Positions 1-64,000 of a DNA stretch of 64,000 nt are shown here, in pieces; position 1 is the stretch's first letter; each line of letters starts with the position of its first letter. The notes beneath the pieces were generated by a model. It was not told where the DNA came from, did no database searches, and saw nothing but the letters and a program-made list of their open reading frames with translations. The DNA lies in contig NZ_CP126271.1 in the NCBI RefSeq assembly GCF_003234655.2, positions 806,001 to 870,000 of the forward strand, given 5' to 3'. The translations under genes were made by a program, and so were the position numbers. The DNA is from Curtobacterium sp. MCLR17_007 (GTDB lineage: Bacteria > Actinomycetota > Actinomycetes > Actinomycetales > Microbacteriaceae).

Positions 1-189
1 GCCACCACCACGCAGGCAGCGCGCGACTTCGACGCCTGGAACCGCCCGGTCACGGCGCCGGCGATCTGGACCCGGCAGTGGGGACAGGGCCGCGTGTTCG
101 TCTCCGCACCCGGGCACCGGCTCGAGGTCGTCGAGTCGCAGCCGCTCCGCACGGTCATCGAACGGGGGCTCCTGTGGGCAGCACGATGA
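1..189 (+). CDS. ThuA-like protein, C-terminal fragment
   Basis: Only the last 62 codons are inside the window; the start lies upstream. The visible tail, with [15 protein letters not shown] followed by SAPGHRLEV, matches the C-terminal block of ThuA-like trehalose-utilisation proteins, which have a class I glutamine-amidotransferase-like fold. In rhizobia ThuA acts with ThuB, a Gfo/Idh oxidoreductase, on 3-keto disaccharides (family knowledge). The stop TGA overlaps the ATG of the next gene, itself a Gfo/Idh protein, so the two are translationally coupled and probably work together. The substrate cannot be told from this fragment. Confidence 0.75.
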
Positions 190-1271
190 GGGTCGGCATG
201 GTCGGCGTCGGCAACATCAGCCGCCAGTACCTGCAGCACCTGCCCGACCTGGCGAACCTGCGCCTGACCGCGGTCGCCGACCTCGACACCGAGCGGGCGG
301 CGGCCGTCGCGGGCGAGCAGGGCGTCCTGGCGCTCGACGTCGACGAGCTGCTGGCCCACGACGAGGTCGACGTGGTGCTCAACCTGACGATCCCCGCGGC
401 GCACGCCGAGGTCGCGGAGCGCGCGCTCGCCGCCGGCAAGCACGTCTACGGCGAGAAGCCGCTCGCCACGAGCACCGCCGAGGCCGCGCCCGTGCTCGAA
501 CACGCCCGCGCCGCCGGTCTGCGGGTCGGCAGCGCGCCGGACACCGTGCTCGGCACCGGCATCCAGACGGCCAGGGCCGCGCTCGACGAGGGCATGATCG
601 GCTCCCCGGTCGGCGCTGCCGTGTCCTGGAGCGCACCGGGCCACGAGCTCTGGCACCCGGCTCCGGCGTTCTACTACCAGCCGGGCGGCGGTCCGCTGCT
701 CGACATGGGGCCGTACTACCTGACCAGCCTGGTGTCGTTCTTCGGCCCGGTCGTCCGGGTCAGCGGCAGTGCGACCCGGTCCTCCCGCGAGCGCACCGTC
801 GCCACCGGGCCCCTGGCGGGCACCCCGATCCCGGTCGACGTCGACACCCACGTGGTGGCCGTCCTCGAACACGAGAGCGGGGTCGTCTCGACGGTCACCG
901 TGTCCTTCGAGGTCTGGGCCACCCGGTCGCCGCTGTTCGAGGTGTACGGCACGGCGGGCACCCTGGCCGTGCCCGACCCGAACGCGTTCTCGGAGACCGC
1001 GGCCATCGCGACGGCCGACGACCGCACCTGGCGGGACCTGCCCGTCCGGGGCGGGTACGCCGACGCCGGACGGGGCTACGGCCTGGCCGACATGGCGCAC
1101 GCGATCGAGACCGGCCGTCCACACCGGGCGTCCGGGGAACTGGCGTACCACGTGCTCGAGGTGATGGAAGCGGTCGGCACCGCGTCCCGCGAGCACACGG
1201 TCGTGCCCGTGACCTCCCGGGTCGAGCGACCGGCGACGGTGCCGCTCGGCGCGCGACCCGACACCTGGTGA
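186..1271 (+). CDS. Gfo/Idh/MocA family oxidoreductase
   Basis: A 361-residue NAD(P)-dependent sugar oxidoreductase. The N-terminal Rossmann fold starts with GMVGVGNIS (residues 4-12), and the family EKP motif is at residues 90-92 in HVYGEKPLA, where the lysine is catalytic. The C-terminal half is the alpha/beta substrate domain. The ATG at 186 is chosen because it overlaps the ThuA stop as ATGA and begins directly with the Rossmann strand; the upstream in-frame extension to 78 lies inside thuA. It is followed by a TIM-barrel isomerase. ThuA plus Gfo/Idh plus isomerase suggests oxidation or reduction at a sugar ring carbon, for example 3-keto sugars. The exact substrate is unknown. Confidence 0.9.
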
Positions 1272-1294
1272 CCACTGTGACGGAAGGAAGCACC

Positions 1295-2320
1295 ATGACG
1301 GACGAACCACGAGCCTCCAGGCCGGTGACCCTGTTCACCGGGCAGTGGGCAGACCTGCCCTTCGAGGAGGTGGCCCGACTCGCCGGTGCGTGGGGCTACG
1401 ACGGACTCGAGATCGCCTGCTGGGGTGACCACCTGGACGTGCGTCGCGCCGCGACGGACCCGGAGTACGTCGCCGACCGCAAGCGCATCCTCAGTGAGAA
1501 CGGCCTGCAGGTCTGGACGATCGCGAACCACCTGGTGGGCCAGGCCGTGTGCGACGACCCGATCGACCAGCGCCACGAGGACATCGTCCCGCCGCACGTG
1601 TGGGGCGACGGCGACCCCGAGGGAGTGCGGCAGCGTGCCGCCGAGGAACTGCAGTGGACCGCCCGCGCCGCCGCGGCGATGGGCGTCGACACCGTGACCG
1701 GGTTCTCCGGGTCCTCGATCTGGAAGACCGTCGCCGGGTTCCCGCCGGTGCCGCCGTCGATGATCGACGCCGGGTACCAGGACTTCCACGACCGGTGGTC
1801 GCCGATCCTGGACGTCTTCGAGGAAGTGGGGGTCCGCTTCGCGCTCGAGGTGCACCCCTCCGAGATCGCCTACGACTACTGGACCGCCAAGCGGACGCTC
1901 GAGGTCTTCGCCGACCGTCCGGCGTTCGGGTTCAACTTCGACCCGTCGCACTTCGTCTGGCAGGACCTCGACCCCGCCGCGTTCCTGCTCGACTTCGCGG
2001 ACCGGGTCTACCACGTGCACTGCAAGGAGTCGGTGAAGCAGCTCGACGGGCGGAACGGCCGGCTGTCGTCGCACCTGCCGTGGGGCGACCCCCGACGCGG
2101 CTGGGACTTCGTGACGGCCGGACACGGCGACGTCCCGTGGGAGCGGGTGTTCCGCGTGCTGAACCACATCGGCTACACCGGTCCGACCAGCGTCGAGTGG
2201 GAGGACGCCGGCATGGACCGGCTCGTCGGCGGCCCCGAGGCGCTCGCGTTCGTGCGCCGGCTCGGCACCATCGCTCCGCCGGACGCCGCGTTCGACGCCG
2301 CGTTCTCGCGGTCGCGCTGA
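1295..2320 (+). CDS. Sugar phosphate isomerase/epimerase-type TIM barrel
   Basis: A 341-residue protein of the xylose-isomerase-like / AP-endonuclease-2 TIM-barrel family. Metal-site residues of this fold are visible: Glu in LEVHPSEI, Asp and His in FNFDPSHF, His in VYHVHCKES, and the terminal Glu in SVEWED. The ATG at 1295 is preferred over GTG 1268 because GGAAGGAAG at 1282-1290 is well placed as its ribosome binding site. Family members isomerise or epimerise sugars, keto-sugars or inositol derivatives. Being third after ThuA and Gfo/Idh, it probably acts on the keto-sugar those enzymes make (inference). Confidence 0.85.
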
Positions 2321-2324
2321 ACGG

Positions 2325-3542
2325 ATGGGGTCGGTGACGGGAGCGGGCGCTCCGCGGAGCGCAGCGGGCGCACCGCGTCGGAACACGGCGCGGCTGCTCC
2401 GCCTGGTGCACGAGGAGGGGCCCGTCACCCGCGCCGAACTCACCCGCCGCACGGGCCTGAACCGCTCGACGACGCTGGCGCTCGTCGGTGAGCTGGTCGC
2501 GCTCGGCCTGGTCCACGAGTCCGAGAACCCGGCGCCGGGCGCGGTGGCCCCCACGGTCGGGGTGGGGCGCCCCAGCCCCGTCGTCCGTGCCTCGGCCGAC
2601 GTCGTCGCCGTCGCCGTCACGGTCGAGATCGACGCCGTCACGGTCGCGCTCGTCGGGCTCGACGGCAGCATCCGGCACCGGGTGACCTCGCCGGCCGCAT
2701 CGCGCCCGAGCGCCCCCGAGGCCGTCGCCGCCGTGGCAGCGCTCCTCGACGACCTGGCCGAGCGGATGCGGCCGGTCCGGACGGTCGGCATCGGCGTGTC
2801 CATCCCCGGCACCGTCCGCGTCGAGGACGGCCTGGTCCGGTACGCCCCGCACCTCGGGTGGCGCGACGAGCCGTTCGCGCAGCCCCTCGCCGCCGCGACC
2901 GGCCTCCCGGTGCGCGTGGCGAACGACGCCAACCTGGGCGCCCTCGCCGAGCACCTCTACGGCAGCGGCCGGGGCGTCAGCGACCTCATCTACCTCAACG
3001 GCGGCGCGTCCGGCATCGGCGGCGGGGTGATCAGCGCCGGTCGGCCGCTCAGCGGCGCCGACGGGTACGCCGGCGAGCTCGGACACACGTTCGTCGCCGA
3101 CAACGGGATCCGCTGCCACTGCGGCGCGTTCGGGTGCCTGGAGACCGAGGCCTCACGCGCGGCCCTCGTCGCCGTGACCGGGGTCGCCGCCGACGACCTG
3201 CCTGCCCTCGCCGTCGCGCTCGACACCGGCGGGCCCGCGGTGCAGGCCGTCGTGGACCGCCAGGTCGCGGCGCTCGCCACCGGCCTGCGGAACGCGATCC
3301 ACTCCGTCAACCCCGAGGTCGTCGCGCTCGGGGGGTTCCTCGGCACGCTGCTCGGCCACGTCGGGGACCGCATCGTCACCGCGGTGCGGGCACAGTCGAT
3401 GGCCGCCATGGCCGATCGTGTCCGCATCGTGCCCACCGCCCTCGGTCCCGACGTCCTGCTGCGCGGTGCAGCCGAGATCGGCTTCCGTGACCTGCTCGAC
3501 GACCCAGAGTTCTCCCCGCAACAGGAAGTGACCACCCCATGA
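2325..3542 (+). CDS. ROK family transcriptional repressor
   Basis: A 405-residue ROK (repressor, ORF, kinase) protein of the NagC/XylR type. The N-terminal winged helix (about residues 20-70) includes TRAELTRRTGLNRSTT. The ROK sugar-binding domain carries the zinc motif CHCGAFGC and the glycine-rich GGASGIGGGV. Such proteins repress sugar operons and release DNA on binding the inducing sugar. It starts 4 nt after the isomerase stop and its own stop overlaps the dehydrogenase ATG (ATGA), so it is co-transcribed with the genes it probably regulates. No clear operator is seen inside the window; the operon promoter is presumably upstream of position 1. Confidence 0.88.
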   Translation: MGSVTGAGAPRSAAGAPRRNTARLLRLVHEEGPVTRAELTRRTGLNRSTTLALVGELVALGLVHESENPAPGAVAPTVGVGRPSPVVRASADVVAVAVTVEIDAVTVALVGLDGSIRHRVTSPAASRPSAPEAVAAVAALLDDLAERMRPVRTVGIGVSIPGTVRVEDGLVRYAPHLGWRDEPFAQPLAAATGLPVRVANDANLGALAEHLYGSGRGVSDLIYLNGGASGIGGGVISAGRPLSGADGYAGELGHTFVADNGIRCHCGAFGCLETEASRAALVAVTGVAADDLPALAVALDTGGPAVQAVVDRQVAALATGLRNAIHSVNPEVVALGGFLGTLLGHVGDRIVTAVRAQSMAAMADRVRIVPTALGPDVLLRGAAEIGFRDLLDDPEFSPQQEVTTP

Positions 3543-4588
3543 GCACCACCACCCCGCAGTCCGACACCCAGCGTGTCAGCGTCCTGCTCGGTCAGGACGA
3601 CCTGACCGTCGAGGACCGCCCCGTCCCCGCCGTCGACCCCGGCGACGTGCTCGTCCGTGTCGCCGCCGTCGGCGTGTGCGGCTCGGACGTCCACTACTTC
3701 CGGCACGGCCGCATCGGCGACTTCGTCGTCGAGGAGCCGCTCGTGCTCGGCCACGAGCTGTCCGGCACCGTCGTCGCGGTGGGCGAGGGGGTCGACCCGT
3801 CGCGCGTCGGGGAGCGCGTCGCCATCGAGCCGCAGCGCCCCTGCCACCGCTGCGCGCAGTGCCTGGCCGGCCGCTACAACCTCTGCCCGCACATGCGCTT
3901 CTACGCGACGCCCCCGGTCGACGGGGCCTTCGCCGAGTTCGTGACCATCGAGGCCGAGTTCGCCCACACCCTGCCCGACTCCGTGTCGTTCGAGGCCGGT
4001 GCTCTGCTCGAGCCGCTGTCCGTCGGCATCGCCGCCGTCCGCAAGGCCCGCATCGTCCCCGGTTCGTCGGTGCTCATCGCCGGTGCCGGGCCGATCGGGA
4101 TCATCTGCGCGCAGGCAGCCCGGGCGTTCGGCGCGACCCGCATCGTCATCAGCGACCTGGTCCCCGAGCGGCGTGAGCGTGCCCTGTCCTACGGCGCGAC
4201 CGAGGTCGTCGACCCCACCGCGGTCGACGTCACCACGGACATCGCCCCGGTCGACGCGTTCATCGACGCCAGCGGCGCACCCCGTGCGGTGTCCGACGGG
4301 ATCAAGGCGGTCGGTCCGGCCGGCGCCGCGGTGCTCGTCGGTCTCGGCAACTCCGAGATGACGCTGCCGGTCGAGCACATCCAGAACCTCGAGGTCACCG
4401 TCACCGGCATCTTCCGGTACACCAACACCTGGCCGGTCGCGATCGAGCTCGTCGCGTCGGGGCAGGTCGACCTGGACTCGCTCGTCACCGGGCGCTACGG
4501 CCTCGACGACGTGCGACAGGCCCTCGAGAGCGACACCGACCCCGAGTCGCTCAAGTCCGTCGTGTACCCGGGCGGCGTCCCCGCCTGA
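3539..4588 (+). CDS. Zinc-dependent sorbitol/xylitol-type dehydrogenase
   Basis: A 349-residue medium-chain dehydrogenase of the L-iditol/xylitol group. The catalytic zinc region is [10 protein letters not shown] (Cys near residue 46) with LGHELSG after it. The structural-zinc lobe has four cysteines in [15 protein letters not shown], and the nucleotide fold includes [11 protein letters not shown]. It oxidises a polyol or sugar alcohol to a ketose with NAD+ (family knowledge). The ATG overlaps the ROK stop, making it the last gene of the operon. It is followed by a short tandem repeat and strong hairpins. The polyol specificity cannot be read from sequence alone. Confidence 0.88.
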
Positions 4589-4592
4589 CCCG

Positions 4593-4670
4593 CGCCCCGC
4601 GCGGCATCGCACTCCGCTGCGCGCATCACGCCCCGCGCGGCATCGCACCCCGCTGCGCGCATCGCGCCCC
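4593..4670. repeat. 36-bp direct repeat after the dehydrogenase
   Basis: Two complete 36-bp copies start at 4593 and 4629, each beginning CGCCCCGCGCGGCATCGCA, followed by the first bases of a third at 4665. The third merges into the hairpin at 4656-4693. The whole 4589-4832 gap holds only these repeats and two hairpins. Confidence 0.85.
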
Positions 4671-4693
4671 GTTCCTGCGGGGCGCGATGCGCG
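4656..4693 (+). terminator. 15-bp perfect stem-loop, probable terminator
   Basis: CGCGCATCGCGCCCC (4656-4670) is exactly complementary to 4679-4693, with an 8-nt loop. It lies downstream of the polyol dehydrogenase operon. There is no T tract, which is normal for high-GC actinobacteria. Confidence 0.7.
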
Positions 4694-4733
4694 AGTGGGG
4701 GTGCGATGCGCCCGTCAGCGCGCCACGGGGCGC

Positions 4734-4772
4734 ACGGGAGGCCCGACGTGCGACCGGCACCGGACCTCCCGT
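4734..4772. terminator. Hairpin with the recurrent ACGGGAGG stem
   Basis: ACGGGAGG (4734-4741) pairs with CCTCCCGT (4765-4772). The same stem sequence recurs at 37524-37571 and 42710-42749, so this belongs to a family of intergenic hairpins in this genome. It may be a second-stage terminator of the operon ending at 4588. Confidence 0.55.
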
Positions 4773-4820
4773 CCGCCGTGTGGCCCGGAACGGGGCCACC
4801 GGTGCGTCACCGGGACGCGC

Positions 4821-4826
4821 TACGGT
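4821..4826 (+). promoter_or_regulatory. -10 element TACGGT, leaderless start
   Basis: TACGGT ends exactly 6 nt before the ATG at 4833, and no Shine-Dalgarno sequence is present. The spacing fits transcription starting at the A of the start codon. No convincing -35 is seen. Confidence 0.55.
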
Positions 4827-4832
4827 TCGCGC

Positions 4833-6206
4833 ATGACCGTCGCTCCGCCGCCGCAGCGCACCGATCGTCGCGCCCTCGTGTCCTGGGCGCTGTGGGACTG
4901 GGGTTCCGCGGCCTTCAACGCGGTCGTCACGACCTTCGTCTTCAGCACCTACCTGGCCAGCCGCGCCTTCGTCGACCCCGCCATCGTCGCCGCCGAGGAC
5001 ACCTCGGCCGCGGCGAAGCAGGCGGTCGAGCGCGAACTCGCGCACAACGCGGGCGTGGTCTCGACGGCGCTGACGATCGCCGGGATCGTCGTCGCGCTCG
5101 TCGCGCCCGCGGTGGGCCGGCTCGCCGACTCGTCCGGGCACCGTCGCCGCTCGGTGCTCGTCGCCACGATCGGCGTCGCGCTGTCGATCGGTGCGATGGT
5201 GTTCGTCGCGCCCAGCGAGCCGTTCCTGGTGCTCGGCGCGGCCCTCATCGGCATCGGCACCGTCGCGTACGAGATCGCCTGCGTCGGCTACAACGCCATG
5301 CTCGGACAGGTCGCCACCGGCCAGAAGACCGGCCGCGTGTCCGCGATCGGGTGGGCGGCAGGCTACTTCGGCGGCATCGTGCTGCTGGTCGTGCTGCTGG
5401 TGCTGTGCATCCAGGACTTCGGCGCCGGCGACACGGCGGGGCTGTTGCACCTCCCCGCCACCGTGGCCTCCGGGCAGTGGGACGTGCGCGTTGCGATCGG
5501 CATCGCGGCGGTCTGGCTCGCGGTCAGCTCGATCCCGCTGTTCCTGGTCGTCCCCGAGGCACCCGCGGACCCGACCCGCCGCGGCACCCTGTGGTCGGCC
5601 TACCGCGACCTCGGGCGCGACATCGCCCGGCTGTGGCGCGAGCGCCGGAACGTGCTGTCGTTCCTGGTCGCCAGCGCCGTGTTCTGCGACGGCGTCGGGG
5701 GCGTGTTCACGTTCGGCGGGATCATCGCCGCGCAGGTGTTCGGGTTCAGCGCGTCCCAGGTCATCCTGTTCGCGATCGCCGCCAACATCGTCGCCGGCAT
5801 CGCGACCTTCGCCTCGGGCCGGCTGGACGACCGGTTCGGGTCCCGCATGCTCATCATGGTCTCGCTCGTCGGGCTGGCGGTGTGCGGTGCGGCGGTGTTC
5901 TTCGTCGGGTCGGCCCAGGTCGGCTTCTGGGTGCTGGGGTTGGCGCTGTGCGCGTTCGTCGGCCCCGTGCAGTCCTCGTCGCGGGCCTACCTGAGCCGGC
6001 TGGCGACCCCCGGCCGCGAGGGTGAGCTCTTCGGCCTGTACGCCACCACCGGGCGGGCGGCGTCGTTCATCGCGCCGGCGATGTTCGGGATCGCCGTGAC
6101 CCTCGGGGGCTCCACGCGCTTCGGCATCATCGGGGTCGTGGTGGTGCTCGTCGCGGGGCTGGTGCTGATGGCCTTCGTGCGGGACGAGGGGCGCGCCGCG
6201 CGCTGA
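4833..6206 (+). CDS. MFS transporter, UMF1 (Atg22-like) family
   Basis: A 457-residue protein with about twelve hydrophobic segments. The opening WDWGSAAFNAVVTTF is characteristic of the UMF1/Atg22-like branch of the major facilitator superfamily. The typical MFS loop RLADSSGHRRR follows the third helix and a second such loop, RLDDRFGSR, lies in the C half. Substrates of bacterial UMF1 members are mostly unknown; the yeast relative effluxes vacuolar amino acids. The ATG at 4833 is used because a -10-like TACGGT sits 6 nt before it. The gene stands alone between two non-coding repeat regions. Confidence 0.85.
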   Translation: MTVAPPPQRTDRRALVSWALWDWGSAAFNAVVTTFVFSTYLASRAFVDPAIVAAEDTSAAAKQAVERELAHNAGVVSTALTIAGIVVALVAPAVGRLADSSGHRRRSVLVATIGVALSIGAMVFVAPSEPFLVLGAALIGIGTVAYEIACVGYNAMLGQVATGQKTGRVSAIGWAAGYFGGIVLLVVLLVLCIQDFGAGDTAGLLHLPATVASGQWDVRVAIGIAAVWLAVSSIPLFLVVPEAPADPTRRGTLWSAYRDLGRDIARLWRERRNVLSFLVASAVFCDGVGGVFTFGGIIAAQVFGFSASQVILFAIAANIVAGIATFASGRLDDRFGSRMLIMVSLVGLAVCGAAVFFVGSAQVGFWVLGLALCAFVGPVQSSSRAYLSRLATPGREGELFGLYATTGRAASFIAPAMFGIAVTLGGSTRFGIIGVVVVLVAGLVLMAFVRDEGRAAR

Positions 6207-6274
6207 GGCCGTGGTGGTCGGGCGCTGAGCAGGCGTGGTCGGGCGGCGTGCCGGCGCAGGAATGTGACGGCGGT

Positions 6275-6565
6275 GCGACGTTTCCGCTGTCGTGCGACGT
6301 CGGTGGTGTCGTGCGGGTGGGTGCGTGCCGATGGTGCGACGTTTCCGCTGTCGTGCGACGTCGGTGGTGTCGTTCGGGTGGGTGCGTGCCGATGGTGCGA
6401 CGTTTCCGCTGTCGTTCGACGTCGGTGGTGTCGTGCGGGTGGGCGTGTGCCGATGGTGCGACGTTTCCGCTGTCGTGCGACGTCGGTGGTGTCGTTCGGG
6501 TGGGTGCTTGCCGATCGTGCGCCGTTTCCGCTGTCGTGCGACGTCGGTGGTGTCGTGCGGGTGGG
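6275..6565. repeat. 61-bp tandem array A (five copies)
   Basis: Copies begin at 6275, 6336, 6397, 6458 and 6519, an exact 61-bp period; the last is cut after about 47 bases. Each starts GCGACGTTTCCGCTGTCG, then TGCGACGTCGGTGGTGTCG, then a G-rich tail. Because 61 is not a multiple of three, each copy falls in a different reading frame, which argues against coding. The array fills most of the 446-nt gap between the UMF1 transporter and glmU; the rest (6207-6274 and 6566-6640) shows nothing recognisable. It is related to array B at 42777-43090. Confidence 0.95.
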
Positions 6566-6640
6566 GACGGGTCGGTTGCGGGGGTCCGCGCGGACTCCGC
6601 ACGAGTCCCCGATGCGTTGGTGCGCCGCAGTCGGGTGGGC

Positions 6641-6646
6641 CAGGAT
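6641..6646 (+). promoter_or_regulatory. -10 element CAGGAT of glmU
   Basis: CAGGAT ends exactly 6 nt before the glmU ATG at 6653, which suggests a leaderless transcript. The 61-bp tandem array ends about 75 nt upstream, in a position where it could influence this promoter. Confidence 0.45.
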
Positions 6647-6652
6647 GGGGGC

Positions 6653-8080
6653 ATGACCGACCAGCGGATCGCCGTCGTCGTCCTCGCCGCCGGGCAGGGC
6701 ACGCGCATGAAGTCCACGACCCCGAAGGTGCTGCACCGGATCGCCGGGCTGCCGCTCGTCGCCCACGTGCTGCGCACCGCCGAGTCCCTCGAGCCCGAGC
6801 ACATCGCCGTGGTCGTCCGGCACGAGCGCGAGCGCGTCGCCGCCGAGGTCACCGAGCGCGTGCCGGACGCGATCGTCGTCGACCAGGACGAGGTCCCCGG
6901 CACCGGGCGTGCTGTCGAGGTCGCCGTCCAGGCCCTGCCGGCCGACTTCGACGGGGCCGTCGTCGTGCTCTCGGGGGACGTGCCGCTCGTCGACCCCGCA
7001 TCGCTCCGTCGGCTGGTACAGGTGCACGCCGACGCGGCCAACGCCGTGACGTTCCTCAGTGCGATCGCACCCGACCCCACCGGGCTCGGCCGGATCCTCC
7101 GCGACGACCAGGGCGCCTTCGTGGGCGTCGTCGAGCACAAGGACGCGACCGACGAGCAGCGCACGATCACCGAGGCGAACGCGGGCATCTACGCGTTCGA
7201 CGTCACCCACCTGCGCGCCGTGCTGCCCCAGCTCACGACCGAGAACGTGCAGGGCGAGATGTACATCACCGACGCGCCGTCGCTCATCGCGGCCCGCGGC
7301 GGACGCATCGACGTGCTGCGCTTCGACGACCCGTGGCTGCTCGCCGGCATCAACGACCGCGCACAGCTGGGCGACGCCGCCCGTGTGCTCAACGACCGCA
7401 TCGTCCGCGCGCACCAGCTCGCCGGGGTCACCGTGCAGGACCCCCGGTCGACGTGGATCGACCTGGACGTGACGATCGAGCCCGACGCCGAGATCCTCCC
7501 GGACACGCAGCTCATCGGCGCCACGGCCATCGCCGCCGGTGCCGTCGTCGGACCGGGCACCACGCTCCGCGACACCGAGGTGGGCGCTGGTGCCACCGTG
7601 AACCGCGTCGACGCCACCCTCGCCGTCATCGGGGACGGGGCGTCGGTCGGGCCGTTCGCCTACCTGCGCGCGGGCACCGTGCTCGGCGACGGCGGCAAGA
7701 TCGGCACCTTCGTCGAGACCAAGAACGCCACGATCGGTCGGGGCAGCAAGGTCCCGCACCTGTCGTACATCGGCGACGCCGAGGTCGGCGAGGACTCGAA
7801 CATCGGCGCGAACACGATCACCGCGAACTACGACGGTGTGCACAAGCACCGCACCGAGGTCGGGTCGCACGTCCGTACAGGCTCGCACAACGTGTTCGTC
7901 GCCCCGGTTAGGATTGGGGACGGGGCGTACACCGGTGCAGGTACGACCGTCCGCAAGGACGTGCCGGCCGGGTCGCTCGCGATCAGCTACGCCCCACAGC
8001 GCAACACCGACGACTGGGTCTCGGAACACCGACCCGGCACGCCGGCGGCCGAGGCGGCTCGGCGCGCGCACGGAGCATGA
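6653..8080 (+). CDS. glmU: Bifunctional UDP-GlcNAc pyrophosphorylase / GlcN-1-P acetyltransferase
   Basis: A 475-residue cytoplasmic enzyme making UDP-N-acetylglucosamine for peptidoglycan. The N-terminal uridyltransferase domain begins with VLAAGQGTRMKS (residues 10-21), and the lysine of TTPKVLH follows. The C-terminal acetyltransferase is a left-handed beta helix of hexapeptide repeats, from about residue 270 to the end, with the conserved stretches KIGTFVETKNA and IGANTITANYDG. The ATG at 6653 is chosen because homology starts there; the in-frame extension to 6248 runs through a non-coding tandem array. prs follows 92 nt downstream, the usual actinobacterial order. Confidence 0.97.
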   Translation: MTDQRIAVVVLAAGQGTRMKSTTPKVLHRIAGLPLVAHVLRTAESLEPEHIAVVVRHERERVAAEVTERVPDAIVVDQDEVPGTGRAVEVAVQALPADFDGAVVVLSGDVPLVDPASLRRLVQVHADAANAVTFLSAIAPDPTGLGRILRDDQGAFVGVVEHKDATDEQRTITEANAGIYAFDVTHLRAVLPQLTTENVQGEMYITDAPSLIAARGGRIDVLRFDDPWLLAGINDRAQLGDAARVLNDRIVRAHQLAGVTVQDPRSTWIDLDVTIEPDAEILPDTQLIGATAIAAGAVVGPGTTLRDTEVGAGATVNRVDATLAVIGDGASVGPFAYLRAGTVLGDGGKIGTFVETKNATIGRGSKVPHLSYIGDAEVGEDSNIGANTITANYDGVHKHRTEVGSHVRTGSHNVFVAPVRIGDGAYTGAGTTVRKDVPAGSLAISYAPQRNTDDWVSEHRPGTPAAEAARRAHGA

Positions 8081-8112
8081 CACCTTCTCGACGGCCACCC
8101 GCCGTCACACGG

Positions 8113-8130
8113 GGACCCGGATCCGGGTCC
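8113..8130. other. 18-bp perfect palindrome between glmU and prs
   Basis: GGACCCGGATCCGGGTCC is a perfect palindrome 32 nt after the glmU stop and 42 nt before the prs start. It could be an attenuating hairpin between the two genes or a protein site; the sequence does not decide. Confidence 0.6.
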
Positions 8131-8172
8131 TCGGACACACGGCCCCGTGGGGCCAGGGAGTGAGTACGGCAC

Positions 8173-9150
8173 TTGTCCGGAATCAAGACAACCGGCCAGA
8201 AACGACTCGTCCTCGTCTCCGGGCGAGCACATCCCGAGCTGTCGAGGCAGATCGCTGAGGAACTCGGCGTCGACCTCGTCCCGACCGACGCCCGCACCTT
8301 CGCGAACGGCGAGCTCTACGTCCGCTTCGACGAGTCCGTCCGCGGCTGCGACGCGTTCGTCATCCAGTCGCACACCGCCCCGATCAACGAGTGGCTCATG
8401 GAGCAGCTCATCATCGTCGACGCGCTCAAGCGTGCCTCGGCCAAGCGCATCACCGTCGTTGCGCCGTTCTACCCGTACGCGCGGCAGGACAAGAAGGGCC
8501 GCGGCCGTGAGCCGATCTCGGCGCGCCTGGTCGCCGACCTGTTCAAGGCCGCCGGCGCGCACCGGATCATGAGCGTCGACCTGCACGCGGCTCAGATCCA
8601 GGGCTTCTTCGACGGGCCCGTCGACCACCTCTTCGCGATGCCGGTGCTGCTCGAGCACTTCAAGGCGATCCTCGACCCGTCGATCCTGACGGTCGTGTCG
8701 CCCGACATGGGGCGCGTCCGCGTCGCGGATATCTGGTCCGAGAAGCTCGGTGCGCCGCTCGCCATCATCCACAAGCGGCGTGACCCGCTCGTGCCGAACC
8801 AGGTCACCGTGCACGAGATCGTCGGGGACGTCTCGGGTCGCTGGTGCCTGCTCGTCGACGACCTCATCGACACCGGCCGTACGATCGCCAAGGCCGCCGA
8901 GGCGCTCAAGGCCGCTGGTGCGATCGGCGTCGTCGTCGCTGCGACGCACGCCGTGTTCTCCGACCCGGCCACCGAGCTGCTGCAGAGCGAGTTCATCGAC
9001 CGCGTCGTCGTCACCGACACGCTGCCGGTGCCGGTCGACAAGCGCTGGGACCGACTCGAGATCCTGCCGATCGCGCCGCTGCTGGCCCGCGCCATCCACG
9101 AGGTCTTCGACGACGGGTCCGTCACGTCGATGTTTGACGGCGCAGCGTAG
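8173..9150 (+). CDS. prs: Ribose-phosphate pyrophosphokinase (PRPP synthetase)
   Basis: A 325-residue cytoplasmic enzyme that transfers pyrophosphate from ATP to ribose 5-phosphate, making PRPP for nucleotides, histidine and tryptophan. Visible are the early RLVLVSGRAHPEL, the ATP-loop region PYARQDKKGRGREPISARL, and the PRPP-binding motif DDLIDTGRTI near residue 235. The TTG at 8173 gives MSGIKTTGQKRL. The nearby GTG at 8160 is in another frame, and CAGGGAG at 8154-8160 serves as ribosome binding site. In most actinobacteria rplY and pth come next; here they lie 28 kb away. Confidence 0.97.
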   Translation: MSGIKTTGQKRLVLVSGRAHPELSRQIAEELGVDLVPTDARTFANGELYVRFDESVRGCDAFVIQSHTAPINEWLMEQLIIVDALKRASAKRITVVAPFYPYARQDKKGRGREPISARLVADLFKAAGAHRIMSVDLHAAQIQGFFDGPVDHLFAMPVLLEHFKAILDPSILTVVSPDMGRVRVADIWSEKLGAPLAIIHKRRDPLVPNQVTVHEIVGDVSGRWCLLVDDLIDTGRTIAKAAEALKAAGAIGVVVAATHAVFSDPATELLQSEFIDRVVVTDTLPVPVDKRWDRLEILPIAPLLARAIHEVFDDGSVTSMFDGAA

Positions 9151-9225
9151 CGGAGCCGTCGAACCAATGGGCACAGCCGACGGCGCATCACCACGGGGCG
9201 GACGCAACGAGCCTGCGCGACGTTC

Positions 9226-10005
9226 GTGACTCCCACCGCCCGTGACGCCCTCGCCGCCCGACTCCGGGCGGCGGGGAGCGTCTACGCCGAGGACGAGGCC
9301 GACCTCCTCCTCGAAGCCGGCGACGGTGACCCGGTCCGCCTCAGATCGATGCTGCAGCGACGTCTGCGCGGGGAACCCCTCGAGGTCGTCCTCGGCTGGG
9401 CCGCCTTCGACGGGCACCGGATCCGCGTCGTGCCCGGGGTCTTCGTACCGCGGGCCCGGTCGACGGTGGTCGTCGACCAGGCCGCCCGGCTGCTGCACCG
9501 CTACGACCGGGTGGTCGACCTGTGCTGCGGTGCGGGCGCGATCGCCGTCGCCCTGCTCGAGCGGGTCGGTGCACTCGACCTCGTCGCGTCCGACATCGAC
9601 CCCGACGCCTCGGACGTCGCGGCCGAGAACATCGGCGACCGCGGCATCGTCGTCACCGGTGACCTGTTCGCTCCGCTGCCCGCGCGGTTCCGCGGCGCGG
9701 TCGACGTCATCGCGGTGAACGCCCCCTACGTGCCCACCGAGGCGATCGCGACGATGCCGACCGAGGCCCGGGACCACGAGCACCGGGTCGCCCTCGACGG
9801 CGGACACGACGGGCTCGACCTGCACCGTCGGATCGCGGCGGGCGCCGGGGAGTGGCTGTGTCCGGGTGGCGCCGTGGTCATCGAGGTCTCCGACGGACAG
9901 GCCGAGGCGTCAGCATCGGCGTTCCGTGCTGCGGGCTTCGTGACGCGGGTCGAGCGGGACGACGCCGTGGACGGCACCTGCGTGGTGGCGAGCCGACCCG
10001 TGTGA
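9226..10005 (+). CDS. PrmC/HemK-like glutamine methyltransferase paralogue
   Basis: A 259-residue SAM-dependent methyltransferase. The SAM site is VVDLCCGAGAIAVALLE (about residues 96-112). The catalytic-motif position reads NAPYVPT rather than the NPPY of PrmC, HemK and other N5-glutamine or adenine methyltransferases. The Asn, third-position Pro and Tyr are kept, so N-methylation of a side-chain amide remains plausible. A short N-terminal helical domain precedes the Rossmann fold as in PrmC. Actinobacteria often carry such a second copy with unknown target. The GTG at 9226 is the first start after prs; no strong ribosome binding site is seen. Confidence 0.8.
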   Translation: MTPTARDALAARLRAAGSVYAEDEADLLLEAGDGDPVRLRSMLQRRLRGEPLEVVLGWAAFDGHRIRVVPGVFVPRARSTVVVDQAARLLHRYDRVVDLCCGAGAIAVALLERVGALDLVASDIDPDASDVAAENIGDRGIVVTGDLFAPLPARFRGAVDVIAVNAPYVPTEAIATMPTEARDHEHRVALDGGHDGLDLHRRIAAGAGEWLCPGGAVVIEVSDGQAEASASAFRAAGFVTRVERDDAVDGTCVVASRPV

Positions 10006-10009
10006 CGCG

Positions 10010-10031
10010 CACCGGGCCTCCAGGCCTGGTG
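10010..10031. terminator. Bidirectional hairpin between convergent genes
   Basis: CACCGGGCCT (10010-10019) pairs with AGGCCTGGTG (10022-10031) with one mismatch. It fills the gap between the stops of the methyltransferase (+) and the molybdopterin oxidoreductase (-). Confidence 0.6.
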
Positions 10032-10032
10032 G

Positions 10033-11598
10033 TCAGCGAGCGCTGATCGTGATCGTGTCCCAGCCGGTTGCCCCGTTGGGGGCAGGCGGACGCTGGACGC
10101 TCGTCTGGACCTGTCCGTCGGTGCTGACCGCGCGGACACGGACCTCGTGGTCTCCCGAGGTGGCGGTCCAGCGGTACACCCACTGCCGCCAGGTGTCGGC
10201 GGACACTGATGCGGCGAGTTCGGCGTCCTGCCACTCGGCACCGCCCACCTTGACCTGCACCGCCTTGACGCCGGTGTGCGGCTGCCAGGCGACCCCGGCG
10301 ATCGCGACGCGGTCGCCGACCGTGACGCTCGTGCCGTTCGCGGGGGTGTCGATCCGCGACTCGAGCTTGACCGGCCCCCGCTCCGACCACCCACGGGGCG
10401 TCCAGTAGCCCTGCGCGTCGGCGAAGCGGGTGACCTCCATCTCGGTGACCCACTTCGTCGCCGAGACGTACCCGAACAGGCCCGGCACGACCATGCGGAC
10501 CGGGAACCCGTGCTCGGCGGGCAACGGCTGCCCGTTCATGCCGACCGCGAGCATGGCCTGTGTTCCCGTGTCCTGCAGGACGTCGAGGGGGGTGCCGGCA
10601 GTGAAGCCGTCGATGCTGCGGGAGAGCACCATGTCGGCGTCGCCCGTGGGCTTCGCTCGCGCCAGCAGCTCGCGGATCGGGTAGCCCAGCCACAGTGCGT
10701 TGCCGATGAGGTCGCCGCCGACCTCGTTCGAGACGCAGCTCATCGTGGCCATGTGTTCCTCGAGCGGGAGGGCCATCAGCTCGTCCCAGGTCAGTGTGAC
10801 CTCGTTCTCGACGGCGCCGTGGATGCGCAGGCTCCAGTCGGCCGGGTCGATCGACGGCACACGCAGGGCCGTGTCGATGCGGTAGAAGTCGGCGTTCGGG
10901 GTGACGTAGGGGGTGAGCCCCGGGACGTCGAGCGACGCACCCGCCGGCACGGCTGGTGCCGCCGTCGCGGGAGCCGGGAGGCGCACCGACCGTCGGATCG
11001 CCGCCGTGCGTTGCATCGCGGCCGACCCGAGCCGCGAACCGGTCCCGACCACCAGCGCGAGTGCGCCCGCGGTCACCGTCCATACGATGAACGACCGGCG
11101 CTCGGGGCGCGCTGCGTCGGTGCGGGTCGGCGTCTGGGCGACGGTCTCCCAGCGGCGCAGCCGGGTGACGAGGGGACGCAGGACGCCGATCGCGGCGCCG
11201 ACGCCGAGCACCGATGGCAGGCCGTCCCACATGCCCGACCCGGACCGGGTCGTGACGGCGATGAGCGAGAGGGCGCCACCGAGCGCGAAGACCATCGCGC
11301 CGAACGGCGGTCGGCGGCGCTCGAGGATGCCGGCACCCGCGGAGATCGCGACCATGAGGACGCCCATCAGCACGAACAGCGCGACCTTGTCGCCCGTGCC
11401 GAACAGGGAGACCATCAGGTCCTTCGCGCCGGCGGGGGCCAGGTCGATGACCGCGCCACCGACGGCCACGAGCGGGCTGCCGGCTCCACCGAGGAACAGT
11501 GCGGCGAGTTCGGCCGCGGCGAGGAAGGCCAGGGCGGCGACGACGCCGGAGGCCGCGGCCAGCAGGCGCGGCCGCATCGACGTTCGACTGGTGGGCAC
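10033..11598 (-). CDS. Membrane-anchored molybdopterin oxidoreductase, sulfite-oxidase-like
   Basis: A 521-residue protein. The first ~190 residues contain four to five hydrophobic helices. They are followed by an extracytoplasmic oxidoreductase molybdopterin-binding domain; the likely molybdenum-ligand cysteine is Cys288 in ATMSCVSNEVGG. The C-terminal ~110 residues form the Mo-co dimerisation (Ig-like) domain typical of sulfite oxidases. Substrates of such membrane-tethered actinobacterial members are unproven; sulfite or sulfoxide-type reactions are possible. It is transcribed divergently from the small membrane protein at 11701. No cytochrome partner or molybdenum cofactor gene is nearby. 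Confidence 0.88.
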   Translation of the reverse strand: MPTSRTSMRPRLLAAASGVVAALAFLAAAELAALFLGGAGSPLVAVGGAVIDLAPAGAKDLMVSLFGTGDKVALFVLMGVLMVAISAGAGILERRRPPFGAMVFALGGALSLIAVTTRSGSGMWDGLPSVLGVGAAIGVLRPLVTRLRRWETVAQTPTRTDAARPERRSFIVWTVTAGALALVVGTGSRLGSAAMQRTAAIRRSVRLPAPATAAPAVPAGASLDVPGLTPYVTPNADFYRIDTALRVPSIDPADWSLRIHGAVENEVTLTWDELMALPLEEHMATMSCVSNEVGGDLIGNALWLGYPIRELLARAKPTGDADMVLSRSIDGFTAGTPLDVLQDTGTQAMLAVGMNGQPLPAEHGFPVRMVVPGLFGYVSATKWVTEMEVTRFADAQGYWTPRGWSERGPVKLESRIDTPANGTSVTVGDRVAIAGVAWQPHTGVKAVQVKVGGAEWQDAELAASVSADTWRQWVYRWTATSGDHEVRVRAVSTDGQVQTSVQRPPAPNGATGWDTITISAR

Positions 11599-11688
11599 GG
11601 GAGGATGCTACGTCCGGTGGTCTGGGACCCAGCCGCGTCCGGCATCCGAGTTCCTCAGGGTGCGGTGCCGCTGCCGCGGTCGCCGTGC

Positions 11689-11694
11689 GAGGAT
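11689..11694 (+). promoter_or_regulatory. -10-like GAGGAT, leaderless start
   Basis: GAGGAT ends 6 nt before the GTG at 11701, matching the spacing seen before many genes here. AGGATCAGG could instead serve as a ribosome binding site. Confidence 0.35.
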
Positions 11695-11700
11695 CAGGGT

Positions 11701-12384
11701 GTGCTGAGGCGTCGCGACCGTGTTCCGCGGGATCCGCACGCCCGCCGAGCGATGTCGCCGGACGGCCGCCTGCTGGTCGTGCGGTGGATCGTCGTCGGCG
11801 TCTGGGCTGCACTGCTCGTCGCGCGCGTGGTCGTCGTGGCGCGCAGCCCGGAGACGGACCTGACGTTCTTCGGCATCGCCGAGGTCGCGGTGATCGGCAT
11901 CGGCGTCGCCGTCGTCCTGGTCGGGATCGTCCGCATGCAGGGCCTGCGGCGCCGGCGCGAGGACGAGTCCCTCGCCTTCGCCATCCGCCGGATCGATCCC
12001 ACCGTGTGGCTCGTCCCGGCTGCACCGACCGCGGAGCTGCGCGAGGTCGTGCGGGAGAACCGTTCGGACGTCGCGCTCGGCCCGCGTGTGACCTGGGCGT
12101 TCGGCGCGACCGAGGCGTCGCTCTGGGAACTCGACGAGCGACGGGCCACACGACTGCTCGTGGTCCGGTGGAGCCGTGTCATGCACATCGGACTCGAGGA
12201 CGTGCCGGCACCGGGCAGCCGCGACGCGTGTGCGATCGCGATGCACTACGTGCGGCCCGACGACTCCACCGCGGTCGCGACGTTCCACGTGCGCACTGCG
12301 CCGGGGTCGAGGCGTCTGCTCGGCCGCGGTCCGAAGCTCGAGCGGCTGCTCGCGGAACTGGCGCGGGAGCGCATCGTCGCCTGA
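11701..12384 (+). CDS. Small membrane protein of unknown function
   Basis: A 228-residue protein (227 if counted from the second codon). A basic N-terminus (MLRRRDRVPRDPHARR) is followed by two transmembrane helices, VVRWIVVGVWAALLVARVVV and a Val/Ile-rich segment near residue 65. A soluble C-terminal domain of about 140 residues follows. I do not recognise the family. The GTG at 11701 has a -10-like hexamer 6 nt upstream; ATG 11752 is the main alternative and would remove the basic tail. It converges on gnd, with a shared hairpin at 12400-12441. Confidence 0.65.
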   Translation: MLRRRDRVPRDPHARRAMSPDGRLLVVRWIVVGVWAALLVARVVVVARSPETDLTFFGIAEVAVIGIGVAVVLVGIVRMQGLRRRREDESLAFAIRRIDPTVWLVPAAPTAELREVVRENRSDVALGPRVTWAFGATEASLWELDERRATRLLVVRWSRVMHIGLEDVPAPGSRDACAIAMHYVRPDDSTAVATFHVRTAPGSRRLLGRGPKLERLLAELARERIVA

Positions 12385-12399
12385 GTCCGGGCCGAGTCC

Positions 12400-12441
12400 G
12401 CCCGGATGAGGCACCGCCAGCGGACGACGCCCCATCCGGGC
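12400..12441. terminator. Bidirectional hairpin before the gnd stop
   Basis: GCCCGGATGAGGC (12400-12412) pairs with GCCCCATCCGGGC (12429-12441) with a single mismatch. It separates two convergent genes. Confidence 0.65.
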
Positions 12442-12450
12442 TGACTGTTC

Positions 12451-13911
12451 TCAGTGGGTGGAGGGCTCCTGCTCGACCTCGCGACGGTCGTCGTCCGACC
12501 ACAGCGTGTGGAAGGTGCCGTCCTTGTCGATGCGCTGGTAGGTGTGCGCCCCGAAGAAGTCGCGCTGTCCCTGGATCAGCGACGCCGGCAGCCGGTCGGA
12601 CGCGAGCGAGTCGTAGTACGACAGCGCCGACGAGAACCCCGGAGCAGGGATGCCCGACGCGGCTGCGATGCCGACGATGCGGCGCCATGCGGCTTCGCCC
12701 TCGGCGACGGCGTTCGCGAAGTACGGGTCGACCAGGAGGGACTCGAGCTCCGGGTTCTTGTCGTAGGCCTCGACGATGCGGTTGAGGAACTGGGCGCGGA
12801 TGATGCAGCCGCCGCGCCAGATCTTCGCGACGTTGCCGAGGTTGACGTCCCAGTCGTACTCCTTGGCCCCGGCGATGATGAGGTCGAACCCCTGGGCGTA
12901 CGCGACGACCTTCGACGCGTAGAGCGCCGCGCGGACGTCGTCCTCGAAGGTGTCCGGGACCTGGGCGACCTCGGGACGGCTCTGCACCGACCGCTGGACC
13001 GCTGCGCGCTGCGAGGGCTTGGAGGACACCGCGCGGGCGAACACAGCTTCACCGATGCCGGACACGGGGATGCCGAGACCGACCGCGTTCTGCACGGTCC
13101 ACACGCCGGTGCCCTTGGAGCCCGCTTCGTCGCGGATGACGTCGACGAGGGGCTTGCCGGTGTCGGCGTCCTGCTGCTTGAGGACTTCGCCGGTGATCTC
13201 GATCAGGTACGACTCGAGGTCGCCTTCGTTCCACTTGCTGTAGATCTCGACGAGCTCGTCGACGCTGTGCCCACCGGCGCGACGGAGCAGGTCATAGGAC
13301 TCCGCGATCAGCTGCATGTCGGCGTACTCGATGCCGTTGTGGACCATCTTGACGAAGTGGCCGGCACCGTCGGTGCCGATGTGCGTCACGCACGGTTCGC
13401 CCTCGGCGACCGCGGCGATGGACTTCAGGATCGGGCCCAGGGTCTCCCACGCTTCGTCCGAGCCGCCGGGCATGATCGACGGGCCCTTGAGCGCGCCTTC
13501 TTCACCGCCGGAGATCCCGGTGCCGACGAAGTTCAGGCCCTGCTCGCGTAGGTCGTGCTCGCGGCGGATGGTGTCGTGGAAGTTCGCGTTGCCGCCGTCC
13601 ACGATGATGTCGCCCGCTTCGAAGCGCTCGGCGAGCTGACCGATCACCGCATCGGTGCCCTTGCCTGCCTGCACCATGATGATCGCGGTGCGGGGCTTGG
13701 AGAGCGACGCGACGAAGTCGTCGATGTCCTCGGACGCGATGAACCCGGCGTCACCGTGTTCCTGCATCAGCTCTTCGGTCCGTGCGTAGGTGCGGTTGTA
13801 GACCGCGACCGTGTTGCCCTCGCGCGACGCGAGGTTGCGGGCGAGGTTCGACCCCATCACCGCGAGTCCCACCACGCCGATGTTCGCCTGTCCGTTGCTG
13901 TCTGCCACCAT
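12451..13911 (-). CDS. gnd: 6-phosphogluconate dehydrogenase, decarboxylating
   Basis: A 486-residue enzyme of the oxidative pentose phosphate pathway that turns 6-phosphogluconate into ribulose 5-phosphate, CO2 and NADPH. The Rossmann motif is GVVGLAVMGSNLARNLA near the N-terminus, followed by VYNRT. Other conserved blocks are GISGGEEGALKGPSIMPGG and the catalytic HFVKMVHNGIEYADM. Length fits the long NADP-dependent GndA type. The ATG at 13911 has an AAGGAG ribosome binding site. gntK is divergent, so gluconate kinase and the next enzyme of the pathway share one regulatory region with a palindrome at 14017-14027. Confidence 0.96.
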   Translation of the reverse strand: MVADSNGQANIGVVGLAVMGSNLARNLASREGNTVAVYNRTYARTEELMQEHGDAGFIASEDIDDFVASLSKPRTAIIMVQAGKGTDAVIGQLAERFEAGDIIVDGGNANFHDTIRREHDLREQGLNFVGTGISGGEEGALKGPSIMPGGSDEAWETLGPILKSIAAVAEGEPCVTHIGTDGAGHFVKMVHNGIEYADMQLIAESYDLLRRAGGHSVDELVEIYSKWNEGDLESYLIEITGEVLKQQDADTGKPLVDVIRDEAGSKGTGVWTVQNAVGLGIPVSGIGEAVFARAVSSKPSQRAAVQRSVQSRPEVAQVPDTFEDDVRAALYASKVVAYAQGFDLIIAGAKEYDWDVNLGNVAKIWRGGCIIRAQFLNRIVEAYDKNPELESLLVDPYFANAVAEGEAAWRRIVGIAAASGIPAPGFSSALSYYDSLASDRLPASLIQGQRDFFGAHTYQRIDKDGTFHTLWSDDDRREVEQEPSTH

Positions 13912-13983
13912 GGTCTCCTTCGTCCTGACGTCGCGATGTCGACGCCCTGGCGCGTGCAGCGCCGGTGTCGGTGTCCTGCGGCC

Positions 13984-13989
13984 AACCTA
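13984..13989 (-). promoter_or_regulatory. Candidate -10 of gnd
   Basis: On the minus strand this reads TAGGTT, 72 nt upstream of the gnd ATG. The -35 is weak. Confidence 0.35.
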
Positions 13990-14016
13990 CGGATGCTCGC
14001 CCGGGAACGCACGAGA

Positions 14017-14027
14017 GTTGCGGCAAC
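14017..14027. promoter_or_regulatory. Candidate operator between gnd and gntK
   Basis: GTTGCGGCAAC is an inverted repeat with a single central base. It lies just upstream of the gntK promoter and upstream of the candidate gnd -10. Its half-site resembles LacI/GntR-type operators and the core of the palindrome at 21931-21944. Confidence 0.5.
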
Positions 14028-14053
14028 CTGTGCAAGGTGTCCACCGCACTCCA

Positions 14054-14059
14054 TACGGT
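14054..14059 (+). promoter_or_regulatory. -10 element TACGGT of gntK
   Basis: TACGGT ends exactly 6 nt before the ATG at 14066. GGAGGG in between lies too close to the start to be a normal ribosome binding site. Confidence 0.55.
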
Positions 14060-14065
14060 GGAGGG

Positions 14066-14608
14066 ATGAGCGACCGAACCGTCCCGCCGCCCGTCATGGT
14101 CATGGGGGTCTCCGGCTCCGGCAAGTCGACCGTCGGCGAGGCCCTGGCACGTGCCCTCGCGGACCGCGGCGAGCCCGCCGAGTTCGTCGACGCCGACGGC
14201 CTGCACCCCGCCGCCAACAAGGAGAAGATGCGCCAGGGCACGCCCCTGACCGACGAGGACCGCTGGCCCTGGCTCGACGCCTGTGCGGCGCGGATCGCCG
14301 AGGTCCAGGCCACCGGCAAGCGCTGCGTGATGGCGAACTCGGCGCTCAAGCGCGCGTACCGCGACCGGCTCCGGGTGACCGCGCCCGACCTGGTCATCGC
14401 CTACCTCGACGGTTCGCGGGACCTCATCGCCGAGCGGCAGTCGCACCGGCACCACGAGTACATGCCGAACTCGTTGCTCGACTCGCAGTTCGCGACGCTC
14501 GAGCGTCCCCAGGCGGACGAGGCCGCGGCCTCCGTGTCGATCCACGGGTCCGTGGACGAGACGGTCGCCGCGATCCTCGCCGCCCTGCCGTCCGTCACTT
14601 CCGACTGA
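14066..14608 (+). CDS. gntK: Gluconokinase
   Basis: A 180-residue P-loop kinase that phosphorylates gluconate to 6-phosphogluconate. Walker A is MGVSGSGKST at residues 13-22. FVDADGLHPAANKEKMRQG contains the gluconate-site residues typical of GntK, and DEDRWPWL follows. It is divergent from gnd, the next enzyme of the route. Its last 14 bases overlap the convergent SHOCT gene. No gluconate permease is adjacent. Confidence 0.94.
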   Translation: MSDRTVPPPVMVMGVSGSGKSTVGEALARALADRGEPAEFVDADGLHPAANKEKMRQGTPLTDEDRWPWLDACAARIAEVQATGKRCVMANSALKRAYRDRLRVTAPDLVIAYLDGSRDLIAERQSHRHHEYMPNSLLDSQFATLERPQADEAAASVSIHGSVDETVAAILAALPSVTSD

Positions 14609-14834
14609 GCTCCGACAGCCGCGCGCGGTACTCGTCGGCGCCGATCTCACCACGGGCGAAACGGTCGGCGAGCACGGACCGCGCGTCTGCCAGGGCACGC
14701 CAGCTGCCGCGGCGGAACACCCCGAAGACCAGGAACACGACCAGGAACGCGACGAAGAAGAACACGGGGAACACGAAGAACGGGAACCCGCCGCCGTGCC
14801 AGTAGGGCGCGGTGGCAGCGAGGGTGGTGAGCAT
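14595..14834 (-). CDS. Small SHOCT-domain membrane protein
   Basis: A 79-residue protein. A hydrophobic aromatic segment rich in Phe and Val (about residues 16-42) is followed by a C-terminal SHOCT (short C-terminal) motif, with LADRFARGEIGADEYRARL. SHOCT proteins are small and of unknown role, often membrane tethered. The start at 14834 is set by an excellent GGAGGT ribosome binding site on the minus strand; the open frame extends to 15020 but without homology. It overlaps gntK tail to tail by 14 nt, and its promoter region faces the histidine kinase gene at 15049. Confidence 0.85.
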   Translation of the reverse strand: MLTTLAATAPYWHGGGFPFFVFPVFFFVAFLVVFLVFGVFRRGSWRALADARSVLADRFARGEIGADEYRARLSELSRK

Positions 14835-15036
14835 GGTGACCTCCTGGGTCGGATCCGGTGCCGCAGTTGCGACCCTCCAAGACTCCGGTCGGGAGGCCCG
14901 CCCCGCGTCCGTCGCCGAGGCCCACTTCGGCCTCCTCCCGCGGTCGCAGGGCCCGGCTCCCTCCACAGGGACGTACTCCCGGTGGAGTAGTCCACAGGTC
15001 CACCGTCGGCCCGATGCCACGCGGGACGGGCGACCC

Positions 15037-15042
15037 TAGAGT
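15037..15042 (+). promoter_or_regulatory. -10 element TAGAGT, leaderless start
   Basis: TAGAGT ends exactly 6 nt before the ATG of the histidine kinase at 15049. Confidence 0.6.
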
Positions 15043-15048
15043 CGGAGC

Positions 15049-16326
15049 ATGACCACCGACACGCCGGCCACCGAGCCGCACGGACCCCGCGCCTGGCGAA
15101 CCGGGCCGCGACGGTTCGCGCGCGTCGGCCGTGTCGTCCCGGTGGCCCTCGTGCAGGTCGGTGGGACGATCGCCGCCTCGCGCTGGTCCGGAGGCGTGAC
15201 GGACGGGTCGGGACCGCCCTGGGCACGTGGCAGCGCGGCGGGTGCAGCACCGGTCGAGCTCGTGCCGCTCGCCGTCGTGCTGCTCGTCGCCGGGGTGGTC
15301 GTGCTGCCGTTCCGGTGGCGCTGGCCCGTCGCCGTGCTCGCCGTGACCCTGGGCACGACCATCTGCTTCGCCGTGGTGGTCAGTCCGCGCGGGCCGTTCG
15401 TCGCCGCACTCACGATGGCGCTGGCGAACGCCTGGTTCCGGGGGCACCGGACCAGCGTCTACGTCGCAGCGGGCATCGCTCAGGTCGTCCTCCCGACGGC
15501 GGACACCCTGACCGACCGTGCGGCGTTCCCGAGCGTGATGACCCTGACGCTCTGCCTGGCTTGGCTCACCGCGACGATCGCGATCACCGAAGTCGTCCGG
15601 GTGCGGGTGCAGCGCGCCACTGAGGCCCGTCGTGCCCGCGCCGCGGCCGAACGCGCCCGTGCCGACGACGAACGCGTCCGCATCGCCCGGGAACTCCACG
15701 ACTCGGTCGCACACAGCATGTCCCTGATCAACCTGCAGGCCGGGGTCGCGCTGCACCTCGGCGGGGCGCTGCCCGAGCCGACCCAGCAAGCCCTGACGAG
15801 CATCCGCGACACGAGCAAGCAGGCCTTGGTCGAGCTCCGGACCGTGCTGGGCGTGCTGCGAGCAGTCGACGCCGACGTGGCCGAGCGCACCCCGACGCCC
15901 GGACTCGCCCGCGTGTCCGACCTGGTCGAGCGTGCCCGCGCTGCCGGGCTCGACGTCACGGCCGAGGTCCACGGCGACCCGTCGGCGATCGACGGGGTGG
16001 TCGACCGCAGCGCGTTCCGCATCGCGCAGGAGTCGATCACGAACGTCATGAAGCACGCGCCCGACCACCGCGCGACCCTGACGGTCGACATCGGGAACGA
16101 CGTGGTCGACCTGGTCGTCGTGGACGAACCGACCGCGGCGTCCGACTCCGCGAGCCGTGCCGCGGGGGCGCCGTCGGCCCTGTTCGGGGAATCCGGCAAC
16201 GGGATCATCGGCATGCGCGAACGTGCCGCCGCGGTGGGCGGCGAACTCCGCGCCGGACCCCGACCGGACGGCGGGTGGACCGTCGTGGCGCGCCTGCCGT
16301 CCGGGACACCGGAGCAGGACGCATGA
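15049..16326 (+). CDS. Membrane sensor histidine kinase (NarL-type partner)
   Basis: A 425-residue kinase with five or six N-terminal transmembrane helices (about residues 28-180), a short coiled linker rich in Arg and Ala, and a HisKA_3 dimerisation domain. The phospho-acceptor is His217 in ARELHDSVAHSM. A HATPase_c domain ends the protein, with N-box EESITNVMKHA and GNGIIGMRERAAAVGG. No extracytoplasmic sensor domain is visible, so the signal is likely sensed in the membrane. Its stop overlaps the response regulator ATG. Signal and targets are unknown. Confidence 0.93.
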   Translation: MTTDTPATEPHGPRAWRTGPRRFARVGRVVPVALVQVGGTIAASRWSGGVTDGSGPPWARGSAAGAAPVELVPLAVVLLVAGVVVLPFRWRWPVAVLAVTLGTTICFAVVVSPRGPFVAALTMALANAWFRGHRTSVYVAAGIAQVVLPTADTLTDRAAFPSVMTLTLCLAWLTATIAITEVVRVRVQRATEARRARAAAERARADDERVRIARELHDSVAHSMSLINLQAGVALHLGGALPEPTQQALTSIRDTSKQALVELRTVLGVLRAVDADVAERTPTPGLARVSDLVERARAAGLDVTAEVHGDPSAIDGVVDRSAFRIAQESITNVMKHAPDHRATLTVDIGNDVVDLVVVDEPTAASDSASRAAGAPSALFGESGNGIIGMRERAAAVGGELRAGPRPDGGWTVVARLPSGTPEQDA

Positions 16327-17030
16327 CCGATCGCCTCGCCGACCCCGTGGCCACCCCGGCATCACCGATCCGTGTGGTCCTGGCCGACGACCAGGTCCTC
16401 ATCCGCGCTGGCCTCCGTGCCCTCGTCGACGCCGAGCCCGGCATGACCGTCGTGGGTGAGGCCGGCGACGGTGACGCCGCGGTGCAGATCGCCACACGTG
16501 AGCGCCCGGACGTCGTGCTTATGGACATCCGGATGCCCGGCATCGACGGGCTCGCGGCGACCCGGCGCATCTCGGCCGACCCGGCACTGGCCGACGTCCA
16601 CGTCGTGGTCCTCACCACCTTCGAAGAGGACGACTACGTGTTCGAGGCCATCCGCGGTGGCGCCGCAGGGTTCCTGGTCAAGGACACCGAGCCTGCCGAG
16701 CTCCTCCGCGCGATCCGGACCGTGGTCGCGGGGGAGTCGCTGCTGTCCCCGGGCCCCACCCGTTCGCTCGTCGAGGCCTTCGCGACCCACGCCAAGTCGG
16801 CGGCACTGGCACCGGGGCTCGACGTCCTGACCGATCGTGAGCGTCAGGTGATGCGGCTCGTCGCTGCCGGGCTGACCAACTCCGAGATCGCCGAGCGGTT
16901 GTTCGTCAGCCCGACCACCGCGAAGACCCACGTCTCCCGCGCGATGATCAAGCTCGGTGCGCGGGACCGTGCCCAGCTCGTGGTGTTCGCCTACGAGACG
17001 GGGCTGGCGACGCCCGGGTGGCAGGCATGA
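16323..17030 (+). CDS. LuxR/NarL-family response regulator
   Basis: A 235-residue two-component regulator. The receiver domain has acidic residues Asp22-Asp23 and phospho-acceptor Asp68 in LMDIRMPG, Thr in LTTFEEDDY and Lys in FLVKDTEP. The C-terminal LuxR-type helix-turn-helix includes LTDRERQVMRLVAAGLTNSE. The ATG overlaps the kinase stop (ATGA), so the two form one operon. The next genes, a toxin-antitoxin pair, start 45 nt downstream and are probably independent. Confidence 0.95.
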   Translation: MTDRLADPVATPASPIRVVLADDQVLIRAGLRALVDAEPGMTVVGEAGDGDAAVQIATRERPDVVLMDIRMPGIDGLAATRRISADPALADVHVVVLTTFEEDDYVFEAIRGGAAGFLVKDTEPAELLRAIRTVVAGESLLSPGPTRSLVEAFATHAKSAALAPGLDVLTDRERQVMRLVAAGLTNSEIAERLFVSPTTAKTHVSRAMIKLGARDRAQLVVFAYETGLATPGWQA

Positions 17031-17050
17031 CCGACCTGCTGGAAGACGAC

Positions 17051-17079
17051 ACCAGTATTGATGCCATCTGGTGCATGGC
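17051..17079 (+). promoter_or_regulatory. Candidate autoregulatory operator of the toxin-antitoxin pair
   Basis: Two overlapping inverted repeats sit at the antitoxin start: ACCAG (17051-17055) with CTGGT (17068-17072), and GCCAT (17063-17067) with ATGGC (17075-17079). Ribbon-helix-helix antitoxins usually bind such sites over their own promoter. The function here is inferred from position. Confidence 0.4.
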
Positions 17080-17278
17080 GATGACCCTGCGACTCGACGA
17101 CACCGAATCCGACGCGCTCCGCAAGCGTGCCGAGTTCGAGTCGCGATCGATGCAGGAAGTCGCTCGCGAAGCCATCCGCGAGTACATCGAGCACCACAGC
17201 CGCAGTGACCTCATCGACGGGATCCTCGACCGTGAGTTGCCGCGGTACGCCGAGGCACTCGACCGCCTCGCACAGTGA
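17075..17278 (+). CDS. Ribbon-helix-helix antitoxin
   Basis: A 67-residue protein reading MAMTLRLDDTESDALRKRA at its start. A beta strand followed by two helices is the ribbon-helix-helix (CopG/Arc) fold, and the acidic-basic C-terminal part would bind the toxin. It lies directly before a Doc-type toxin, the usual antitoxin-first order. ATG 17075 is preferred because RHH proteins begin at this strand. ATG 17027, which overlaps the regulator stop, and ATG 17081 are possible. The usual Doc partner is Phd, so RHH-Doc is a mixed pairing seen in actinobacteria. Confidence 0.75.
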   Translation: MAMTLRLDDTESDALRKRAEFESRSMQEVAREAIREYIEHHSRSDLIDGILDRELPRYAEALDRLAQ

Positions 17279-17308
17279 TCCCTGTCGCACCGTGATCCCT
17301 GTCGCACC
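17275..17308. repeat. 17-bp direct repeat between antitoxin and toxin
   Basis: GTGATCCCTGTCGCACC occurs twice, at 17275-17291 and 17292-17308, and GTGATCC begins again at 17309. The first copy contains the antitoxin stop and the truncated third copy provides the toxin GTG start. 17 bp is not a multiple of three. Confidence 0.9.
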
Positions 17309-17695
17309 GTGATCCACCTGACCCACGACGAGGCGCTGCACGTCGTCCAGCGCACCGTGGGACCCGATGCCGTGGTGCGCGACCCGGGGCTGTTGCAGGC
17401 CGCGGTCGCCCGACCGGCCGCGACGGTGGGCGGACAGGACGCGTACCCCACCCTCGCCGACAAGGCCGCGGCCCTCGTCCATTCGACGGTCTGCAACCAC
17501 GCGCTGGTCGACGGCAACAAGCGGCTCGGGCTCATGGTGTTGATCGTGTTCCTCGGGGTGAACGGCCGCACACTGACGATGTCGAACGACCAGGCGTACG
17601 CGTTCATCGTCGCGATCGCCGAAGGACGACTCGACGACGTCGACGACGTCGACGCCATCGCCGGGCAGCTCCGCGGGGCGGTGGCGCCGACCTGA
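17309..17695 (+). CDS. doc: Doc/Fic-family toxin (death on curing)
   Basis: A 128-residue Fic-fold protein of the Doc type. The family motif appears as HALVDGNKRLG, against HxFxDANKR in Doc: the His, Asp, Gly/Ala, Asn, Lys and Arg are kept, but the Phe after His is Leu. Doc of phage P1 phosphorylates elongation factor EF-Tu, while other Fic proteins AMPylate. The paired RHH gene ends 30 nt upstream. The GTG at 17309 begins MIHLTHDEAL, which aligns with the usual Doc start. The intact motif suggests an active toxin. Confidence 0.85.
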   Translation: MIHLTHDEALHVVQRTVGPDAVVRDPGLLQAAVARPAATVGGQDAYPTLADKAAALVHSTVCNHALVDGNKRLGLMVLIVFLGVNGRTLTMSNDQAYAFIVAIAEGRLDDVDDVDAIAGQLRGAVAPT

Positions 17696-17755
17696 ACCAC
17701 CGCGCAACGAGATCGTGGAGCAGCCTCGGCTCCGGACAACGCGCGGTCCAAGGGT

Positions 17756-17761
17756 CAGGAT
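17756..17761 (+). promoter_or_regulatory. -10-like CAGGAT, leaderless start
   Basis: CAGGAT ends exactly 6 nt before the ATG at 17768; no ribosome binding site is present. Confidence 0.45.
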
Positions 17762-17767
17762 CGTTCC

Positions 17768-18349
17768 ATGGGGATCGTGGTCCGCGCAGCGACGTCGTTC
17801 GACGACGTCCGGACGATGGTCGGGCCGAAGCGGCCTGACGCCAACGTCTGCTGGTGTCTGAGCTACCGCATCCCCTCGCGCGAGAACCAGCAGCTGAGCG
17901 GGACGGCCCGCGGTGACCGGGTCCGTGAACTCGTGCGGCAGGACCCGCCACCCGGGGTCCTGGCGTACGACGGCGACGAGGTCGTGGGATGGGCTGGCGT
18001 CCATCCGCGGCCCGACACGACGTTCGCCCGGAACCGCCGGATCCCGCACCTCGACGACCCCGGCGACACCAGCGTGTGGAGCGTGTGGTGCATCCGTGTC
18101 CGCCCCGGGCGCCGCGGGCAGGGCATCTCGCATGCGCTGCTGGACGGCGCGGTGCGATTCGCGGACGAGCACGGTGCGCGGGCGATCGAGGGCTACCCGG
18201 TCGACAACGGGTCCGCGAAGGTCGACCTGACGATGGCCTACGTCGGGACACGTCGGCTGTTCGAGCGAGCGGGCTTCGAGCACGCGGCAGACACCACCTC
18301 GGTGCTCAACGGCTTCCCACGAGTCCTGATGCGCCGGATCCTCCGGTGA
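17768..18349 (+). CDS. GNAT-family N-acetyltransferase
   Basis: A 193-residue acetyltransferase. The acetyl-CoA pyrophosphate loop is RVRPGRRGQGISHALLDGA (about residues 112-130), matching the Q/RxxGxG/A motif, and is preceded by strand SVWCIRV. The later part, including YVGTRRLFERAGF, is the typical GNAT C-terminal strand and loop. The substrate is unknown. It stands alone after the toxin-antitoxin pair. Confidence 0.85.
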   Translation: MGIVVRAATSFDDVRTMVGPKRPDANVCWCLSYRIPSRENQQLSGTARGDRVRELVRQDPPPGVLAYDGDEVVGWAGVHPRPDTTFARNRRIPHLDDPGDTSVWSVWCIRVRPGRRGQGISHALLDGAVRFADEHGARAIEGYPVDNGSAKVDLTMAYVGTRRLFERAGFEHAADTTSVLNGFPRVLMRRILR

Positions 18350-18404
18350 GCGTCGCAACGCCTGGCAACGCACGGCAACGACGCACGGTACGGCGGTCGG
18401 GGAG

Positions 18405-18410
18405 CAGCAT
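18405..18410 (+). promoter_or_regulatory. -10-like CAGCAT, leaderless start
   Basis: CAGCAT ends exactly 6 nt before the ATG at 18417. The ATG at 18409 is out of frame. Confidence 0.4.
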
Positions 18411-18416
18411 GGCCGC

Positions 18417-19187
18417 ATGGCCTTCAGCGGGATCGGCATCGTCGCCGGCGCAGCACTGACCGACGCCGTCCGCCGAGCGGGTGCGGACCACGTCGAACCC
18501 GGCATCGCGGGCAACCTGGTCCATCGTGACGGCGACAGGTGGCTGCGCGATCCCGCCTACGACGACGAACGGTTCGGCTCGTTCGCCCTGTTCGTCCCGC
18601 CTGACCTGCCGCTCCTGACCGCCGACCCCGACGTGGTCGACGGGTACTTCGGCGCGGTGGTGCCGATCGTCGCCTCGGTCGCAGCGCCCGGGGCGAGGAT
18701 CGTGTTCGGCTCGGGGACCGCGCGGACGGCACCGCCGGACATGCCGATAGCTCAGGCCTACGAGCGCTTCGCCCGGGTGGTCCGGGTCGCGCGGGACCTC
18801 GGGGCCGAGCAGGACCTGAGCATCGTGCTGGAACCGCTGAACCACGACGAGACGAACGTGGTCCACACGATCGAGCAGGCCGTGGCGTTCCTCGACGCCT
18901 TCGAGCTGCAGGGCGTCGGTGTGGTCGCCGACCTGTTCCACGTGCAGGCCGAGCGCGAGTCGTTCGACGTCGTCCGGTCCCTGGCCGACCGGATCGGGCA
19001 CGTGCACGTGTCCGATCGGGATCGCCTGCCGCCGGGCGCGGGGGACTGGCCGTGGCCGGAGTTCCTGGCGGCGGTGCACCAGGGCGGGTACCGCGGCCCG
19101 GTGTCGCTGGAATGCCGGTGGTCCGACGACCCCGAGCCGCAGATGGCCGCCGCACTCCGCGACGTCCGCGCCGCGGCCCCGTACTGA
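18417..19187 (+). CDS. Sugar phosphate isomerase/epimerase-type TIM barrel
   Basis: A 256-residue AP-endonuclease-2-type TIM barrel, one of four in the window. Metal-ligand candidates are Glu in IVLEPLNHDE, Asp and His in VVADLFHVQAE, His in IGHVHVSDRD and Glu in VSLECRW. This is the shorter, hydroxypyruvate-isomerase-like size class. It is convergent with uxaC and separated from it by a strong double hairpin, so it is not part of the uronate operon, though it may join sugar-acid metabolism. The substrate is unknown. Confidence 0.82.
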   Translation: MAFSGIGIVAGAALTDAVRRAGADHVEPGIAGNLVHRDGDRWLRDPAYDDERFGSFALFVPPDLPLLTADPDVVDGYFGAVVPIVASVAAPGARIVFGSGTARTAPPDMPIAQAYERFARVVRVARDLGAEQDLSIVLEPLNHDETNVVHTIEQAVAFLDAFELQGVGVVADLFHVQAERESFDVVRSLADRIGHVHVSDRDRLPPGAGDWPWPEFLAAVHQGGYRGPVSLECRWSDDPEPQMAAALRDVRAAAPY

Positions 19188-19194
19188 CTCCCTC

Positions 19195-19254
19195 GTGCGA
19201 GGACGATCGCCCCGTGCCGCGGATCAGCGCAGCACGGGGCGGCCAACCTCGCAC
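19195..19254. terminator. Two-tier bidirectional hairpin
   Basis: The outer stem GTGCGAGG (19195-19202) pairs with CCTCGCAC (19247-19254). The inner stem CGCCCCGTGC (19208-19217) pairs with GCACGGGGCG (19232-19241). It separates convergent genes and probably terminates both. Confidence 0.75.
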
Positions 19255-19264
19255 CCGGCGAGAC

Positions 19265-19294
19265 GGCACCGGCACCGGCACCGGCACCGGCACC
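19265..19294. repeat. Hexanucleotide microsatellite GGCACC x5
   Basis: Five perfect tandem copies of GGCACC just downstream of the uxaC stop. It could vary in copy number; no function is evident. Confidence 0.9.
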
Positions 19295-19303
19295 CGCGCA
19301 GCG

Positions 19304-20728
19304 TCAGAGCTTGAACGTGGCCTTCGGGATGTCCGACACGATGCGCTGGGCGGTGCGGACGGCGTCCTCTTCCGAGACCTGGTGCGTGACCACGAGCGAC
19401 GCCAGGTACGCGGCATCGGCACGCCGAGCCATGTCGTGCCGAGCGGGGATGGAGCAGTACGCCCGGGTGTCGTCGATGAAGCCGGACGTCTTCGTGAACG
19501 ACGCCGAGTCGGTGATCGCGCCGCGGTACCGCCCGATCGCCGCCGGGGTGTCGATGAACCACCACGGCGCGCCGGCGTACACGGCGGGGTAGAAGCCGGC
19601 CAGGGGCCCGATCTCGCGCGAGAACACGGTCTCGTCGACCGTGAACAGCACGATGTGGAAGCCGGGCGCGGTGCCGAACGCCTCGAGCAGCGGGCGGAGC
19701 GGCTCGGTGAACGCACCGACGGCGGGCAGGTCGTGCCCGGTGTCGGGGCCGAAGCGCTCGAGCGTCGGGGTGTGGTGGTTCCGGATGACACCGGGGTGGA
19801 GCTGCATGACGAGTCCGTCGTCGACGCTCATCTCCGCCCAGCGGAACAGCATGTCGTGCCGGTACGCCACGGCGTCGGCCGCTGCGACGTCCCCGCGCAG
19901 CGCCTCGGCGTGGATGCGCTCCCGGTCGGCAGCGGGCAACGGCGTCGACCCGGCGTCGATGACCCCGGTGTCGGTGGCGGTCGCGCCGTGCTCGATGAAG
20001 TACCGGCGGCGAGCACGGAGTGCCGCCAGCAGGCCGTCATGGTTGCCCGTGTCGATCCCGGCTGCCTGTCCGATGGACGCGACCACGGTCCTCCAGTCCG
20101 GTCGGGACGGGTCGAAGACCGCGTCCGCGCGGAAGGTCGGCAGCACGCGACCGCGGAAGCCCGGGTCGGCTGCCAGCTGCGCGTGCGCGGCAAGGTCGGC
20201 GGTCGGGTCGTCGGTGGTGGCGAGCACCTCGATGCCGAACGCGTCGAACAGCGCACGGGGGCGGAAGGACGGCTCGAGGAGCGCCGAGGCGATGTGGTCG
20301 TACTGCGCGTCGGCGTTCGCGGCCGACGGCTGCCGGTCGAGGCCGAACACGTCGTGCAGTTCGGTCTCGAACCAGTACCGGACCGGGGTGCCGAGGAAGT
20401 CGTCCCAGTGCTCGGCGAGACGGCGCCAGATCGCGCGACCGTCAGCCGGACCGTCTCCGCGGCCGAGGGCGTCGAGCGGGACGCCGTTCGCGTGCAGCAG
20501 CCGCAGGACGTAGTGGTCCGGCGTGACGAGCAGCGCGGCCGGGTCCGGGAACGGCTGGTCCGCGGCGATCATCGCGGCGTCGACGTGCCCGTGGGGCGAG
20601 ATGACCGGGGCGTCCGCGACCGCCTGGTAGACGGTGCGGGCGATCGTGCGCGTCGCCGGGTCGGCCGGGAACAGCCGGTCCGGGTGCGGCGCGAGCACGG
20701 CGGGCGTGGTGGCGGTCGTCTGGGACAT
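19304..20728 (-). CDS. uxaC: Glucuronate isomerase (uronate isomerase)
   Basis: A 474-residue enzyme converting D-glucuronate to D-fructuronate (and galacturonate to tagaturonate), first step of the hexuronate pathway. The metal site appears as SPHGHVDAAM near residue 45, and conserved blocks include RYWFETELHDVFG and HPGVIRNHH. Start 20728 gives MSQTT with AAAGGG well placed upstream. A second ATG at 20743 overlaps the lacI stop but lacks a ribosome binding site. It is the last gene of the lacI-uxaC operon, divergent from the transporter and the other two pathway enzymes. Confidence 0.95.
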   Translation of the reverse strand: MSQTTATTPAVLAPHPDRLFPADPATRTIARTVYQAVADAPVISPHGHVDAAMIAADQPFPDPAALLVTPDHYVLRLLHANGVPLDALGRGDGPADGRAIWRRLAEHWDDFLGTPVRYWFETELHDVFGLDRQPSAANADAQYDHIASALLEPSFRPRALFDAFGIEVLATTDDPTADLAAHAQLAADPGFRGRVLPTFRADAVFDPSRPDWRTVVASIGQAAGIDTGNHDGLLAALRARRRYFIEHGATATDTGVIDAGSTPLPAADRERIHAEALRGDVAAADAVAYRHDMLFRWAEMSVDDGLVMQLHPGVIRNHHTPTLERFGPDTGHDLPAVGAFTEPLRPLLEAFGTAPGFHIVLFTVDETVFSREIGPLAGFYPAVYAGAPWWFIDTPAAIGRYRGAITDSASFTKTSGFIDDTRAYCSIPARHDMARRADAAYLASLVVTHQVSEEDAVRTAQRIVSDIPKATFKL

Positions 20729-20742
20729 CGTCGACCCTTTCA

Positions 20743-21819
20743 TCAGGAGGTCGGGGTGGGCGCGGGGCCGGTGGACTCGCGCACGGTCAGGTGGGTGGGG
20801 AGTGCCACTGCGCCGCGCATCCGCTCGCCGGGGAACTGCTCGGCCGGGATCGCACCGAGCCGCCCGAGCAGCATCGTGATGGCGACGCGGCCGGCGCGTT
20901 CGATCGGGGACGTCATCGTGGTGAGCGGCGGGTTGCAGAAGTCGGCGCCGAAGATGTCGTCGCAGCCGACGATGCTCATGTCCTGCGGGACCCGCACGCC
21001 GCGTTCGCGTAGTCGCCCGAGCATGCCGATCGCGATCAGGTCGTTGAAGGCGATGCAGGCGGTGGCCCCCGCGTTGACGGCGGCGTCGGCAGCGGCGGCA
21101 CCCGAGTCGACGAACGGCGCGTGCGGTCCGATGCGGGCGACGCGGACGTCGAGCCGGTTGGCGACCTGCACCAGGGCTTTCCACCGGCGTTCGTTCGACC
21201 ACGAGCTGTCGGGGCCGGCGACGTAGAGCACGTCCCGGTGCCCGAGCGAGACGAGGTGCTGCACGGCCTGCTCGACACCGCCGGGGGTGTCGATCAGCAC
21301 CGAGGGGACGCCGGCCGGACGGCGGTTCACCACGACCAGGGGCGTCCGCTCCGCGTACCGGGCGATCTGCGTGTCGGACAGTCGCGATGCGGTCAGAACC
21401 ACGCCGTCGGCCTTGGCGGAGATCGCACTGAGGGCAGCCATCTCGGCGTCGGGCGACTCCTGGGTGTCGACGAGCAGCTGCGTCCACCCCGCTGCGGCGA
21501 GCTGGTGCTGCGTGCCGCGGATGACGTCGAAGTAGAAGGGGTTCGTGATGTCGGACACGAGGACGGCGACCGCCCGCGTGCGACCGGACGTCAGGGCCCG
21601 CGCCTGCGAGTTCGGGACGTAGCCGAGCTCGCGCGCCGCGTCCTGGATCCGCTGCTGGGTCACGCGGTTCACGCGGTCCGGCATCGACAGGGCTCGGGAC
21701 ACGGTCGAGGGGGCGACCCCGGTCGCGTCGGCGACGTCACGGATCGTGACCCGACGGAGCGTGTCGGGTCCTCGGGGCGACGAGTCGGCGGTGCGCCGGG
21801 TGGCGTCGGTCTCGGTCAT
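20743..21819 (-). CDS. LacI-family transcriptional regulator of the uronate regulon
   Basis: A 358-residue repressor. The N-terminal LacI helix-turn-helix reads VTIRDVADATGVAPSTVSRA, with the hinge helix at NSQARALTSGRT. A periplasmic-binding-protein-like sensor domain follows, including VLVSDITNPFYFDV and SIVGCDDIFGADF. The start at 21819 follows a clear GGAGG site. Its stop overlaps the first possible uxaC ATG. The divergent promoter holds a 36-bp palindrome with LacI-type core AACCGGTT, so it most likely represses both arms until a uronate or pathway intermediate binds (inference). Confidence 0.93.
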   Translation of the reverse strand: MTETDATRRTADSSPRGPDTLRRVTIRDVADATGVAPSTVSRALSMPDRVNRVTQQRIQDAARELGYVPNSQARALTSGRTRAVAVLVSDITNPFYFDVIRGTQHQLAAAGWTQLLVDTQESPDAEMAALSAISAKADGVVLTASRLSDTQIARYAERTPLVVVNRRPAGVPSVLIDTPGGVEQAVQHLVSLGHRDVLYVAGPDSSWSNERRWKALVQVANRLDVRVARIGPHAPFVDSGAAAADAAVNAGATACIAFNDLIAIGMLGRLRERGVRVPQDMSIVGCDDIFGADFCNPPLTTMTSPIERAGRVAITMLLGRLGAIPAEQFPGERMRGAVALPTHLTVRESTGPAPTPTS

Positions 21820-21919
21820 CGTGCCTCCGATCGTCGGACGTGGTGGCGCCGCGGCACGGGCGTGACCCGGCACGAGGACCGGGGCGGCGGTGCTCCGGTG
21901 CCCTGACGCTATTCGGATC

Positions 21920-21955
21920 TGGCAACAAGTGGCAACCGGTTGCCGGTTGTTGCCA
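21920..21955. promoter_or_regulatory. LacI-type operator in the divergent uronate promoter
   Basis: TGGCAACAA (21920-21928) is the inverse of TTGTTGCCA (21947-21955). Centred on exactly the same point is the perfect palindrome GGCAACCGGTTGCC (21931-21944). Only 21929-21930 against 21945-21946 fail to match, so 32 of 36 bases are symmetric. The core AACCGGTT is the classic LacI-family half-site arrangement. The site is 64 nt before the solute-binding protein ATG. Confidence 0.85.
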
Positions 21956-22018
21956 CCGGCGGGACAGTGGGTGCACCACCGGCAGCGTTGCCCGTGGACG
22001 CTTCGAGGAGGAACCCCC

Positions 22019-23359
22019 ATGAAGACACGGACCCTGATCGGTTCCGTGGTCGTGGTCGCCCTCGCCGCGCTCTCGCTGCAGGGATGCGCGATCGTGAACG
22101 GCAGCGGCGACGACCCGAACACCCTCCGCGTGATGATGGGCGCGGACACGACCTACCCCAAGGAACGCAAGCAGTGGCAGCAGGACACCGCTGCCGAGTT
22201 CAAGCGCACCACCGGCGCGGACATCCAGTGGGAGACGTACTCCTCGGCGCAGGAGGAACTGACCGCCATCCAGACGAGCGTCATCTCCGGCCAGGGCCCG
22301 GACGTCTACGCGATCGGCACGACGTTCACCCCCACCGCCTACGCCACCGGCGCCTTCGTCCGGATGGGTGCGAAGGAGTGGAAGGCGGTCGGCGGCAAGG
22401 ACCAGTTCGACCCGGCGTCGTTCGGCATCTCCGGTCCGAGCGCGTCGAAGCAGATCGGCATCCCCTTCGCCAGCCGCCCGTTCGTGATGGCGGTCAACAA
22501 GGACCTGCTCGCGAAGGCGGGCATCACCGAGATGCCGACGACGTGGGACCAGCTGACCGCCGACGCGAAGGCCACGACGAGCGGTGACGTGCACGGCATG
22601 GCGATCGCCTACGCCGACGGCTTCGACCCCTGGAAGTTCATCTGGGGCATGTCCGAGAACGCCGGCAACACGCTGGTCGACGGCACGAAGGCCGAGCTCG
22701 ACGCCCCGGCGGTGCAGAACGCCTACCGCACCTACTTCGACTGGGTCACGAAGGACGGTGTCGTCGACAAGTCCGCGATCGGGTGGAACAACGCCCAGGC
22801 CCTGGCGCAGTTCACCGAGGGCAAGGCCGCCTTCTTCCCGATGACCACGACCACGGCGATCAACTCGTTCGCGGGCACGAAGATCGACGGCAAGTACGAG
22901 TTCGCGCTGCTGCCGACCGTGCCCCCGGGCGCCACCGAGCGTCCGGCCGACGGCATCGAGGCCGCCAGCATCCTGTCCGGCGACAACTTCGTCGTGGCGG
23001 ACTACGGCACCAAGCAGGACCTGTCGTTCGACTTCATCAAGCAGGTCAGCAGCAAGCGGGCCCAGCTGGAGTACTACAAGCTCTTCGGCAACCTGCCGAC
23101 GAACGCCGACGCGGCCAAGCAGCTGGCGGACGACAACCCGCAGCTCAAGCCGATCATCGACGCCGGCAAGCTCTCCAAGCCGACCGCGTTCACGGGCGCC
23201 TGGTCCGACATCCAGCTCGCGCTCGTCGACGTCGTCGTGCAGTCGATCCCGTCGCTCAAGGGCGGCGAGGTCACCGACGACCAGCTCCGGAAGCGTCTGC
23301 AGGACGCGCAGAAGGACGCCCAGTCCACGCTCGACCGGCAGAAGAACGGAGGTCTGTGA
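22019..23359 (+). CDS. ABC transporter solute-binding lipoprotein (family 1 sugar type)
   Basis: A 446-residue extracellular lipoprotein. The signal peptide ends with lipobox LQGC, so Cys23 would be lipidated. The mature part is a family 1 (MalE-like) binding protein, with IQTSVISGQGPDVYAIGT and FPMTTTTAINSFAG. The ATG at 22019 has a strong GAGGAGGA site. Its stop overlaps the first permease ATG. As first gene of an operon encoding glucuronate-to-KDG enzymes, it probably binds a uronate or an oligouronide; the ligand itself cannot be read. Confidence 0.93.
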   Translation: MKTRTLIGSVVVVALAALSLQGCAIVNGSGDDPNTLRVMMGADTTYPKERKQWQQDTAAEFKRTTGADIQWETYSSAQEELTAIQTSVISGQGPDVYAIGTTFTPTAYATGAFVRMGAKEWKAVGGKDQFDPASFGISGPSASKQIGIPFASRPFVMAVNKDLLAKAGITEMPTTWDQLTADAKATTSGDVHGMAIAYADGFDPWKFIWGMSENAGNTLVDGTKAELDAPAVQNAYRTYFDWVTKDGVVDKSAIGWNNAQALAQFTEGKAAFFPMTTTTAINSFAGTKIDGKYEFALLPTVPPGATERPADGIEAASILSGDNFVVADYGTKQDLSFDFIKQVSSKRAQLEYYKLFGNLPTNADAAKQLADDNPQLKPIIDAGKLSKPTAFTGAWSDIQLALVDVVVQSIPSLKGGEVTDDQLRKRLQDAQKDAQSTLDRQKNGGL

Positions 23360-24375
23360 TGACCGCCACCGAGACACGCACGCCCGTGCAGCACCCGCAG
23401 CGGACCGTCCGCCCGCACGGCACCACCCCGCTCTACAAGAAGGAGCGCCCGCTCTGGATGCTCATCCCCGGCGGTGTGCTCATGGCGGCGATCATCGTGG
23501 TGCCGCTGCTGGTCGGGTTCTTCATCGCGATGCTCGACCTCGACCAGTACACGCTCCGGCAGTGGTTCAGCGCCCCGTTCGTCGGGTTCGCGAACTTCGC
23601 CGACGCGATCACGGACTCGCCACTGCTGCACTCGATCTGGATCTCGTGCTCGCTCGCGGTCCTCGTCACCGCGGTGACCGTGCCGATCGGCGTCGCCGCG
23701 GCGATCTCGACGCAGAACCGGTTCCCGGGTCGTGGGCTGGTCCGCTCGATCTACCTGATCCCCTACGTGCTCCCCGCCTTCGTCGTCGGCACGTTCTTCC
23801 GCACGATGCTGCAGCCGCAGGGGGTCGTGAACGCGATCTTCCACACCGACGTGCTCTGGCTGAACGGTGCGGCGTCCTACTGGGCGCTCGCCGCGGTCAT
23901 GGTGTGGACGTCGTGGCCGTTCGTGTACCTGCTGAGCCTGGCGGGCCTCCAGGCAGTGGACCTGGAGGTCCACGAAGCGGCGTCGCTCGACGGCGCGACC
24001 TGGTGGATCAAGCTGCGCTACGTGGTCTTCCCCTACCTGCGGGGGCCGCTCAGTCTGGCGGTGATCATCGCGATCCTGCACAACATCAACAACTTCACGC
24101 TGCCGTTCGTCCTGTTCGGCATCCCGCTCCCGTCGAGCGTCGAGGTCATGCCGGTCCTGACGTACATCGCCAGCTTCCAGTCGTTCCGCTTCGGCCTGTC
24201 GGCCGCGATGGCGATCTGTTCGCTCGTGATCGTCGCCATCCCGCTGTTCGTCTACCTGCGAGCGGTGCAGCTCGACACCGGCGACGACGCCGGGCCCAAC
24301 CGGAAGCAGCGCCGCGCCGACCGCGCCACGCTCGCCGCCCCGGCCGCCGCCGACATCGAGGGAGCACGCGCATGA
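23359..24375 (+). CDS. ABC sugar permease, MalF-like
   Basis: A 338-residue inner-membrane subunit with six predicted helices after a cytoplasmic N-terminus. The EAA loop that docks the ATPase is HEAASLDGATWWIKLRYVV followed by FPYLRGPL. The ATG overlaps the stop of the binding protein gene and its own stop overlaps the next permease. A basic, Ala-rich C-terminal tail (NRKQRRADRATL) follows the last helix. No ATPase gene is in the window, so a shared MsiK-type ATPase is likely (inference). Confidence 0.94.
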   Translation: MTATETRTPVQHPQRTVRPHGTTPLYKKERPLWMLIPGGVLMAAIIVVPLLVGFFIAMLDLDQYTLRQWFSAPFVGFANFADAITDSPLLHSIWISCSLAVLVTAVTVPIGVAAAISTQNRFPGRGLVRSIYLIPYVLPAFVVGTFFRTMLQPQGVVNAIFHTDVLWLNGAASYWALAAVMVWTSWPFVYLLSLAGLQAVDLEVHEAASLDGATWWIKLRYVVFPYLRGPLSLAVIIAILHNINNFTLPFVLFGIPLPSSVEVMPVLTYIASFQSFRFGLSAAMAICSLVIVAIPLFVYLRAVQLDTGDDAGPNRKQRRADRATLAAPAAADIEGARA

Positions 24376-25322
24376 GCGGCTACAGCGCGACCCGGACCCG
24401 CCCGACGGCGACGCTCACCGAGAGCATCACCTCGACCGGCAACACGAAGCGCCACAAGCGTCCGTACGACACCGACGTGACCCGGCTGCTGCCCAGGTGG
24501 CTCCTGGTCACCGTGATCGCGGTCATCATCGCGTTCATCGCCGTCCCGGTGCTCTACATCGTGTTCGGTTCGGTGAACTCGGACGTGGCGGTCGCCCGCG
24601 GCGAGTACTTCCCGTCCGAGTTCACGCTCGCGAACTACGTGGACATCTGGTCGACGGTCGCGCTCGGCCAGGGCCTGGTGAACAGCATGCTCACCGCCGG
24701 CGCGGTCGCGGTCGCGAGTGCGGCGCTCGCCGTGTCGACGGCGTACGTCCTGGTCCGGTTCCGGTTCCTCGGGCGCCTGACCTTCCTGCGCGGCCTGCTC
24801 GCGCTGCAGTCGATCCCCGGGACCCTGCTGCTGCTGCCGGTGTTCGTGGTGTTCTCGAACATCGCGAGCGCCACCGGCGTGCAGATCATCGGCACGCGCT
24901 GGGGCCTGTTCGTCACGTACCTGACGTTCGCGCTCCCGTTCTCGACGTGGGTGATGGTCACCTACCTGCGCGGGCTCCCGAAGGAGCTGGAGGAAGCGGC
25001 GCGCATCGACGGTGCGTCCTCGACGAAGATCCTGACGAAGATCGTGCTGCCGCTGTCGTGGCCGGGCATCGTCGTCTCGGCGATCTTCGCGTTCCTGCTC
25101 GGCTGGAACGACGTGCTCTTCTCCACGATCATGACGACCCCGAACACGCGCACGGTCGCGGTGGTCCTGCAGGTGCTCGGCACCACGCAGGAAGGCGGCG
25201 CGGTCCCGATCTACGGCCAGATGATGGCCGCCTCGATCGTGTGCGCCGTCCCGGTGGTCGCCCTCTACCTCATCTTCCAGCGCTACCTCGTCGGCGGTCT
25301 GACCGCCGGCAGTGTGAAGTAG
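24372..25322 (+). CDS. ABC sugar permease, MalG-like
   Basis: A 316-residue inner-membrane subunit with six helices. The EAA loop is LEEAARIDGASSTKILTKI followed by VLPLSWPG. It pairs with the MalF-like subunit upstream, overlapping it by ATGA. The long N-terminal cytoplasmic segment (about 45 residues) is basic. It ends 81 nt before the next gene, with a hairpin in between that may lower downstream expression. Confidence 0.94.
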   Translation: MSGYSATRTRPTATLTESITSTGNTKRHKRPYDTDVTRLLPRWLLVTVIAVIIAFIAVPVLYIVFGSVNSDVAVARGEYFPSEFTLANYVDIWSTVALGQGLVNSMLTAGAVAVASAALAVSTAYVLVRFRFLGRLTFLRGLLALQSIPGTLLLLPVFVVFSNIASATGVQIIGTRWGLFVTYLTFALPFSTWVMVTYLRGLPKELEEAARIDGASSTKILTKIVLPLSWPGIVVSAIFAFLLGWNDVLFSTIMTTPNTRTVAVVLQVLGTTQEGGAVPIYGQMMAASIVCAVPVVALYLIFQRYLVGGLTAGSVK

Positions 25323-25342
25323 CGCGAGTTCTCCACAGACTG

Positions 25343-25380
25343 CCTGGAGGCCCGGTGCGGGCCCGCCCCGCTCCTCCAGG
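25343..25380 (+). terminator. Intra-operon hairpin (attenuator-like)
   Basis: CCTGGAGG (25343-25350) pairs with CCTCCAGG (25373-25380), with a GC-rich inner stem. It lies between the transporter and enzyme genes and would partly stop transcription or protect the upstream mRNA. Confidence 0.6.
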
Positions 25381-25403
25381 ATCGAAGCAACGAAGGGAAT
25401 CCA

Positions 25404-26240
25404 ATGGCTCAGCCCACATGGGAACTGTCCGGCTTCGGCGACGAGATCGACGCGGACCCCGCGGTGCAGGTCGCGGTGCTGCAAGCCCTCGGCGCCAGTG
25501 CGATCGAGGTCCGCAGTGCCTGGGGCGTCAACGTCGTCGACCTCGACGACGACCAGCTCGCCGGCCTGCACCGCCTGTTCGACGAGCGCGGCCAGACCGT
25601 GTCCGCCATCGCGTCGCCGATCGGCAAGGTCTCCGTCGACGAACCCGTCGAGCACGAGACCGAGCGCCTCGGCCGGGCGATCCGCGCCGCGCACGCCCTC
25701 GGCACCACCAACATCCGGATCTTCTCCTTCTACTTCGAAGGCCGCACTCCGGAGTCCGTCCGCGACGACGTGCTGGTCCGGATGCGGGCACTCGCCGAGC
25801 TGGCGTCGCGCGAGGGCGTGACCCTGCTGCACGAGAACGAGAAGGACATCTACGGCGACGTGCCCTCGCGGGTGCTCGACATCGTCGAGAGCGTCGGGTC
25901 GCAGTCACTGCGGCTCGCGTGGGACAACGCCAACTACGTGCAGTGCGGCGTCCGGCCCTTCACCGACGGGTGGGCCCAGCTCGCGCCGTACGTCGACTAC
26001 CTGCAGGTGAAGGACGCCCTCGCCGCCGATTCGTCCGTCGTCCCCGCTGGCGAGGGCGACGGTGAGCTCCTGCTCACGCTCACGGCGCTGCGTGACGCCG
26101 GGTACTCCGGGTACGCCTCGCTCGAACCCCACCTCAGCGACTTCACCTCCCTCGGCGGGTTCTCCGGTCCCGCCGCGTTCGGCCGTGCCGGACGAGCCCT
26201 CCGGACCCTCACCGACCAGATCGGAGTGACCCTGCGATGA
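25404..26240 (+). CDS. Sugar phosphate isomerase/epimerase-type TIM barrel
   Basis: A 278-residue xylose-isomerase-like TIM barrel. Candidate metal residues are Glu in LLHENEKDIYGD, Asp in RLAWDNANYVQ and Glu in YASLEPHLSDF. The phosphate- or substrate-loop YLQVKDAL follows the central strands. GAAGGGAAT upstream of ATG 25404 is the ribosome binding site. Its stop overlaps the Gfo/Idh gene. It is not needed for the standard glucuronate pathway, so it probably prepares an unusual uronate or feeds another sugar into the route (inference). Confidence 0.83.
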   Translation: MAQPTWELSGFGDEIDADPAVQVAVLQALGASAIEVRSAWGVNVVDLDDDQLAGLHRLFDERGQTVSAIASPIGKVSVDEPVEHETERLGRAIRAAHALGTTNIRIFSFYFEGRTPESVRDDVLVRMRALAELASREGVTLLHENEKDIYGDVPSRVLDIVESVGSQSLRLAWDNANYVQCGVRPFTDGWAQLAPYVDYLQVKDALAADSSVVPAGEGDGELLLTLTALRDAGYSGYASLEPHLSDFTSLGGFSGPAAFGRAGRALRTLTDQIGVTLR

Positions 26241-27436
26241 CCGCAGCCACCACAGCACCCCTCAAGCTCGCCGTCGTCGGCGCCGGTGTGATCGGCCGTC
26301 ACCACGCCCGCGTCGCACTCGCGAACGACGGCCTCGACGTCGTCGCCCTCGTCGACGCGATCCCCGAAGCCGCCACCAGCGCCGCCGACGAGATCGAGGC
26401 GTCGGGCGCCCCCCGCCCGCTCACCACCGCCACCATCGAAGAGGCGATCGCCCAGACCGACATCGACGTCGTCGCGATCTGCTCGCCGTCGGGCATGCAC
26501 GTCGCGCTGGCCGAGGCCGCGCTCGCCGCGGGCAAGCACGTCGTCATCGAGAAGCCGCTCGACACCACCATGCCCCGCGCCCGGCAGATCGCCGCGCTCG
26601 CCCAGGCGGCCCGCCAGCGGGGGTTGATCGTCAGCGTGATCAGCCAGCACCGGTTCGACCCGGCGTCGGTCGCGGTGGCCCAGGCCGCGCACGGCGGCGG
26701 GTTCGGGCGGGTCACCTCGGGTGTCGCGAGCGTCGCCTGGTACCGCTCGCAGGGGTACTACGACTCCGGTGACTGGCGCGGCACCTGGGAGCTCGACGGC
26801 GGTGGCGCGGTGATGAACCAGGGCGTGCACACCGTCGACCTGCTCGTGTGGACGCTCGGTCGTCCGGTCGAGATCTCGGCCCAGGTCGGGCTGCTCGCCC
26901 ACGAGCGCATCGAGGTCGAGGACACCGCGGTCGCCACCGTGCGCTTCGACAACGGGGCCCTCGGGGTGATCCACTGCACCACGGCCGCGTACCCGGGCCT
27001 CAGCGCCCGGTACGCGATCTACGGCACGCAGGGCTCGGCCGTCGTCGACGACGACAAGCTCGGTTACTTCCACGTCGCGCCCGACGCCGCCGCCCTGGCC
27101 GCGGCGGCCGCGAGCGCGAACACCACTGCCGTGGCCGACCCGGTCGACCAGAAGGCCGACGTCGTCCCCGCCGAGCACGTCGTCGGAGGGCCGCCGGAAC
27201 CCGACCACTTCCTCGCGGGGCACGGTCGCCAGTACAGCGACATCGTGGACGCGATCCGCACCGGGCGTGAGCCCGGCGTGACCGTCGACGCCGCGCTGGT
27301 CTCGCTCGCGACGGTGCGCGGGCTCTACGTCAGCGCGACGCTCGGACAGCCCGTGCTGATCGACGACGTGATCGACGGCAAGTACGACGACGTCGTGCCC
27401 GTCGTCGCCACCGCGACCGAAGGAGTCACCCGATGA
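26237..27436 (+). CDS. Gfo/Idh/MocA family oxidoreductase
   Basis: A 399-residue NAD(P)-dependent oxidoreductase. The Rossmann motif is AVVGAGVIGRHHARVAL (about residues 13-29), and the EKP motif is in HVVIEKPLD. The C-terminal domain includes GGGAVMNQGVHTVDLL with the catalytic-region His. The ATG overlaps the isomerase stop and its stop overlaps the next isomerase. This Gfo/Idh gene sandwiched between two TIM barrels mirrors clusters that oxidise a sugar ring position, isomerise or eliminate, and reduce again. The actual substrate is unknown. Confidence 0.88.
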   Translation: MTAATTAPLKLAVVGAGVIGRHHARVALANDGLDVVALVDAIPEAATSAADEIEASGAPRPLTTATIEEAIAQTDIDVVAICSPSGMHVALAEAALAAGKHVVIEKPLDTTMPRARQIAALAQAARQRGLIVSVISQHRFDPASVAVAQAAHGGGFGRVTSGVASVAWYRSQGYYDSGDWRGTWELDGGGAVMNQGVHTVDLLVWTLGRPVEISAQVGLLAHERIEVEDTAVATVRFDNGALGVIHCTTAAYPGLSARYAIYGTQGSAVVDDDKLGYFHVAPDAAALAAAAASANTTAVADPVDQKADVVPAEHVVGGPPEPDHFLAGHGRQYSDIVDAIRTGREPGVTVDAALVSLATVRGLYVSATLGQPVLIDDVIDGKYDDVVPVVATATEGVTR

Positions 27437-28320
27437 AGTTCTCCGTGTTCACCGCGTCCACCCCCGACTGGACCCCGTCGCAGGCGGCAGCGACGCTCGC
27501 GGCCCAGGGCTGGGACGGCATCGAGTGGCGGGTCGTCGACGACCGCCCGGCCGACGGCACCACGGTGCCGGCAGAGCGCGCCTTCTGGGCGGGCAACCGG
27601 TCGACCTGGCAGTTCACGGGGATCCAGGACCAGGTCGGCGAGATCGCGCGGATCACCGACGACGCCGGCTTGGCGTACTCGGGCATCGGCGGCTACCAGC
27701 AGGCGTCGAACCGCGACGGCGTCGAGACCATGCTGCGCGTCACCAGCGAGCTCGGCGCCCGGCAGGTCCGCGTCAGCATGCCGGTCTACCGGCAGGAGCG
27801 GGAGCGCACCGGTGAGTCCTACCCGCAGCTCTTCGACCGAACCCGTGCCGACCTCGAGTGGGCGGTGGCCCGTGCGACCGAACTCGGCGTGAAGGCCCTC
27901 GTCGAGCTGCACCACATGACGATCACCCCGTCGGCCTCGGCCGCGCTCCGGCTCGTCGACGGGCTCGACCCGGAGCACGTGGGCGTCATCCACGACCTCG
28001 GCAACCTGGTGATCGAGGGACGCGAAGACCACCTGGCCGCGTTCGAGCTGCTCGGGCCGTACCTGGCGCACGTGCACGTGAAGAACGCCCGGTGGGTCGA
28101 CACCGGCGACACCCGGGCCGACGGCAGCAGCGTCTGGCAGCACGAGTGGGCGCCGCTCCGCTCCGGCCAGGCATCGGTGGCCGAGTACTTCGACGACCTC
28201 CGCGCGTTCGGGTACGACGGCTGGGTCACCATCGAGGACTTCTCCACGGACCTGCCGCTCGAAGCGCGCACCGCCGACAACCTGGCGTTCCTGCGGTCGC
28301 TCGTGCCGGTGTCGGCATGA
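27433..28320 (+). CDS. Sugar phosphate isomerase/epimerase-type TIM barrel
   Basis: A 295-residue TIM barrel starting MKFSVFTASTPDWTP. Metal-site candidates are Glu in VELHHMTIT (EL-H), Asp in VGVIHDLGNL, His in YLAHVHVKNARW and Glu in VTIEDFSTD. It overlaps the Gfo/Idh gene at its start and uxuB at its stop (ATGA both times), so it is tightly co-expressed. It differs clearly from the other TIM barrel of this operon, so it probably has a separate step. Confidence 0.83.
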   Translation: MKFSVFTASTPDWTPSQAAATLAAQGWDGIEWRVVDDRPADGTTVPAERAFWAGNRSTWQFTGIQDQVGEIARITDDAGLAYSGIGGYQQASNRDGVETMLRVTSELGARQVRVSMPVYRQERERTGESYPQLFDRTRADLEWAVARATELGVKALVELHHMTITPSASAALRLVDGLDPEHVGVIHDLGNLVIEGREDHLAAFELLGPYLAHVHVKNARWVDTGDTRADGSSVWQHEWAPLRSGQASVAEYFDDLRAFGYDGWVTIEDFSTDLPLEARTADNLAFLRSLVPVSA

Positions 28321-29588
28321 CCGATCGCCGCTCCGGCGTCGTGCACCTCGGGGTGGGGGCGTTCGCGCGCGCCCACCTCGCCTGGTACACCCAGCACGCG
28401 ACGGGCGATCCGTGGGGCATCACGGCGTTCACCGGGCGCTCCCCGGACATGGCCGACGCGCTCACGGCGCAGGGCTGCCGGTACACGCTGGTGACCCGGG
28501 CAGCGGACGGCGACACCGCCCAGGTGATCGACGCCGTCGTCGCGGCGCACCCGGGCAGCGACGTCGACGCCTTCGCCCGAGCACTCGCCTCGCCGCACAC
28601 GACCATCGTCACGCTCACCGTCACCGAGCAGGGGTACCGGTCGGGGTCCGACGTCCCCGCGCGTCTGGTCGCCGGACTCGACGCGCGGCGCCGGGCTGGC
28701 GCGGGGCGGATCGCCCTGGTCAGCCTCGACAACCTGACCCACAACGGCGAGGTCCTCCGTCGGGCCGTGCTCGACGCCACGACCGACGACGACCTCCGCG
28801 CGTGGATCGAGGCGACCGTCGTGTTCCCGAGCTCGATGGTCGACCGGATCACCCCGGCGACCACGGCCGACGACGTCGCCGGACTGGGCGAGCTCCCCGG
28901 CGCGCTGCCGCAGGACCGCGTCCCCGTCGTCACCGAACCCTTCGCCGAGTGGGTGCTGCAGGACGTGTTCGACGGCATCGACCGTCCGGCGTGGGAGACG
29001 GCGGGCGTCCGCCTGGTCGACGACGTCACGCCGTACGAGCAGCGGAAGCTCTGGCTGCTCAACGGATCCCACTCGCTGCTGGCCTACCTCGGACTGCTGC
29101 TCGGGCACGAGACCGTGGCGCAGGCGATGGCTGACGACGTGTGCCGCAGCGCGGTCGAGCAGCTCTGGGACGAAGCCGCCGTCGAGCTCCCGCTGCCGGC
29201 GACCGAGATCGCCGAGGCCCGCGCCGCGCTCGTCGACCGCTTCGCCAACCCCCGCATCCGGCACACCCTGGCGCAGATCGCCTCGAGCGGCTCGCAGAAG
29301 CTGCCGGTCCGCGTGGTCGACGTGCTGCGGCACCGCCTCGGCCGCGACCCTGCGGCCGGCGTCGGCCCCGGAGCCGCGACCCTGATCGCCGCGTGGTGGC
29401 TGCACCAGACCGAGCAACCCGGGCTCGTGAACGACCCCGGCGCACCCGGTGCAGGCTCGGACGTGCACGACGTCCTCGGCGTGATCGCCCCCGACCTCGA
29501 CACCACCCCCGTGGTCGCGGCCGTCACCGCCGCCGCCGACCGCATCCGCGCAGCCCGCGCTCGCTCGTCCGAAGGAGTACCAGCATGA
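28317..29588 (+). CDS. uxuB: Fructuronate reductase-like mannitol dehydrogenase family protein
   Basis: A 423-residue long-chain polyol dehydrogenase. The family active-site signature is KLWLLNGSHSLLAYLG, where the Lys and the Asn-x-x-His residues are catalytic, and the N-terminus VVHLGVGAFARAHLA is the nucleotide fold. With uxaC and manD in the same regulon, the likely reaction is D-fructuronate to D-mannonate with NADH. Tagaturonate reductase or mannitol dehydrogenase would be the alternatives. It overlaps both neighbours by 4 nt. Confidence 0.88.
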   Translation: MTDRRSGVVHLGVGAFARAHLAWYTQHATGDPWGITAFTGRSPDMADALTAQGCRYTLVTRAADGDTAQVIDAVVAAHPGSDVDAFARALASPHTTIVTLTVTEQGYRSGSDVPARLVAGLDARRRAGAGRIALVSLDNLTHNGEVLRRAVLDATTDDDLRAWIEATVVFPSSMVDRITPATTADDVAGLGELPGALPQDRVPVVTEPFAEWVLQDVFDGIDRPAWETAGVRLVDDVTPYEQRKLWLLNGSHSLLAYLGLLLGHETVAQAMADDVCRSAVEQLWDEAAVELPLPATEIAEARAALVDRFANPRIRHTLAQIASSGSQKLPVRVVDVLRHRLGRDPAAGVGPGAATLIAAWWLHQTEQPGLVNDPGAPGAGSDVHDVLGVIAPDLDTTPVVAAVTAAADRIRAARARSSEGVPA

Positions 29589-30937
29589 CCGACACCGGCA
29601 CGACCAACCCCGCCGCGCCCGTCCCCGGCGCCGTCGACGACCGCGCTGCCGACACGACCTCGGGCCGTCCCGACACGTGGCCGTCCGCCGACCGCGGGCA
29701 ACTGATCGACAAGGCCGAGGTCATCGTGACGAGCCCGGACCGCAACTTCGTGACGCTGAAGGTGACCACGGCCGACGGGGTCACCGGTCTCGGCGACGCG
29801 ACCCTGAACGGCCGCGAACTGGGCGTCGCGTCGTACCTGTCGGAGCACGTCGTCCCGCTGCTGATCGGTCGCGACGCCAGCCGGATCGAGGACGCCTGGC
29901 AGTTCCTCTACCGCTCGTCGTACTGGCGTCGCGGCCCGGTCACGATGGCCGCGATCGCCGCCGTGGACATGGCGCTCTGGGACATCAAGGCGAAGGTCGC
30001 CGGGATGCCCCTGTACCAGCTGCTCGGCGGTGCGTCACGCACGGGGCTGATGGCCTACGGACACGCCTCCGGCAAGGAGCTGCCCGAGCTCTTCGACTCG
30101 ATCCGTGCGCACCAGGAAGAGGGCTACCGCTCCATCCGCGTGCAGACGGGCGTGCCCGGGCTCGAGTCCATCTACGGCATTGCGTCGAACGCGACGACCG
30201 AGGGCAACAGCGGCGTCCGCTACGACTTCGAGCCGGCGCAGCGCGGTGCCTTCCCGGCGATGGAGGACTGGGACACCCGCGCGTACCTCCGGCACGTACC
30301 CACCGTGTTCGAAGCCGTCCGCAACGAGTTCGGCCCCGAGCTGCCCCTGCTGCACGACGGCCACCACCGGATGACCCCGCTGCAGGCCGCGAAGCTCGGC
30401 AAGTCGCTCGAGCCGTACGACCTGTTCTGGCTCGAGGACTGCACCCCGGCCGAGAACCAAGAGGCGCTCAAGCTCGTCCGGCAGCACACCACGACACCCC
30501 TGGCGATCGGCGAGGTCTTCAACACGATCTGGGACTTCAAGGACATCATCCGCGACCAGCTCATCGACTACGTCCGCGGTGCCGTCACGCACATGGGTGG
30601 CGTGACCCCGCTCAAGAAGACGATGGACTACGCGGCGATGTACCAGATCAAGTCCGGGTTCCACGGGCCGACCGACATCTCGCCGGTCGGGCTCGCGGCG
30701 CAGATGCACCTCGGGATGGCGATCCACAACTTCGGCATCCAGGAGTACATGCAGCACGGCGACCGCACCAACCAGGTCTTCCAGCAGACCTTCACGTTCA
30801 CCGACGGCTACCTGCACCCGGGCGACGAGCCCGGGCTCGGGGTCTCGCTCGACGTCGACGAAGCGGGGAAGTACCCGTACGAACAGGCATACCTGCCGTT
30901 CAACCGCCTGGCCGACGGCACCGTCCACGACTGGTGA
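29585..30937 (+). CDS. manD: D-mannonate dehydratase, enolase superfamily (ManD)
   Basis: A 450-residue enolase-superfamily enzyme that dehydrates D-mannonate to 2-keto-3-deoxygluconate. Metal ligands are visible as Asp in LLHDGHHRM, Glu in FWLEDCTP and Glu in AIGEVFNT. The ManD-type insertion appears at RVQTGVPGLESIYG, and HGPTDISPVG is in the C-terminal part. The ~45-residue N-terminal extension before LIDKAEVIVTSPD is Ala/Thr-rich and probably disordered. It is the last gene of the operon. Enolase-type ManD is unrelated in fold to UxuA. KDG kinase and aldolase must lie elsewhere. Confidence 0.93.
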   Translation: MTDTGTTNPAAPVPGAVDDRAADTTSGRPDTWPSADRGQLIDKAEVIVTSPDRNFVTLKVTTADGVTGLGDATLNGRELGVASYLSEHVVPLLIGRDASRIEDAWQFLYRSSYWRRGPVTMAAIAAVDMALWDIKAKVAGMPLYQLLGGASRTGLMAYGHASGKELPELFDSIRAHQEEGYRSIRVQTGVPGLESIYGIASNATTEGNSGVRYDFEPAQRGAFPAMEDWDTRAYLRHVPTVFEAVRNEFGPELPLLHDGHHRMTPLQAAKLGKSLEPYDLFWLEDCTPAENQEALKLVRQHTTTPLAIGEVFNTIWDFKDIIRDQLIDYVRGAVTHMGGVTPLKKTMDYAAMYQIKSGFHGPTDISPVGLAAQMHLGMAIHNFGIQEYMQHGDRTNQVFQQTFTFTDGYLHPGDEPGLGVSLDVDEAGKYPYEQAYLPFNRLADGTVHDW

Positions 30938-30948
30938 CCCGGCGCGGG

Positions 30949-30954
30949 TAGCCT
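30949..30954 (+). promoter_or_regulatory. -10-like TAGCCT
   Basis: TAGCCT ends 8 nt before the GTG at 30963, compatible with a leaderless or nearly leaderless transcript. Confidence 0.4.
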
Positions 30955-30962
30955 CGGCGACC

Positions 30963-31874
30963 GTGGACATCGACGCGCTCGCCGAGGCCGCCCGCGACCT
31001 GCTGCTCGTCGCGCCCGCGGACTTCGTCGCCGAGCGCACCGCCCGGCAACGAGCAGCCCGGCAGGACGACCGCGACCTCGCGACGGCCATCGGGAAGCTC
31101 CGGAAGCCAGCTCCGGCGGCATGGGTCGTCGACCTGCTCGCCCACGACGGAGCACTGGACGAGGCTGTCGACCTGGGTCCGACGATCCGCGACGCCCAGG
31201 CGAGCGCCGACCCGCAGCAGATCGCCGTGCTCCGCCGACAGCGCTCCGGCGTCGTGGCCGCGCTGGCCCAGGCGGGCGCCGACCTCGCCTCCGATGCCGG
31301 CCACGCCGCCGCCCCGGCCGTGCTCGACCAGGTCCGCGCCACCATCGAGGCCGCGATGGCCGATCCGCACGCGGGCGCCGCGGTGCGGTCCGGGCTCCTG
31401 GTCCGACCGCTCGAGAGCGCGGGGTTCGACGACGTCGACCTCGACGGTGCGCTCGCCGTGCCGGACGCGGTCCCGGATGCCTGGTCCGGCAGCGGGGCCG
31501 ACCCCATCCCGATCACCAGCGCGCGACGAACGACCAAGCCGAGCCGAGCCTCCAGGCCGGAACCGGAACCGGAACCGGAACCGGAACCGGATCCGGAACC
31601 GGCCCGCGACACCGCGGCGGACCGCCGCGCAGCACGCCAGGCCGAGACGGCCGCGCGCGCCGAGTCCCGCGACGCCGATGCCGCGCTGGACCGAGCCGAG
31701 ACGGAACTCGACGCCGCCGAACAGCGTCGCGCCCAGCTCCAGCGCGATCTCGACGCAGCGACTGCCGAGGTCGCACGCCTCGAACTCGCCCGCGACGACG
31801 CCGAGGCCGCCAGCGACCGGGCGCGGGACCTCCTCGCCGCCGCCCGACAGCACCGCCGCGACCTCGGACGCTGA
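30963..31874 (+). CDS. Conserved actinobacterial hypothetical protein with PE repeat and coiled coil
   Basis: A 303-residue soluble protein. The N-terminal helical part (residues 1-180) includes DLATAIGKLRKPAPAAWVVD. A Pro-Glu linker PEPEPEPEPEPDPEP is encoded by a CCGGAA microsatellite. The last ~90 residues form an Ala/Arg/Glu-rich coiled coil. Similar proteins occur widely in Micrococcales with no known function. The GTG at 30963 begins MDIDALAEAARDLL and has a -10-like TAGCCT 8 nt upstream. It is probably transcribed independently of the uronate operon. Confidence 0.75.
   Translation: MDIDALAEAARDLLLVAPADFVAERTARQRAARQDDRDLATAIGKLRKPAPAAWVVDLLAHDGALDEAVDLGPTIRDAQASADPQQIAVLRRQRSGVVAALAQAGADLASDAGHAAAPAVLDQVRATIEAAMADPHAGAAVRSGLLVRPLESAGFDDVDLDGALAVPDAVPDAWSGSGADPIPITSARRTTKPSRASRPEPEPEPEPEPDPEPARDTAADRRAARQAETAARAESRDADAALDRAETELDAAEQRRAQLQRDLDAATAEVARLELARDDAEAASDRARDLLAAARQHRRDLGR
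31557..31602 (+). repeat. In-gene CCGGAA microsatellite
   Basis: Five CCGGAA units, one CCGGAT, one CCGGAA and a final CCGG, encoding the Pro-Glu linker of the surrounding gene. The unit is six bases, so copy-number change would keep the frame and only alter linker length. Confidence 0.95.
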
Positions 31875-31960
31875 CGGACCTGCGCTCGTGGACGATCCTG
31901 TCCACTTGTCGCATGGTGAGCGGAGGCGTACCGTGCAGCCACCCGACCCGAGGGGTGCTC

Positions 31961-32866
31961 ATGCGAGTCACCGTCGTCCGCATCACCGTCACCGTCCTCA
32001 CCGCGCTCAGCGTGGGGGTGGTCCCCCTGGCCGTCGCGCCCGTCGCCGCAGCGTCGGTCGGGTCGTCGATCCGCGCCGCGACGTCCGAGTCGCTGATCGC
32101 CGCGCCGAACGGGCCGGGCCTCCGGGCCCCGAACCGTTGCGCCACGACGTCTCCGGGACTGGTCCCGGCCACCCTGTACGGCGGGGTCTCCACGCTGTCG
32201 GCCGGGTACTGGTTCGAGGAGTGCCGCTTCGGGGACTCCGTGTTCCTGCGGAACCTGACCCCGTCGGTGTGGACGATCGACCTGCTCCGGTCCGGTGCCC
32301 TCGACCCGCGGCCGACCCCGTCGGCCGTCGTCGCACGGTACGAGCTGTTCCACAGCCAGTACCCGCCGGTGACCCTCTGGGACGAGACGATCGCGCCGGG
32401 GGAGACGCTCGTCTTCAGCGATGTCGACCAGTTCGTGCTCACCCACGACCTGGACGCGACCGCCGCCTGGCTGACGTCGCGAGCGACCACGAAGTGGATG
32501 CGCGACGTGGCGGAGATCGATCTCGGCAAGCAGGTGCTCCTCGCGGCGGCCGGCCGTCGGGGGACCGCGGGGGCAGCGCTCGCGGACTGCTTCGGAGCCG
32601 TCGAGACCGTCACGGACGAGTGGACGTCGCTGAGCAGTGACGAGGTCCTCAGCCGGATCACCGCAGCGGTCTCCATCGGCATGGAGTCGCGGACGTGCGT
32701 CCGTGCGCTCGAGGCCTTCCACGCGAACCCGACGATCACCCGCGCAGCGGAGTCGGAGAGCACGTCGATCCTCCACACGGTTGCGTCCTCGGTCGGCAAG
32801 ACGTCGGCGGTGTCTGCCCTCGAGCGGTTCGGTCCGGCGCTCCGGGCCTTCCTCGCCGCGCGGTGA
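31961..32866 (+). CDS. Secreted hypothetical protein with four cysteines
   Basis: A 301-residue exported protein. The signal peptide runs from MRVTVVRITVTVLTALSVGV to about AVAPVAAAS, with a likely Ala-x-Ala cleavage near residue 35. The mature part has four cysteines (RCATTSP, EECRFGD, ADCFGAV, RTCVRAL), consistent with two disulfides. I do not recognise a domain. ATG 31961 follows a GAGGGG site. A 20-bp repeat and a hairpin close the gene. The adjacent two-component system has its own promoter, so a link is only a guess. Confidence 0.7.
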   Translation: MRVTVVRITVTVLTALSVGVVPLAVAPVAAASVGSSIRAATSESLIAAPNGPGLRAPNRCATTSPGLVPATLYGGVSTLSAGYWFEECRFGDSVFLRNLTPSVWTIDLLRSGALDPRPTPSAVVARYELFHSQYPPVTLWDETIAPGETLVFSDVDQFVLTHDLDATAAWLTSRATTKWMRDVAEIDLGKQVLLAAAGRRGTAGAALADCFGAVETVTDEWTSLSSDEVLSRITAAVSIGMESRTCVRALEAFHANPTITRAAESESTSILHTVASSVGKTSAVSALERFGPALRAFLAAR

Positions 32867-32867
32867 A

Positions 32868-32913
32868 CCGTCCCGTCACACACTGAGCCGTCCCGTCACA
32901 CACCGAGCCGTCC
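32868..32913. repeat. 20-bp tandem repeat
   Basis: CCGTCCCGTCACACACTGAG occurs at 32868-32887 and, with one change, at 32888-32907; a third copy starts at 32908. It lies between the secreted protein and the histidine kinase. Confidence 0.85.
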
Positions 32914-32949
32914 TCATCACCTCGGATGAAAAGGCCGGGGGCGGCTCGG
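32903..32949 (+). terminator. Hairpin, possible terminator
   Basis: CCGAGCCG (32903-32910) pairs with CGGCTCGG (32942-32949). A smaller stem TCATC/GATGA lies in the loop. Confidence 0.45.
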
Positions 32950-32969
32950 TGACCCGGCCGGCGTCCCCC

Positions 32970-32975
32970 TACGCT
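32970..32975 (+). promoter_or_regulatory. -10 element TACGCT
   Basis: TACGCT ends 7 nt before the ATG at 32983, suggesting a leaderless transcript for the kinase operon. Confidence 0.5.
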
Positions 32976-32982
32976 CAGCCGC

Positions 32983-34221
32983 ATGCTCCTCTTCCTCCGC
33001 CGCCGTGGACGCCACCTGGTCGCTCCCGTCGCCGGCGCCGTCTTCCTGGCGCTCTGGATCGTCGCCGAGGCCGGCCGGTCCGGACTCGCCGACCACGTCA
33101 TCGTCGTCTCGGCCTTCGCGGTCGCGATCGGACTGTCGAACTGGATGCCCTCGACCGCCCTCGGACTCGTCGTCGTGGTTCCGCTCCTGCAGGCGCTCCG
33201 GCTGCTGCACCGCCCGACCGACACGACGTGGCCCGAGTACCTGGCCATCGTGATCGTCGTCGGCATCGTCGGTGCCGGACGGTCGGACCTGCTCCGGTGG
33301 CTCGCGGTCCCGGTCCTCGCGGTCGCCAGCGCTGCGGCAGCGTGGGCCATGGTCGTGCCGACGGCGGCGGACCCGGACGTCTGGGGTCTGTGGGTCGGAT
33401 CGTCGTCGGGCACCCGGAGCGACCTCGTCTTCATCGCACTGGCGATCGCCGGCGCGAGCGGCATCGGGTGGGCGGTCGGCGTCGCGTTCGGGGCGTCGTG
33501 GCGGATCGGTCTCGCGAGGGTGCGGGTGGTCGAGGCCGAGCGGGAGACCGAGGTGACGACCGTGGAGCTGCAGGCCGAGCAGGAGCGTGCCAGGATCGCC
33601 CGGGACGTGCACGACTCCCTCGCGCACTCGCTCGCCGTGGTCGTGTCGCAGGCCCAGGGCGCCGCGGCCATCGCGGCCCGTGACGAGCACGCGGCGCAGG
33701 CGCTCCAGGACATCGCCGAGGTGAGTCGTGCCGCCCTCGGTGACGTCCGGGCGCTGGTGGAGCGCATCCAGGGCGCCGGTGACGAGGCGCGTCACGGTCT
33801 CGACGACGTGCCGCCGCTGGTCGAGGACATGCGGGAGCTCGGGATGTCTGCCATGTCCGAGTCCCACGGCACCCCGTCCGCGGTGGCCCCGGCGGTCGGG
33901 GCGGCGGTGCACCGCATCGTCCAGGAGAGCCTGACGAACGTCCTCAAGCACCAGGGGCGCACCGCCGTCGTCCGGGTGGTCCTCGACTGGCGCGGTCCGG
34001 GTCTCGGCCTGGTGGTGACGTCGAACGGCGAGGCACCGCTCGTCGAGCTCGACGGCCCCGGTTCGGGGATCGCTGGGATGCAGGAGCGTGCGCGCCTGGC
34101 CGGAGGGTGGCTGCGCGCCGGCACCGGTGACGAGGACCACGACTTCGTCGTGACGGCGTGGCTGCCGACCGTCGACGTCCCGGCCCCGACTCCGGTGCCG
34201 ACGCTCGAGGTGGCACGGTGA
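32983..34221 (+). CDS. Membrane sensor histidine kinase
   Basis: A 412-residue kinase with about five or six membrane helices in residues 10-165 and no extracytoplasmic domain. The HisKA_3 phospho-acceptor is His210 in IARDVHDSLAHSL. The HATPase_c domain has N-box QESLTNVLKHQ and GSGIAGMQERARLAGG. Its stop overlaps the regulator GTG. It is a different paralogue from the kinase at 15049. The downstream secreted protein at 34877 is likely a target or signal partner of this system. Confidence 0.93.
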   Translation: MLLFLRRRGRHLVAPVAGAVFLALWIVAEAGRSGLADHVIVVSAFAVAIGLSNWMPSTALGLVVVVPLLQALRLLHRPTDTTWPEYLAIVIVVGIVGAGRSDLLRWLAVPVLAVASAAAAWAMVVPTAADPDVWGLWVGSSSGTRSDLVFIALAIAGASGIGWAVGVAFGASWRIGLARVRVVEAERETEVTTVELQAEQERARIARDVHDSLAHSLAVVVSQAQGAAAIAARDEHAAQALQDIAEVSRAALGDVRALVERIQGAGDEARHGLDDVPPLVEDMRELGMSAMSESHGTPSAVAPAVGAAVHRIVQESLTNVLKHQGRTAVVRVVLDWRGPGLGLVVTSNGEAPLVELDGPGSGIAGMQERARLAGGWLRAGTGDEDHDFVVTAWLPTVDVPAPTPVPTLEVAR

Positions 34222-34868
34222 TCCGGGTCGCCGTCGTCGACGACCAGCGGCTCTTCGCCTCCGGGATGCAGATGCTCGTCGACGCCCAGGACGACATGAC
34301 CTGCGTCGGGACGGCTGCCGACGGCCTCGAGGCCCTCGACCTCTGCGCAGCCGAGCACCCCGACGTGCTCCTGCTCGACCTCCGGATGCCCGTGCTCAAC
34401 GGCATCGAGACCCTCGGACGCCTCGCCGCTGTCGACGGCGACCGCCCCCGTGTGGTCGCACTGACCACCATCCGCCGCGACGACGCCGTGCTCGCCGCCC
34501 TCCGCGCCGGAGCTGCCGCGTTCCTGACGAAGGACGCGCTGCCGGACGTCGTGACGGCCACCATCCGCGACGTCCACGAGGGCCGCCCCGCGCCGACCGA
34601 GGCCGAGGCGCTCGAGCTGCTCCGCGCGCAGGGCACCCCGGCCGAGACGAGCCGACGCGACGAGATTCTCGACGCGCTGACCGCCCGCGAGCGCGAGGTG
34701 TTCCTCCTCGTCGCGAAGGGCCTCAGCAACGCCGAGATCGCCGCGAGCGTGTTCCTCAGCGAGGCCACCGTGAAGAGCCATGTCCGCTCCGTGCTGATGA
34801 AGCTCGGCCTCCGGAACCGGATCCAGGTCGTCATCACCGCACACGAACGCGGCCTCGTCCGCGCCTAG
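34218..34868 (+). CDS. LuxR/NarL-family response regulator
   Basis: A 216-residue regulator. The receiver domain has Asp8-Asp9, phospho-acceptor Asp54 in LLLDLRMPVLNG, Thr in LTTIRRDD and Lys in FLTKDAL. The LuxR-type helix-turn-helix begins LTAREREVFLLVAKGLSNAE. The GTG at 34218 overlaps the kinase stop (GTGA). The next gene starts only 8 nt after its stop, so three genes form one transcript. Confidence 0.94.
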   Translation: MIRVAVVDDQRLFASGMQMLVDAQDDMTCVGTAADGLEALDLCAAEHPDVLLLDLRMPVLNGIETLGRLAAVDGDRPRVVALTTIRRDDAVLAALRAGAAAFLTKDALPDVVTATIRDVHEGRPAPTEAEALELLRAQGTPAETSRRDEILDALTAREREVFLLVAKGLSNAEIAASVFLSEATVKSHVRSVLMKLGLRNRIQVVITAHERGLVRA

Positions 34869-34876
34869 GGGGAACC

Positions 34877-35842
34877 ATGCAGATCACCAGTCGCGCCACG
34901 AAGACCGGCACGCTCGCCCTGGTCGTCATCGGCCTCGCCGCGAGCGTCGTGCACGGCCTGCCCGAGCCCGTCGACGTCGCCGTCTTGCCGACGACCGAGC
35001 GGGACCCGGCAGCCTGGACGATGCCGCTCGACGGCTACGTCCAGCCGGGCGGCCGGAAGGACACCTACGCGACGAACCTCGTCATCCAGCCGTGCCTGCG
35101 CGATGCCGGGATCGACTTCCCGGTGCCGTGGGCGACGACCGCCGGGCTCGACGCGGTCTCCGACCAGGACGAGACACCGGAGCGTGGCAACACCTCACCC
35201 GCCCTCTCCTGGAGCACACCGCTCGACGCCGAGACGGCTCGGACACGCGGTTACCACGGCCCGTCGACGGTCGGAGCCAACGAGGACGGCATGAAGGCGT
35301 GGGGTGAGGACCCGAAGCGGAACGCGGCGTTCGCGAACGCCTCCGAGCGGGAGACGACCCGGTGCTTCCGGCAGGGCTCCCGCACGCTCGGCACCGACGA
35401 TGGAAGTGGCGCCGTGCAGAGCGCCTCGATCGTGGCGAAGCGCTTGACGTACCTCGCCGCAACGGCCGCCCGCGAGGACGACGCCGTCGTCGCAGCAGCC
35501 GCGAAGTGGCACGCGTGCATGGCGCCGGCCGGGCTCCCCGACCTGCCGGCGACGCCGAACGGGATGCCCTCGCGGTCGATCCGCTCGGACTACGGCACGA
35601 CCATCTCCACGACGCCCGTGCAGGACGGCGAGGTCGCCATCGCGAAGCGGGACGTCGCGTGCCAGGCGTCGTCCGGCTACCGGAGGGCGCTGTATGACGC
35701 CGAGTGGGACCGCCTCCGGCACGTCACGGCGAGCGACGCGTCCGTGCTCCACGGGGCGCCGGCGGACCAACTGGCGGTGGACCGTCGACTCGACGCGACG
35801 ATCCGTCGCCTCGCCCCGGCGGCGCCGGCCGACGTGGACTGA
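34877..35842 (+). CDS. Secreted or membrane-anchored Cys-containing hypothetical protein
   Basis: A 321-residue protein with an N-terminal signal or anchor (LALVVIGLAASVVHG, residues 13-27) and an extracytoplasmic body with four cysteines (QPCLRDAG, TRCFRQGS, WHACMAPAG, DVACQASSGYR). The pairing of a CM-x-x-x-G segment with a later C-x-x-S-S-G-Y is a pattern I associate with actinobacterial exported proteins of unknown function. It sits 8 nt behind a response regulator, with AGGGGGA as ribosome binding site. It could be a signal-sensing accessory or an output of the system. Confidence 0.72.
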   Translation: MQITSRATKTGTLALVVIGLAASVVHGLPEPVDVAVLPTTERDPAAWTMPLDGYVQPGGRKDTYATNLVIQPCLRDAGIDFPVPWATTAGLDAVSDQDETPERGNTSPALSWSTPLDAETARTRGYHGPSTVGANEDGMKAWGEDPKRNAAFANASERETTRCFRQGSRTLGTDDGSGAVQSASIVAKRLTYLAATAAREDDAVVAAAAKWHACMAPAGLPDLPATPNGMPSRSIRSDYGTTISTTPVQDGEVAIAKRDVACQASSGYRRALYDAEWDRLRHVTASDASVLHGAPADQLAVDRRLDATIRRLAPAAPADVD

Positions 35843-35904
35843 CCGACGGACCGAAAGACCGACGGACCAACGGACCGACGGACCGACCGTCCGACCGACG
35901 TCGG
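35840..35904. repeat. Imperfect GACCGACG-type microsatellite
   Basis: A run of degenerate GACCGACG / GACC units directly after the stop codon. Together with the promoter and leader below it fills the 325-nt gap to the next gene. Confidence 0.75.
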
Positions 35905-35912
35905 ATCGTTAC

Positions 35913-35923
35913 ACAACAGTTGT
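35913..35923. promoter_or_regulatory. Candidate operator ACAACAGTTGT
   Basis: An 11-nt inverted repeat with a single central base, 6 nt upstream of a -35 element. Its position suggests a regulator site for the polyol permease. Confidence 0.4.
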
Positions 35924-35928
35924 CGTTC

Positions 35929-35958
35929 TTGACGACGAGCGTTGGAGCGGTCTAATCT
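35929..35958 (+). promoter_or_regulatory. Sigma-70-like promoter of the polyol permease
   Basis: TTGACG (35929-35934), an 18-nt spacer, and TAATCT (35953-35958). This is the best canonical promoter in the window. It implies a 5' leader of about 200 nt before the ATG at 36168; the leader contains short GC-rich hairpins but no riboswitch I recognise. Confidence 0.6.
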
Positions 35959-36167
35959 CGGGCACCATGCTTCGGGCCGGCGATGGTCCGCCGGGGACCG
36001 GATCCGCACAGCAGCATCGGGCCGCCCCGGGACCATGACCCGCATCATCGCCGACGACCCCCGCCGCCCGCAGCCACAGCGCAGGCACGGAGGCCGGTGC
36101 GCGGCGCACCCCGGAGAACAGCCGCGATGCAGGGTCGAGCACTCCGGGGGCCCACCAGGAGAGACGC

Positions 36168-37511
36168 ATGTCGAACCGATCCGTCACCGCCCCACCCCTG
36201 CACGACCCCGCCGCACGAGGACCAGCCGCGGCACCACGACCGGGCCTCCTCGCCCGACTCGGCATCCCGCACCCACTGCGCTGGGGCTTCCTGGGCGTCC
36301 TCATCTTCATGACCGGCGACGGCATCGAGTCGAACTTCATCGCCCCGCACATCGCGGGAGCCCTCGGCACGGGCGGCACCGACAGTGCCGCGATGGTCAT
36401 CGGCCTGTACGGCGTCGCGGTCCTGGTGGCCTCGTACTTCGCCGGGGTGCTGTCCGAGCTCTGGGGCCCGCGTCGGGTCATGACGATCGGCGCGGTGCTC
36501 TGGGTCGTGTTCCAGGTCACGTTCCTGGCGGCGCTGCCCACCGGGTCCGTCGGACTCATCGCGCTGACGTACTTCCTGCGCGGACTCGGGTTCCCGCTGT
36601 TCGCGTTCTCGTTCCTGTGCTGGGTGAACCACACCGTCGCCCGCGAGCGGAACGCCACCGCCGTCGGCTGGTTCTACGTCGTGTTCACCGGCGGCCTGCC
36701 CACGCTCGGCTCCCTCATCGCGATCGGCAGCATCCCCGCGTTCGGCGGTGGTGCCACCGGGGAGACCGGGTCGATGGCGCTGTCGCTGCTCTTCGTCGCG
36801 GTCGGCTGGGCCGTCGTCCGGTTCGGGGTCCACGAGCGCACGGGTCTCGGCCGGATCGCCCCGCGTGAGCACTCCGCCGCCCGGGTCATCGCCAGCGGCA
36901 TCGAGGTCTGCATCTCGCGCCCCAAGGTCCTGCTGGCCGTCGTCATCCGCCTCGTGAACACCGCGCCGGAGTTCGGCATGTTCGTGATCATGCCCGCGGT
37001 CATCGGCACCGAGCTCGGCTGGGGACAGTCGAAGTGGCTCACGATGACCGTCATCGTGTACGCCGGCAACATCCTGTTCAACGCCGTCTTCGGCGCGATC
37101 GGTGACCGCATCGGCTGGATCCGCACGGTCAAGTGGTTCGGGATCGCCGCATCGGGCGTCGGCCTGCTGGCCTGGTGGTACGTGCCGCACCTGGTACCCG
37201 CCGGGTCCGAGTGGGGGTTCTGGCTGGCGACGGCCGCGGGGACGGTCTTCGGCATCATGCTCGCGGGCTTCACACCGATGGGCGCGATCGTCCCGGCGTT
37301 CGCGGGGGAGGACCGCCGCGGCGCGGCCATGGCGATGTACGCGACGGCCGCCGGTGGCGCGACCTTCCTCGGCAACGCGGTCGTCAGCGCGGTGCTGCCG
37401 TGGGGCGGCGCCGCAGGCGTCGTCTGGACGTTCGTCGTGCTCTACGCGCTCGCGTTCGTGGTGCTCAGCTTCCTCAGGGTGCCCGCGCAGGCCGAGGCCG
37501 CCGGCCACTGA
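36168..37511 (+). CDS. MFS polyol permease, RbtT/DalT/CsbX-like
   Basis: A 447-residue protein with twelve predicted helices. The first helix region GVLIFMTGDGIESNFIAPHI resembles the ribitol/D-arabitol (RbtT/DalT) and CsbX permeases, which import pentitols or related compounds by proton symport. The MFS loop after the third helix reads SELWGPRRVM. CAGGAGAGACGC precedes ATG 36168. It stands alone: no polyol dehydrogenase or kinase is adjacent, so its substrate may be handled by enzymes elsewhere, perhaps the dehydrogenase at 3539. Confidence 0.86.
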   Translation: MSNRSVTAPPLHDPAARGPAAAPRPGLLARLGIPHPLRWGFLGVLIFMTGDGIESNFIAPHIAGALGTGGTDSAAMVIGLYGVAVLVASYFAGVLSELWGPRRVMTIGAVLWVVFQVTFLAALPTGSVGLIALTYFLRGLGFPLFAFSFLCWVNHTVARERNATAVGWFYVVFTGGLPTLGSLIAIGSIPAFGGGATGETGSMALSLLFVAVGWAVVRFGVHERTGLGRIAPREHSAARVIASGIEVCISRPKVLLAVVIRLVNTAPEFGMFVIMPAVIGTELGWGQSKWLTMTVIVYAGNILFNAVFGAIGDRIGWIRTVKWFGIAASGVGLLAWWYVPHLVPAGSEWGFWLATAAGTVFGIMLAGFTPMGAIVPAFAGEDRRGAAMAMYATAAGGATFLGNAVVSAVLPWGGAAGVVWTFVVLYALAFVVLSFLRVPAQAEAAGH

Positions 37512-37523
37512 CCGCCACCACCT

Positions 37524-37571
37524 GACGGACGGGAGGCACGGGGCCGGCCGGCACCGTGCCTCCCGTCCGTC
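37524..37571. terminator. 18-bp perfect hairpin
   Basis: GACGGACGGGAGGCACGG (37524-37541) is fully complementary to 37554-37571, with a 12-nt loop. It is the strongest hairpin of the ACGGGAGG family in the window and ends the permease transcript. Confidence 0.85.
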
Positions 37572-37618
37572 GTGGGTCCGGTCCACCACCGTGGCCGACA
37601 CGCCCGGGTGGGTGCTGG

Positions 37619-37792
37619 TAGAGTTGTGGACGACTTCGGCGAGGGCCGCGTACGCGCGGCCGTGATCGACGCGGCGGATGACCCGGCAAGCTCTGGGAAC
37701 GTTCCTCACGCGTGCACGCGTTCGAGTTGCAACACCACAGACCCCCCACGATGCCGGCACCCCGGTGTCGTTCCCCAGACCAGGAGGCACCC
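37619..37792 (+). ncRNA. Structured 5' leader of rplY
   Basis: A -10-like TAGAGT (37619-37624) implies a leader of about 160 nt. It contains three symmetric elements: GGCCGCG/CGCGGCC (37644-37650 and 37655-37661), GGAACGTTCC (37696-37705) and the 14-bp palindrome ACGCGTGCACGCGT (37708-37721). A ribosomal-protein leader for autoregulation is possible, but this is inference; I do not recognise a known family. Confidence 0.4.
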
Positions 37793-38428
37793 ATGGCCGA
37801 CTACACCAAGCTCGCAGCGGAAGTCCGCACCAAGTTCGGCAAGGGCGCTGCCCGCAAGCTCCGCGCTGCCGACAAGATCCCCGCCGTCATCTACGGTCAC
37901 GGCACCGAGCCGAAGCACGTCAGCCTGCCGGGCCACGAGACCATGCTGCTCGTCCGTACCGCCAACGCGGTCGTCGACCTCGACATCGACGGCACGGCGC
38001 AGCTCGCCCTCGTCAAGGACGTCCAGCGCGACCCGGTGCGCCAGATCATCGAGCACATCGACCTCGTCGTCCTGCGTCGTGGCGAGAAGGTCACGGTCGA
38101 CGTCCCCGTCGTCGTCGAGGGCGAGTCCTTCTCCGGCACGATCCACGTGCAGGACCTCAACACCGTGTCCCTGCTGGTGCTCGCCACCGACATCCCCGAG
38201 CACGTCGTGGTCGACGTCGAGGGCCTCGAGGACGGCAAGCAGATCCACGCCTCCGAGCTCACGCTGCCCGAGGGCGCCGAGCTCGAGACCGACCCCGAGG
38301 CGCTCGTCGTCGCGATCGTCACCCCGCGTGGCACCGCTGACGACGAAGCCGCCGACGAGGCCTCCGCCGAGGCCGGCGCCGAAGCCGGTGCCGAGGGCGG
38401 CTCCGCGCCGGTCGACGAGTCCGAGTAA
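37793..38428 (+). CDS. rplY: 50S ribosomal protein L25 / general stress protein Ctc
   Basis: A 211-residue protein binding 5S rRNA in the large subunit. The N-terminal L25 domain (about residues 5-95) includes GKGAARKLRAADKIPAVIYG. It is followed by the Ctc-type C-terminal beta domain (about 96-185) and an acidic Ala/Glu tail rich in EAGAEAGAEGG. The length marks the long Ctc form. ATG 37793 has an AGGAGGCA site. pth follows 43 nt downstream, the normal order. In other actinobacteria rplY is close to prs; here 28 kb separates them. Confidence 0.97.
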   Translation: MADYTKLAAEVRTKFGKGAARKLRAADKIPAVIYGHGTEPKHVSLPGHETMLLVRTANAVVDLDIDGTAQLALVKDVQRDPVRQIIEHIDLVVLRRGEKVTVDVPVVVEGESFSGTIHVQDLNTVSLLVLATDIPEHVVVDVEGLEDGKQIHASELTLPEGAELETDPEALVVAIVTPRGTADDEAADEASAEAGAEAGAEGGSAPVDESE

Positions 38429-38471
38429 CACCCGTTCGGGACATCTGGTCGACGCTGATGACGACGTCCGC

Positions 38472-39056
38472 ATGACGGAACGACTGCTCGTCGTGGTCGG
38501 GCTCGGGAACCCCGGGCCCGACTACGCGGGGAACCGTCACAACGTCGGCCAGATGGTCCTCGACGAACTCGCCGCCCGGATGGGTGCGACGTTCAAGAAG
38601 CACAAGACCCCGAACACCGTCGCCGAGGGGCGTCTCGTCCCCGGTGGTCCCCGGCTCGTGCTCGCCAGACCGGGGTCGTTCATGAACACCTCGGGCGGCC
38701 CCGTCTCGAGCGTGCTCGGGTTCTACAGCGCCACACCGGCCGACCTCGTCGTCGTGCACGACGAGCTGGACCTGCCGTTCGACACCGTCCGACTCAAGGG
38801 CAACGGCGGACACGGCGGGCACAACGGGCTGCGCGACATCATCAAGGCCACCGGCACGAACGAGTTCGCCCGGGTGCGCGTCGGCATCGGCCGCCCGCCC
38901 GGACGCCAGGACCCGGCCGACTACGTCCTGCGCGACTTCTCGCCCACCGAGAAGAAGACGCTGCCGAACCTGCTGGCGGACGCCGCCGACGCGGTCGAGG
39001 CGATCGCCGACCTCGGCCTGCTCGCGGCCCAGCAGCGCGTCCACGCGCCGTCCTGA
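38472..39056 (+). CDS. pth: Peptidyl-tRNA hydrolase
   Basis: A 194-residue enzyme that recycles peptidyl-tRNA dropped from ribosomes. The conserved blocks are VVGLGNPGPDYAGNRHNVG with catalytic His near residue 24, RPGSFMNTSGG, VVHDELDLPF with the catalytic Asp, and GGHGGHNGLRDI. The ATG at 38472 fits the family start. It is co-directional with rplY and mfd. Confidence 0.97.
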   Translation: MTERLLVVVGLGNPGPDYAGNRHNVGQMVLDELAARMGATFKKHKTPNTVAEGRLVPGGPRLVLARPGSFMNTSGGPVSSVLGFYSATPADLVVVHDELDLPFDTVRLKGNGGHGGHNGLRDIIKATGTNEFARVRVGIGRPPGRQDPADYVLRDFSPTEKKTLPNLLADAADAVEAIADLGLLAAQQRVHAPS

Positions 39057-39086
39057 CGCACTGCGGTCGCTGTCGGTCGTCGCCGG

Positions 39087-39092
39087 TACCAT
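39087..39092 (+). promoter_or_regulatory. -10 element TACCAT of mfd
   Basis: TACCAT ends 7 nt before the GTG at 39100; no ribosome binding site is present. Confidence 0.5.
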
Positions 39093-39099
39093 GTCCTGA

Positions 39100-42000
39100 G
39101 TGACGATCTCGGGCATCATCCCTGCGCTCTCGCGCGCCTCCGCGTTCGATCGCGTCCTGCGCGCCGCTCCTCGTGACGCCGACTTCTCGGTGGTCGACGG
39201 CCTCCGCGTGCCGCTCCTGGCGGCGCTCATGGCCGAGCGCAAGGGCCCGCAGTGCGTCCTCGTGATCACCGCCACGGGGCGCGAGGCCGAGGCCGTCCGA
39301 GGTGCCCTGTCGAGCTACCTGCCCGACACCCAGGTGCTCGAGTTCCCGGCGTGGGAGACCCTGCCCCACGAGCGACTGTCGCCCAGTGCGCAGACCGTCG
39401 GCACCAGGATCGCCACGCTGCGCGCCCTGCAGCGGTGGCAGGACACCGACGCTGCCGATCGCGCCACCACCGTCGTCGTGGCGAGTGTCCGTGCCGCGCT
39501 GCAGCCCATCGCCGACAACCTGACCGAGCTCGCACCGGTCGTGCTGCGCACCGCGTCGCGCGGCAACGACCTCTCCAGCATCGCGGCGCAGCTCGTCGAC
39601 CTGGCGTACGCCCGCGTCGACCTGGTGACCCGCCGGGGCGAGTTCGCCGTCCGCGGTGGCATCCTCGACGTCTTCCCGCCCACGGCCGACCACCCGGTGC
39701 GCGTCGACTTCTTCGGTGACGAGATCGACGGCATCAAGGCGTTCTCCGTCGCCGACCAGCGCTCCACCGACGACGACCTCGGTTCGGTCGAGCTCACGGC
39801 CTCACGCGAGCTCCTGCTCAGCGAGGACGTCCGCCAGCGCGCCCGCGAGATGCTGCACGAGTTCCCGAACCTGTCCCAGATGCTCGCCAAGGTCGCCGAG
39901 GGCATCCCGGTCGAGGGCATGGAGTCCCTCGCGCCGGCACTGGTCCGCAAGCTGGTGCCGATGACGACGTACCTGCCGAGCGACGCGACCATCGCTGTCT
40001 TCTCACCCGAGCGGGTCAGTGGCCGTGCGCACAGCCTGGCTGAGACGAACCAGGAGTTCCTGCAGGCCGCGTGGAGCGCCGCCGTCGCCGGTGCCCAGGC
40101 GCCGATCGACCTCGACGCGGGCAACTTCCTGACGGTGCCGCAGCTCCGTGCCACCCGCGGCGACCGCACCTGGTGGACGATCTCGCCGTTCGACAGCGGG
40201 GCGGACGAACCCCTGAGCGACGCGGATGCCGCCACCGAGGCGGGGGAGTACGTCCGCGTCCGGGCCGATGCGGTCCCGAGCTTCGCCGGCAGTGCCGACG
40301 GGGCGGTCGCACACGTCAAGGCGCTGACCGACGACGGCTGGGCGGTGGTCGTCACCGCCCAGGGGCAGGGGCTCGTCGAGCGCGCCGTGCAGGTCCTCGC
40401 CGATGCCGGGGTCGCCGCCCGGGCCGAGGCCGTCACCGCACCGCCGCAGCCCGGCGTCGCGATCGTCACGACGGCGTCGGTCGAGCACGGCTTCTCGATC
40501 CCCGACCCCCGCATCGCGGTGCTGAGCGAGGCCGAGTTCTACGGCCGCACGGCGCAGCAGGGCGCCCGCACGGTCAAGAAGCTCGCCAGCCGGCGCAAGA
40601 ACGTCGTCGACCCGCTGCAGCTCAAGCCGGGCGACGTGGTCGTGCACGCCACGCACGGCATCGGCAAGTTCGTCGAGCTCGTCTCGCGCGAGGTCTCGAG
40701 CGGCGGGCGCAACGCGGTCAAGACGCAGCGCGAGTACCTGGTGCTCGAGTACGCACCGTCGAAGCGCGGCTACCCGGGCGACAAGCTCTTCGTCCCGACC
40801 GACCAGCTCGACCAGCTCTCCCGCTACGTCGGCGGCGAGTCCCCGAGCCTGTCGAAGATGGGTGGCAGCGACTGGTCCGCGGCGAAGAGCAAGGCGCGCA
40901 AGGCCGTCCGCGACATCGCCGTCGACCTCGTCAAGCTCTACTCGGCGCGCATGGCGTCGAAGGGCCACGCGTTCGGTCCGGACACCCCGTGGCAGCGCGA
41001 GCTCGAAGAGGCGTTCCCGTTCGCCGAGACCGCCGACCAGCTCACCACCATCGACGAGATCAAGCGCGACATGGAGCGCCCGATCCCGATGGACCGGCTG
41101 CTCTCCGGCGACGTCGGCTACGGCAAGACCGAGGTCGCGATCCGCGCTGCCTTCAAGGCCGTGCAGGACGGCAAGCAGGTCGCCATGCTCGTCCCGACCA
41201 CGCTGCTGGTCCGGCAGCACATGGAGACCTTCGCCGAGCGCTTCGCCGGGTTCCCCGTGCACCTCCGCGCGCTCAGCCGGTTCCAGACGGACAAGGAGTC
41301 CAAGGAGACCCTCGCGGGCCTGGCCGACGGCACCGTCGACATCGTCATCGGCACGCACCGGATCCTGTCCCAGGGCGTGCAGTTCAAGGACGTCGGTCTG
41401 GTCATCATCGACGAAGAGCAACGCTTCGGCGTCGAGCACAAGGACCAGCTCAAGAAGCTCAAGACCAACGTCGACGTCCTGGCGATGTCCGCGACGCCGA
41501 TCCCGCGCTCGCTCGAGATGGCGGTGACGGGCATCCGTGAGATGTCCACCCTGGCGACCCCGCCCGAGGACCGCCACCCCATCCTGACCTTCGTCGGCCC
41601 GCAGTCCGACCTGCAGGTCGGCGCGGCGATCCGGCGCGAGATGCTCCGCGAGGGCCAGGTGTTCTACGTGCACAACCGCGTCAAGGACATCCAGTCGGTC
41701 GCCGCGCACCTGGCCGAGATCGTGCCGGACGCCCGCATCGCCGTCGCGCACGGGCAGATGTCCGAGCAGACGCTCGAACAGGTCATGGTCGACTTCTGGG
41801 AGCGCCGCTTCGACGTGCTCGTCTCGACGACCATCATCGAGACCGGGCTCGACATCGCGAACGCGAACACGCTCATCATCGACCGGGCGGACAAGTACGG
41901 GCTGTCGCAGCTGCACCAGCTCCGTGGTCGCGTCGGTCGAGGGCGCGAGCGCGGCTACGCGTACTTCCTGTACGACGCCGACAAGCCCCTGTCCGAGACC

Positions 42001-42696
42001 GCCCAGGACCGCCTCGAGACCATCGCGGCGAACAACGAGCTCGGCGCGGGCATGCAGGTCGCGATGAAGGACCTCGAGATCCGTGGCGCGGGCAACCTGC
42101 TCGGCGGCGAACAGTCCGGGCACATCGCGGGGGTCGGGTTCGACCTGTACCTCCGCATGATCGGCGAGGCCGTGTCGCAGTTCCGCGGGGACGTCGCCGA
42201 GGGGCAGACCGAACTGCGCCTCGAGATCCCCGTCGACGCGCACATCCCCGAGGACTACGTCGAGTCCGAGCGCCTGCGACTCGAGGCGTACCAGAAGCTC
42301 TCGGCGGCATCGGCCCCGACCGCGCAGTCCGACGCGATCGACCTGGTGCTCGACGAGCTGACCGACCGGTACGGCACGCCGCCACAGCCCGTGCAGACCC
42401 TGGTCGAGGTGTCCCGACTCCGTCGCATGGCGCAGCAGGTCGGCCTGTCCGACGTGGTCGTCATGGGCTCGAACCTGCGGGTCGCGGGCAAGGAGCTCGC
42501 CGACTCGTCCCAGGTCCGGCTCAAGCGGATGTTCCCCGGCGCCAGGTGGTTCCCCCAGCAGAACGCGTCGAGCATCCCGATGCCGCGTCCGCACGACCAG
42601 GCCCTGCCCGACGACGCCCTGATCCAGTGGGTCGAGAGCATCCTGACGGCCGTGTACGGCGCGACCACGCCGGCAGCGGCGGCGACGGCCCCGTAG
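39100..42696 (+). CDS. mfd: Transcription-repair coupling factor
   Basis: A 1198-residue SF2 translocase that displaces RNA polymerase stalled at DNA damage and recruits UvrA. Domain order is N-terminal UvrB-like region (about 20-340), RNA polymerase interaction domain with VVHATHGIGKFVELV near residue 515, and helicase motor with Walker A GDVGYGKTEVA near residue 670. The DEEQ box is in IIDEEQRFGVEH, and motif VI lies in LRGRVGRGRERG. A TRCF C-terminal domain ends the protein. Length is normal. GTG 39100 matches the family start. It is followed by a 40-bp palindrome and tandem array B. Confidence 0.98.
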   Translation: MTISGIIPALSRASAFDRVLRAAPRDADFSVVDGLRVPLLAALMAERKGPQCVLVITATGREAEAVRGALSSYLPDTQVLEFPAWETLPHERLSPSAQTVGTRIATLRALQRWQDTDAADRATTVVVASVRAALQPIADNLTELAPVVLRTASRGNDLSSIAAQLVDLAYARVDLVTRRGEFAVRGGILDVFPPTADHPVRVDFFGDEIDGIKAFSVADQRSTDDDLGSVELTASRELLLSEDVRQRAREMLHEFPNLSQMLAKVAEGIPVEGMESLAPALVRKLVPMTTYLPSDATIAVFSPERVSGRAHSLAETNQEFLQAAWSAAVAGAQAPIDLDAGNFLTVPQLRATRGDRTWWTISPFDSGADEPLSDADAATEAGEYVRVRADAVPSFAGSADGAVAHVKALTDDGWAVVVTAQGQGLVERAVQVLADAGVAARAEAVTAPPQPGVAIVTTASVEHGFSIPDPRIAVLSEAEFYGRTAQQGARTVKKLASRRKNVVDPLQLKPGDVVVHATHGIGKFVELVSREVSSGGRNAVKTQREYLVLEYAPSKRGYPGDKLFVPTDQLDQLSRYVGGESPSLSKMGGSDWSAAKSKARKAVRDIAVDLVKLYSARMASKGHAFGPDTPWQRELEEAFPFAETADQLTTIDEIKRDMERPIPMDRLLSGDVGYGKTEVAIRAAFKAVQDGKQVAMLVPTTLLVRQHMETFAERFAGFPVHLRALSRFQTDKESKETLAGLADGTVDIVIGTHRILSQGVQFKDVGLVIIDEEQRFGVEHKDQLKKLKTNVDVLAMSATPIPRSLEMAVTGIREMSTLATPPEDRHPILTFVGPQSDLQVGAAIRREMLREGQVFYVHNRVKDIQSVAAHLAEIVPDARIAVAHGQMSEQTLEQVMVDFWERRFDVLVSTTIIETGLDIANANTLIIDRADKYGLSQLHQLRGRVGRGRERGYAYFLYDADKPLSETAQDRLETIAANNELGAGMQVAMKDLEIRGAGNLLGGEQSGHIAGVGFDLYLRMIGEAVSQFRGDVAEGQTELRLEIPVDAHIPEDYVESERLRLEAYQKLSAASAPTAQSDAIDLVLDELTDRYGTPPQPVQTLVEVSRLRRMAQQVGLSDVVVMGSNLRVAGKELADSSQVRLKRMFPGARWFPQQNASSIPMPRPHDQALPDDALIQWVESILTAVYGATTPAAAATAP

Positions 42697-42709
42697 TCCG
42701 CAGCTGACG

Positions 42710-42749
42710 GACGGGAGGCCCGGTGCCAGCTGGCACCGGGCCTCCCGTC
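42710..42749. terminator. 40-bp perfect palindrome
   Basis: GACGGGAGGCCCGGTGCC, then AGCT, then its exact inverse. The palindrome begins 14 nt after the mfd stop and shares its stem with the hairpins at 4734 and 37524. Almost certainly a transcription terminator; it can act in both directions. Confidence 0.85.
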
Positions 42750-42776
42750 GGCAGGTGGGGTCGCGTCCGCTTCGTT

Positions 42777-43090
42777 GCGACGATCCCGATGTCGTACGAC
42801 AGCGACGCTGTCGCTCTGCTGGCTGGCTGCCGCTCGCGCGACGATCCCGATGTCGTACGACAGCGACGTTGTCGCTCCGCCGGGCGACAGCCGTGCCCGG
42901 CGACGATCCCGATGTCGTACGACAGCGACGTTGTCGCTCGGCTGGCGGCTGCCGCTCGCGCGACGATCCCGATGTCGTACGACAGCGGGGTTGTCGCTCT
43001 GCCGGGCGGCTGCCGCTCGCGCGACGATCCCGATGTCGTACGACAGCGACGTTGTCGCTCCGCCGGGCGACAGCCGTGCCCGGCGACGAT
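42777..43090. repeat. 61-bp tandem array B (five copies plus stub)
   Basis: Copies begin at 42777, 42838, 42900, 42960 and 43021 (periods 61, 62, 60, 61), with a 9-nt stub from 43083. Each starts GCGACGATCCCGATGTCG. Each contains the perfect palindrome TGTCGTACGACA and, except in copy four, the inverted repeat AGCGAC/GTCGCT around GTT or GCT. The second half of the unit alternates between two versions. The stub runs into the nhaA stop codon at 43091-43093. With the terminator it fills the whole 394-nt gap between convergent mfd and nhaA. Confidence 0.95.
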
Positions 43091-44269
43091 CTACTCGGTC
43101 GCCTCGGCCTCGGAGAGTTCGCGCCGCGCACGGTGGTGCCGCGCCTTGAGACTGACCACGATCGCCGAGGCGACCATCGCGATGCCGGAGCCGATCAGCA
43201 CGGCCAGGACCCCCTCGTCGACGATCTCGGCGTTGCCCGCGAAGGCCAGTTCGTTCATCAGCAGGGACACGGTGAACCCGATGCCGCCGAGCACCCCGAC
43301 GGTGACGATCGACCAGAACGACAGCGACGGACGCCCAGGCCCCCGGAACACCCGCGTCGCGACGGCGCCGAACAGCGTGATCCCGATGACCTTGCCGACG
43401 GGGAGGGCCAGGACGACGGCCCAGAACGTGGGGGAGAGCTCGCCGATGCCGACGGCGGGGATGACCACCGCTGCGGACGCGAACGCGAAGACCGGCAGCA
43501 CGATCGCGTTCGACCACGGCTCGACCCGCTCGTGCAGGGTGTGTCCCGGACGTCGCGGCAGCACGAGCCCGAGGGCGACCCCGGCGATCGTCGCGTGGAC
43601 GCCCGAGTGGTACACGAGCCACCACGTCACGACGCCGAGCACGACCATGCCGGCGATGAGCCAGCCCTGCCCCGATCGACCCGGGCGGAGCATCCGGCCG
43701 AGCAGCCAGAACAGCACGAGCAGGACCGCCGCGCCACCGAGCGCGAGGAAGTCGGTGTCGTGCGCGAACACCACCGCGATGATGACGATCGCGATGAGGT
43801 CGTCGAGCACCGCGAGTGCCAGCAGGAACACCCGCAGCGTGGAGGGGAGCCCGCGGCCGAACATCGCCAGCACCCCGAGCGCGAACGCGATGTCCGTCGC
43901 CGTCGGGATCGGCCACCCGTGCGTGTACTGCGTGCCCGCGGTGACAGCGAGGTAGATGCCGGCGGGTACGACGACACCACCGACCGCGGCGATGGCCGGC
44001 ACGATCGCCGTCTTGGGGTTCGAGAGCTCGCCCGCCACGAGCTCGTGCTTGAGCTCGATCGCGACGAGCAGGAAGAACACCGCGAGCAGCCCGTCGCTGA
44101 TCCAGTGCGCAACGGACAGGTCAAGACCGACAGCACCCCACGGCGCGTGCAGGTCGAGGACGTGTTCGAGTCCGGGGCCGATCGGCGTGTTCGCCAGGAC
44201 GAGGCCGAGGACCGCCGCTGCGAGGAGGGCGATCGCGCTGAAGCGCGGGGAACGGATTGCTGCGAGCAT
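43091..44269 (-). CDS. nhaA: Na+/H+ antiporter NhaA
   Basis: A 392-residue inner-membrane antiporter with about twelve hydrophobic segments. It exchanges protons for Na+ or Li+ in alkaline or saline conditions. The paired aspartates of the ion site (Asp163-Asp164 in E. coli) are seen in LALAVLDDLIAIVI, and TATDIAFALGVLAMFG is the conserved helix IV region. The C-terminal tail is basic then acidic (KARHHRARRELSEAEATE). ATG 44269 is chosen since homology starts at MLAAIRSPRFSAI. It is the only minus-strand gene between mfd and mazG, an insertion in an otherwise conserved order. Confidence 0.95.
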   Translation of the reverse strand: MLAAIRSPRFSAIALLAAAVLGLVLANTPIGPGLEHVLDLHAPWGAVGLDLSVAHWISDGLLAVFFLLVAIELKHELVAGELSNPKTAIVPAIAAVGGVVVPAGIYLAVTAGTQYTHGWPIPTATDIAFALGVLAMFGRGLPSTLRVFLLALAVLDDLIAIVIIAVVFAHDTDFLALGGAAVLLVLFWLLGRMLRPGRSGQGWLIAGMVVLGVVTWWLVYHSGVHATIAGVALGLVLPRRPGHTLHERVEPWSNAIVLPVFAFASAAVVIPAVGIGELSPTFWAVVLALPVGKVIGITLFGAVATRVFRGPGRPSLSFWSIVTVGVLGGIGFTVSLLMNELAFAGNAEIVDEGVLAVLIGSGIAMVASAIVVSLKARHHRARRELSEAEATE

Positions 44270-44338
44270 GGAACTCCGTGAGGGTACGGGAAACGGTCCG
44301 TCGACCAGACTTCCCGACACGCCTCGGTCATCGTATCC

Positions 44339-44344
44339 GATACT
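44339..44344 (+). promoter_or_regulatory. -10-like GATACT of mazG
   Basis: GATACT ends exactly 6 nt before the ATG at 44351. Confidence 0.4.
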
Positions 44345-44350
44345 GATGCG

Positions 44351-44980
44351 ATGACCGTCTCGGACCTGACCGCCGTCGTGGACCGCCTGCTCGACCCGGA
44401 CGGCGGGTGCGTCTGGAACCGCGAGCAGACCCATGCCTCGCTCGCGCGCTACGCCGTCGAGGAGTCCTACGAACTCGTCGACGCGATCGAGGACGGGGAC
44501 GTCGAGGACGTCCGCGAGGAACTCGGTGACGTGCTCTACCAGGTCGTGCTCCACGCCGGGATCGCCGCCCGTGCGGGGGAGTTCGACCTCGACGACGTCG
44601 TCGAGTCCGCCCGCGAGAAGATGGTCCGCCGCCACCCTCACGTCTTCGGCGACGAGCGCGCGGACACCGTCGAGGACGTGGTGCGCGTGTGGCGGGCGGC
44701 GAAGGCAGCCGAGAAGTCCGCGCGCACGAGCGTGTTCGACGGAGTCCCGAGGGCGATGCCCCCGATGGAGCGTGCGGTCAAGCTGCTGGAACGACTGGAG
44801 GAGCGGGGCGACGCCGACGAAGCCGTCGCCGCCGTCGTGGGGCCGGATGGGGCTGACGCCGACTGGGGCTCGGAGATGCTCGGAGCGATCGCGGCGGCGC
44901 GGCGGTCCGGGATCGATCCGGTGGAGAGCCTGCGGGCTGCGGTTCGTCGGCTCGAGGTGGAGGGACGCGCGGGTGACTGA
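44351..44980 (+). CDS. mazG: MazG nucleoside triphosphate pyrophosphohydrolase
   Basis: A 209-residue house-cleaning enzyme that hydrolyses abnormal or excess NTPs to NMP and pyrophosphate. The metal-binding helices are EESYELVDAIEDGD and REELGDVLYQVVLHA, with the E-x-x-E and E-x-x-D pattern of MazG, preceded by CVWNREQTHASL. The length corresponds to one MazG domain plus a divergent C-terminal half, as in mycobacterial homologues. It precedes hisS and eno, the conserved order apart from the hisS insertion. Confidence 0.93.
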   Translation: MTVSDLTAVVDRLLDPDGGCVWNREQTHASLARYAVEESYELVDAIEDGDVEDVREELGDVLYQVVLHAGIAARAGEFDLDDVVESAREKMVRRHPHVFGDERADTVEDVVRVWRAAKAAEKSARTSVFDGVPRAMPPMERAVKLLERLEERGDADEAVAAVVGPDGADADWGSEMLGAIAAARRSGIDPVESLRAAVRRLEVEGRAGD

Positions 44981-45013
44981 GCGGATGTGGCAGCGAGCGC
45001 TGGGGCGGGAAGT

Positions 45014-45051
45014 GCGGGCGTCCTCCTAACCCGAAAAAGGAGGACGCCCGC
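45014..45051 (+). terminator. 14-bp hairpin terminator after mazG
   Basis: GCGGGCGTCCTCCT (45014-45027) pairs perfectly with 45038-45051. The loop is AACCCGAAAA. Confidence 0.85.
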
Positions 45052-45059
45052 GAGCGGGG

Positions 45060-45170
45060 CCGTCGGTGCAACCAGGGATTGTGCACCGACGGGGATCCCG
45101 CTCGAACCGCGGGGCACTCTGCAGCACGGTGCCCTCGCGAACGACACGGCGAGTGGATCAGGCACTCGCC
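45060..45170 (+). ncRNA. Run of hairpins upstream of hisS, possible leader or small RNA
   Basis: Successive stems lie at 45060-45092 (CCGTCGGTGCA with its inverse), about 45113-45134 (GGGCAC with GTGCCC) and 45148-45170 (GGCGAGTG with CACTCGCC). No T-box motif is recognised, and the hisS promoter appears to lie downstream at 45236. The 267-nt gap otherwise holds no gene. Confidence 0.35.
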
Positions 45171-45235
45171 ATGCCGAGGTTCTGCATCCACAATATCAGT
45201 GGGTCGGTCGGCACGCAACTCGTGGGCCGATCTGA

Positions 45236-45241
45236 CAGGAT
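45236..45241 (+). promoter_or_regulatory. -10-like CAGGAT of hisS
   Basis: CAGGAT ends exactly 6 nt before the ATG at 45248, the same hexamer and spacing as glmU. Confidence 0.45.
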
Positions 45242-45247
45242 TGGCCC

Positions 45248-46492
45248 ATGGCAACGACCGTGACGGCACCCCGTGGCATGCGTGACTTCCTCCCCGCGGA
45301 CAAGGCGCGGCGCGAGCACGTCCTCGGTGTCGTCCGCGACGTGTACGCCCGACACGGGTTCGACGAGATCGAGACCCCCGTGGTCGAGGACGCCGCACGA
45401 CTGCACTCGGGCCTCGGCGGTGACAACGAGAAGCTCGCATTCGGGGTCATGCGCCGCGGCCTCACGGTGGACGACCTGCGAACTGCGGCTGCGCCACTCG
45501 ACCTCGCCGACCTCGGACTCCGCTTCGACCTGACCGTGCCGCTCGCCCGCTTCTACGCCTCGCACCGAGCCGAGCTGCCCTCGGTCTTCCGTTCGGTGCA
45601 GATCGCCCCCGTGTGGCGTGCCGAACGTCCGCAGAAGGGGCGCTACCGGCAGTTCGTGCAGTGCGACATCGACGTCCTCGGCGAGCCGGGGCAGCTCGCC
45701 GAGGTCGAACTCATCCAGGCGACGACGGCCGCGCTCGACGCGCTCGGGGTCACCGGGACGTCGATCCGGATCAACGACCGCCGGGTCCTGCTCGCGCTGT
45801 TGGCGTCGTGGGGCATCACCGACTCGGCAGCGGCCGACCGCGCGCTCATCACGGTGGACAAGCTCGACAAGATCGGGGCGTCCGGGGTCGCCGCCGAGCT
45901 CCGCGCTGACCTGGGGGCGACGCTCCCCGGACTTGAGGACACGATCGGTGCACTCGAGTCCGCCGACTGGGACAGCGTCGCGGGCGCGGACTGGCTCGAC
46001 GTCGAGGCCTTCGACGACCTCGTCCACCTGCGCGACGCGCTGCCCGGCATCGACCTGCGCTTCGACCCGACGCTCGTGCGAGGGATGGGCTACTACACGG
46101 GGACGATCTTCGAGGTGGCGCACCCGGACTTCGCCTACAGCCTGGGTGGCGGCGGGCGCTACGACGGCATGATCGGCCGGTTCCTGGGGCAGGACGTCCC
46201 GGCCGTGGGGTTCTCCCTCGGGTTCGAGCGGCTCGTCGACCTGGTCACCCTGCCGGAGACGACGACCTCGGACGCCGTGGTGCTCGTGTACGACCGCGAC
46301 GTCGACCCGGTGCGTCTGGCGGCGCTCAAGAGCGAGGCGCTCGCGCAGCACCAGCGCGTGCGACTCGAGCGGCGGACCAAGAACATGAAGAACCTGCTCG
46401 CCGGGCTGGCGGCACAGGGCTTCGGTGCCTTCGCCGTCGTGCAGCCCGACACCGAGTCGCTCGAGGGTGTGGAGTTCCGTCCGCTCGACTGA
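45248..46492 (+). CDS. hisS: Histidyl-tRNA synthetase
   Basis: A 414-residue class II synthetase charging tRNA-His. Motif 1 region is near the N-terminus (APRGMRDFLPADKARRE). Motif 2 is WRAERPQKGRYRQFVQCD. The histidine-binding loop is LVRGMGYYTGTIFE, and motif 3 is GFSLGFERLVDL. The C-terminal ~90 residues form the anticodon-binding domain, which separates it from the regulatory paralogue HisZ. All catalytic motifs are intact. It sits between mazG and eno, where many actinobacteria have no hisS. Confidence 0.95.
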   Translation: MATTVTAPRGMRDFLPADKARREHVLGVVRDVYARHGFDEIETPVVEDAARLHSGLGGDNEKLAFGVMRRGLTVDDLRTAAAPLDLADLGLRFDLTVPLARFYASHRAELPSVFRSVQIAPVWRAERPQKGRYRQFVQCDIDVLGEPGQLAEVELIQATTAALDALGVTGTSIRINDRRVLLALLASWGITDSAAADRALITVDKLDKIGASGVAAELRADLGATLPGLEDTIGALESADWDSVAGADWLDVEAFDDLVHLRDALPGIDLRFDPTLVRGMGYYTGTIFEVAHPDFAYSLGGGGRYDGMIGRFLGQDVPAVGFSLGFERLVDLVTLPETTTSDAVVLVYDRDVDPVRLAALKSEALAQHQRVRLERRTKNMKNLLAGLAAQGFGAFAVVQPDTESLEGVEFRPLD

Positions 46493-46542
46493 GTTCTCCA
46501 CAGTCGTCACCCGGTGCAGCGAAACCGTTCACCGCGCGTCGG

Positions 46543-47880
<1,338 letters not shown>

Positions 47881-47902
47881 TCGAACCAGTCGGAGCGATC
47901 CC

Positions 47903-47937
47903 CGGAACGCCGTCCTCCTCTGGAGGGCGGCGTTCCG
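47903..47937 (+). terminator. Hairpin terminator after eno
   Basis: CGGAACGCCG (47903-47912) pairs with CGGCGTTCCG (47928-47937), with an inner CCTCC/GGAGG stem. Confidence 0.75.
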
Positions 47938-47961
47938 TCGCGTGCGCCGGGCTCCGTGCCT

Positions 47962-48026
47962 CTGGCCATCCCCTCTGGCCATCCCCTTCGGCCGGAGTCG
48001 CTGGCCATCCCCTCCGGCCGGAGTCG
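47962..48026. repeat. 26-bp direct repeat in the eno-ftsB gap
   Basis: CTGGCCATCCCCT occurs at 47962-47974, then as part of two 26-bp units at 47975-48000 and 48001-48026 that end CGGCCGGAGTCG. The 382-nt gap to ftsB holds the eno terminator, this repeat and GC-rich sequence with no recognisable gene. Confidence 0.85.
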
Positions 48027-48250
48027 CTCGAAACGCCGCCCGCCGCGTGTCGAGGTCGCATGGAGCGTCGCTCCGACGCGCGGCACGCGACGCGTCGTGC
48101 GACGTCGACCGACTCCTTGCGGCGTGTTGCGCGACCACGGGGCGGTCTGGGCGGTGCGTGGCGGAGGGTTGCCGCGCCTCCCGGCCGCACCGCTCGCTGA
48201 GAGGGTGCGGAACACGCGCGCGGCGCAGCGAACGGCCGCGTCGGCCGGGT

Positions 48251-48256
48251 TATCGT
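48251..48256 (+). promoter_or_regulatory. -10 element TATCGT of ftsB
   Basis: TATCGT ends exactly 6 nt before the GTG at 48263. Confidence 0.55.
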
Positions 48257-48262
48257 CGAACC

Positions 48263-48805
48263 GTGCCGAACCAGAAGCCCCGCGTCCGCCGCGTGCCCGT
48301 GGCAATGCCCGAGGGCGCCACGGCGGAGCAGCCGTGGTACCGCACCATCCGGTTCTCCGGCTTCAGCCTGATCATGCTCGCGATCATCGTGCTGTTCGTC
48401 GTGGTGTTGGCGCCGTCGCTCCGGACGCTCATCCAGCAGCAGGAGCAGATCGCACAGAAGCAGCACGAGGTCGCCGCGCAGAAGTCCGACGTCGCGCAGA
48501 AGAAGAAGGACGTCGCACGCTGGGACGACCCCGCCTACATCGAGGCCCAGGCGCGTGACCGGCTGCTCTACGTGTACCCGGGCGAGCAGAGCTTCCTGGT
48601 GATGGGTGACGGCGAGAGCGCGGGGACCGGTGACACGAAGCCGACCACCGACTCGGGGACGCCGGTCAGCGCGACGGTGCAGACACCCAAGGTCGACTGG
48701 GTGCAGGCGATGATGTCCTCGGTCCTGCAGTCGGGGCTGTCGAAGGAGACCGCGCAGGAGCTCGTCGCTCCCGAGGTCTCGGGTACGGGCAGCACCGGCA
48801 AGTAG
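48263..48805 (+). CDS. ftsB: Septum formation initiator, FtsB/DivIC family
   Basis: A 180-residue bitopic division protein. One transmembrane helix (about residues 33-53, SLIMLAIIVLFVVVLAPSL) is followed by a coiled coil rich in Gln and Lys and the DivIC motif WDDPAYIEAQARDRL. A Ser/Thr-rich C-terminal extension of about 70 residues is external and probably disordered. FtsB/DivIC works with FtsL and FtsQ to activate septal peptidoglycan synthesis. The GTG at 48263 yields MPNQKPRVRRV; the longer open frame upstream runs through a repeat region. Order eno-ftsB-DUF501 is conserved in actinobacteria. Confidence 0.9.
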   Translation: MPNQKPRVRRVPVAMPEGATAEQPWYRTIRFSGFSLIMLAIIVLFVVVLAPSLRTLIQQQEQIAQKQHEVAAQKSDVAQKKKDVARWDDPAYIEAQARDRLLYVYPGEQSFLVMGDGESAGTGDTKPTTDSGTPVSATVQTPKVDWVQAMMSSVLQSGLSKETAQELVAPEVSGTGSTGK

Positions 48806-48849
48806 CCGCGGTGCGCGGGGGCCGTCATCTCCGGTAGCCTCTTGTCCCC

Positions 48850-49398
48850 GTGACGACCCCTCCGTTCGACCCGCCGTCCGACCACGACGTGCAGGTGGTC
48901 TCCGCACAGCTCGGCCGCCCTGCCCGCGACGTCGTCGGCATCGCGGCACGCTGCGTCTGCGGCAACCCCACGGTCGTCGCGACGAAGCCGCGGCTGGGCA
49001 ACGGCACCCCGTTCCCGACGCTGTACTACCTGTGCCACCCGGCTGCCACCGCTGCCGTCAGCACGCTCGAGGCGACGGGCGTCATGCCCGAACTCGCCGA
49101 GCTGCTCGAGGACCCCGACATGGCCGATCGCTACCGCGCGGCCCACGAGTCCTACCTCGCCGACCGCGAGTCGATCGAGCACGTCGACGAGATCGACGGC
49201 ATCAGCGCGGGCGGCATGCCCGTCCGCGTGAAGTGCCTGCACGCCCTCGTCGGCCACACCCTCGCTGCCGGACCCGGCGTGAACCCCATCGGCGACCTGG
49301 CGCTCGCCCGCGCCTCGTGGTCGCCCGACCGGTGCGAATGCCGGGCGTATGATGGGCTCGCAGACGCTGGAGTCGGGGCGGGTGGCGGCGAAGTCTGA
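48850..49398 (+). CDS. DUF501 domain protein
   Basis: A 182-residue protein of the actinobacterial DUF501 family. It has conserved cysteines in RCVCGNPTV, the block GTPFPTLYYLCHPA, and the motif RVKCLHALVGHTLAAGPGVNPIGD, rich in potential metal ligands (Cys, His). Function is unknown. It always follows the divIC/ftsB gene and usually precedes an exopolyphosphatase gene; here an NADH dehydrogenase follows instead. GTG 48850 has TAGCCT ending 9 nt upstream. Confidence 0.9.
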   Translation: MTTPPFDPPSDHDVQVVSAQLGRPARDVVGIAARCVCGNPTVVATKPRLGNGTPFPTLYYLCHPAATAAVSTLEATGVMPELAELLEDPDMADRYRAAHESYLADRESIEHVDEIDGISAGGMPVRVKCLHALVGHTLAAGPGVNPIGDLALARASWSPDRCECRAYDGLADAGVGAGGGEV

Positions 49399-49441
49399 CC
49401 AGCCGCCCGGCAACCACCCCACTCCAAGGAGATCATCCCCC

Positions 49442-50908
49442 GTGCCCAAGATCCTCGTCGTCGGCGGCGGTTACGCCGGCTTCTACACCGCCTGGAAGCT
49501 CGAGAAGCACCTTCGTCAGGGCGAAGCCGATGTCGTCATGGTGGACCCGCTGCCGTACATGACCTACCAGCCGTTCCTCCCCGAGGTCGCCGCCGGCTCG
49601 ATCGAGCCGCGTCACGCGATCGTGTCGCACCGTCGGCACCTCAAGAAGACGCGCGTCGTCACGGCGAAGGTCACGAACGTCGACCACGCCACCAAGACGG
49701 CGACGATCACCCCCGAGCTCGGCGAGCCGTGGGAAGAGTCGTACGACCAGATCGTGATGACCGCCGGTGCGGTGTCGCGCACGTTCCCGATCCCGGGTGT
49801 CGCGGACGAGGCGATCGGCCTCAAGACCATCGAGGAAGCGGCCGCGATCCGCGACAAGGTCCTCACCAACTTCGCCAAGGCCTCGAACCTGCCGGCGGGT
49901 CCCGAGCGTGACCGGCTGCTCACGGTCGTCGTCGTCGGCGGTGGCTTCGCGGGCATCGAGGTCTTCGCCGAGCTCCGCTCCTTCGTCACCGACCTGCTCA
50001 AGAGCTACCCGCAGCTGTCGTTCGACGACACACACTTCCACCTGGTCGAGGCGATGGGCCGGATCATGCCCGAGGTCTCGCTCGAGACCTCGCACTGGGT
50101 GCTCAAGAACCTGGCCGAGCGTGGCGCGACCGTGCACCTCGAGACCCAGCTCGCGTCGGCCGAGGGCGGCGTCTGCCAGCTCAAGGCGAAGGACGACTCG
50201 ATCGAGACGATCCCGTCCGACCTGATCATCTGGACCGCCGGCGTCATGGCGAACCCGATGGTCAAGGGCACCGACTTCCCGCTCGAGCCCCGCGGCCGCA
50301 TCACCGTCCAGCCCGACCTGCGCATCGTCAACGAGGGCGCGGTCGTTCCCGACGCCTGGGCCTGCGGCGACGTCGCGGCCGTGCCGGACCTGACCGGTGG
50401 CGGCGTCGGCGGCATGTGCGTCCCGAACGCCCAGCACGCCGTGCGCCAGGCCAAGCAGCTCGCGAAGAACCTCGTCGCGATCATGCGCAACGAGGCAACG
50501 GTCGACTACAAGCACAAGAACCTCGGTGCCGTCGCGGGGCTCGGCCTCGGCATCGGTGTCTTCCAGTCCGGCAAGTTCGCCATGACGGGCTTCCTCGCGT
50601 GGGGCGCCCACCGTGGCTACCACGGGCTGGCGATGCCGTCGTGGGAGCGCAAGATCCGCGTCGTCGGCGACTGGGTCGGCGGTTTCTTCCTCGGCCGCGA
50701 CATCGCGTCGCTCGACGACCGCGAGACCCCGCGTGCGGCGTTCGAGACCTTCGCCTCGCGCCCGAAGCCGGCCACGGCCGACGAGCCCAAGGCCGTCGCC
50801 GCCGGTCCGGAGGAGGGCAAGCCCGCCGACGCAGCCGGCCCGGTCTACGCGACCCCGGCCGAGGACGTCTCGAAGGACGCCGAGCCGATCAAGGCCGACT
50901 CGAAGTAG
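49442..50908 (+). CDS. ndh: Type II NADH dehydrogenase
   Basis: A 488-residue flavoprotein of the NDH-2 family that passes electrons from NADH to quinone without pumping protons. The FAD site is ILVVGGGYAGFYTAWKLEK at the N-terminus. The NADH site is VVVVGGGFAGIEVFAELR near residue 160, and the second FAD motif is AWACGDVAAVP. A ~60-residue Ala/Glu/Lys-rich C-terminal tail is unlike the compact E. coli enzyme and may be disordered. GTG 49442 follows AAGGAGAT. It has its own strong terminator. Confidence 0.93.
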   Translation: MPKILVVGGGYAGFYTAWKLEKHLRQGEADVVMVDPLPYMTYQPFLPEVAAGSIEPRHAIVSHRRHLKKTRVVTAKVTNVDHATKTATITPELGEPWEESYDQIVMTAGAVSRTFPIPGVADEAIGLKTIEEAAAIRDKVLTNFAKASNLPAGPERDRLLTVVVVGGGFAGIEVFAELRSFVTDLLKSYPQLSFDDTHFHLVEAMGRIMPEVSLETSHWVLKNLAERGATVHLETQLASAEGGVCQLKAKDDSIETIPSDLIIWTAGVMANPMVKGTDFPLEPRGRITVQPDLRIVNEGAVVPDAWACGDVAAVPDLTGGGVGGMCVPNAQHAVRQAKQLAKNLVAIMRNEATVDYKHKNLGAVAGLGLGIGVFQSGKFAMTGFLAWGAHRGYHGLAMPSWERKIRVVGDWVGGFFLGRDIASLDDRETPRAAFETFASRPKPATADEPKAVAAGPEEGKPADAAGPVYATPAEDVSKDAEPIKADSK

Positions 50909-50926
50909 TCCTCCCGCAGCGCCAGA

Positions 50927-50958
50927 GACGGCGGCCACCCCTCGGGGTGGCCGCCGTC
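50927..50958 (+). terminator. 15-bp hairpin terminator after ndh
   Basis: GACGGCGGCCACCCC (50927-50941) is complementary to 50944-50958. Confidence 0.85.
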
Positions 50959-50983
50959 GTCGTCGCTAGGCTGTTGCAGCTGC

Positions 50984-51057
50984 GCCCCCGTGGCCCAATC
51001 GGTAGAGGCATGCGACTTAAAATCGCCGAGTTGTGGGTTCGAGTCCCACCGGGGGTA
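50984..51057 (+). tRNA. tRNA-Leu (anticodon UAA), short variable loop
   Basis: A 74-nt tRNA. The acceptor stem GCCCCCG pairs with CGGGGGT (first pair G-U). The T arm is GTGGG, TTCGAGT, CCCAC, and the anticodon loop CTTAAAA gives UAA, which reads UUA leucine codons. The variable region is only about five bases, whereas bacterial Leu tRNAs normally have a long extra arm. The anticodon stem has four clear pairs and a mismatched fifth. CCA is not encoded (ACCG follows). UUA codons are very rare in this genome. Confidence 0.85.
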
Positions 51058-51065
51058 CCGAAGAG

Positions 51066-51344
51066 AACCGCGCACAGTGCGACTGGATGCCGTGCGTGCG
51101 GCGCGCGCCGAGCCTCCGGTCGGTCTCGGTGCGGGCTTGGCGACGTGGTGCTGGCTTGTTTCACTGCACGGTCCGGACAAGCTCGCACCGACTGCGAACC
51201 GCGCACGGTGCGACTGGAGGCTGTGCGTGCGGCGCGCGCCGAGCCTCCGGTCGGCCTCGGTGCGGGCTTGGTGACGTGGTGCTGGCTTGTGTCGCTGCAC
51301 GGTCCGGTCAACCTCGCACCGGCTGCGAACCGCGCACGGTGCGC
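51066..51344. repeat. 131-bp direct repeat downstream of the tRNA
   Basis: Two full copies start at 51066 and 51197, each beginning AACCGCGCAC, and a third starts at 51328 but ends within about 17 nt. The copies differ at roughly one base in twelve. Two short CGCGCACGGTGCGCC units follow. A stem forms across the copy boundary (TCGCACCG with CGGTGCGA). The 378-nt gap between tRNA and desaturase has no gene. Confidence 0.92.
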
Positions 51345-51377
51345 CCGCGCACGGTGCGCCCGCGCACGCCGCAGACA

Positions 51378-51415
51378 CCGGAACGGCGCGACCCCGAGGG
51401 GCCGCGCCGTTCCGG
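51378..51415. terminator. 13-bp hairpin terminator
   Basis: CCGGAACGGCGCG (51378-51390) pairs perfectly with 51403-51415. It lies between the tRNA/repeat region and the end of the minus-strand desaturase gene. Confidence 0.75.
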
Positions 51416-51435
51416 TTGCGCGAAGTGCGCTGGAC

Positions 51436-52554
51436 TCAGTGGATCCGGTAGCCGGTCACCATCGGGCACGTGAACGGGTCACGCGCGGCGAGTCCGACGC
51501 GGTTGAGGTAGGCGACGACGATCGCGTACGACTGGCCGAGCGTCGCCTCGGTGTAGGGGATGCCGTGCTTGGCGCAGTGCGCCTTGACCATCGGCTTCGC
51601 CAGGCGCAGGTTCGGCCGCGCCATGTTCGGGAACAGGTGGTGCTCCGCCTGGTGGTTCAGCCCGCCGAAGAGGTGGTCGGCCCAGATGCCGCCCGTGATG
51701 TTGCGCGAGGTGCGCACCTGGCGCGACAGGAAGTCGATGCGGGCGCCCTCGGCGATGACCGGCATGCCCTTGTGGTTCGGGGCGAACGAGCCGCCCATCA
51801 TCACGCCGAAGACCGCCATCTGGACGCCGATGAAGGCCGCGCCGACGCCGAACGGCATGAACGTGAAGACGGCCCAGAAGTACAGGCCAAAGCGGGCGAC
51901 GAGCAGGATGCCCTCGATGACGCGGTCGCGGCCGGTGCCCTTGATGTGCTGTCCGGTGACCAGCGCCTTCGCTCCGAGGAAGTGCAGGTTCGCGCCTTCC
52001 ATCGTCAGGAGCGGGAAGAACGCCCAGCCCTGCACACGGGTGAGTGCGCGGAGCAGTCCACGGCGCTCGGCGGCGTCCTCTTCGATGAAGGAGACCGTGT
52101 CCTGCGCGATGTCCGGGTCCTTGCCGATGGTGTTCGGGTTGCCGTGGTGGCGGTTGTGCTTGTTCATCCACCACGTGTACGACAGCCCGACCACGAAGGT
52201 CCCGAGGACCCGACCGGCGTGGTCGTTCCACTTGCGCGACGCGAACACCTGTCGGTGCGCGGCTTCGTGGGACAGGAACGCGAACTGCGTGAACAGCGCT
52301 CCGAGCACGGCAGCCGGGATGAGCTGGAACCACGAACCGCCGAGCATGGCGACGGCGACCCAGCATGCGGCCACGAGGACGACCAGGACGGCGAAGACGC
52401 CCCAGTAGAAGCCGGTGCGGCGTTCGAGCAGGCCGGCGGACCGGACCTCTTCGAGCAGGTCCTTGTAGGTCGAGGTGCCGGAGGTCGCTCCGGGAGCTCG
52501 GGGAGTCGTGGGTCGGTACAGGGTCGATGAAGACGGCAAGAGCGCTGCTTCCAT
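51436..52554 (-). CDS. Membrane fatty acid desaturase
   Basis: A 372-residue di-iron membrane desaturase. The three histidine boxes are SHEAAHRQ, HNRHHGNPN and HQAEHHLFP, with hydrophobic helices at about 53-95 and 200-245. It introduces a double bond into membrane fatty acyl chains, using O2 and a ferredoxin or cytochrome donor. Box three, Q-x-E-H-H, is the front-end or acyl-lipid (delta-6-like) type. A ~45-residue polar N-terminus precedes the first helix. No reductase gene is adjacent. Cold-induced control is plausible but not visible. Confidence 0.92.
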   Translation of the reverse strand: MEAALLPSSSTLYRPTTPRAPGATSGTSTYKDLLEEVRSAGLLERRTGFYWGVFAVLVVLVAACWVAVAMLGGSWFQLIPAAVLGALFTQFAFLSHEAAHRQVFASRKWNDHAGRVLGTFVVGLSYTWWMNKHNRHHGNPNTIGKDPDIAQDTVSFIEEDAAERRGLLRALTRVQGWAFFPLLTMEGANLHFLGAKALVTGQHIKGTGRDRVIEGILLVARFGLYFWAVFTFMPFGVGAAFIGVQMAVFGVMMGGSFAPNHKGMPVIAEGARIDFLSRQVRTSRNITGGIWADHLFGGLNHQAEHHLFPNMARPNLRLAKPMVKAHCAKHGIPYTEATLGQSYAIVVAYLNRVGLAARDPFTCPMVTGYRIH

Positions 52555-52708
52555 CAGGGACAGCCCTTCGGCCGAACAGGAGAGTTCCCGCGATTGCGAT
52601 TGCTAGGGAACCTAGGGGCAGAACCTGGGCAGAGACCGTGGAGTGCGCGTACCGTCTGCGCAAGGTCGCTCGCGCTCCCGGCGATCCGCGGACCGGAGGT
52701 CTCGACGG

Positions 52709-52990
52709 TTGAAGCACATCATCTACGGCTTGGCCAGCGTCCTGACCACGGACGATGCCGCGTACGCGGTCCTCGACTACGCTGCGGCCCTCGCGCAGGC
52801 CGGGCTGTCGGACACCGTGCACGTCCCCACGGTCGACCGGTGGGGCATGCCGTCGACGTCGAGCATCCTCCTCGCGCCGGCGATCGGGGTCCTGGTGCAG
52901 GCGGCTCCCGACGACGAGCTGCAGCCCGAGACGTCCCAGTTCATCAGCGAGCTCCGCTGGCGCACCGAGGCCGTCCGCGCGGGCGGATGA
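52709..52990 (+). CDS. Small conserved hypothetical protein
   Basis: A 93-residue soluble protein reading MKHIIYGLASVLTTDDAA at its start. It is Ala/Leu-rich with no cysteine and no membrane segment. TTG 52709 is chosen because CGGAGG lies at a fitting distance and the in-frame upstream part (from 52643) is Arg/Ser-rich and looks non-coding. The function is unknown. The next gene, an exporter, starts 42 nt downstream and may be co-transcribed or use its own -10. Confidence 0.7.
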   Translation: MKHIIYGLASVLTTDDAAYAVLDYAAALAQAGLSDTVHVPTVDRWGMPSTSSILLAPAIGVLVQAAPDDELQPETSQFISELRWRTEAVRAGG

Positions 52991-53019
52991 CGCGAGCGCT
53001 GACCGGCCCGCCGCGTCGG

Positions 53020-53025
53020 TAGCAT
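53020..53025 (+). promoter_or_regulatory. -10 element TAGCAT
   Basis: TAGCAT ends 7 nt before the GTG at 53033. It contains the ATG at 53024, which argues for the GTG as true start. Confidence 0.45.
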
Positions 53026-53032
53026 GGCGGTC

Positions 53033-54355
53033 GTGGTGGGATTCGGCAGCGCGCTCGCGAACCTGCGTGGGGTCCTCCGGCAGCCGGAGTCACACGTCGA
53101 GGTCGTCGACGGCGAGACCGTCCCCGTCGGCATGCTGCTCGGGACGCTCGGGGCGCTGCTGCTCGACGCGGGCAGCTCCGTCACCGACGTGCGGTCGGCG
53201 CTCGAGAAGGCCCGGGAAGCCGCCGGCATCGGTCCCGGACTCGCGGTCGGGGTGTTGCCCGCGCTGGTGATCGTCAGCGAGACCGCCACCGGCTCGGCGA
53301 CGATCGTCAACGCCGAGGGTGTGGAGCTCTCCTTCCGCCAGGCGGCCCGGGCGAACCGACTCGTCCTCGGTCTCGAGAGCGGGTCGATCGCCCTCGCCGA
53401 GATCCCGGCGCGGGTGCGCGCCATCCGAGCCGGCACGCGCCCACCGGCAGCGCTGCCCTGGATCGCCGGCAACGCCCTGACCGCCGCAGGCCTGGCCGTC
53501 GTGTTCCGCTGCCCGTGGTGGGCGATCCTGGTCACGCTCGGCGTCGGCGCACTCGTCGGCGTAATCGGCCTGCTGCTCCGCCGCTTCCGCGAGGCGGTGG
53601 CGATCATCCCGTTCCTCGCGGCGTTCATGTCGACCGCGGTCGTCGGGATCGTGGCCGCCGCGACCGGGTTCGACCACGTCCCGCTCTTCGCGGTGTGCGC
53701 TCCGGTCGCCGTGTTCGTGCCCGGTGCGCTCATCACGAACGCCCTGCTCGAACTAACGGCTGCCGACATCGTCACCGGGTCTTCGCGACTCGTCCAGGGC
53801 GTGATCATGCTCGGGTTCATGGCCGCGGGGATCGCCGCCGGCAGCGCCCTCACCGGGCTGCACGTCGACCCCTCGTCAGCGGCGCTCGTCGGTGAGGTCG
53901 CCGGCGTCGGGACCGACCGCGGCGGCTGGGAGGCCGTGCCGTCCTACTGGGTCTCGTGGGTGGCGGTGGTCGTGCTGGCGCTCGGCCTCGGCCTGGTCTT
54001 CGGTTCCGGCTGGCGTCTGACGCTCGTCTCGGTCGCGGTCATGGTGACGGCGTACGCGCTGGTGAGCGGCACGAGTCCGCTCTGGGGCAGCGTCGTCGCC
54101 ACCGGAGCGACGGCTGCGCTGCTCTTCATCGCGACCCGCCTGCTGGAACGGCTCGTCCCGGTCATCCCGGCGACGGTCTCGTTCTTCCCTGCGTTCCTGC
54201 TGCTGGTGCCGGGCACGGTCGGGCTGGTCGCCGTGTCGACCCTGGACCCCGTCGCCCTCGCGACGCCGCTGGCGACGTTCGTCAGCCTGTGCGTCGGCAC
54301 GAAGATCGGCGGGCTGCTGCCCGGCCTGTTCGCGCGGAACGCGCCGACCCACTGA
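53033..54355 (+). CDS. thrE: Threonine/serine exporter, ThrE family
   Basis: About 440 residues. The N-terminal soluble ThrE domain (residues 1-140) includes LLGTLGALLLDAGSSVTDV. About ten membrane helices follow, covering both ThrE modules in one chain as in Corynebacterium glutamicum ThrE. The family exports threonine and serine by the proton gradient. GTG 53033 is preferred over ATG 53024 because the latter lies inside a -10-like TAGCAT. A 46-nt palindrome separates it from the convergent acyl-CoA ligase. Confidence 0.88.
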   Translation: MVGFGSALANLRGVLRQPESHVEVVDGETVPVGMLLGTLGALLLDAGSSVTDVRSALEKAREAAGIGPGLAVGVLPALVIVSETATGSATIVNAEGVELSFRQAARANRLVLGLESGSIALAEIPARVRAIRAGTRPPAALPWIAGNALTAAGLAVVFRCPWWAILVTLGVGALVGVIGLLLRRFREAVAIIPFLAAFMSTAVVGIVAAATGFDHVPLFAVCAPVAVFVPGALITNALLELTAADIVTGSSRLVQGVIMLGFMAAGIAAGSALTGLHVDPSSAALVGEVAGVGTDRGGWEAVPSYWVSWVAVVVLALGLGLVFGSGWRLTLVSVAVMVTAYALVSGTSPLWGSVVATGATAALLFIATRLLERLVPVIPATVSFFPAFLLLVPGTVGLVAVSTLDPVALATPLATFVSLCVGTKIGGLLPGLFARNAPTH

Positions 54356-54391
54356 TCCGGCGACCGCCGGAGGCTCCGGTCGCGACCAGCG

Positions 54392-54437
54392 TCGGACTGG
54401 AGGTCCGTGGCGGGCCCGCCACGGGCCTCCAGTCCGA
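54392..54437. terminator. 46-nt near-perfect palindrome, bidirectional terminator
   Basis: Outer arms TCGGACTGGAGG (54392-54403) and CCTCCAGTCCGA (54426-54437), and inner palindrome CCGTGGCGGG/CCCGCCACGG (54405-54424), share one centre; only 54404/54425 mismatch. It lies between convergent genes. Confidence 0.85.
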
Positions 54438-54441
54438 TGCG

Positions 54442-56106
54442 TCAGGGCTCGATGAAGCGGTCCGCTTCGTCCTGGGCCGTCGCCTTGGCCAGGTAGTGCA
54501 CCTTCTTGCCGGTCGCGTTGTAGGGGAGCTCGTCGACGAAGCGGTAGCGGCGCGGACGCTTGTAGCGCGCCAGGCCCGGGTGGTCGCTCGTCCACGTCTC
54601 GAGCTCCGCCGCCGCTTCGGTGTCGCCCTGCGGCAGACCGCGGTCGGCGCGCACGACGAACGCGACGACGACCTCGCCCCAGCGCGCGTCCGGGACACCG
54701 ACGACGATCGAGTCGGCGACGCCCGGGTGCTCCTGCAGCACGGCCTCGACCTGGACGGGGTGGACGTTCTCGCCGCCGGAGATCACCATGTCGTCCTTGC
54801 GGCCGACGATGGTGACGCGCTCGTGCTCGTCCCAGGTGGCCAGGTCGCCCGGGTAGAACCAACCGTTCGAGAACTTCTCGGCCTCGAGCCCGGGGTTCCG
54901 GTACGAGTAGCCGGACTTGACCGTGCGGACCGCGAACTCACCGATCTCACTGCCGTCCTTGGGCACGGTGTCCGTCGGGTCGGCGAGCCGGTCCTGGTAC
55001 ACGCGGACGACCGCGACGTCGTCGTCCGTCGATGCCCGACCGGTCGAACCGGCGCCGTCCGGGAAGTCCTCGGGGCGCAGGAACGTGTTCCAGAACGTCT
55101 CGGTCGTGCCGTAGCCGTTGAAGATGCGCGGGGAGAGCAGCTCCTGGTAGCGCAGGGCGGCGGCACGGTCGAGCGGGGCCCCCATCGTGACGATGCCGCG
55201 CAGGCTGGACAGGTCGCGCGGGTTGCGCTCCTGGGCGTTCGCCAGCTGGACGAGGTTCGGCGGGGCACCGATCAGGAACGTCAGCTGCTCGGACTCGACC
55301 AGGTCGAGCACGCGGTCCGCGTCGAAGTGCCGCAGCGTGGTCAGCTCGGCGCCGACGTAGAACACCGGGTTCGGGCCGCCGGAGTACAGGCCACCGCGGT
55401 GGAAGAGCGGCGACATGTTGAGCGTCTTGTCGAACGGGCTCAGCGGGAAGTGCATGATCACGTCGTGCGCGCTGAGGACCTCGACCAGGCTCGGGAGCGG
55501 GACGGGCTTGGGACGGCCGGTCGTGCCCGAGGTGTAGAGACGGGTGGTCTCGGCGAACGTGTCGCGCGGTTCCGTGGCGGCGAGTTCCTCGACCGAGACG
55601 GGGTCGGCGGCCAGCAGTGCGTCGAAGCCCGTGGCCGTGGGGTCCTGCCCGCCGAGGACGACGACGTGGTCGGGCCGGTGGGCGGCGCTCGAGAGGGCCG
55701 CGCCGATCTCGGCCGTGCGTCCGGCGTCGTGGACGAGCACGACGGGTGCGGAGTCCTCGATGATGAAGGCGACCTCGTCGGGCGCGAGCCGGAAGTTCGT
55801 CGGCGAGAAGACGGCGCCGATGCGGTGACAGGCCAGGTAGAGCATCGCGAACTCGGGCGAGTTGAACAGCTCGACCATGACGACCGACCCGCGCTCGACC
55901 CCGTGTCGCAGGAGCCAGCCGCCGATGCGGTCGACGGTCGCACCCAGTTCGGCGTAGGTCCACGAGCGGTCGGTGTCCGGGTCGCGCAGCGCCGGTCGGG
56001 TCGCGAAGCGGTGGGTGTTCCGGGCGAAGCCGTTGGCGTAGGTGTAGCTGTGCTCGAAGACGTCACGGAAGCGCGTGGCGTCGTAGTCGGATCGGGTCTC
56101 GGTCAT
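54442..56106 (-). CDS. Fatty-acid or aryl acid CoA ligase (AMP-forming)
   Basis: A 554-residue ANL-superfamily ligase that activates a carboxylic acid with ATP and joins it to CoA. The P-loop is LYTSGTTGRPKPVPLP, and the A5 motif is NGYGTTETFW. The GWFYPGDLATWDEH and GRKDDMVISGGENVHP hinge blocks follow, then the catalytic Lys in PYNATGKKVHYL. The start at 56106 follows an AGGGAG site; the open frame continues upstream but without homology. A run of fourteen cytosines on this strand lies about 107 nt upstream of the start. Substrate is most likely a medium- or long-chain fatty acid. Confidence 0.9.
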   Translation of the reverse strand: MTETRSDYDATRFRDVFEHSYTYANGFARNTHRFATRPALRDPDTDRSWTYAELGATVDRIGGWLLRHGVERGSVVMVELFNSPEFAMLYLACHRIGAVFSPTNFRLAPDEVAFIIEDSAPVVLVHDAGRTAEIGAALSSAAHRPDHVVVLGGQDPTATGFDALLAADPVSVEELAATEPRDTFAETTRLYTSGTTGRPKPVPLPSLVEVLSAHDVIMHFPLSPFDKTLNMSPLFHRGGLYSGGPNPVFYVGAELTTLRHFDADRVLDLVESEQLTFLIGAPPNLVQLANAQERNPRDLSSLRGIVTMGAPLDRAAALRYQELLSPRIFNGYGTTETFWNTFLRPEDFPDGAGSTGRASTDDDVAVVRVYQDRLADPTDTVPKDGSEIGEFAVRTVKSGYSYRNPGLEAEKFSNGWFYPGDLATWDEHERVTIVGRKDDMVISGGENVHPVQVEAVLQEHPGVADSIVVGVPDARWGEVVVAFVVRADRGLPQGDTEAAAELETWTSDHPGLARYKRPRRYRFVDELPYNATGKKVHYLAKATAQDEADRFIEP

Positions 56107-56184
56107 CGTCGCTCCCTGGGCTCGTCCGGTGCTCCTGCGCACCGTCGTCGTGCGTCGCACCGTCGACGATGCGCGCCGCCCGCC

Positions 56185-56190
56185 ACTGTA
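56185..56190 (-). promoter_or_regulatory. Candidate -10 of the acyl-CoA ligase
   Basis: On the minus strand this reads TACAGT, about 80 nt before the ATG. The half-site CGACCGACCAT lies just upstream and resembles TetR-type sites. A -35 placed 17 nt upstream would abut the poly-C tract. Confidence 0.35.
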
Positions 56191-56212
56191 ATGGTCGGTC
56201 GAACCCGGCGCC

Positions 56213-56226
56213 GGGGGGGGGGGGGG
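56213..56226. repeat. Homopolymer tract of 14 G
   Basis: Fourteen consecutive G (poly-C on the minus strand) between the acyl-CoA ligase promoter region and the end of the Ig-like gene. Such tracts are slippage-prone. The assembled length should be treated with caution. Confidence 0.9.
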
Positions 56227-56318
56227 CTGGCAGGCGCTGCGTCGAGGCCGCCGGTGCCGATGCCGATGCCGGTGCCGGTGCTCGGCACCGCGGGTGTCCG
56301 GTGTCCGCGCCGCGGACG

Positions 56319-58760
56319 TCAGGCCCGGGCGCTGTCGGCGTCCGCGGTCCGGACCCACAGCCACGTCCCGAGGGCCGCCGCGACGCACACGCAGGCGATC
56401 AGTGCCAACGCGACGGGGGAGACGTGCGTGCCTCCCGGGCCGGAGTAGACCGCTGCGCCCAGCGCCACACCGACCGTGGCGACGGCCGCGTAGCGGGTCC
56501 GCGAGCGGGACCACAGCGCGCTGCCGGCCGAGCCCGCGAGCGGCAGGAGCGTCGCCACGAGGGAACCGAGGCCGCCGACGCAGAGCGTGATCGCGAACTC
56601 GGAGACGAGCGCGGTCCAGAACCCGGGCCCGGTCGTCACGCTGTGCAGGAGCCAGCCCGTCGCGGCGAGGACCAGCAGCGCGCAGGACCGCCAGGTCGCG
56701 CTCCTGGCGCAGGCGGCGACCCCGGCACCGAGCCGCATCGCACCCGTGTCCACGTCGGTCCGCCCGACCGGGACCAGCAGGACGCCGAGCACCAGGGCGG
56801 GGGACAGGTCGGCCGCGCGGGTGACGGCGCATGCGACGAGGGCGGCGAGGACGAGCCATGGCGACACCCGGAACCCCACGGTGTGGCGGTCGGCACCCGC
56901 AGCCCACCGGGTGGCGATCACGACCGCTGCGGCGAGGACACCTGTCCCCAGCAGGACCGCGATCGCCAGGCGGACGTAGCGGGCCTCGAGCGAGACCCCG
57001 ACGCCGAGCAGCGTCAGCACGGACGCCAGCACCACGGCGATCGACACCGATGCCCACGCGGGCAGGGCATCGTCGCCGCGCCGACGTTCCGACCGAGGGC
57101 GGTTGCGACCGGTGAACGAGCCCAGCCGCAGCGTGACCCGTCCGCGCAGGGTCCGTGCGACGAGACGCGCGGGTCCGGCGACCAGCAGCAGGAACCCGAC
57201 CGCGACGGCGCCCGCGACCGCGAGCGTGTCCCACGAGGCCGCCGCCTGGATCGTCGGGACGGTGCGACCGAACGACGTCGCCACGGACCAGTCGCCGGCC
57301 GGGCCGGACCAGTCCACTCCCGGCCGGCCGCCCGCGGTAGCGCCCCCGGACGCATCGCCGGTGCCGGTGCCGGTGCCGTCCGTGGTCCCGCCGGCCGAGC
57401 TGCCCGGGCCGCCCGACCCGGGCACGGTGCCGGTGGTCGGACCACCCGTGCCGCCGGTCGCGGGCCCGGAGCTGCCGCCCGTCGCGCTCCCGCTGCCCGG
57501 GCTGCCGGACGGCGACACCGTCGAGCCGGGCGTCGTCGCCACGACGTCGACGGTGACCGGCGTCGAGGAGGGGGAGTGGTTGCCCGCGGCGTCGTGCTGC
57601 AGCGCGGTGACGACGTGCGCTCCGACGGTGAGCGGGCCTCCCGACGTCGAGCACGCCCAGGAGCCGTCGGCGCGGACGGTCGCGCCGCACACCGGGGCGC
57701 GGTCGACGTACACGGTCAGCACCGCCCGGGGCTCCCCGGCCCCGCGCACGACCAGGGCCTGCGCCGCGACGCGGTCACCGGTCCGGGGCGACGTGACGGT
57801 CGGGGCATCCGGCGGGGTGCGGTCGAACGTGACGGTCGCCGGGGCGGAGGCTGCGCTGCGGAGGTCGGAGCGGAACCCGTCGGCGGTGCTGGCCGTCGCG
57901 GTCGCCGTCATCGTCACGGTGCCGCTCGGTCGCGGTGCCGCGCCGGTCGACCAGGACACGATCCACCGGCCGTCGCTGCCGACCGCGGCGGTGCGGACGG
58001 CGGACGACCCGGAGACCGAGACGGTGACGGTCGTCCCGACGTCGCCGGTGCCGACGACGGTGCCCGTCGTCGGCTCGCGCGTGCTGATCACCGGCGGGAC
58101 GACGACGTCTGCGGCCGGCGCGTCGGCGGTGCGGCGGGACGCGTCGGAGAGGTCCTGCACGGTGAAGACCTGCTGCGGTCCCGTGGCGACCGGGCCGGAA
58201 CAGGTCCAGGTGCCGTCGCCGTCCGTCGTGGTGGTGCAGACCGACCGACTGGTGACCGCCGGGTCGATCACCCGGACGCGGTGGCCGGGCGTCGCCGTGC
58301 CCTGGAACCGTCCGGTCGCGCTCGTCAGGTCGCCGGGGTCGGCGATGGTCGGGTCGACGGCGGGGGTGCCGGACGGCGGCGGGGTCGGGGTGGGGGAACC
58401 GGACGTCGGCGCCGCCCCGGGGGTCGGTTGCACGTGCAGGTCAGCCTGGGTGTCGCCGGGCGCCGTGGTGGGATCCGGTGCGGGCGTTGCCGCCCGGTCC
58501 TGGTCCTGGGGCTGCGTCGTGTCGGCAGTGGCTGGCGCCGTGTCCGTCGTGCCCCGGGTCGTGTCGGCAGCGGCTGCCGCCGTGTCCGTCGTGCCCCGGG
58601 TCGTGTCGGCAGCGGCTGCCGCCGCCGGGACGACGGCGAGGGCCAGGAGGCCCGTCACCAGCGCCGCAGTCAGCGCACCGACCAGGGACGCACGGGGACG
58701 CCGACCGCGACGGCCGCCCCCGACCGTCGCGGATCCCGAGGACTCCCCACGTGTGCTCAT
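56319..58760 (-). CDS. Ig-like domain membrane protein of unknown function
   Basis: An 813-residue protein. A signal peptide (ALTAALVTGLLALAVVPAAA) is followed by a low-complexity Thr/Asp segment with a 14-residue duplicate (AAAAADTTRGTTDT). Next come an extracellular part with about three Ig-like beta domains (VTSPRTGDRVAAQALVV, FDRTPPDAPT) and a Gly/Ser/Thr/Pro-rich linker. The last ~310 residues hold about nine transmembrane helices. MST at 58760 is used because GGAGGGAG sits just upstream. No enzyme motif is seen. It may be a surface receptor or transporter; I do not recognise the family. Confidence 0.75.
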   Translation of the reverse strand: MSTRGESSGSATVGGGRRGRRPRASLVGALTAALVTGLLALAVVPAAAAAADTTRGTTDTAAAAADTTRGTTDTAPATADTTQPQDQDRAATPAPDPTTAPGDTQADLHVQPTPGAAPTSGSPTPTPPPSGTPAVDPTIADPGDLTSATGRFQGTATPGHRVRVIDPAVTSRSVCTTTTDGDGTWTCSGPVATGPQQVFTVQDLSDASRRTADAPAADVVVPPVISTREPTTGTVVGTGDVGTTVTVSVSGSSAVRTAAVGSDGRWIVSWSTGAAPRPSGTVTMTATATASTADGFRSDLRSAASAPATVTFDRTPPDAPTVTSPRTGDRVAAQALVVRGAGEPRAVLTVYVDRAPVCGATVRADGSWACSTSGGPLTVGAHVVTALQHDAAGNHSPSSTPVTVDVVATTPGSTVSPSGSPGSGSATGGSSGPATGGTGGPTTGTVPGSGGPGSSAGGTTDGTGTGTGDASGGATAGGRPGVDWSGPAGDWSVATSFGRTVPTIQAAASWDTLAVAGAVAVGFLLLVAGPARLVARTLRGRVTLRLGSFTGRNRPRSERRRGDDALPAWASVSIAVVLASVLTLLGVGVSLEARYVRLAIAVLLGTGVLAAAVVIATRWAAGADRHTVGFRVSPWLVLAALVACAVTRAADLSPALVLGVLLVPVGRTDVDTGAMRLGAGVAACARSATWRSCALLVLAATGWLLHSVTTGPGFWTALVSEFAITLCVGGLGSLVATLLPLAGSAGSALWSRSRTRYAAVATVGVALGAAVYSGPGGTHVSPVALALIACVCVAAALGTWLWVRTADADSARA
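58539..58622 (-). repeat. 42-bp in-frame tandem duplicate
   Basis: Two 42-bp copies starting at 58539 and 58581 encode a repeated 14-residue Thr/Asp/Ala segment of the Ig-like protein near its N-terminus. Confidence 0.85.
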
Positions 58761-58914
58761 CTCCCTCCATCCCACGCGACAGAACGGGATCGGTCAATCC
58801 CCCGCGCGGATGATCGCGCTCCTTCGCATGGTCTGGCCGGACGCCGGGTGTGCATGACTCGGGAATCGGCCGTGAACCGCGCCCGTGACGATGAGGAGCC
58901 CCACGGAGCGTCGG

Positions 58915-58920
58915 TACAAT
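58915..58920 (+). promoter_or_regulatory. -10 element TACAAT of lemA
   Basis: TACAAT lies 45 nt before the lemA ATG. The -35 is weak. Confidence 0.5.
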
Positions 58921-58965
58921 CGCCGGTGGTTCACCGCCCCCGACGCAGACCAGGAGCTCACCCGC

Positions 58966-59547
58966 ATGGACACCGGACTCATCACGACCCTGATCGTCAT
59001 CGGCGTCGTGGTCGTGGTCCTCGTGGTCGTCGGCATCTACCTCTGGGTCACTTACAACGCACTCACCACGCTCAAGGTGCGCGTGGACGAGGCCTGGAGC
59101 GACATCTCGGTGCAGCTCAAGCGGCGGGCGGACCTCATCCCCACGATCGTGGACACGGTCAAGGGGTACGCGACGCACGAGAAGGCCGTGTTCACCGACG
59201 TCACCGCGGCCCGTGCGGAGACGCTGAGCGCCGGTGACGCCGATGCCGCGTCGGCGGCCGAGGGCCACATGCAGAAGGCGTTGAAGAGCGTGTTCGCGGT
59301 CGCCGAGGGCTACCCGCAACTGCAGTCGAGCCAGAACTTCCTGCAGCTGCAGACCGAGCTGGTCGACACCGAGGACAAGATCCAGGCGGCGCGCCGGTTC
59401 TACAACGGTGGCGTGCGTGAGCTCAACACGAAGATCCGGGTCTTCCCGAACTCGACGTTCGCCAAGCGCCGCGGGTTCGAGCAGGCGTCCTTCTTCGAGA
59501 CCTCCGAGCCGGCCGCGATCGCCGAGCCCCCGCGCGTCCAGTTCTGA
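58966..59547 (+). CDS. lemA: LemA family protein
   Basis: A 193-residue protein with one N-terminal transmembrane helix (about residues 5-30) and a helical-bundle domain. The LemA signature covers WSDISVQLKRRADLIPTIVD and QAARRFYNGGVRELN. LemA proteins are widespread and of uncertain function; they are often co-operonic with an M48 metalloprotease, as here (22 nt to the htpX-like gene). ATG 58966 follows CAGGAG. The likely role is in membrane or stress quality control with the protease. Confidence 0.93.
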   Translation: MDTGLITTLIVIGVVVVVLVVVGIYLWVTYNALTTLKVRVDEAWSDISVQLKRRADLIPTIVDTVKGYATHEKAVFTDVTAARAETLSAGDADAASAAEGHMQKALKSVFAVAEGYPQLQSSQNFLQLQTELVDTEDKIQAARRFYNGGVRELNTKIRVFPNSTFAKRRGFEQASFFETSEPAAIAEPPRVQF

Positions 59548-59568
59548 CCCGGTCGACCACCGCCGCCC

Positions 59569-60471
59569 GTGTACCGCGCCGTCGCGCGCAACAAGCGCAA
59601 CACCGTCCTGATCGTCCTGGTGTTCCTGCTGGTCATCGGCGCGCTCGGCTTCCTCGGCGGGTACCTGGCGGGCAACACGTCGATCGGCATCGTGGTCCTA
59701 GTGGTGGCCCTCGGGTACGCGGTGCTGCAGTACTTCACGGCGGCGCGGCAGGCCACGGCGATCGCTGGCGGCATCGAGATCGACCGGACGACCGAGCCAC
59801 GGCTGTGGCGCACGGTCGAGAACCTGGCGATCACGACCGGCATGCCGATGCCGCGCGTGTTCGTCGTGCCCGACCCGTCGCCGAACGCCTTCGCGACCGG
59901 CCGTGACCCCGAGCACGCCGTGGTTGCCGCGACGACCGGCCTGCTCGAGCTCATGGACGACCAGGAGCTGCAGGGCGTGATGGCCCACGAGCTCGGGCAC
60001 GTCCGCAACTATGACATCCGTGTGTCGACGATGGTGTTCGGCCTGGTCGTGGCAGTCGGACTGGTCGCCGACGTGCTCCTGCGCATCTCCCTGTTCAGCG
60101 GGCTGAGCGGCGGGCGGAACCGGTCCAACGACAACGGCGGCGGGTCGAACCCGGTCCTGCTCGTCGCAGGGCTCGTGGCTCTCCTCGTGGCACCGGTCGC
60201 CGCGATGGGCATCCAGGCCGCGGTGTCCCGGCAGCGTGAGTACCTGGCCGATGCGACCGGCGCCCTGACGACCCGTCACCCCGAGGGGCTCGCTCGCGCG
60301 CTCGAGAAGCTCGGCGCGTACGGACGGCCGATGCAGACGCAGAACTCGTCGATGGCCCACCTGTGGATCAGCGACCCGATGCGGCCCGGTGTGATGGACC
60401 GGCTGTTCTCGACCCACCCGCCGCTGCCCGACCGCATCGTGCGACTGCGGACGAACCAGGACCGCTTCTAG
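59569..60471 (+). CDS. htpX: M48 family membrane metalloprotease, HtpX-like
   Basis: A 300-residue integral membrane zinc protease. The active site is VMAHELGHVRNYD (HExxH near residue 143), and the third ligand Glu is in QREYLADATGA. Two helices precede and two follow the catalytic helix. HtpX-type proteases degrade misfolded membrane proteins. GTG 59569 gives MYRAVARNKRNTVL. It follows lemA in one operon and its stop overlaps the stop of the convergent glycosylase by 4 nt. Confidence 0.94.
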   Translation: MYRAVARNKRNTVLIVLVFLLVIGALGFLGGYLAGNTSIGIVVLVVALGYAVLQYFTAARQATAIAGGIEIDRTTEPRLWRTVENLAITTGMPMPRVFVVPDPSPNAFATGRDPEHAVVAATTGLLELMDDQELQGVMAHELGHVRNYDIRVSTMVFGLVVAVGLVADVLLRISLFSGLSGGRNRSNDNGGGSNPVLLVAGLVALLVAPVAAMGIQAAVSRQREYLADATGALTTRHPEGLARALEKLGAYGRPMQTQNSSMAHLWISDPMRPGVMDRLFSTHPPLPDRIVRLRTNQDRF

Positions 60472-61754
60472 GCTGCGGGGTCGGGGTCGTCCACCGCAAC
60501 GGCCGCGTCGGTCGAGCCCTCGGCCGGGCCGTCGTCGGCGGCGACGTGGGGCACCAGCGGCACACCGAGGGCGCCGGCGACCTGCGCGGCAGCCGTCCCC
60601 CGGTCGGTGACCTGGACCGCGTCGAGCCCCTGCCATGCGGCGACCCGGCGGAGCGTGTCGGCGAGCCGCTCCGGGTCGAGCGTCGTGCCCGGCTCCTGCC
60701 ACGCCGTGCGGACGCGCAGGACCCCCTGCTGCCGGTCGCTCTTCAGGTCGACGCGTCCCACGAGCGCGTCGTCCTGCAGCACCGGCAGGACGTAGTACCC
60801 GAACACCCGCTTCGGCGCGGGCGTGTAGATCTCGATCCGGTAGTGGAAGCCGTACATCCGCTCGGCCCGTCGGCGGAACCACACGACGGGGTCGAAGGGG
60901 CTGAGCACCGCGTCGGCCGTGACGGCGCGCGGGACCCGGGCGTCGGCGTGCAGCCACGCCGGTTCGCGCCAGCCCTCGACGCGCACCGGCAGCAGGACGC
61001 CCGCGTCCTGCAGGTCGGCGATCGCGGCGGCGGTGTCGTCCGCACGCAGCCGGTAGTAGTCGGCGATGTCGGCACGGGTCCCGACGCCGAGGGCGCGGGC
61101 AGCGCGGCCGACGAGCTCGCGGACTGCGTCCGGTCGCCCCGGCGCGGACTCGAGGAACCCGCTCGGCAGGACCTGGTCGGGCAGGGCGTAGACGCGCTCG
61201 AAACCCGATCGCCCGGCGCTGACGGCGTCTCCCCAGCGGAACATCTGCTCGAGTCCGAGCTTCACGTCGCTCCACCCCCACCATGGGCCCCGTCGGACGT
61301 TCGACTCGTGCTCGACGGCGCTGGCGGGCATCGGTCCCTCGGCATGCAGCAACGCGTGGAGTTCGCGCCGCACGACCGCGGTCCGCTCGACACCCTCGGC
61401 GCGGGTCGGCCCGGCGTCGCGCGCACGGAAGGCGTCCATCTTCCAGCGGAACAGCCGCAGGTCGTCGCGCGGGATGAACGCGGCTTCGTGCGCCCAGTAC
61501 TCCACGTGGGGCGAACGCCCGGTCATCGTGAGGCGGTCGAGGGCCCGGCGGTCGTAGGCCCCGAGGCGAGCGAACAGCGGCAGGTAGTGGCTGCGCTCGA
61601 ACACGTTGACCGAGTCGATCTGCAGGAGCCCCAGCCGGCCGATGCCCGCCCGGAGGGTCCGGGTCGAGACCGTGTCGGGCGTCGGTCGGCCGAACCCCTG
61701 GGCAGCGAGTGCGACGCGACGGGCCTCGGCCGCGGAGAGCGTTGACCTGGGCAT
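60468..61754 (-). CDS. AlkX/YcaQ-like DNA glycosylase (HTH_42 family)
   Basis: A 428-residue protein of the winged-helix HTH_42 family that includes E. coli YcaQ (AlkX) and Streptomyces AlkZ. The catalytic Q-hydrophobic-D motif is present as LLQIDSVNVFERSHYLPLF (near residue 45). This is the AlkX-type version; AlkZ has Q-x-Q. AlkX-type enzymes unhook interstrand crosslinks and remove alkylated purines. The start at 61754 has TAGGGT ending 6 nt upstream on the minus strand. The C-terminal tail is acidic and Asp/Ala-rich. Confidence 0.87.
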   Translation of the reverse strand: MPRSTLSAAEARRVALAAQGFGRPTPDTVSTRTLRAGIGRLGLLQIDSVNVFERSHYLPLFARLGAYDRRALDRLTMTGRSPHVEYWAHEAAFIPRDDLRLFRWKMDAFRARDAGPTRAEGVERTAVVRRELHALLHAEGPMPASAVEHESNVRRGPWWGWSDVKLGLEQMFRWGDAVSAGRSGFERVYALPDQVLPSGFLESAPGRPDAVRELVGRAARALGVGTRADIADYYRLRADDTAAAIADLQDAGVLLPVRVEGWREPAWLHADARVPRAVTADAVLSPFDPVVWFRRRAERMYGFHYRIEIYTPAPKRVFGYYVLPVLQDDALVGRVDLKSDRQQGVLRVRTAWQEPGTTLDPERLADTLRRVAAWQGLDAVQVTDRGTAAAQVAGALGVPLVPHVAADDGPAEGSTDAAVAVDDPDPAA

Positions 61755-61760
61755 GCACCG

Positions 61761-61766
61761 ACCCTA
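61761..61766 (-). promoter_or_regulatory. -10 element TAGGGT of the glycosylase
   Basis: On the minus strand TAGGGT ends exactly 6 nt before the ATG at 61754, suggesting a leaderless transcript. Confidence 0.5.
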
Positions 61767-61834
61767 CTGAGCGCCGCCGACGAGACCCGACCAGCCCGTA
61801 TGCCGCATCTGGAACGGGACCGCACGGGAATGGT

Positions 61835-61840
61835 TACAGT
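61835..61840 (+). promoter_or_regulatory. -10 element TACAGT
   Basis: TACAGT ends exactly 6 nt before the ATG at 61847; no ribosome binding site is present. Confidence 0.6.
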
Positions 61841-61846
61841 GGCGGA

Positions 61847-63151
61847 ATGGCATGGGGCAAGAAGAAGACGACGCGAACCGACCCCGTGGTCGAGACACCG
61901 GCGACGGGCCGGAACCGCCCCGACCCCGTGGTCGAGCAGTCGGTGCCGGTCGGCATGCGCATCGCCGGGGCGTGGTCCTGGCGTGTCCTGGTCGTGGTCG
62001 GGGTCATCGCCCTGTTCATCTACCTCGTCACGGTGTTCAGCGAGATCCTGATCCCGTTCCTGGTCGGCATCGTCGTGTCGGCGCTGCTCATCCCGATCTC
62101 CAACTGGATGCAGCGGCACCACGTCCCGAAGTGGCTGGCCGTGGTGATCAGCCTGCTCGGTGGACTCGCGGCCATCGGCGCGCTCGTCTGGCTCGTCGTC
62201 GACCAGGTCATCGCGTCCTACCCGTCGCTGCGTGACCGGACGGTGTCGCAGTACGCCAACATCAAGGACTTCGTGCTGAACTCCGGTCTCGGCATCAGCC
62301 AGTCGGACGTCAACGGCTGGCTGAACGACGGTGCGAAGTGGCTGCAGGACAACGCATCGTCGATCCTGTCCGGGGTCGCCAGCGCCGGATCGGGCGCCAC
62401 GCATGCGTTCGAGGCGCTGTTCATCATCCTGTTCACGACGATCTTCCTGCTCATCGACGGCAAGAACGTCTGGCGCTGGACCGTGCGGCTCTTCCCGAAG
62501 AAGGCCCGCGCCGCCGTCGACGGCGCCGGTGTCGCCGGGTGGATCACGCTGACGAGCTTCATCCGCGTGCAGATCTTCGTCGCGTTCGTCGACGCGGTCG
62601 GCATCGGCCTGGGCGCCTACATCGTCGGGCTGTTCTTCGGCGGAATGCCGCTCGTGATCCCGATCGCCGCGTTCGTGTTCCTCGGTGCGTTCATCCCCGT
62701 CGTCGGTGCGATCGTCACCGGGTTCCTCGCGGTGTTCATCGCGCTCATCTTCAACGGTCCCGTCGCGGCGGTGCTGGTGCTGGCCGTCGTGCTGCTCGTG
62801 CAGCAGATCGAGGGGCACATCCTGCAGCCGCTCGTGATGGGCAACGCCGTCAAGGTGCACCCGCTCGCGGTGGTGCTCGGTGTGACGTCGGCGTCCGGGC
62901 TCGCCGGCATCGCGGGCGCGTTCTTCGCCGTGCCGCTCATCGCCACGCTGAACGCCATGGTCACGACGATCGCAAGCGGCCGGTGGCGTCGACTCGACTC
63001 CGACCACGTGCTCGAGGCCACCCCGAAGCGCGGCCAGCACGGGCAGCTCCAGCTGTTGCGACGACGGCGGCACACGACGAACGACGACGTCCCGGCACCG
63101 GGCAGCGACAGGGACGCGACCGCGACTGAGGGAACCGCCAGCACCAACTAG
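61847..63151 (+). CDS. AI-2E family transporter
   Basis: A 434-residue membrane protein with about eight helices. The family core includes LIPFLVGIVVSALLIPIS and the C-terminal half with VVGAIVTGFLAVFIALIF and EGHILQPLVMGNAV. The external loop between helices 3 and 4 is long, as usual. Members have been linked to AI-2 export or Na+/H+ exchange, so the actual substrate here is open. The N-terminal ~45 residues are basic and repeat DPVVE twice. ATG 61847 has TACAGT 6 nt upstream. Confidence 0.88.
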   Translation: MAWGKKKTTRTDPVVETPATGRNRPDPVVEQSVPVGMRIAGAWSWRVLVVVGVIALFIYLVTVFSEILIPFLVGIVVSALLIPISNWMQRHHVPKWLAVVISLLGGLAAIGALVWLVVDQVIASYPSLRDRTVSQYANIKDFVLNSGLGISQSDVNGWLNDGAKWLQDNASSILSGVASAGSGATHAFEALFIILFTTIFLLIDGKNVWRWTVRLFPKKARAAVDGAGVAGWITLTSFIRVQIFVAFVDAVGIGLGAYIVGLFFGGMPLVIPIAAFVFLGAFIPVVGAIVTGFLAVFIALIFNGPVAAVLVLAVVLLVQQIEGHILQPLVMGNAVKVHPLAVVLGVTSASGLAGIAGAFFAVPLIATLNAMVTTIASGRWRRLDSDHVLEATPKRGQHGQLQLLRRRRHTTNDDVPAPGSDRDATATEGTASTN

Positions 63152-63184
63152 CGCCATCCGTTCGTCACGGGCCCGCCGACCGAC

Positions 63185-63190
63185 GATGAT
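63185..63190 (+). promoter_or_regulatory. -10-like GATGAT
   Basis: GATGAT ends exactly 6 nt before the GTG at 63197. Confidence 0.35.
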
Positions 63191-63196
63191 GGGACC

Positions 63197-64000
63197 GTGA
63201 CCGACACCACGACGACGATCCCGACCCTCGACGACATCGAGCGGGCACAGAAGACCATTGCGGGCGTCGCGCGGGTCACCCCGATGGAGACGTCCCAGTT
63301 CCTCGGCGAGCTCCTGGGGTCGCCGGTGCACCTGAAGTGCGAGAACCTGCAGCGCACCGGCGCCTACAAGCTGCGCGGCGCGTACAACCGCCTGTCGGCG
63401 CTGACGCCCGAGCAGCGGGCCAAGGGCGTCGTGGCGGCCAGCGCGGGCAACCACGCGCAGGGCGTCGCCCTCGCCGCACGTGAGCTCGGCATCCCCGCGA
63501 CGATCTTCACGCCGGTCGGTGTCGCCCTGCCGAAGCTGCAGGCGACGCGGCACTACGGCGCCGAGGTCGTCCTGCGCGGGCACTCCGTTGAAGAAGCGCT
63601 CTCGGCGGCCAAGGACTTCGGACACCGCACCGGGGCCGTCTTCATCCCCCCATTCGACCACCCCGCCGTGATCGCCGGCCAGGGCACCCTGGGGCTCGAG
63701 ATCGTGGACCAGGTCCCCGACGTCGACACGGTCATCGTGCCGATCGGCGGCGGTGGTGTGATCTCCGGCATCGCGATCGCGGTCAAGGGACTGGCCGAGC
63801 GCGCCGGGCGGTCCATCCGGGTCATCGGGGTGCAGGCGGAGAACGCCGCGTCCTACCCCGACTCGCTCGACGCGGGCGAGCCGGTCACGATCGCCACCAC
63901 GCCGACGATCGCCGACGGTATCGCCGTGGCGCGTCCCGGTGACATGAACTTCCCGATCATCCGTGACCTGGTCGACGAGATCGTCACCGTCGCTGACGAC
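63197..64000 (+). CDS. ilvA: Threonine ammonia-lyase (threonine dehydratase), 5' part
   Basis: The first 268 codons are present; the gene runs off the window. It is a PLP enzyme of fold type II that deaminates threonine (or serine) to 2-oxobutyrate. The PLP lysine is in RTGAYKLRGAYNRL near residue 57. The Asn of ASAGNHAQGVA and the PLP phosphate loop GGGGVISG follow. Whether it is the biosynthetic (isoleucine) or catabolic form depends on the C-terminal ACT region, which is outside the window. GTG 63197 begins MTDTTTTIPTLDDIERA. Confidence 0.92.
   Translation, partial: MTDTTTTIPTLDDIERAQKTIAGVARVTPMETSQFLGELLGSPVHLKCENLQRTGAYKLRGAYNRLSALTPEQRAKGVVAASAGNHAQGVALAARELGIPATIFTPVGVALPKLQATRHYGAEVVLRGHSVEEALSAAKDFGHRTGAVFIPPFDHPAVIAGQGTLGLEIVDQVPDVDTVIVPIGGGGVISGIAIAVKGLAERAGRSIRVIGVQAENAASYPDSLDAGEPVTIATTPTIADGIAVARPGDMNFPIIRDLVDEIVTVADD

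Follow-up and report, generated by a model that had tools for sequence, protein, structure and literature searches.

The window analysed here is the whole stretch of 64,000 nucleotides from Curtobacterium sp. MCLR17_007, and it contains two tandem arrays, A and B, each in a gap between genes. Array A lies between the gene of an MFS-type transporter and glmU, array B between mfd and nhaA, two genes that converge on it. With the genes called by a simple codon-usage caller and positions given as those of the window, the features are the following.

4878..6206, + strand: gene 5' of A, MFS-type transporter (gene call; Pfam MFS_1 and ATG22; no match in NCBIfam)
6272..6565, no strand: array A, five 36-bp palindromes at 61 bp (Tandem Repeats Finder, palindrome scan)
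6276..6311, no strand: palindrome A1, 2 mismatches to consensus
6312..6336, + strand: linker A1-A2, 25 bp, G-rich on the + strand
6337..6372, no strand: palindrome A2, 2 mismatches to consensus
6398..6433, no strand: palindrome A3, 2 mismatches to consensus
6459..6494, no strand: palindrome A4, 2 mismatches to consensus
6520..6555, no strand: palindrome A5, 3 mismatches to consensus
6653..8080, + strand: glmU, gene 3' of A (gene call; NCBIfam GlmU above cut-off)
39100..42696, + strand: mfd, transcription-repair coupling factor, beside B (NCBIfam TIGR00580 above cut-off; 1,198 aa)
42777..43091, no strand: array B, five palindromes at steps of 61, 62, 60 and 61 bp (Tandem Repeats Finder, palindrome scan)
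42778..42813, no strand: palindrome B1, 0 mismatches
42839..42874, no strand: palindrome B2, 0 mismatches
42901..42936, no strand: palindrome B3, 0 mismatches
42961..42996, no strand: palindrome B4, 0 mismatches
43022..43057, no strand: palindrome B5, 0 mismatches
43091..44635, - strand: nhaA, beside B (Pfam Na_H_antiport_1; NCBIfam TIGR00773 above cut-off)

The tandem repeat is genuine at both sites. Tandem Repeats Finder reports 4.8 copies of period 61 with 94% matches for A, and 5.1 copies of the same period with 86% matches for B. The palindromes of A start at 6276, 6337, 6398, 6459 and 6520, which bears out the exact 61-bp spacing of five copies described in an earlier, sequence-only reading of this DNA, and since 61 cannot be divided by 3, the copies rotate frame, as that reading had also said. 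The identical period that it ascribed to B holds for the period found by the program and not for every step, because the steps are 61, 62, 60 and 61 bp. Its agreement of 28 of the 37 leading bases between the two units was recomputed and stands. A 24-base core common to A and B occurs 15 times in the window at up to three mismatches, against a mean of 0.08 and a maximum of 1 in 100 dinucleotide shuffles of the window. What the earlier reading did not contain is the 36-bp palindrome shared by the two arrays, built of the half-sites CGACR and YGTCG. The consensus drawn from the A/B alignment is CGAC-N8-TGTCGTACGACA-N8-GTCG, in which four half-sites follow one another in alternating orientation, CGACR...YGTCG-NN-CGACR...YGTCG. 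The window also carries other tandem repeats: a 131-bp unit present 2.1 times (51065-51343, 93% matches) and beginning a few bases past a tRNA-Leu(taa) gene (50984-51059); a 42-bp unit present 2.6 times (58516-58624, 97% matches) within a predicted gene of the - strand; and a 36-bp unit present 2.2 times (4591-4671, 95% matches) in the gap of the predicted genes 3539-4588 and 4878-6206.

The palindrome was found at 46 places in the genome (3,795,294 bases in two contigs) at up to three mismatches, a few of the weakest of which may be chance matches, and the reversed control pattern was found at none. Thirty-six of these places form nine arrays of 2-6 copies at steps of 60-62 bp, starting at genome positions 134397, 334971, 373769, 590214, 612398, 812276 (A), 848778 (B), 1754900 and 2474678; the other 10 are one pair at 72 bp (2518034) and 8 singles. 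A perfect single palindrome lies at genome position 2209773. The genome-wide family with further arrays that had been proposed from the window is thus real, and its unit is the palindrome. The 61-bp period, taken at first for the defining feature, loses that role because most other sampled species have 71-73 bp and because single palindromes exist. These arrays are not CRISPR arrays: inside any one of them the palindromes are separated by linkers that nearly duplicate one another, and not by unique spacers. In A the + strand is rich in G in all four linkers, whose pooled GC skew is 0.51, and positive skews of 0.24 to 0.51 characterize the linkers of six arrays (134k, 335k, 374k, 612k, 812k, which is A, and 1755k); those of the 2475k array are G-rich on the - strand (-0.35), and values near zero were obtained at 590k (0.05), in B (-0.05) and in the 72-bp pair at 2518k (0.08). 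This skew could reflect replichore polarity; the GC skew of the genome is too weak to place the origin.

The family extends through the genus. The palindrome was detected at up to one mismatch in 47 of 60 sampled congeneric genomes, at 0-91 places per genome, and the control patterns in none, so that the opposite outcome, no further copies and no relatives with the element, did not occur. A scan of one genome per species returned at least 120 stretches with the palindrome; among 80 of the matches listed, 76 belong to Curtobacterium, 2 to Microbacteriaceae bacterium PS02333, and one each to a Glaciihabitans (L075) and a Gemmatimonadaceae MAG (L079), these last two, the former within a predicted gene, being probably chance matches. 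At up to two mismatches in a sample of 299 genomes of the family, carriers are 6 of the 7 congeneric genomes and 3 of the 292 others, with 1 or 2 places in each of the three. Two genomes of one other genus of the family (G192 with two matches and G130 with one, a perfect palindrome among them) perhaps represent a thin outlier of the element family outside Curtobacterium.

A second subfamily has the same architecture around another core, GCGAC-N8-CGTCGAACGACG-N8-GTCGC, and is found in several species at the mfd/nhaA junction. The pattern CGAC-N8-CGTCGWWCGACG-N8-GTCG, at up to one mismatch, matches in 51 of the 60 genomes and never as control; the counts of the two subfamilies overlap, since this pattern also catches some members of the first. 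In one genome (G037) the second subfamily adheres to a spacing of 71 bp throughout, and a single 71-bp pair joins one member of each subfamily. The viral contigs hold no exact match to the first core and a single one to the second (L290, 5403 bases, positions 4586-4621), and plasmid searches with two queries gave no match, so an element of viral or plasmid nature was set aside. In a literature search that covered few subscription journals and preprints, no paper was recognized by its title or the start of its abstract as dealing with these elements, and among papers with the string GTCGTACGAC none concerned a bacterial repeat by its title.

The usual form of the element in the genus is a pair of palindromes at 71-73 bp, the spacing of 61-62 bp being that of this strain and some others. 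Neighbour distances among the matches listed (120 stretches) fall at 61-62 bp (23), 71-73 bp (103), 82 bp (3) and 92-93 bp (6), with scattered others. When distinct neighbour pairs among the matches listed are pooled, leaving aside pairs containing N, pairs in which both members exceed one mismatch and distances above 130 bp, 231 of 272 are spaced at 60-63 or 71-74 bp, pairs that are not phylogenetically independent since related strains are included; exceptional spacings occur at 52-57, 65, 67, 78-80, 87-90 and 96-127 bp. Single genomes give the same picture. In the complete genome G044, sampled through 35 regions among the matches listed, from a genome with 87 places in all, 37 of 39 distances are 72-73 bp and the rest 67 and 80; all nine distances are 71 bp in G037 (15 regions); and in G052, placed by midpoint rooting outside the bulk of the genus, six of eight are 71-72 bp, the rest being 65 and 83. 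At the mfd/nhaA junction alone the spacing is 61-62, 72, 73 or 82 bp according to the species. The linkers of G044 have a median identity of 0.68, against 0.57 after shuffling; their sequence diverges while the spacing is kept, and length is therefore held more firmly than sequence.

Aligned over 26 pairs at 73 bp, the G044 element is symmetric, sharp-edged and about 133 bp long. It reads GCCGACTCGGAA, the palindrome P, a 37-bp linker with the core GCAACNGTTGC, P again and TTCCGAGTCGGC, with little conservation beyond, and its symmetric closing ends are TTCCGAGTCGG. Conservation also stops about 12 bp outside P when 270 distinct outer flanks are pooled, taken both from this genome and from the matches listed. 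A linker consensus is shared within the 73-bp class and another within the 61-bp class, the latter a distinct GC-rich sequence. In one stretch (L080, about 5565-5755), partial element ends (GTCGACTCGGAACGACGA...) recur between two complete pairs, as if they had been copied repeatedly. With a helical turn of about 10.3 bp, six turns make 62 bp and seven make 72 bp, and exact helical phasing of the pairs is compatible with the spacings and not proven by them: the coherence R stays at 0.74-0.77 whatever the period chosen between 9.8 and 11.2, singling out none, and only 13 of the 29 distances at 75-105 bp lie in 81-84 or 91-94 (p 0.02).

The elements favour the 3' ends of genes. Of 139 arrays or single sites among the matches listed, 67 are convergent, 53 tandem and 4 divergent, 4 overlap a predicted gene and 11 stand at a locus edge. 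When the gaps of these loci that measure 60 bp or more are counted, with L075 and L079 left out, an element is present, among the matches listed, in 66 of 133 convergent, 52 of 284 tandem and 4 of 143 divergent gaps, figures of which only the contrast between gap classes counts because the loci were chosen for holding elements. The convergent, tandem and divergent numbers are 19, 18 and 2 in G044 among the matches listed, 8, 6 and 1 in G037, and 3, 6 and 0, with one overlap, in G052. The expectation that the copies would always be intergenic is almost correct: the four overlapping arrays among the 139 are L075 of another genus, L103, in a tiny low-score call, and L061 and L123, in substantial predicted genes, the L123 match having 2 mismatches. 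So small a number also disposes of coding repeats. According to the codon-usage gene calls, 97 bp separate the end of the final palindrome of A from the start of glmU, and A had been viewed as an element upstream of the glmU promoter. Given the bias to gene 3' ends, A is more plausibly assigned to the 3' side of the transporter gene than to the promoter region of glmU. An element precedes glmU in only 8 of 30 relatives. The flanking proteins show no clear theme, which speaks against the regulon of a single pathway: among 20 scanned, out of 30 flanks in this genome, 5 belong to the MFS transporter family, 4 are without match and the others are diverse.

Positions are only partly shared between species. 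With the general pattern at up to two mismatches, an element is present at mfd/nhaA in 13 of 30 relatives. The eight relatives with one before glmU show steps of 61 bp (G048), 72 bp (G059), 62 bp (G013 and G042), 71 bp (G024, second subfamily), 55 and 71 bp (G014) and 62, 55, 87 and 62 bp (G030), while the eighth is G046, of the same species as this genome and partly masked; G009 has no element in the 400 bp read there. Array B has five copies here and three in both G046 and Curtobacterium sp. Leaf183 (L101), and such strain-variable copy numbers might serve as typing markers whether the elements are protein sites or selfish DNA. The mfd/nhaA gap also holds separate long terminator-type hairpins, retained in the genomes that lack the element; in those genomes the sequence has diverged so far that no exact empty site can be recognized.

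Nine of the 60 genomes (G007, G019, G020, G025, G035, G036, G041, G049 and G050) have neither subfamily at up to one mismatch. Seven of them, all except G035 and G041, fall into a single clade, itself nested within the carriers, in a tree of a single gene (an mfd fragment from 31 genomes, built with FastTree and rooted at midpoint, without printed support values). The general pattern at up to one mismatch gives 0 or 1 match in each of these seven genomes and few in G041 (2), G035 (2), G017 (2), G027 (5), G051 (7) and G040 (10), in contrast to G052 (27), G022 (33) and G015 (44). The simplest reading would be that this clade lost the whole system once and that other lineages lost or thinned out their elements separately. 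The elements are dispensable, since their number varies from 0 to 91 per genome, G041 and G035 outside the clade carry neither subfamily and G017, G027 and G051 only small numbers.

In the model that we consider probable, although by no means firmly so, the element is a double site for a putative dyadic DNA-binding protein acting at gene ends. Such a protein would occupy each P of the usual P-linker-P site, whose centres are 71-73 bp apart, or 61-62 bp here and in some other strains. Two occupied palindromes separated by about six or seven helical turns would lie on one face of the DNA, where they would be bridged or bound cooperatively. The resulting complex would act on DNA architecture, as a boundary or topology site just past the ends of genes, chiefly between convergent genes and not on promoters. 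Arrays A and B are a local, tandemly expanded form of this genus-wide intergenic element. This double-site model is the best fit to the symmetry, the pair held in length, the indifference to linker sequence, the 3'-end placement and the joint loss of the subfamilies, the common absence of both from a nested clade being what the loss of one trans-acting factor serving the two would produce. Against it stand the exceptions in spacing, the only partial conservation of positions and the dispensability of the elements, and symmetric sharp edges with scattered positions would suit a mobile element too. More tentatively, and with less confidence than even chance would give, one could imagine an undescribed chromosome-organising system of Curtobacterium, in which a pair of palindromes at a gene end, separated by about six or seven turns, is bridged by a putative protein that recognizes their sequence. 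The site would tolerate changes of the core and linker changes of one turn, and in one clade the sites would have decayed after the loss of the protein. If a protein reads these sites, an actinobacterium would possess a genus-specific boundary or topology system with tens of paired sites at gene ends, and the clade without sites would be a natural knock-out that should point to that protein.

The alternative that we take most seriously, while thinking it unlikely, is selfish DNA of the MITE or REP type: non-autonomous, spread by copying or by a putative transposase, surviving only where it follows a gene and now functionless, with a spacing that would be the length of the mobile unit. The symmetric, sharp-edged ends, the range of 0-91 copies per genome, the positions partly shared between species and the linker consensus common to each length class would all agree with such an origin. 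On the other side, the RAYT domain (PF01797) was detected in none of the 60 genomes, with a control positive in 5 of 14 genomes; elements at different loci of G044 are at most 88.7% identical, the one pair at 97.7% being a local duplication; and the viral and plasmid searches gave only the match already mentioned. The low identity between G044 elements does not show that they never moved. If selfish, they would constitute a REP-like family that lacks RAYT and obeys a strict rule of length, and would do so in a phylum that the searched main text of a REP survey does not name, the word Actinobacteria being absent from it (PMC3733652).

The other explanations fare worse. The architectural model could take a form, in our opinion rather improbable, in which gyrase acts strongly at the elements and so removes the positive supercoils that arise between convergent genes, about 133 bp being wrapped. 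Gyrase wraps about 130-140 bp, which the length of the dyad element matches, and the bias to convergent and other 3' gaps is what this form would predict. A precedent exists in E. coli, where REPs are described in the survey text as targets of gyrase, whose cleavage at the 3' ends of ORFs may relieve supercoiling (PMC3733652). Yet gyrase, an essential enzyme, is also present in genomes that have lost the elements, and their disappearance from a whole clade would go unexplained. A still poorer candidate, which we hold to be very unlikely, is an RNA element whose transcript hairpins would ensure termination, protection of the 3' end or processing of a small RNA. The placement after genes and the long inverted repeats would suit it, as would the four-base arms, whose complementarity is perfect in 41 of 286 elements among the matches listed against 6 after shuffling (largest 15), and the arm pair 8/27, which exceeds all 1000 shuffles. 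However, in tandem contexts among the matches listed, sense-strand G-T pairs (G-U in RNA) number 74 and their antisense equivalent, A-C, 87; the former being no commoner, there is no visible sign of selection for RNA pairing. Five of the six arm positions lie above the shuffled mean, by 1 to 3.3 standard deviations, and one below it, Rfam covariance models run on 7 sources recognized nothing except a tRNA, and the terminator-type hairpins of mfd/nhaA are separate and kept in genomes without the element. The subset with complementary arms could come from quasi-palindrome correction during replication. Between the two functions first offered for array A, the DNA-binding array is consequently the better supported and the processed small RNA, with no G-U strand bias and no Rfam match, is disfavoured. 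Finally, local replication slippage alone, with the likeness of A and B due to chance, is scarcely credible: it would explain the varying copy number of B, five here against three in the two other strains, and not the 46 genomic places, the 47 relatives of 60 or the empty reversed-pattern controls.

Among known systems, the sites of SlmA or MatP are short palindromes, tens per chromosome, each read by a dyadic protein; in comparison, the Curtobacterium sites are longer, paired at a fixed distance and placed after genes. Like MITEs, the elements are short and non-coding, with symmetric ends and a variable copy number, and their ends TCGGAA/TTCCGA are terminal inverted repeats of the kind that defines a MITE; unlike them, they do not occur as near-identical dispersed copies in G044, and RAYT is missing from the 60 genomes. 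The closest parallel is with REPs and BIMEs, which are likewise palindromic, extragenic and multicopy, often dimers with spacers, downstream of coding regions according to the survey text, which places the GTAG- and CGTC-tagged REPs mostly between convergent and unidirectional genes (PMC3733652). The Curtobacterium element is also a many-copy extragenic palindrome placed mainly between convergent and unidirectional genes, but a one-sided tag, sought in the column counts and the flank profile, was not found: palindrome and flanks are symmetric, with no unpaired GTAG or CGTC on one side. It differs further by its 36-bp palindrome with four half-sites and by the near-invariant spacing of its pairs. 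Because both the tag and the RAYT are lacking, it is not a tagged REP, and the absence of PF01797 from all 60 genomes likewise rejects a GTAG-type REP driven by a RAYT. The likeness to BIMEs lies in the regular assembly of palindrome and linker at a fixed spacing, although the palindromes are not REPs, and the resemblance of the Curtobacterium element to a BIME extends to both its anatomy and its placement.
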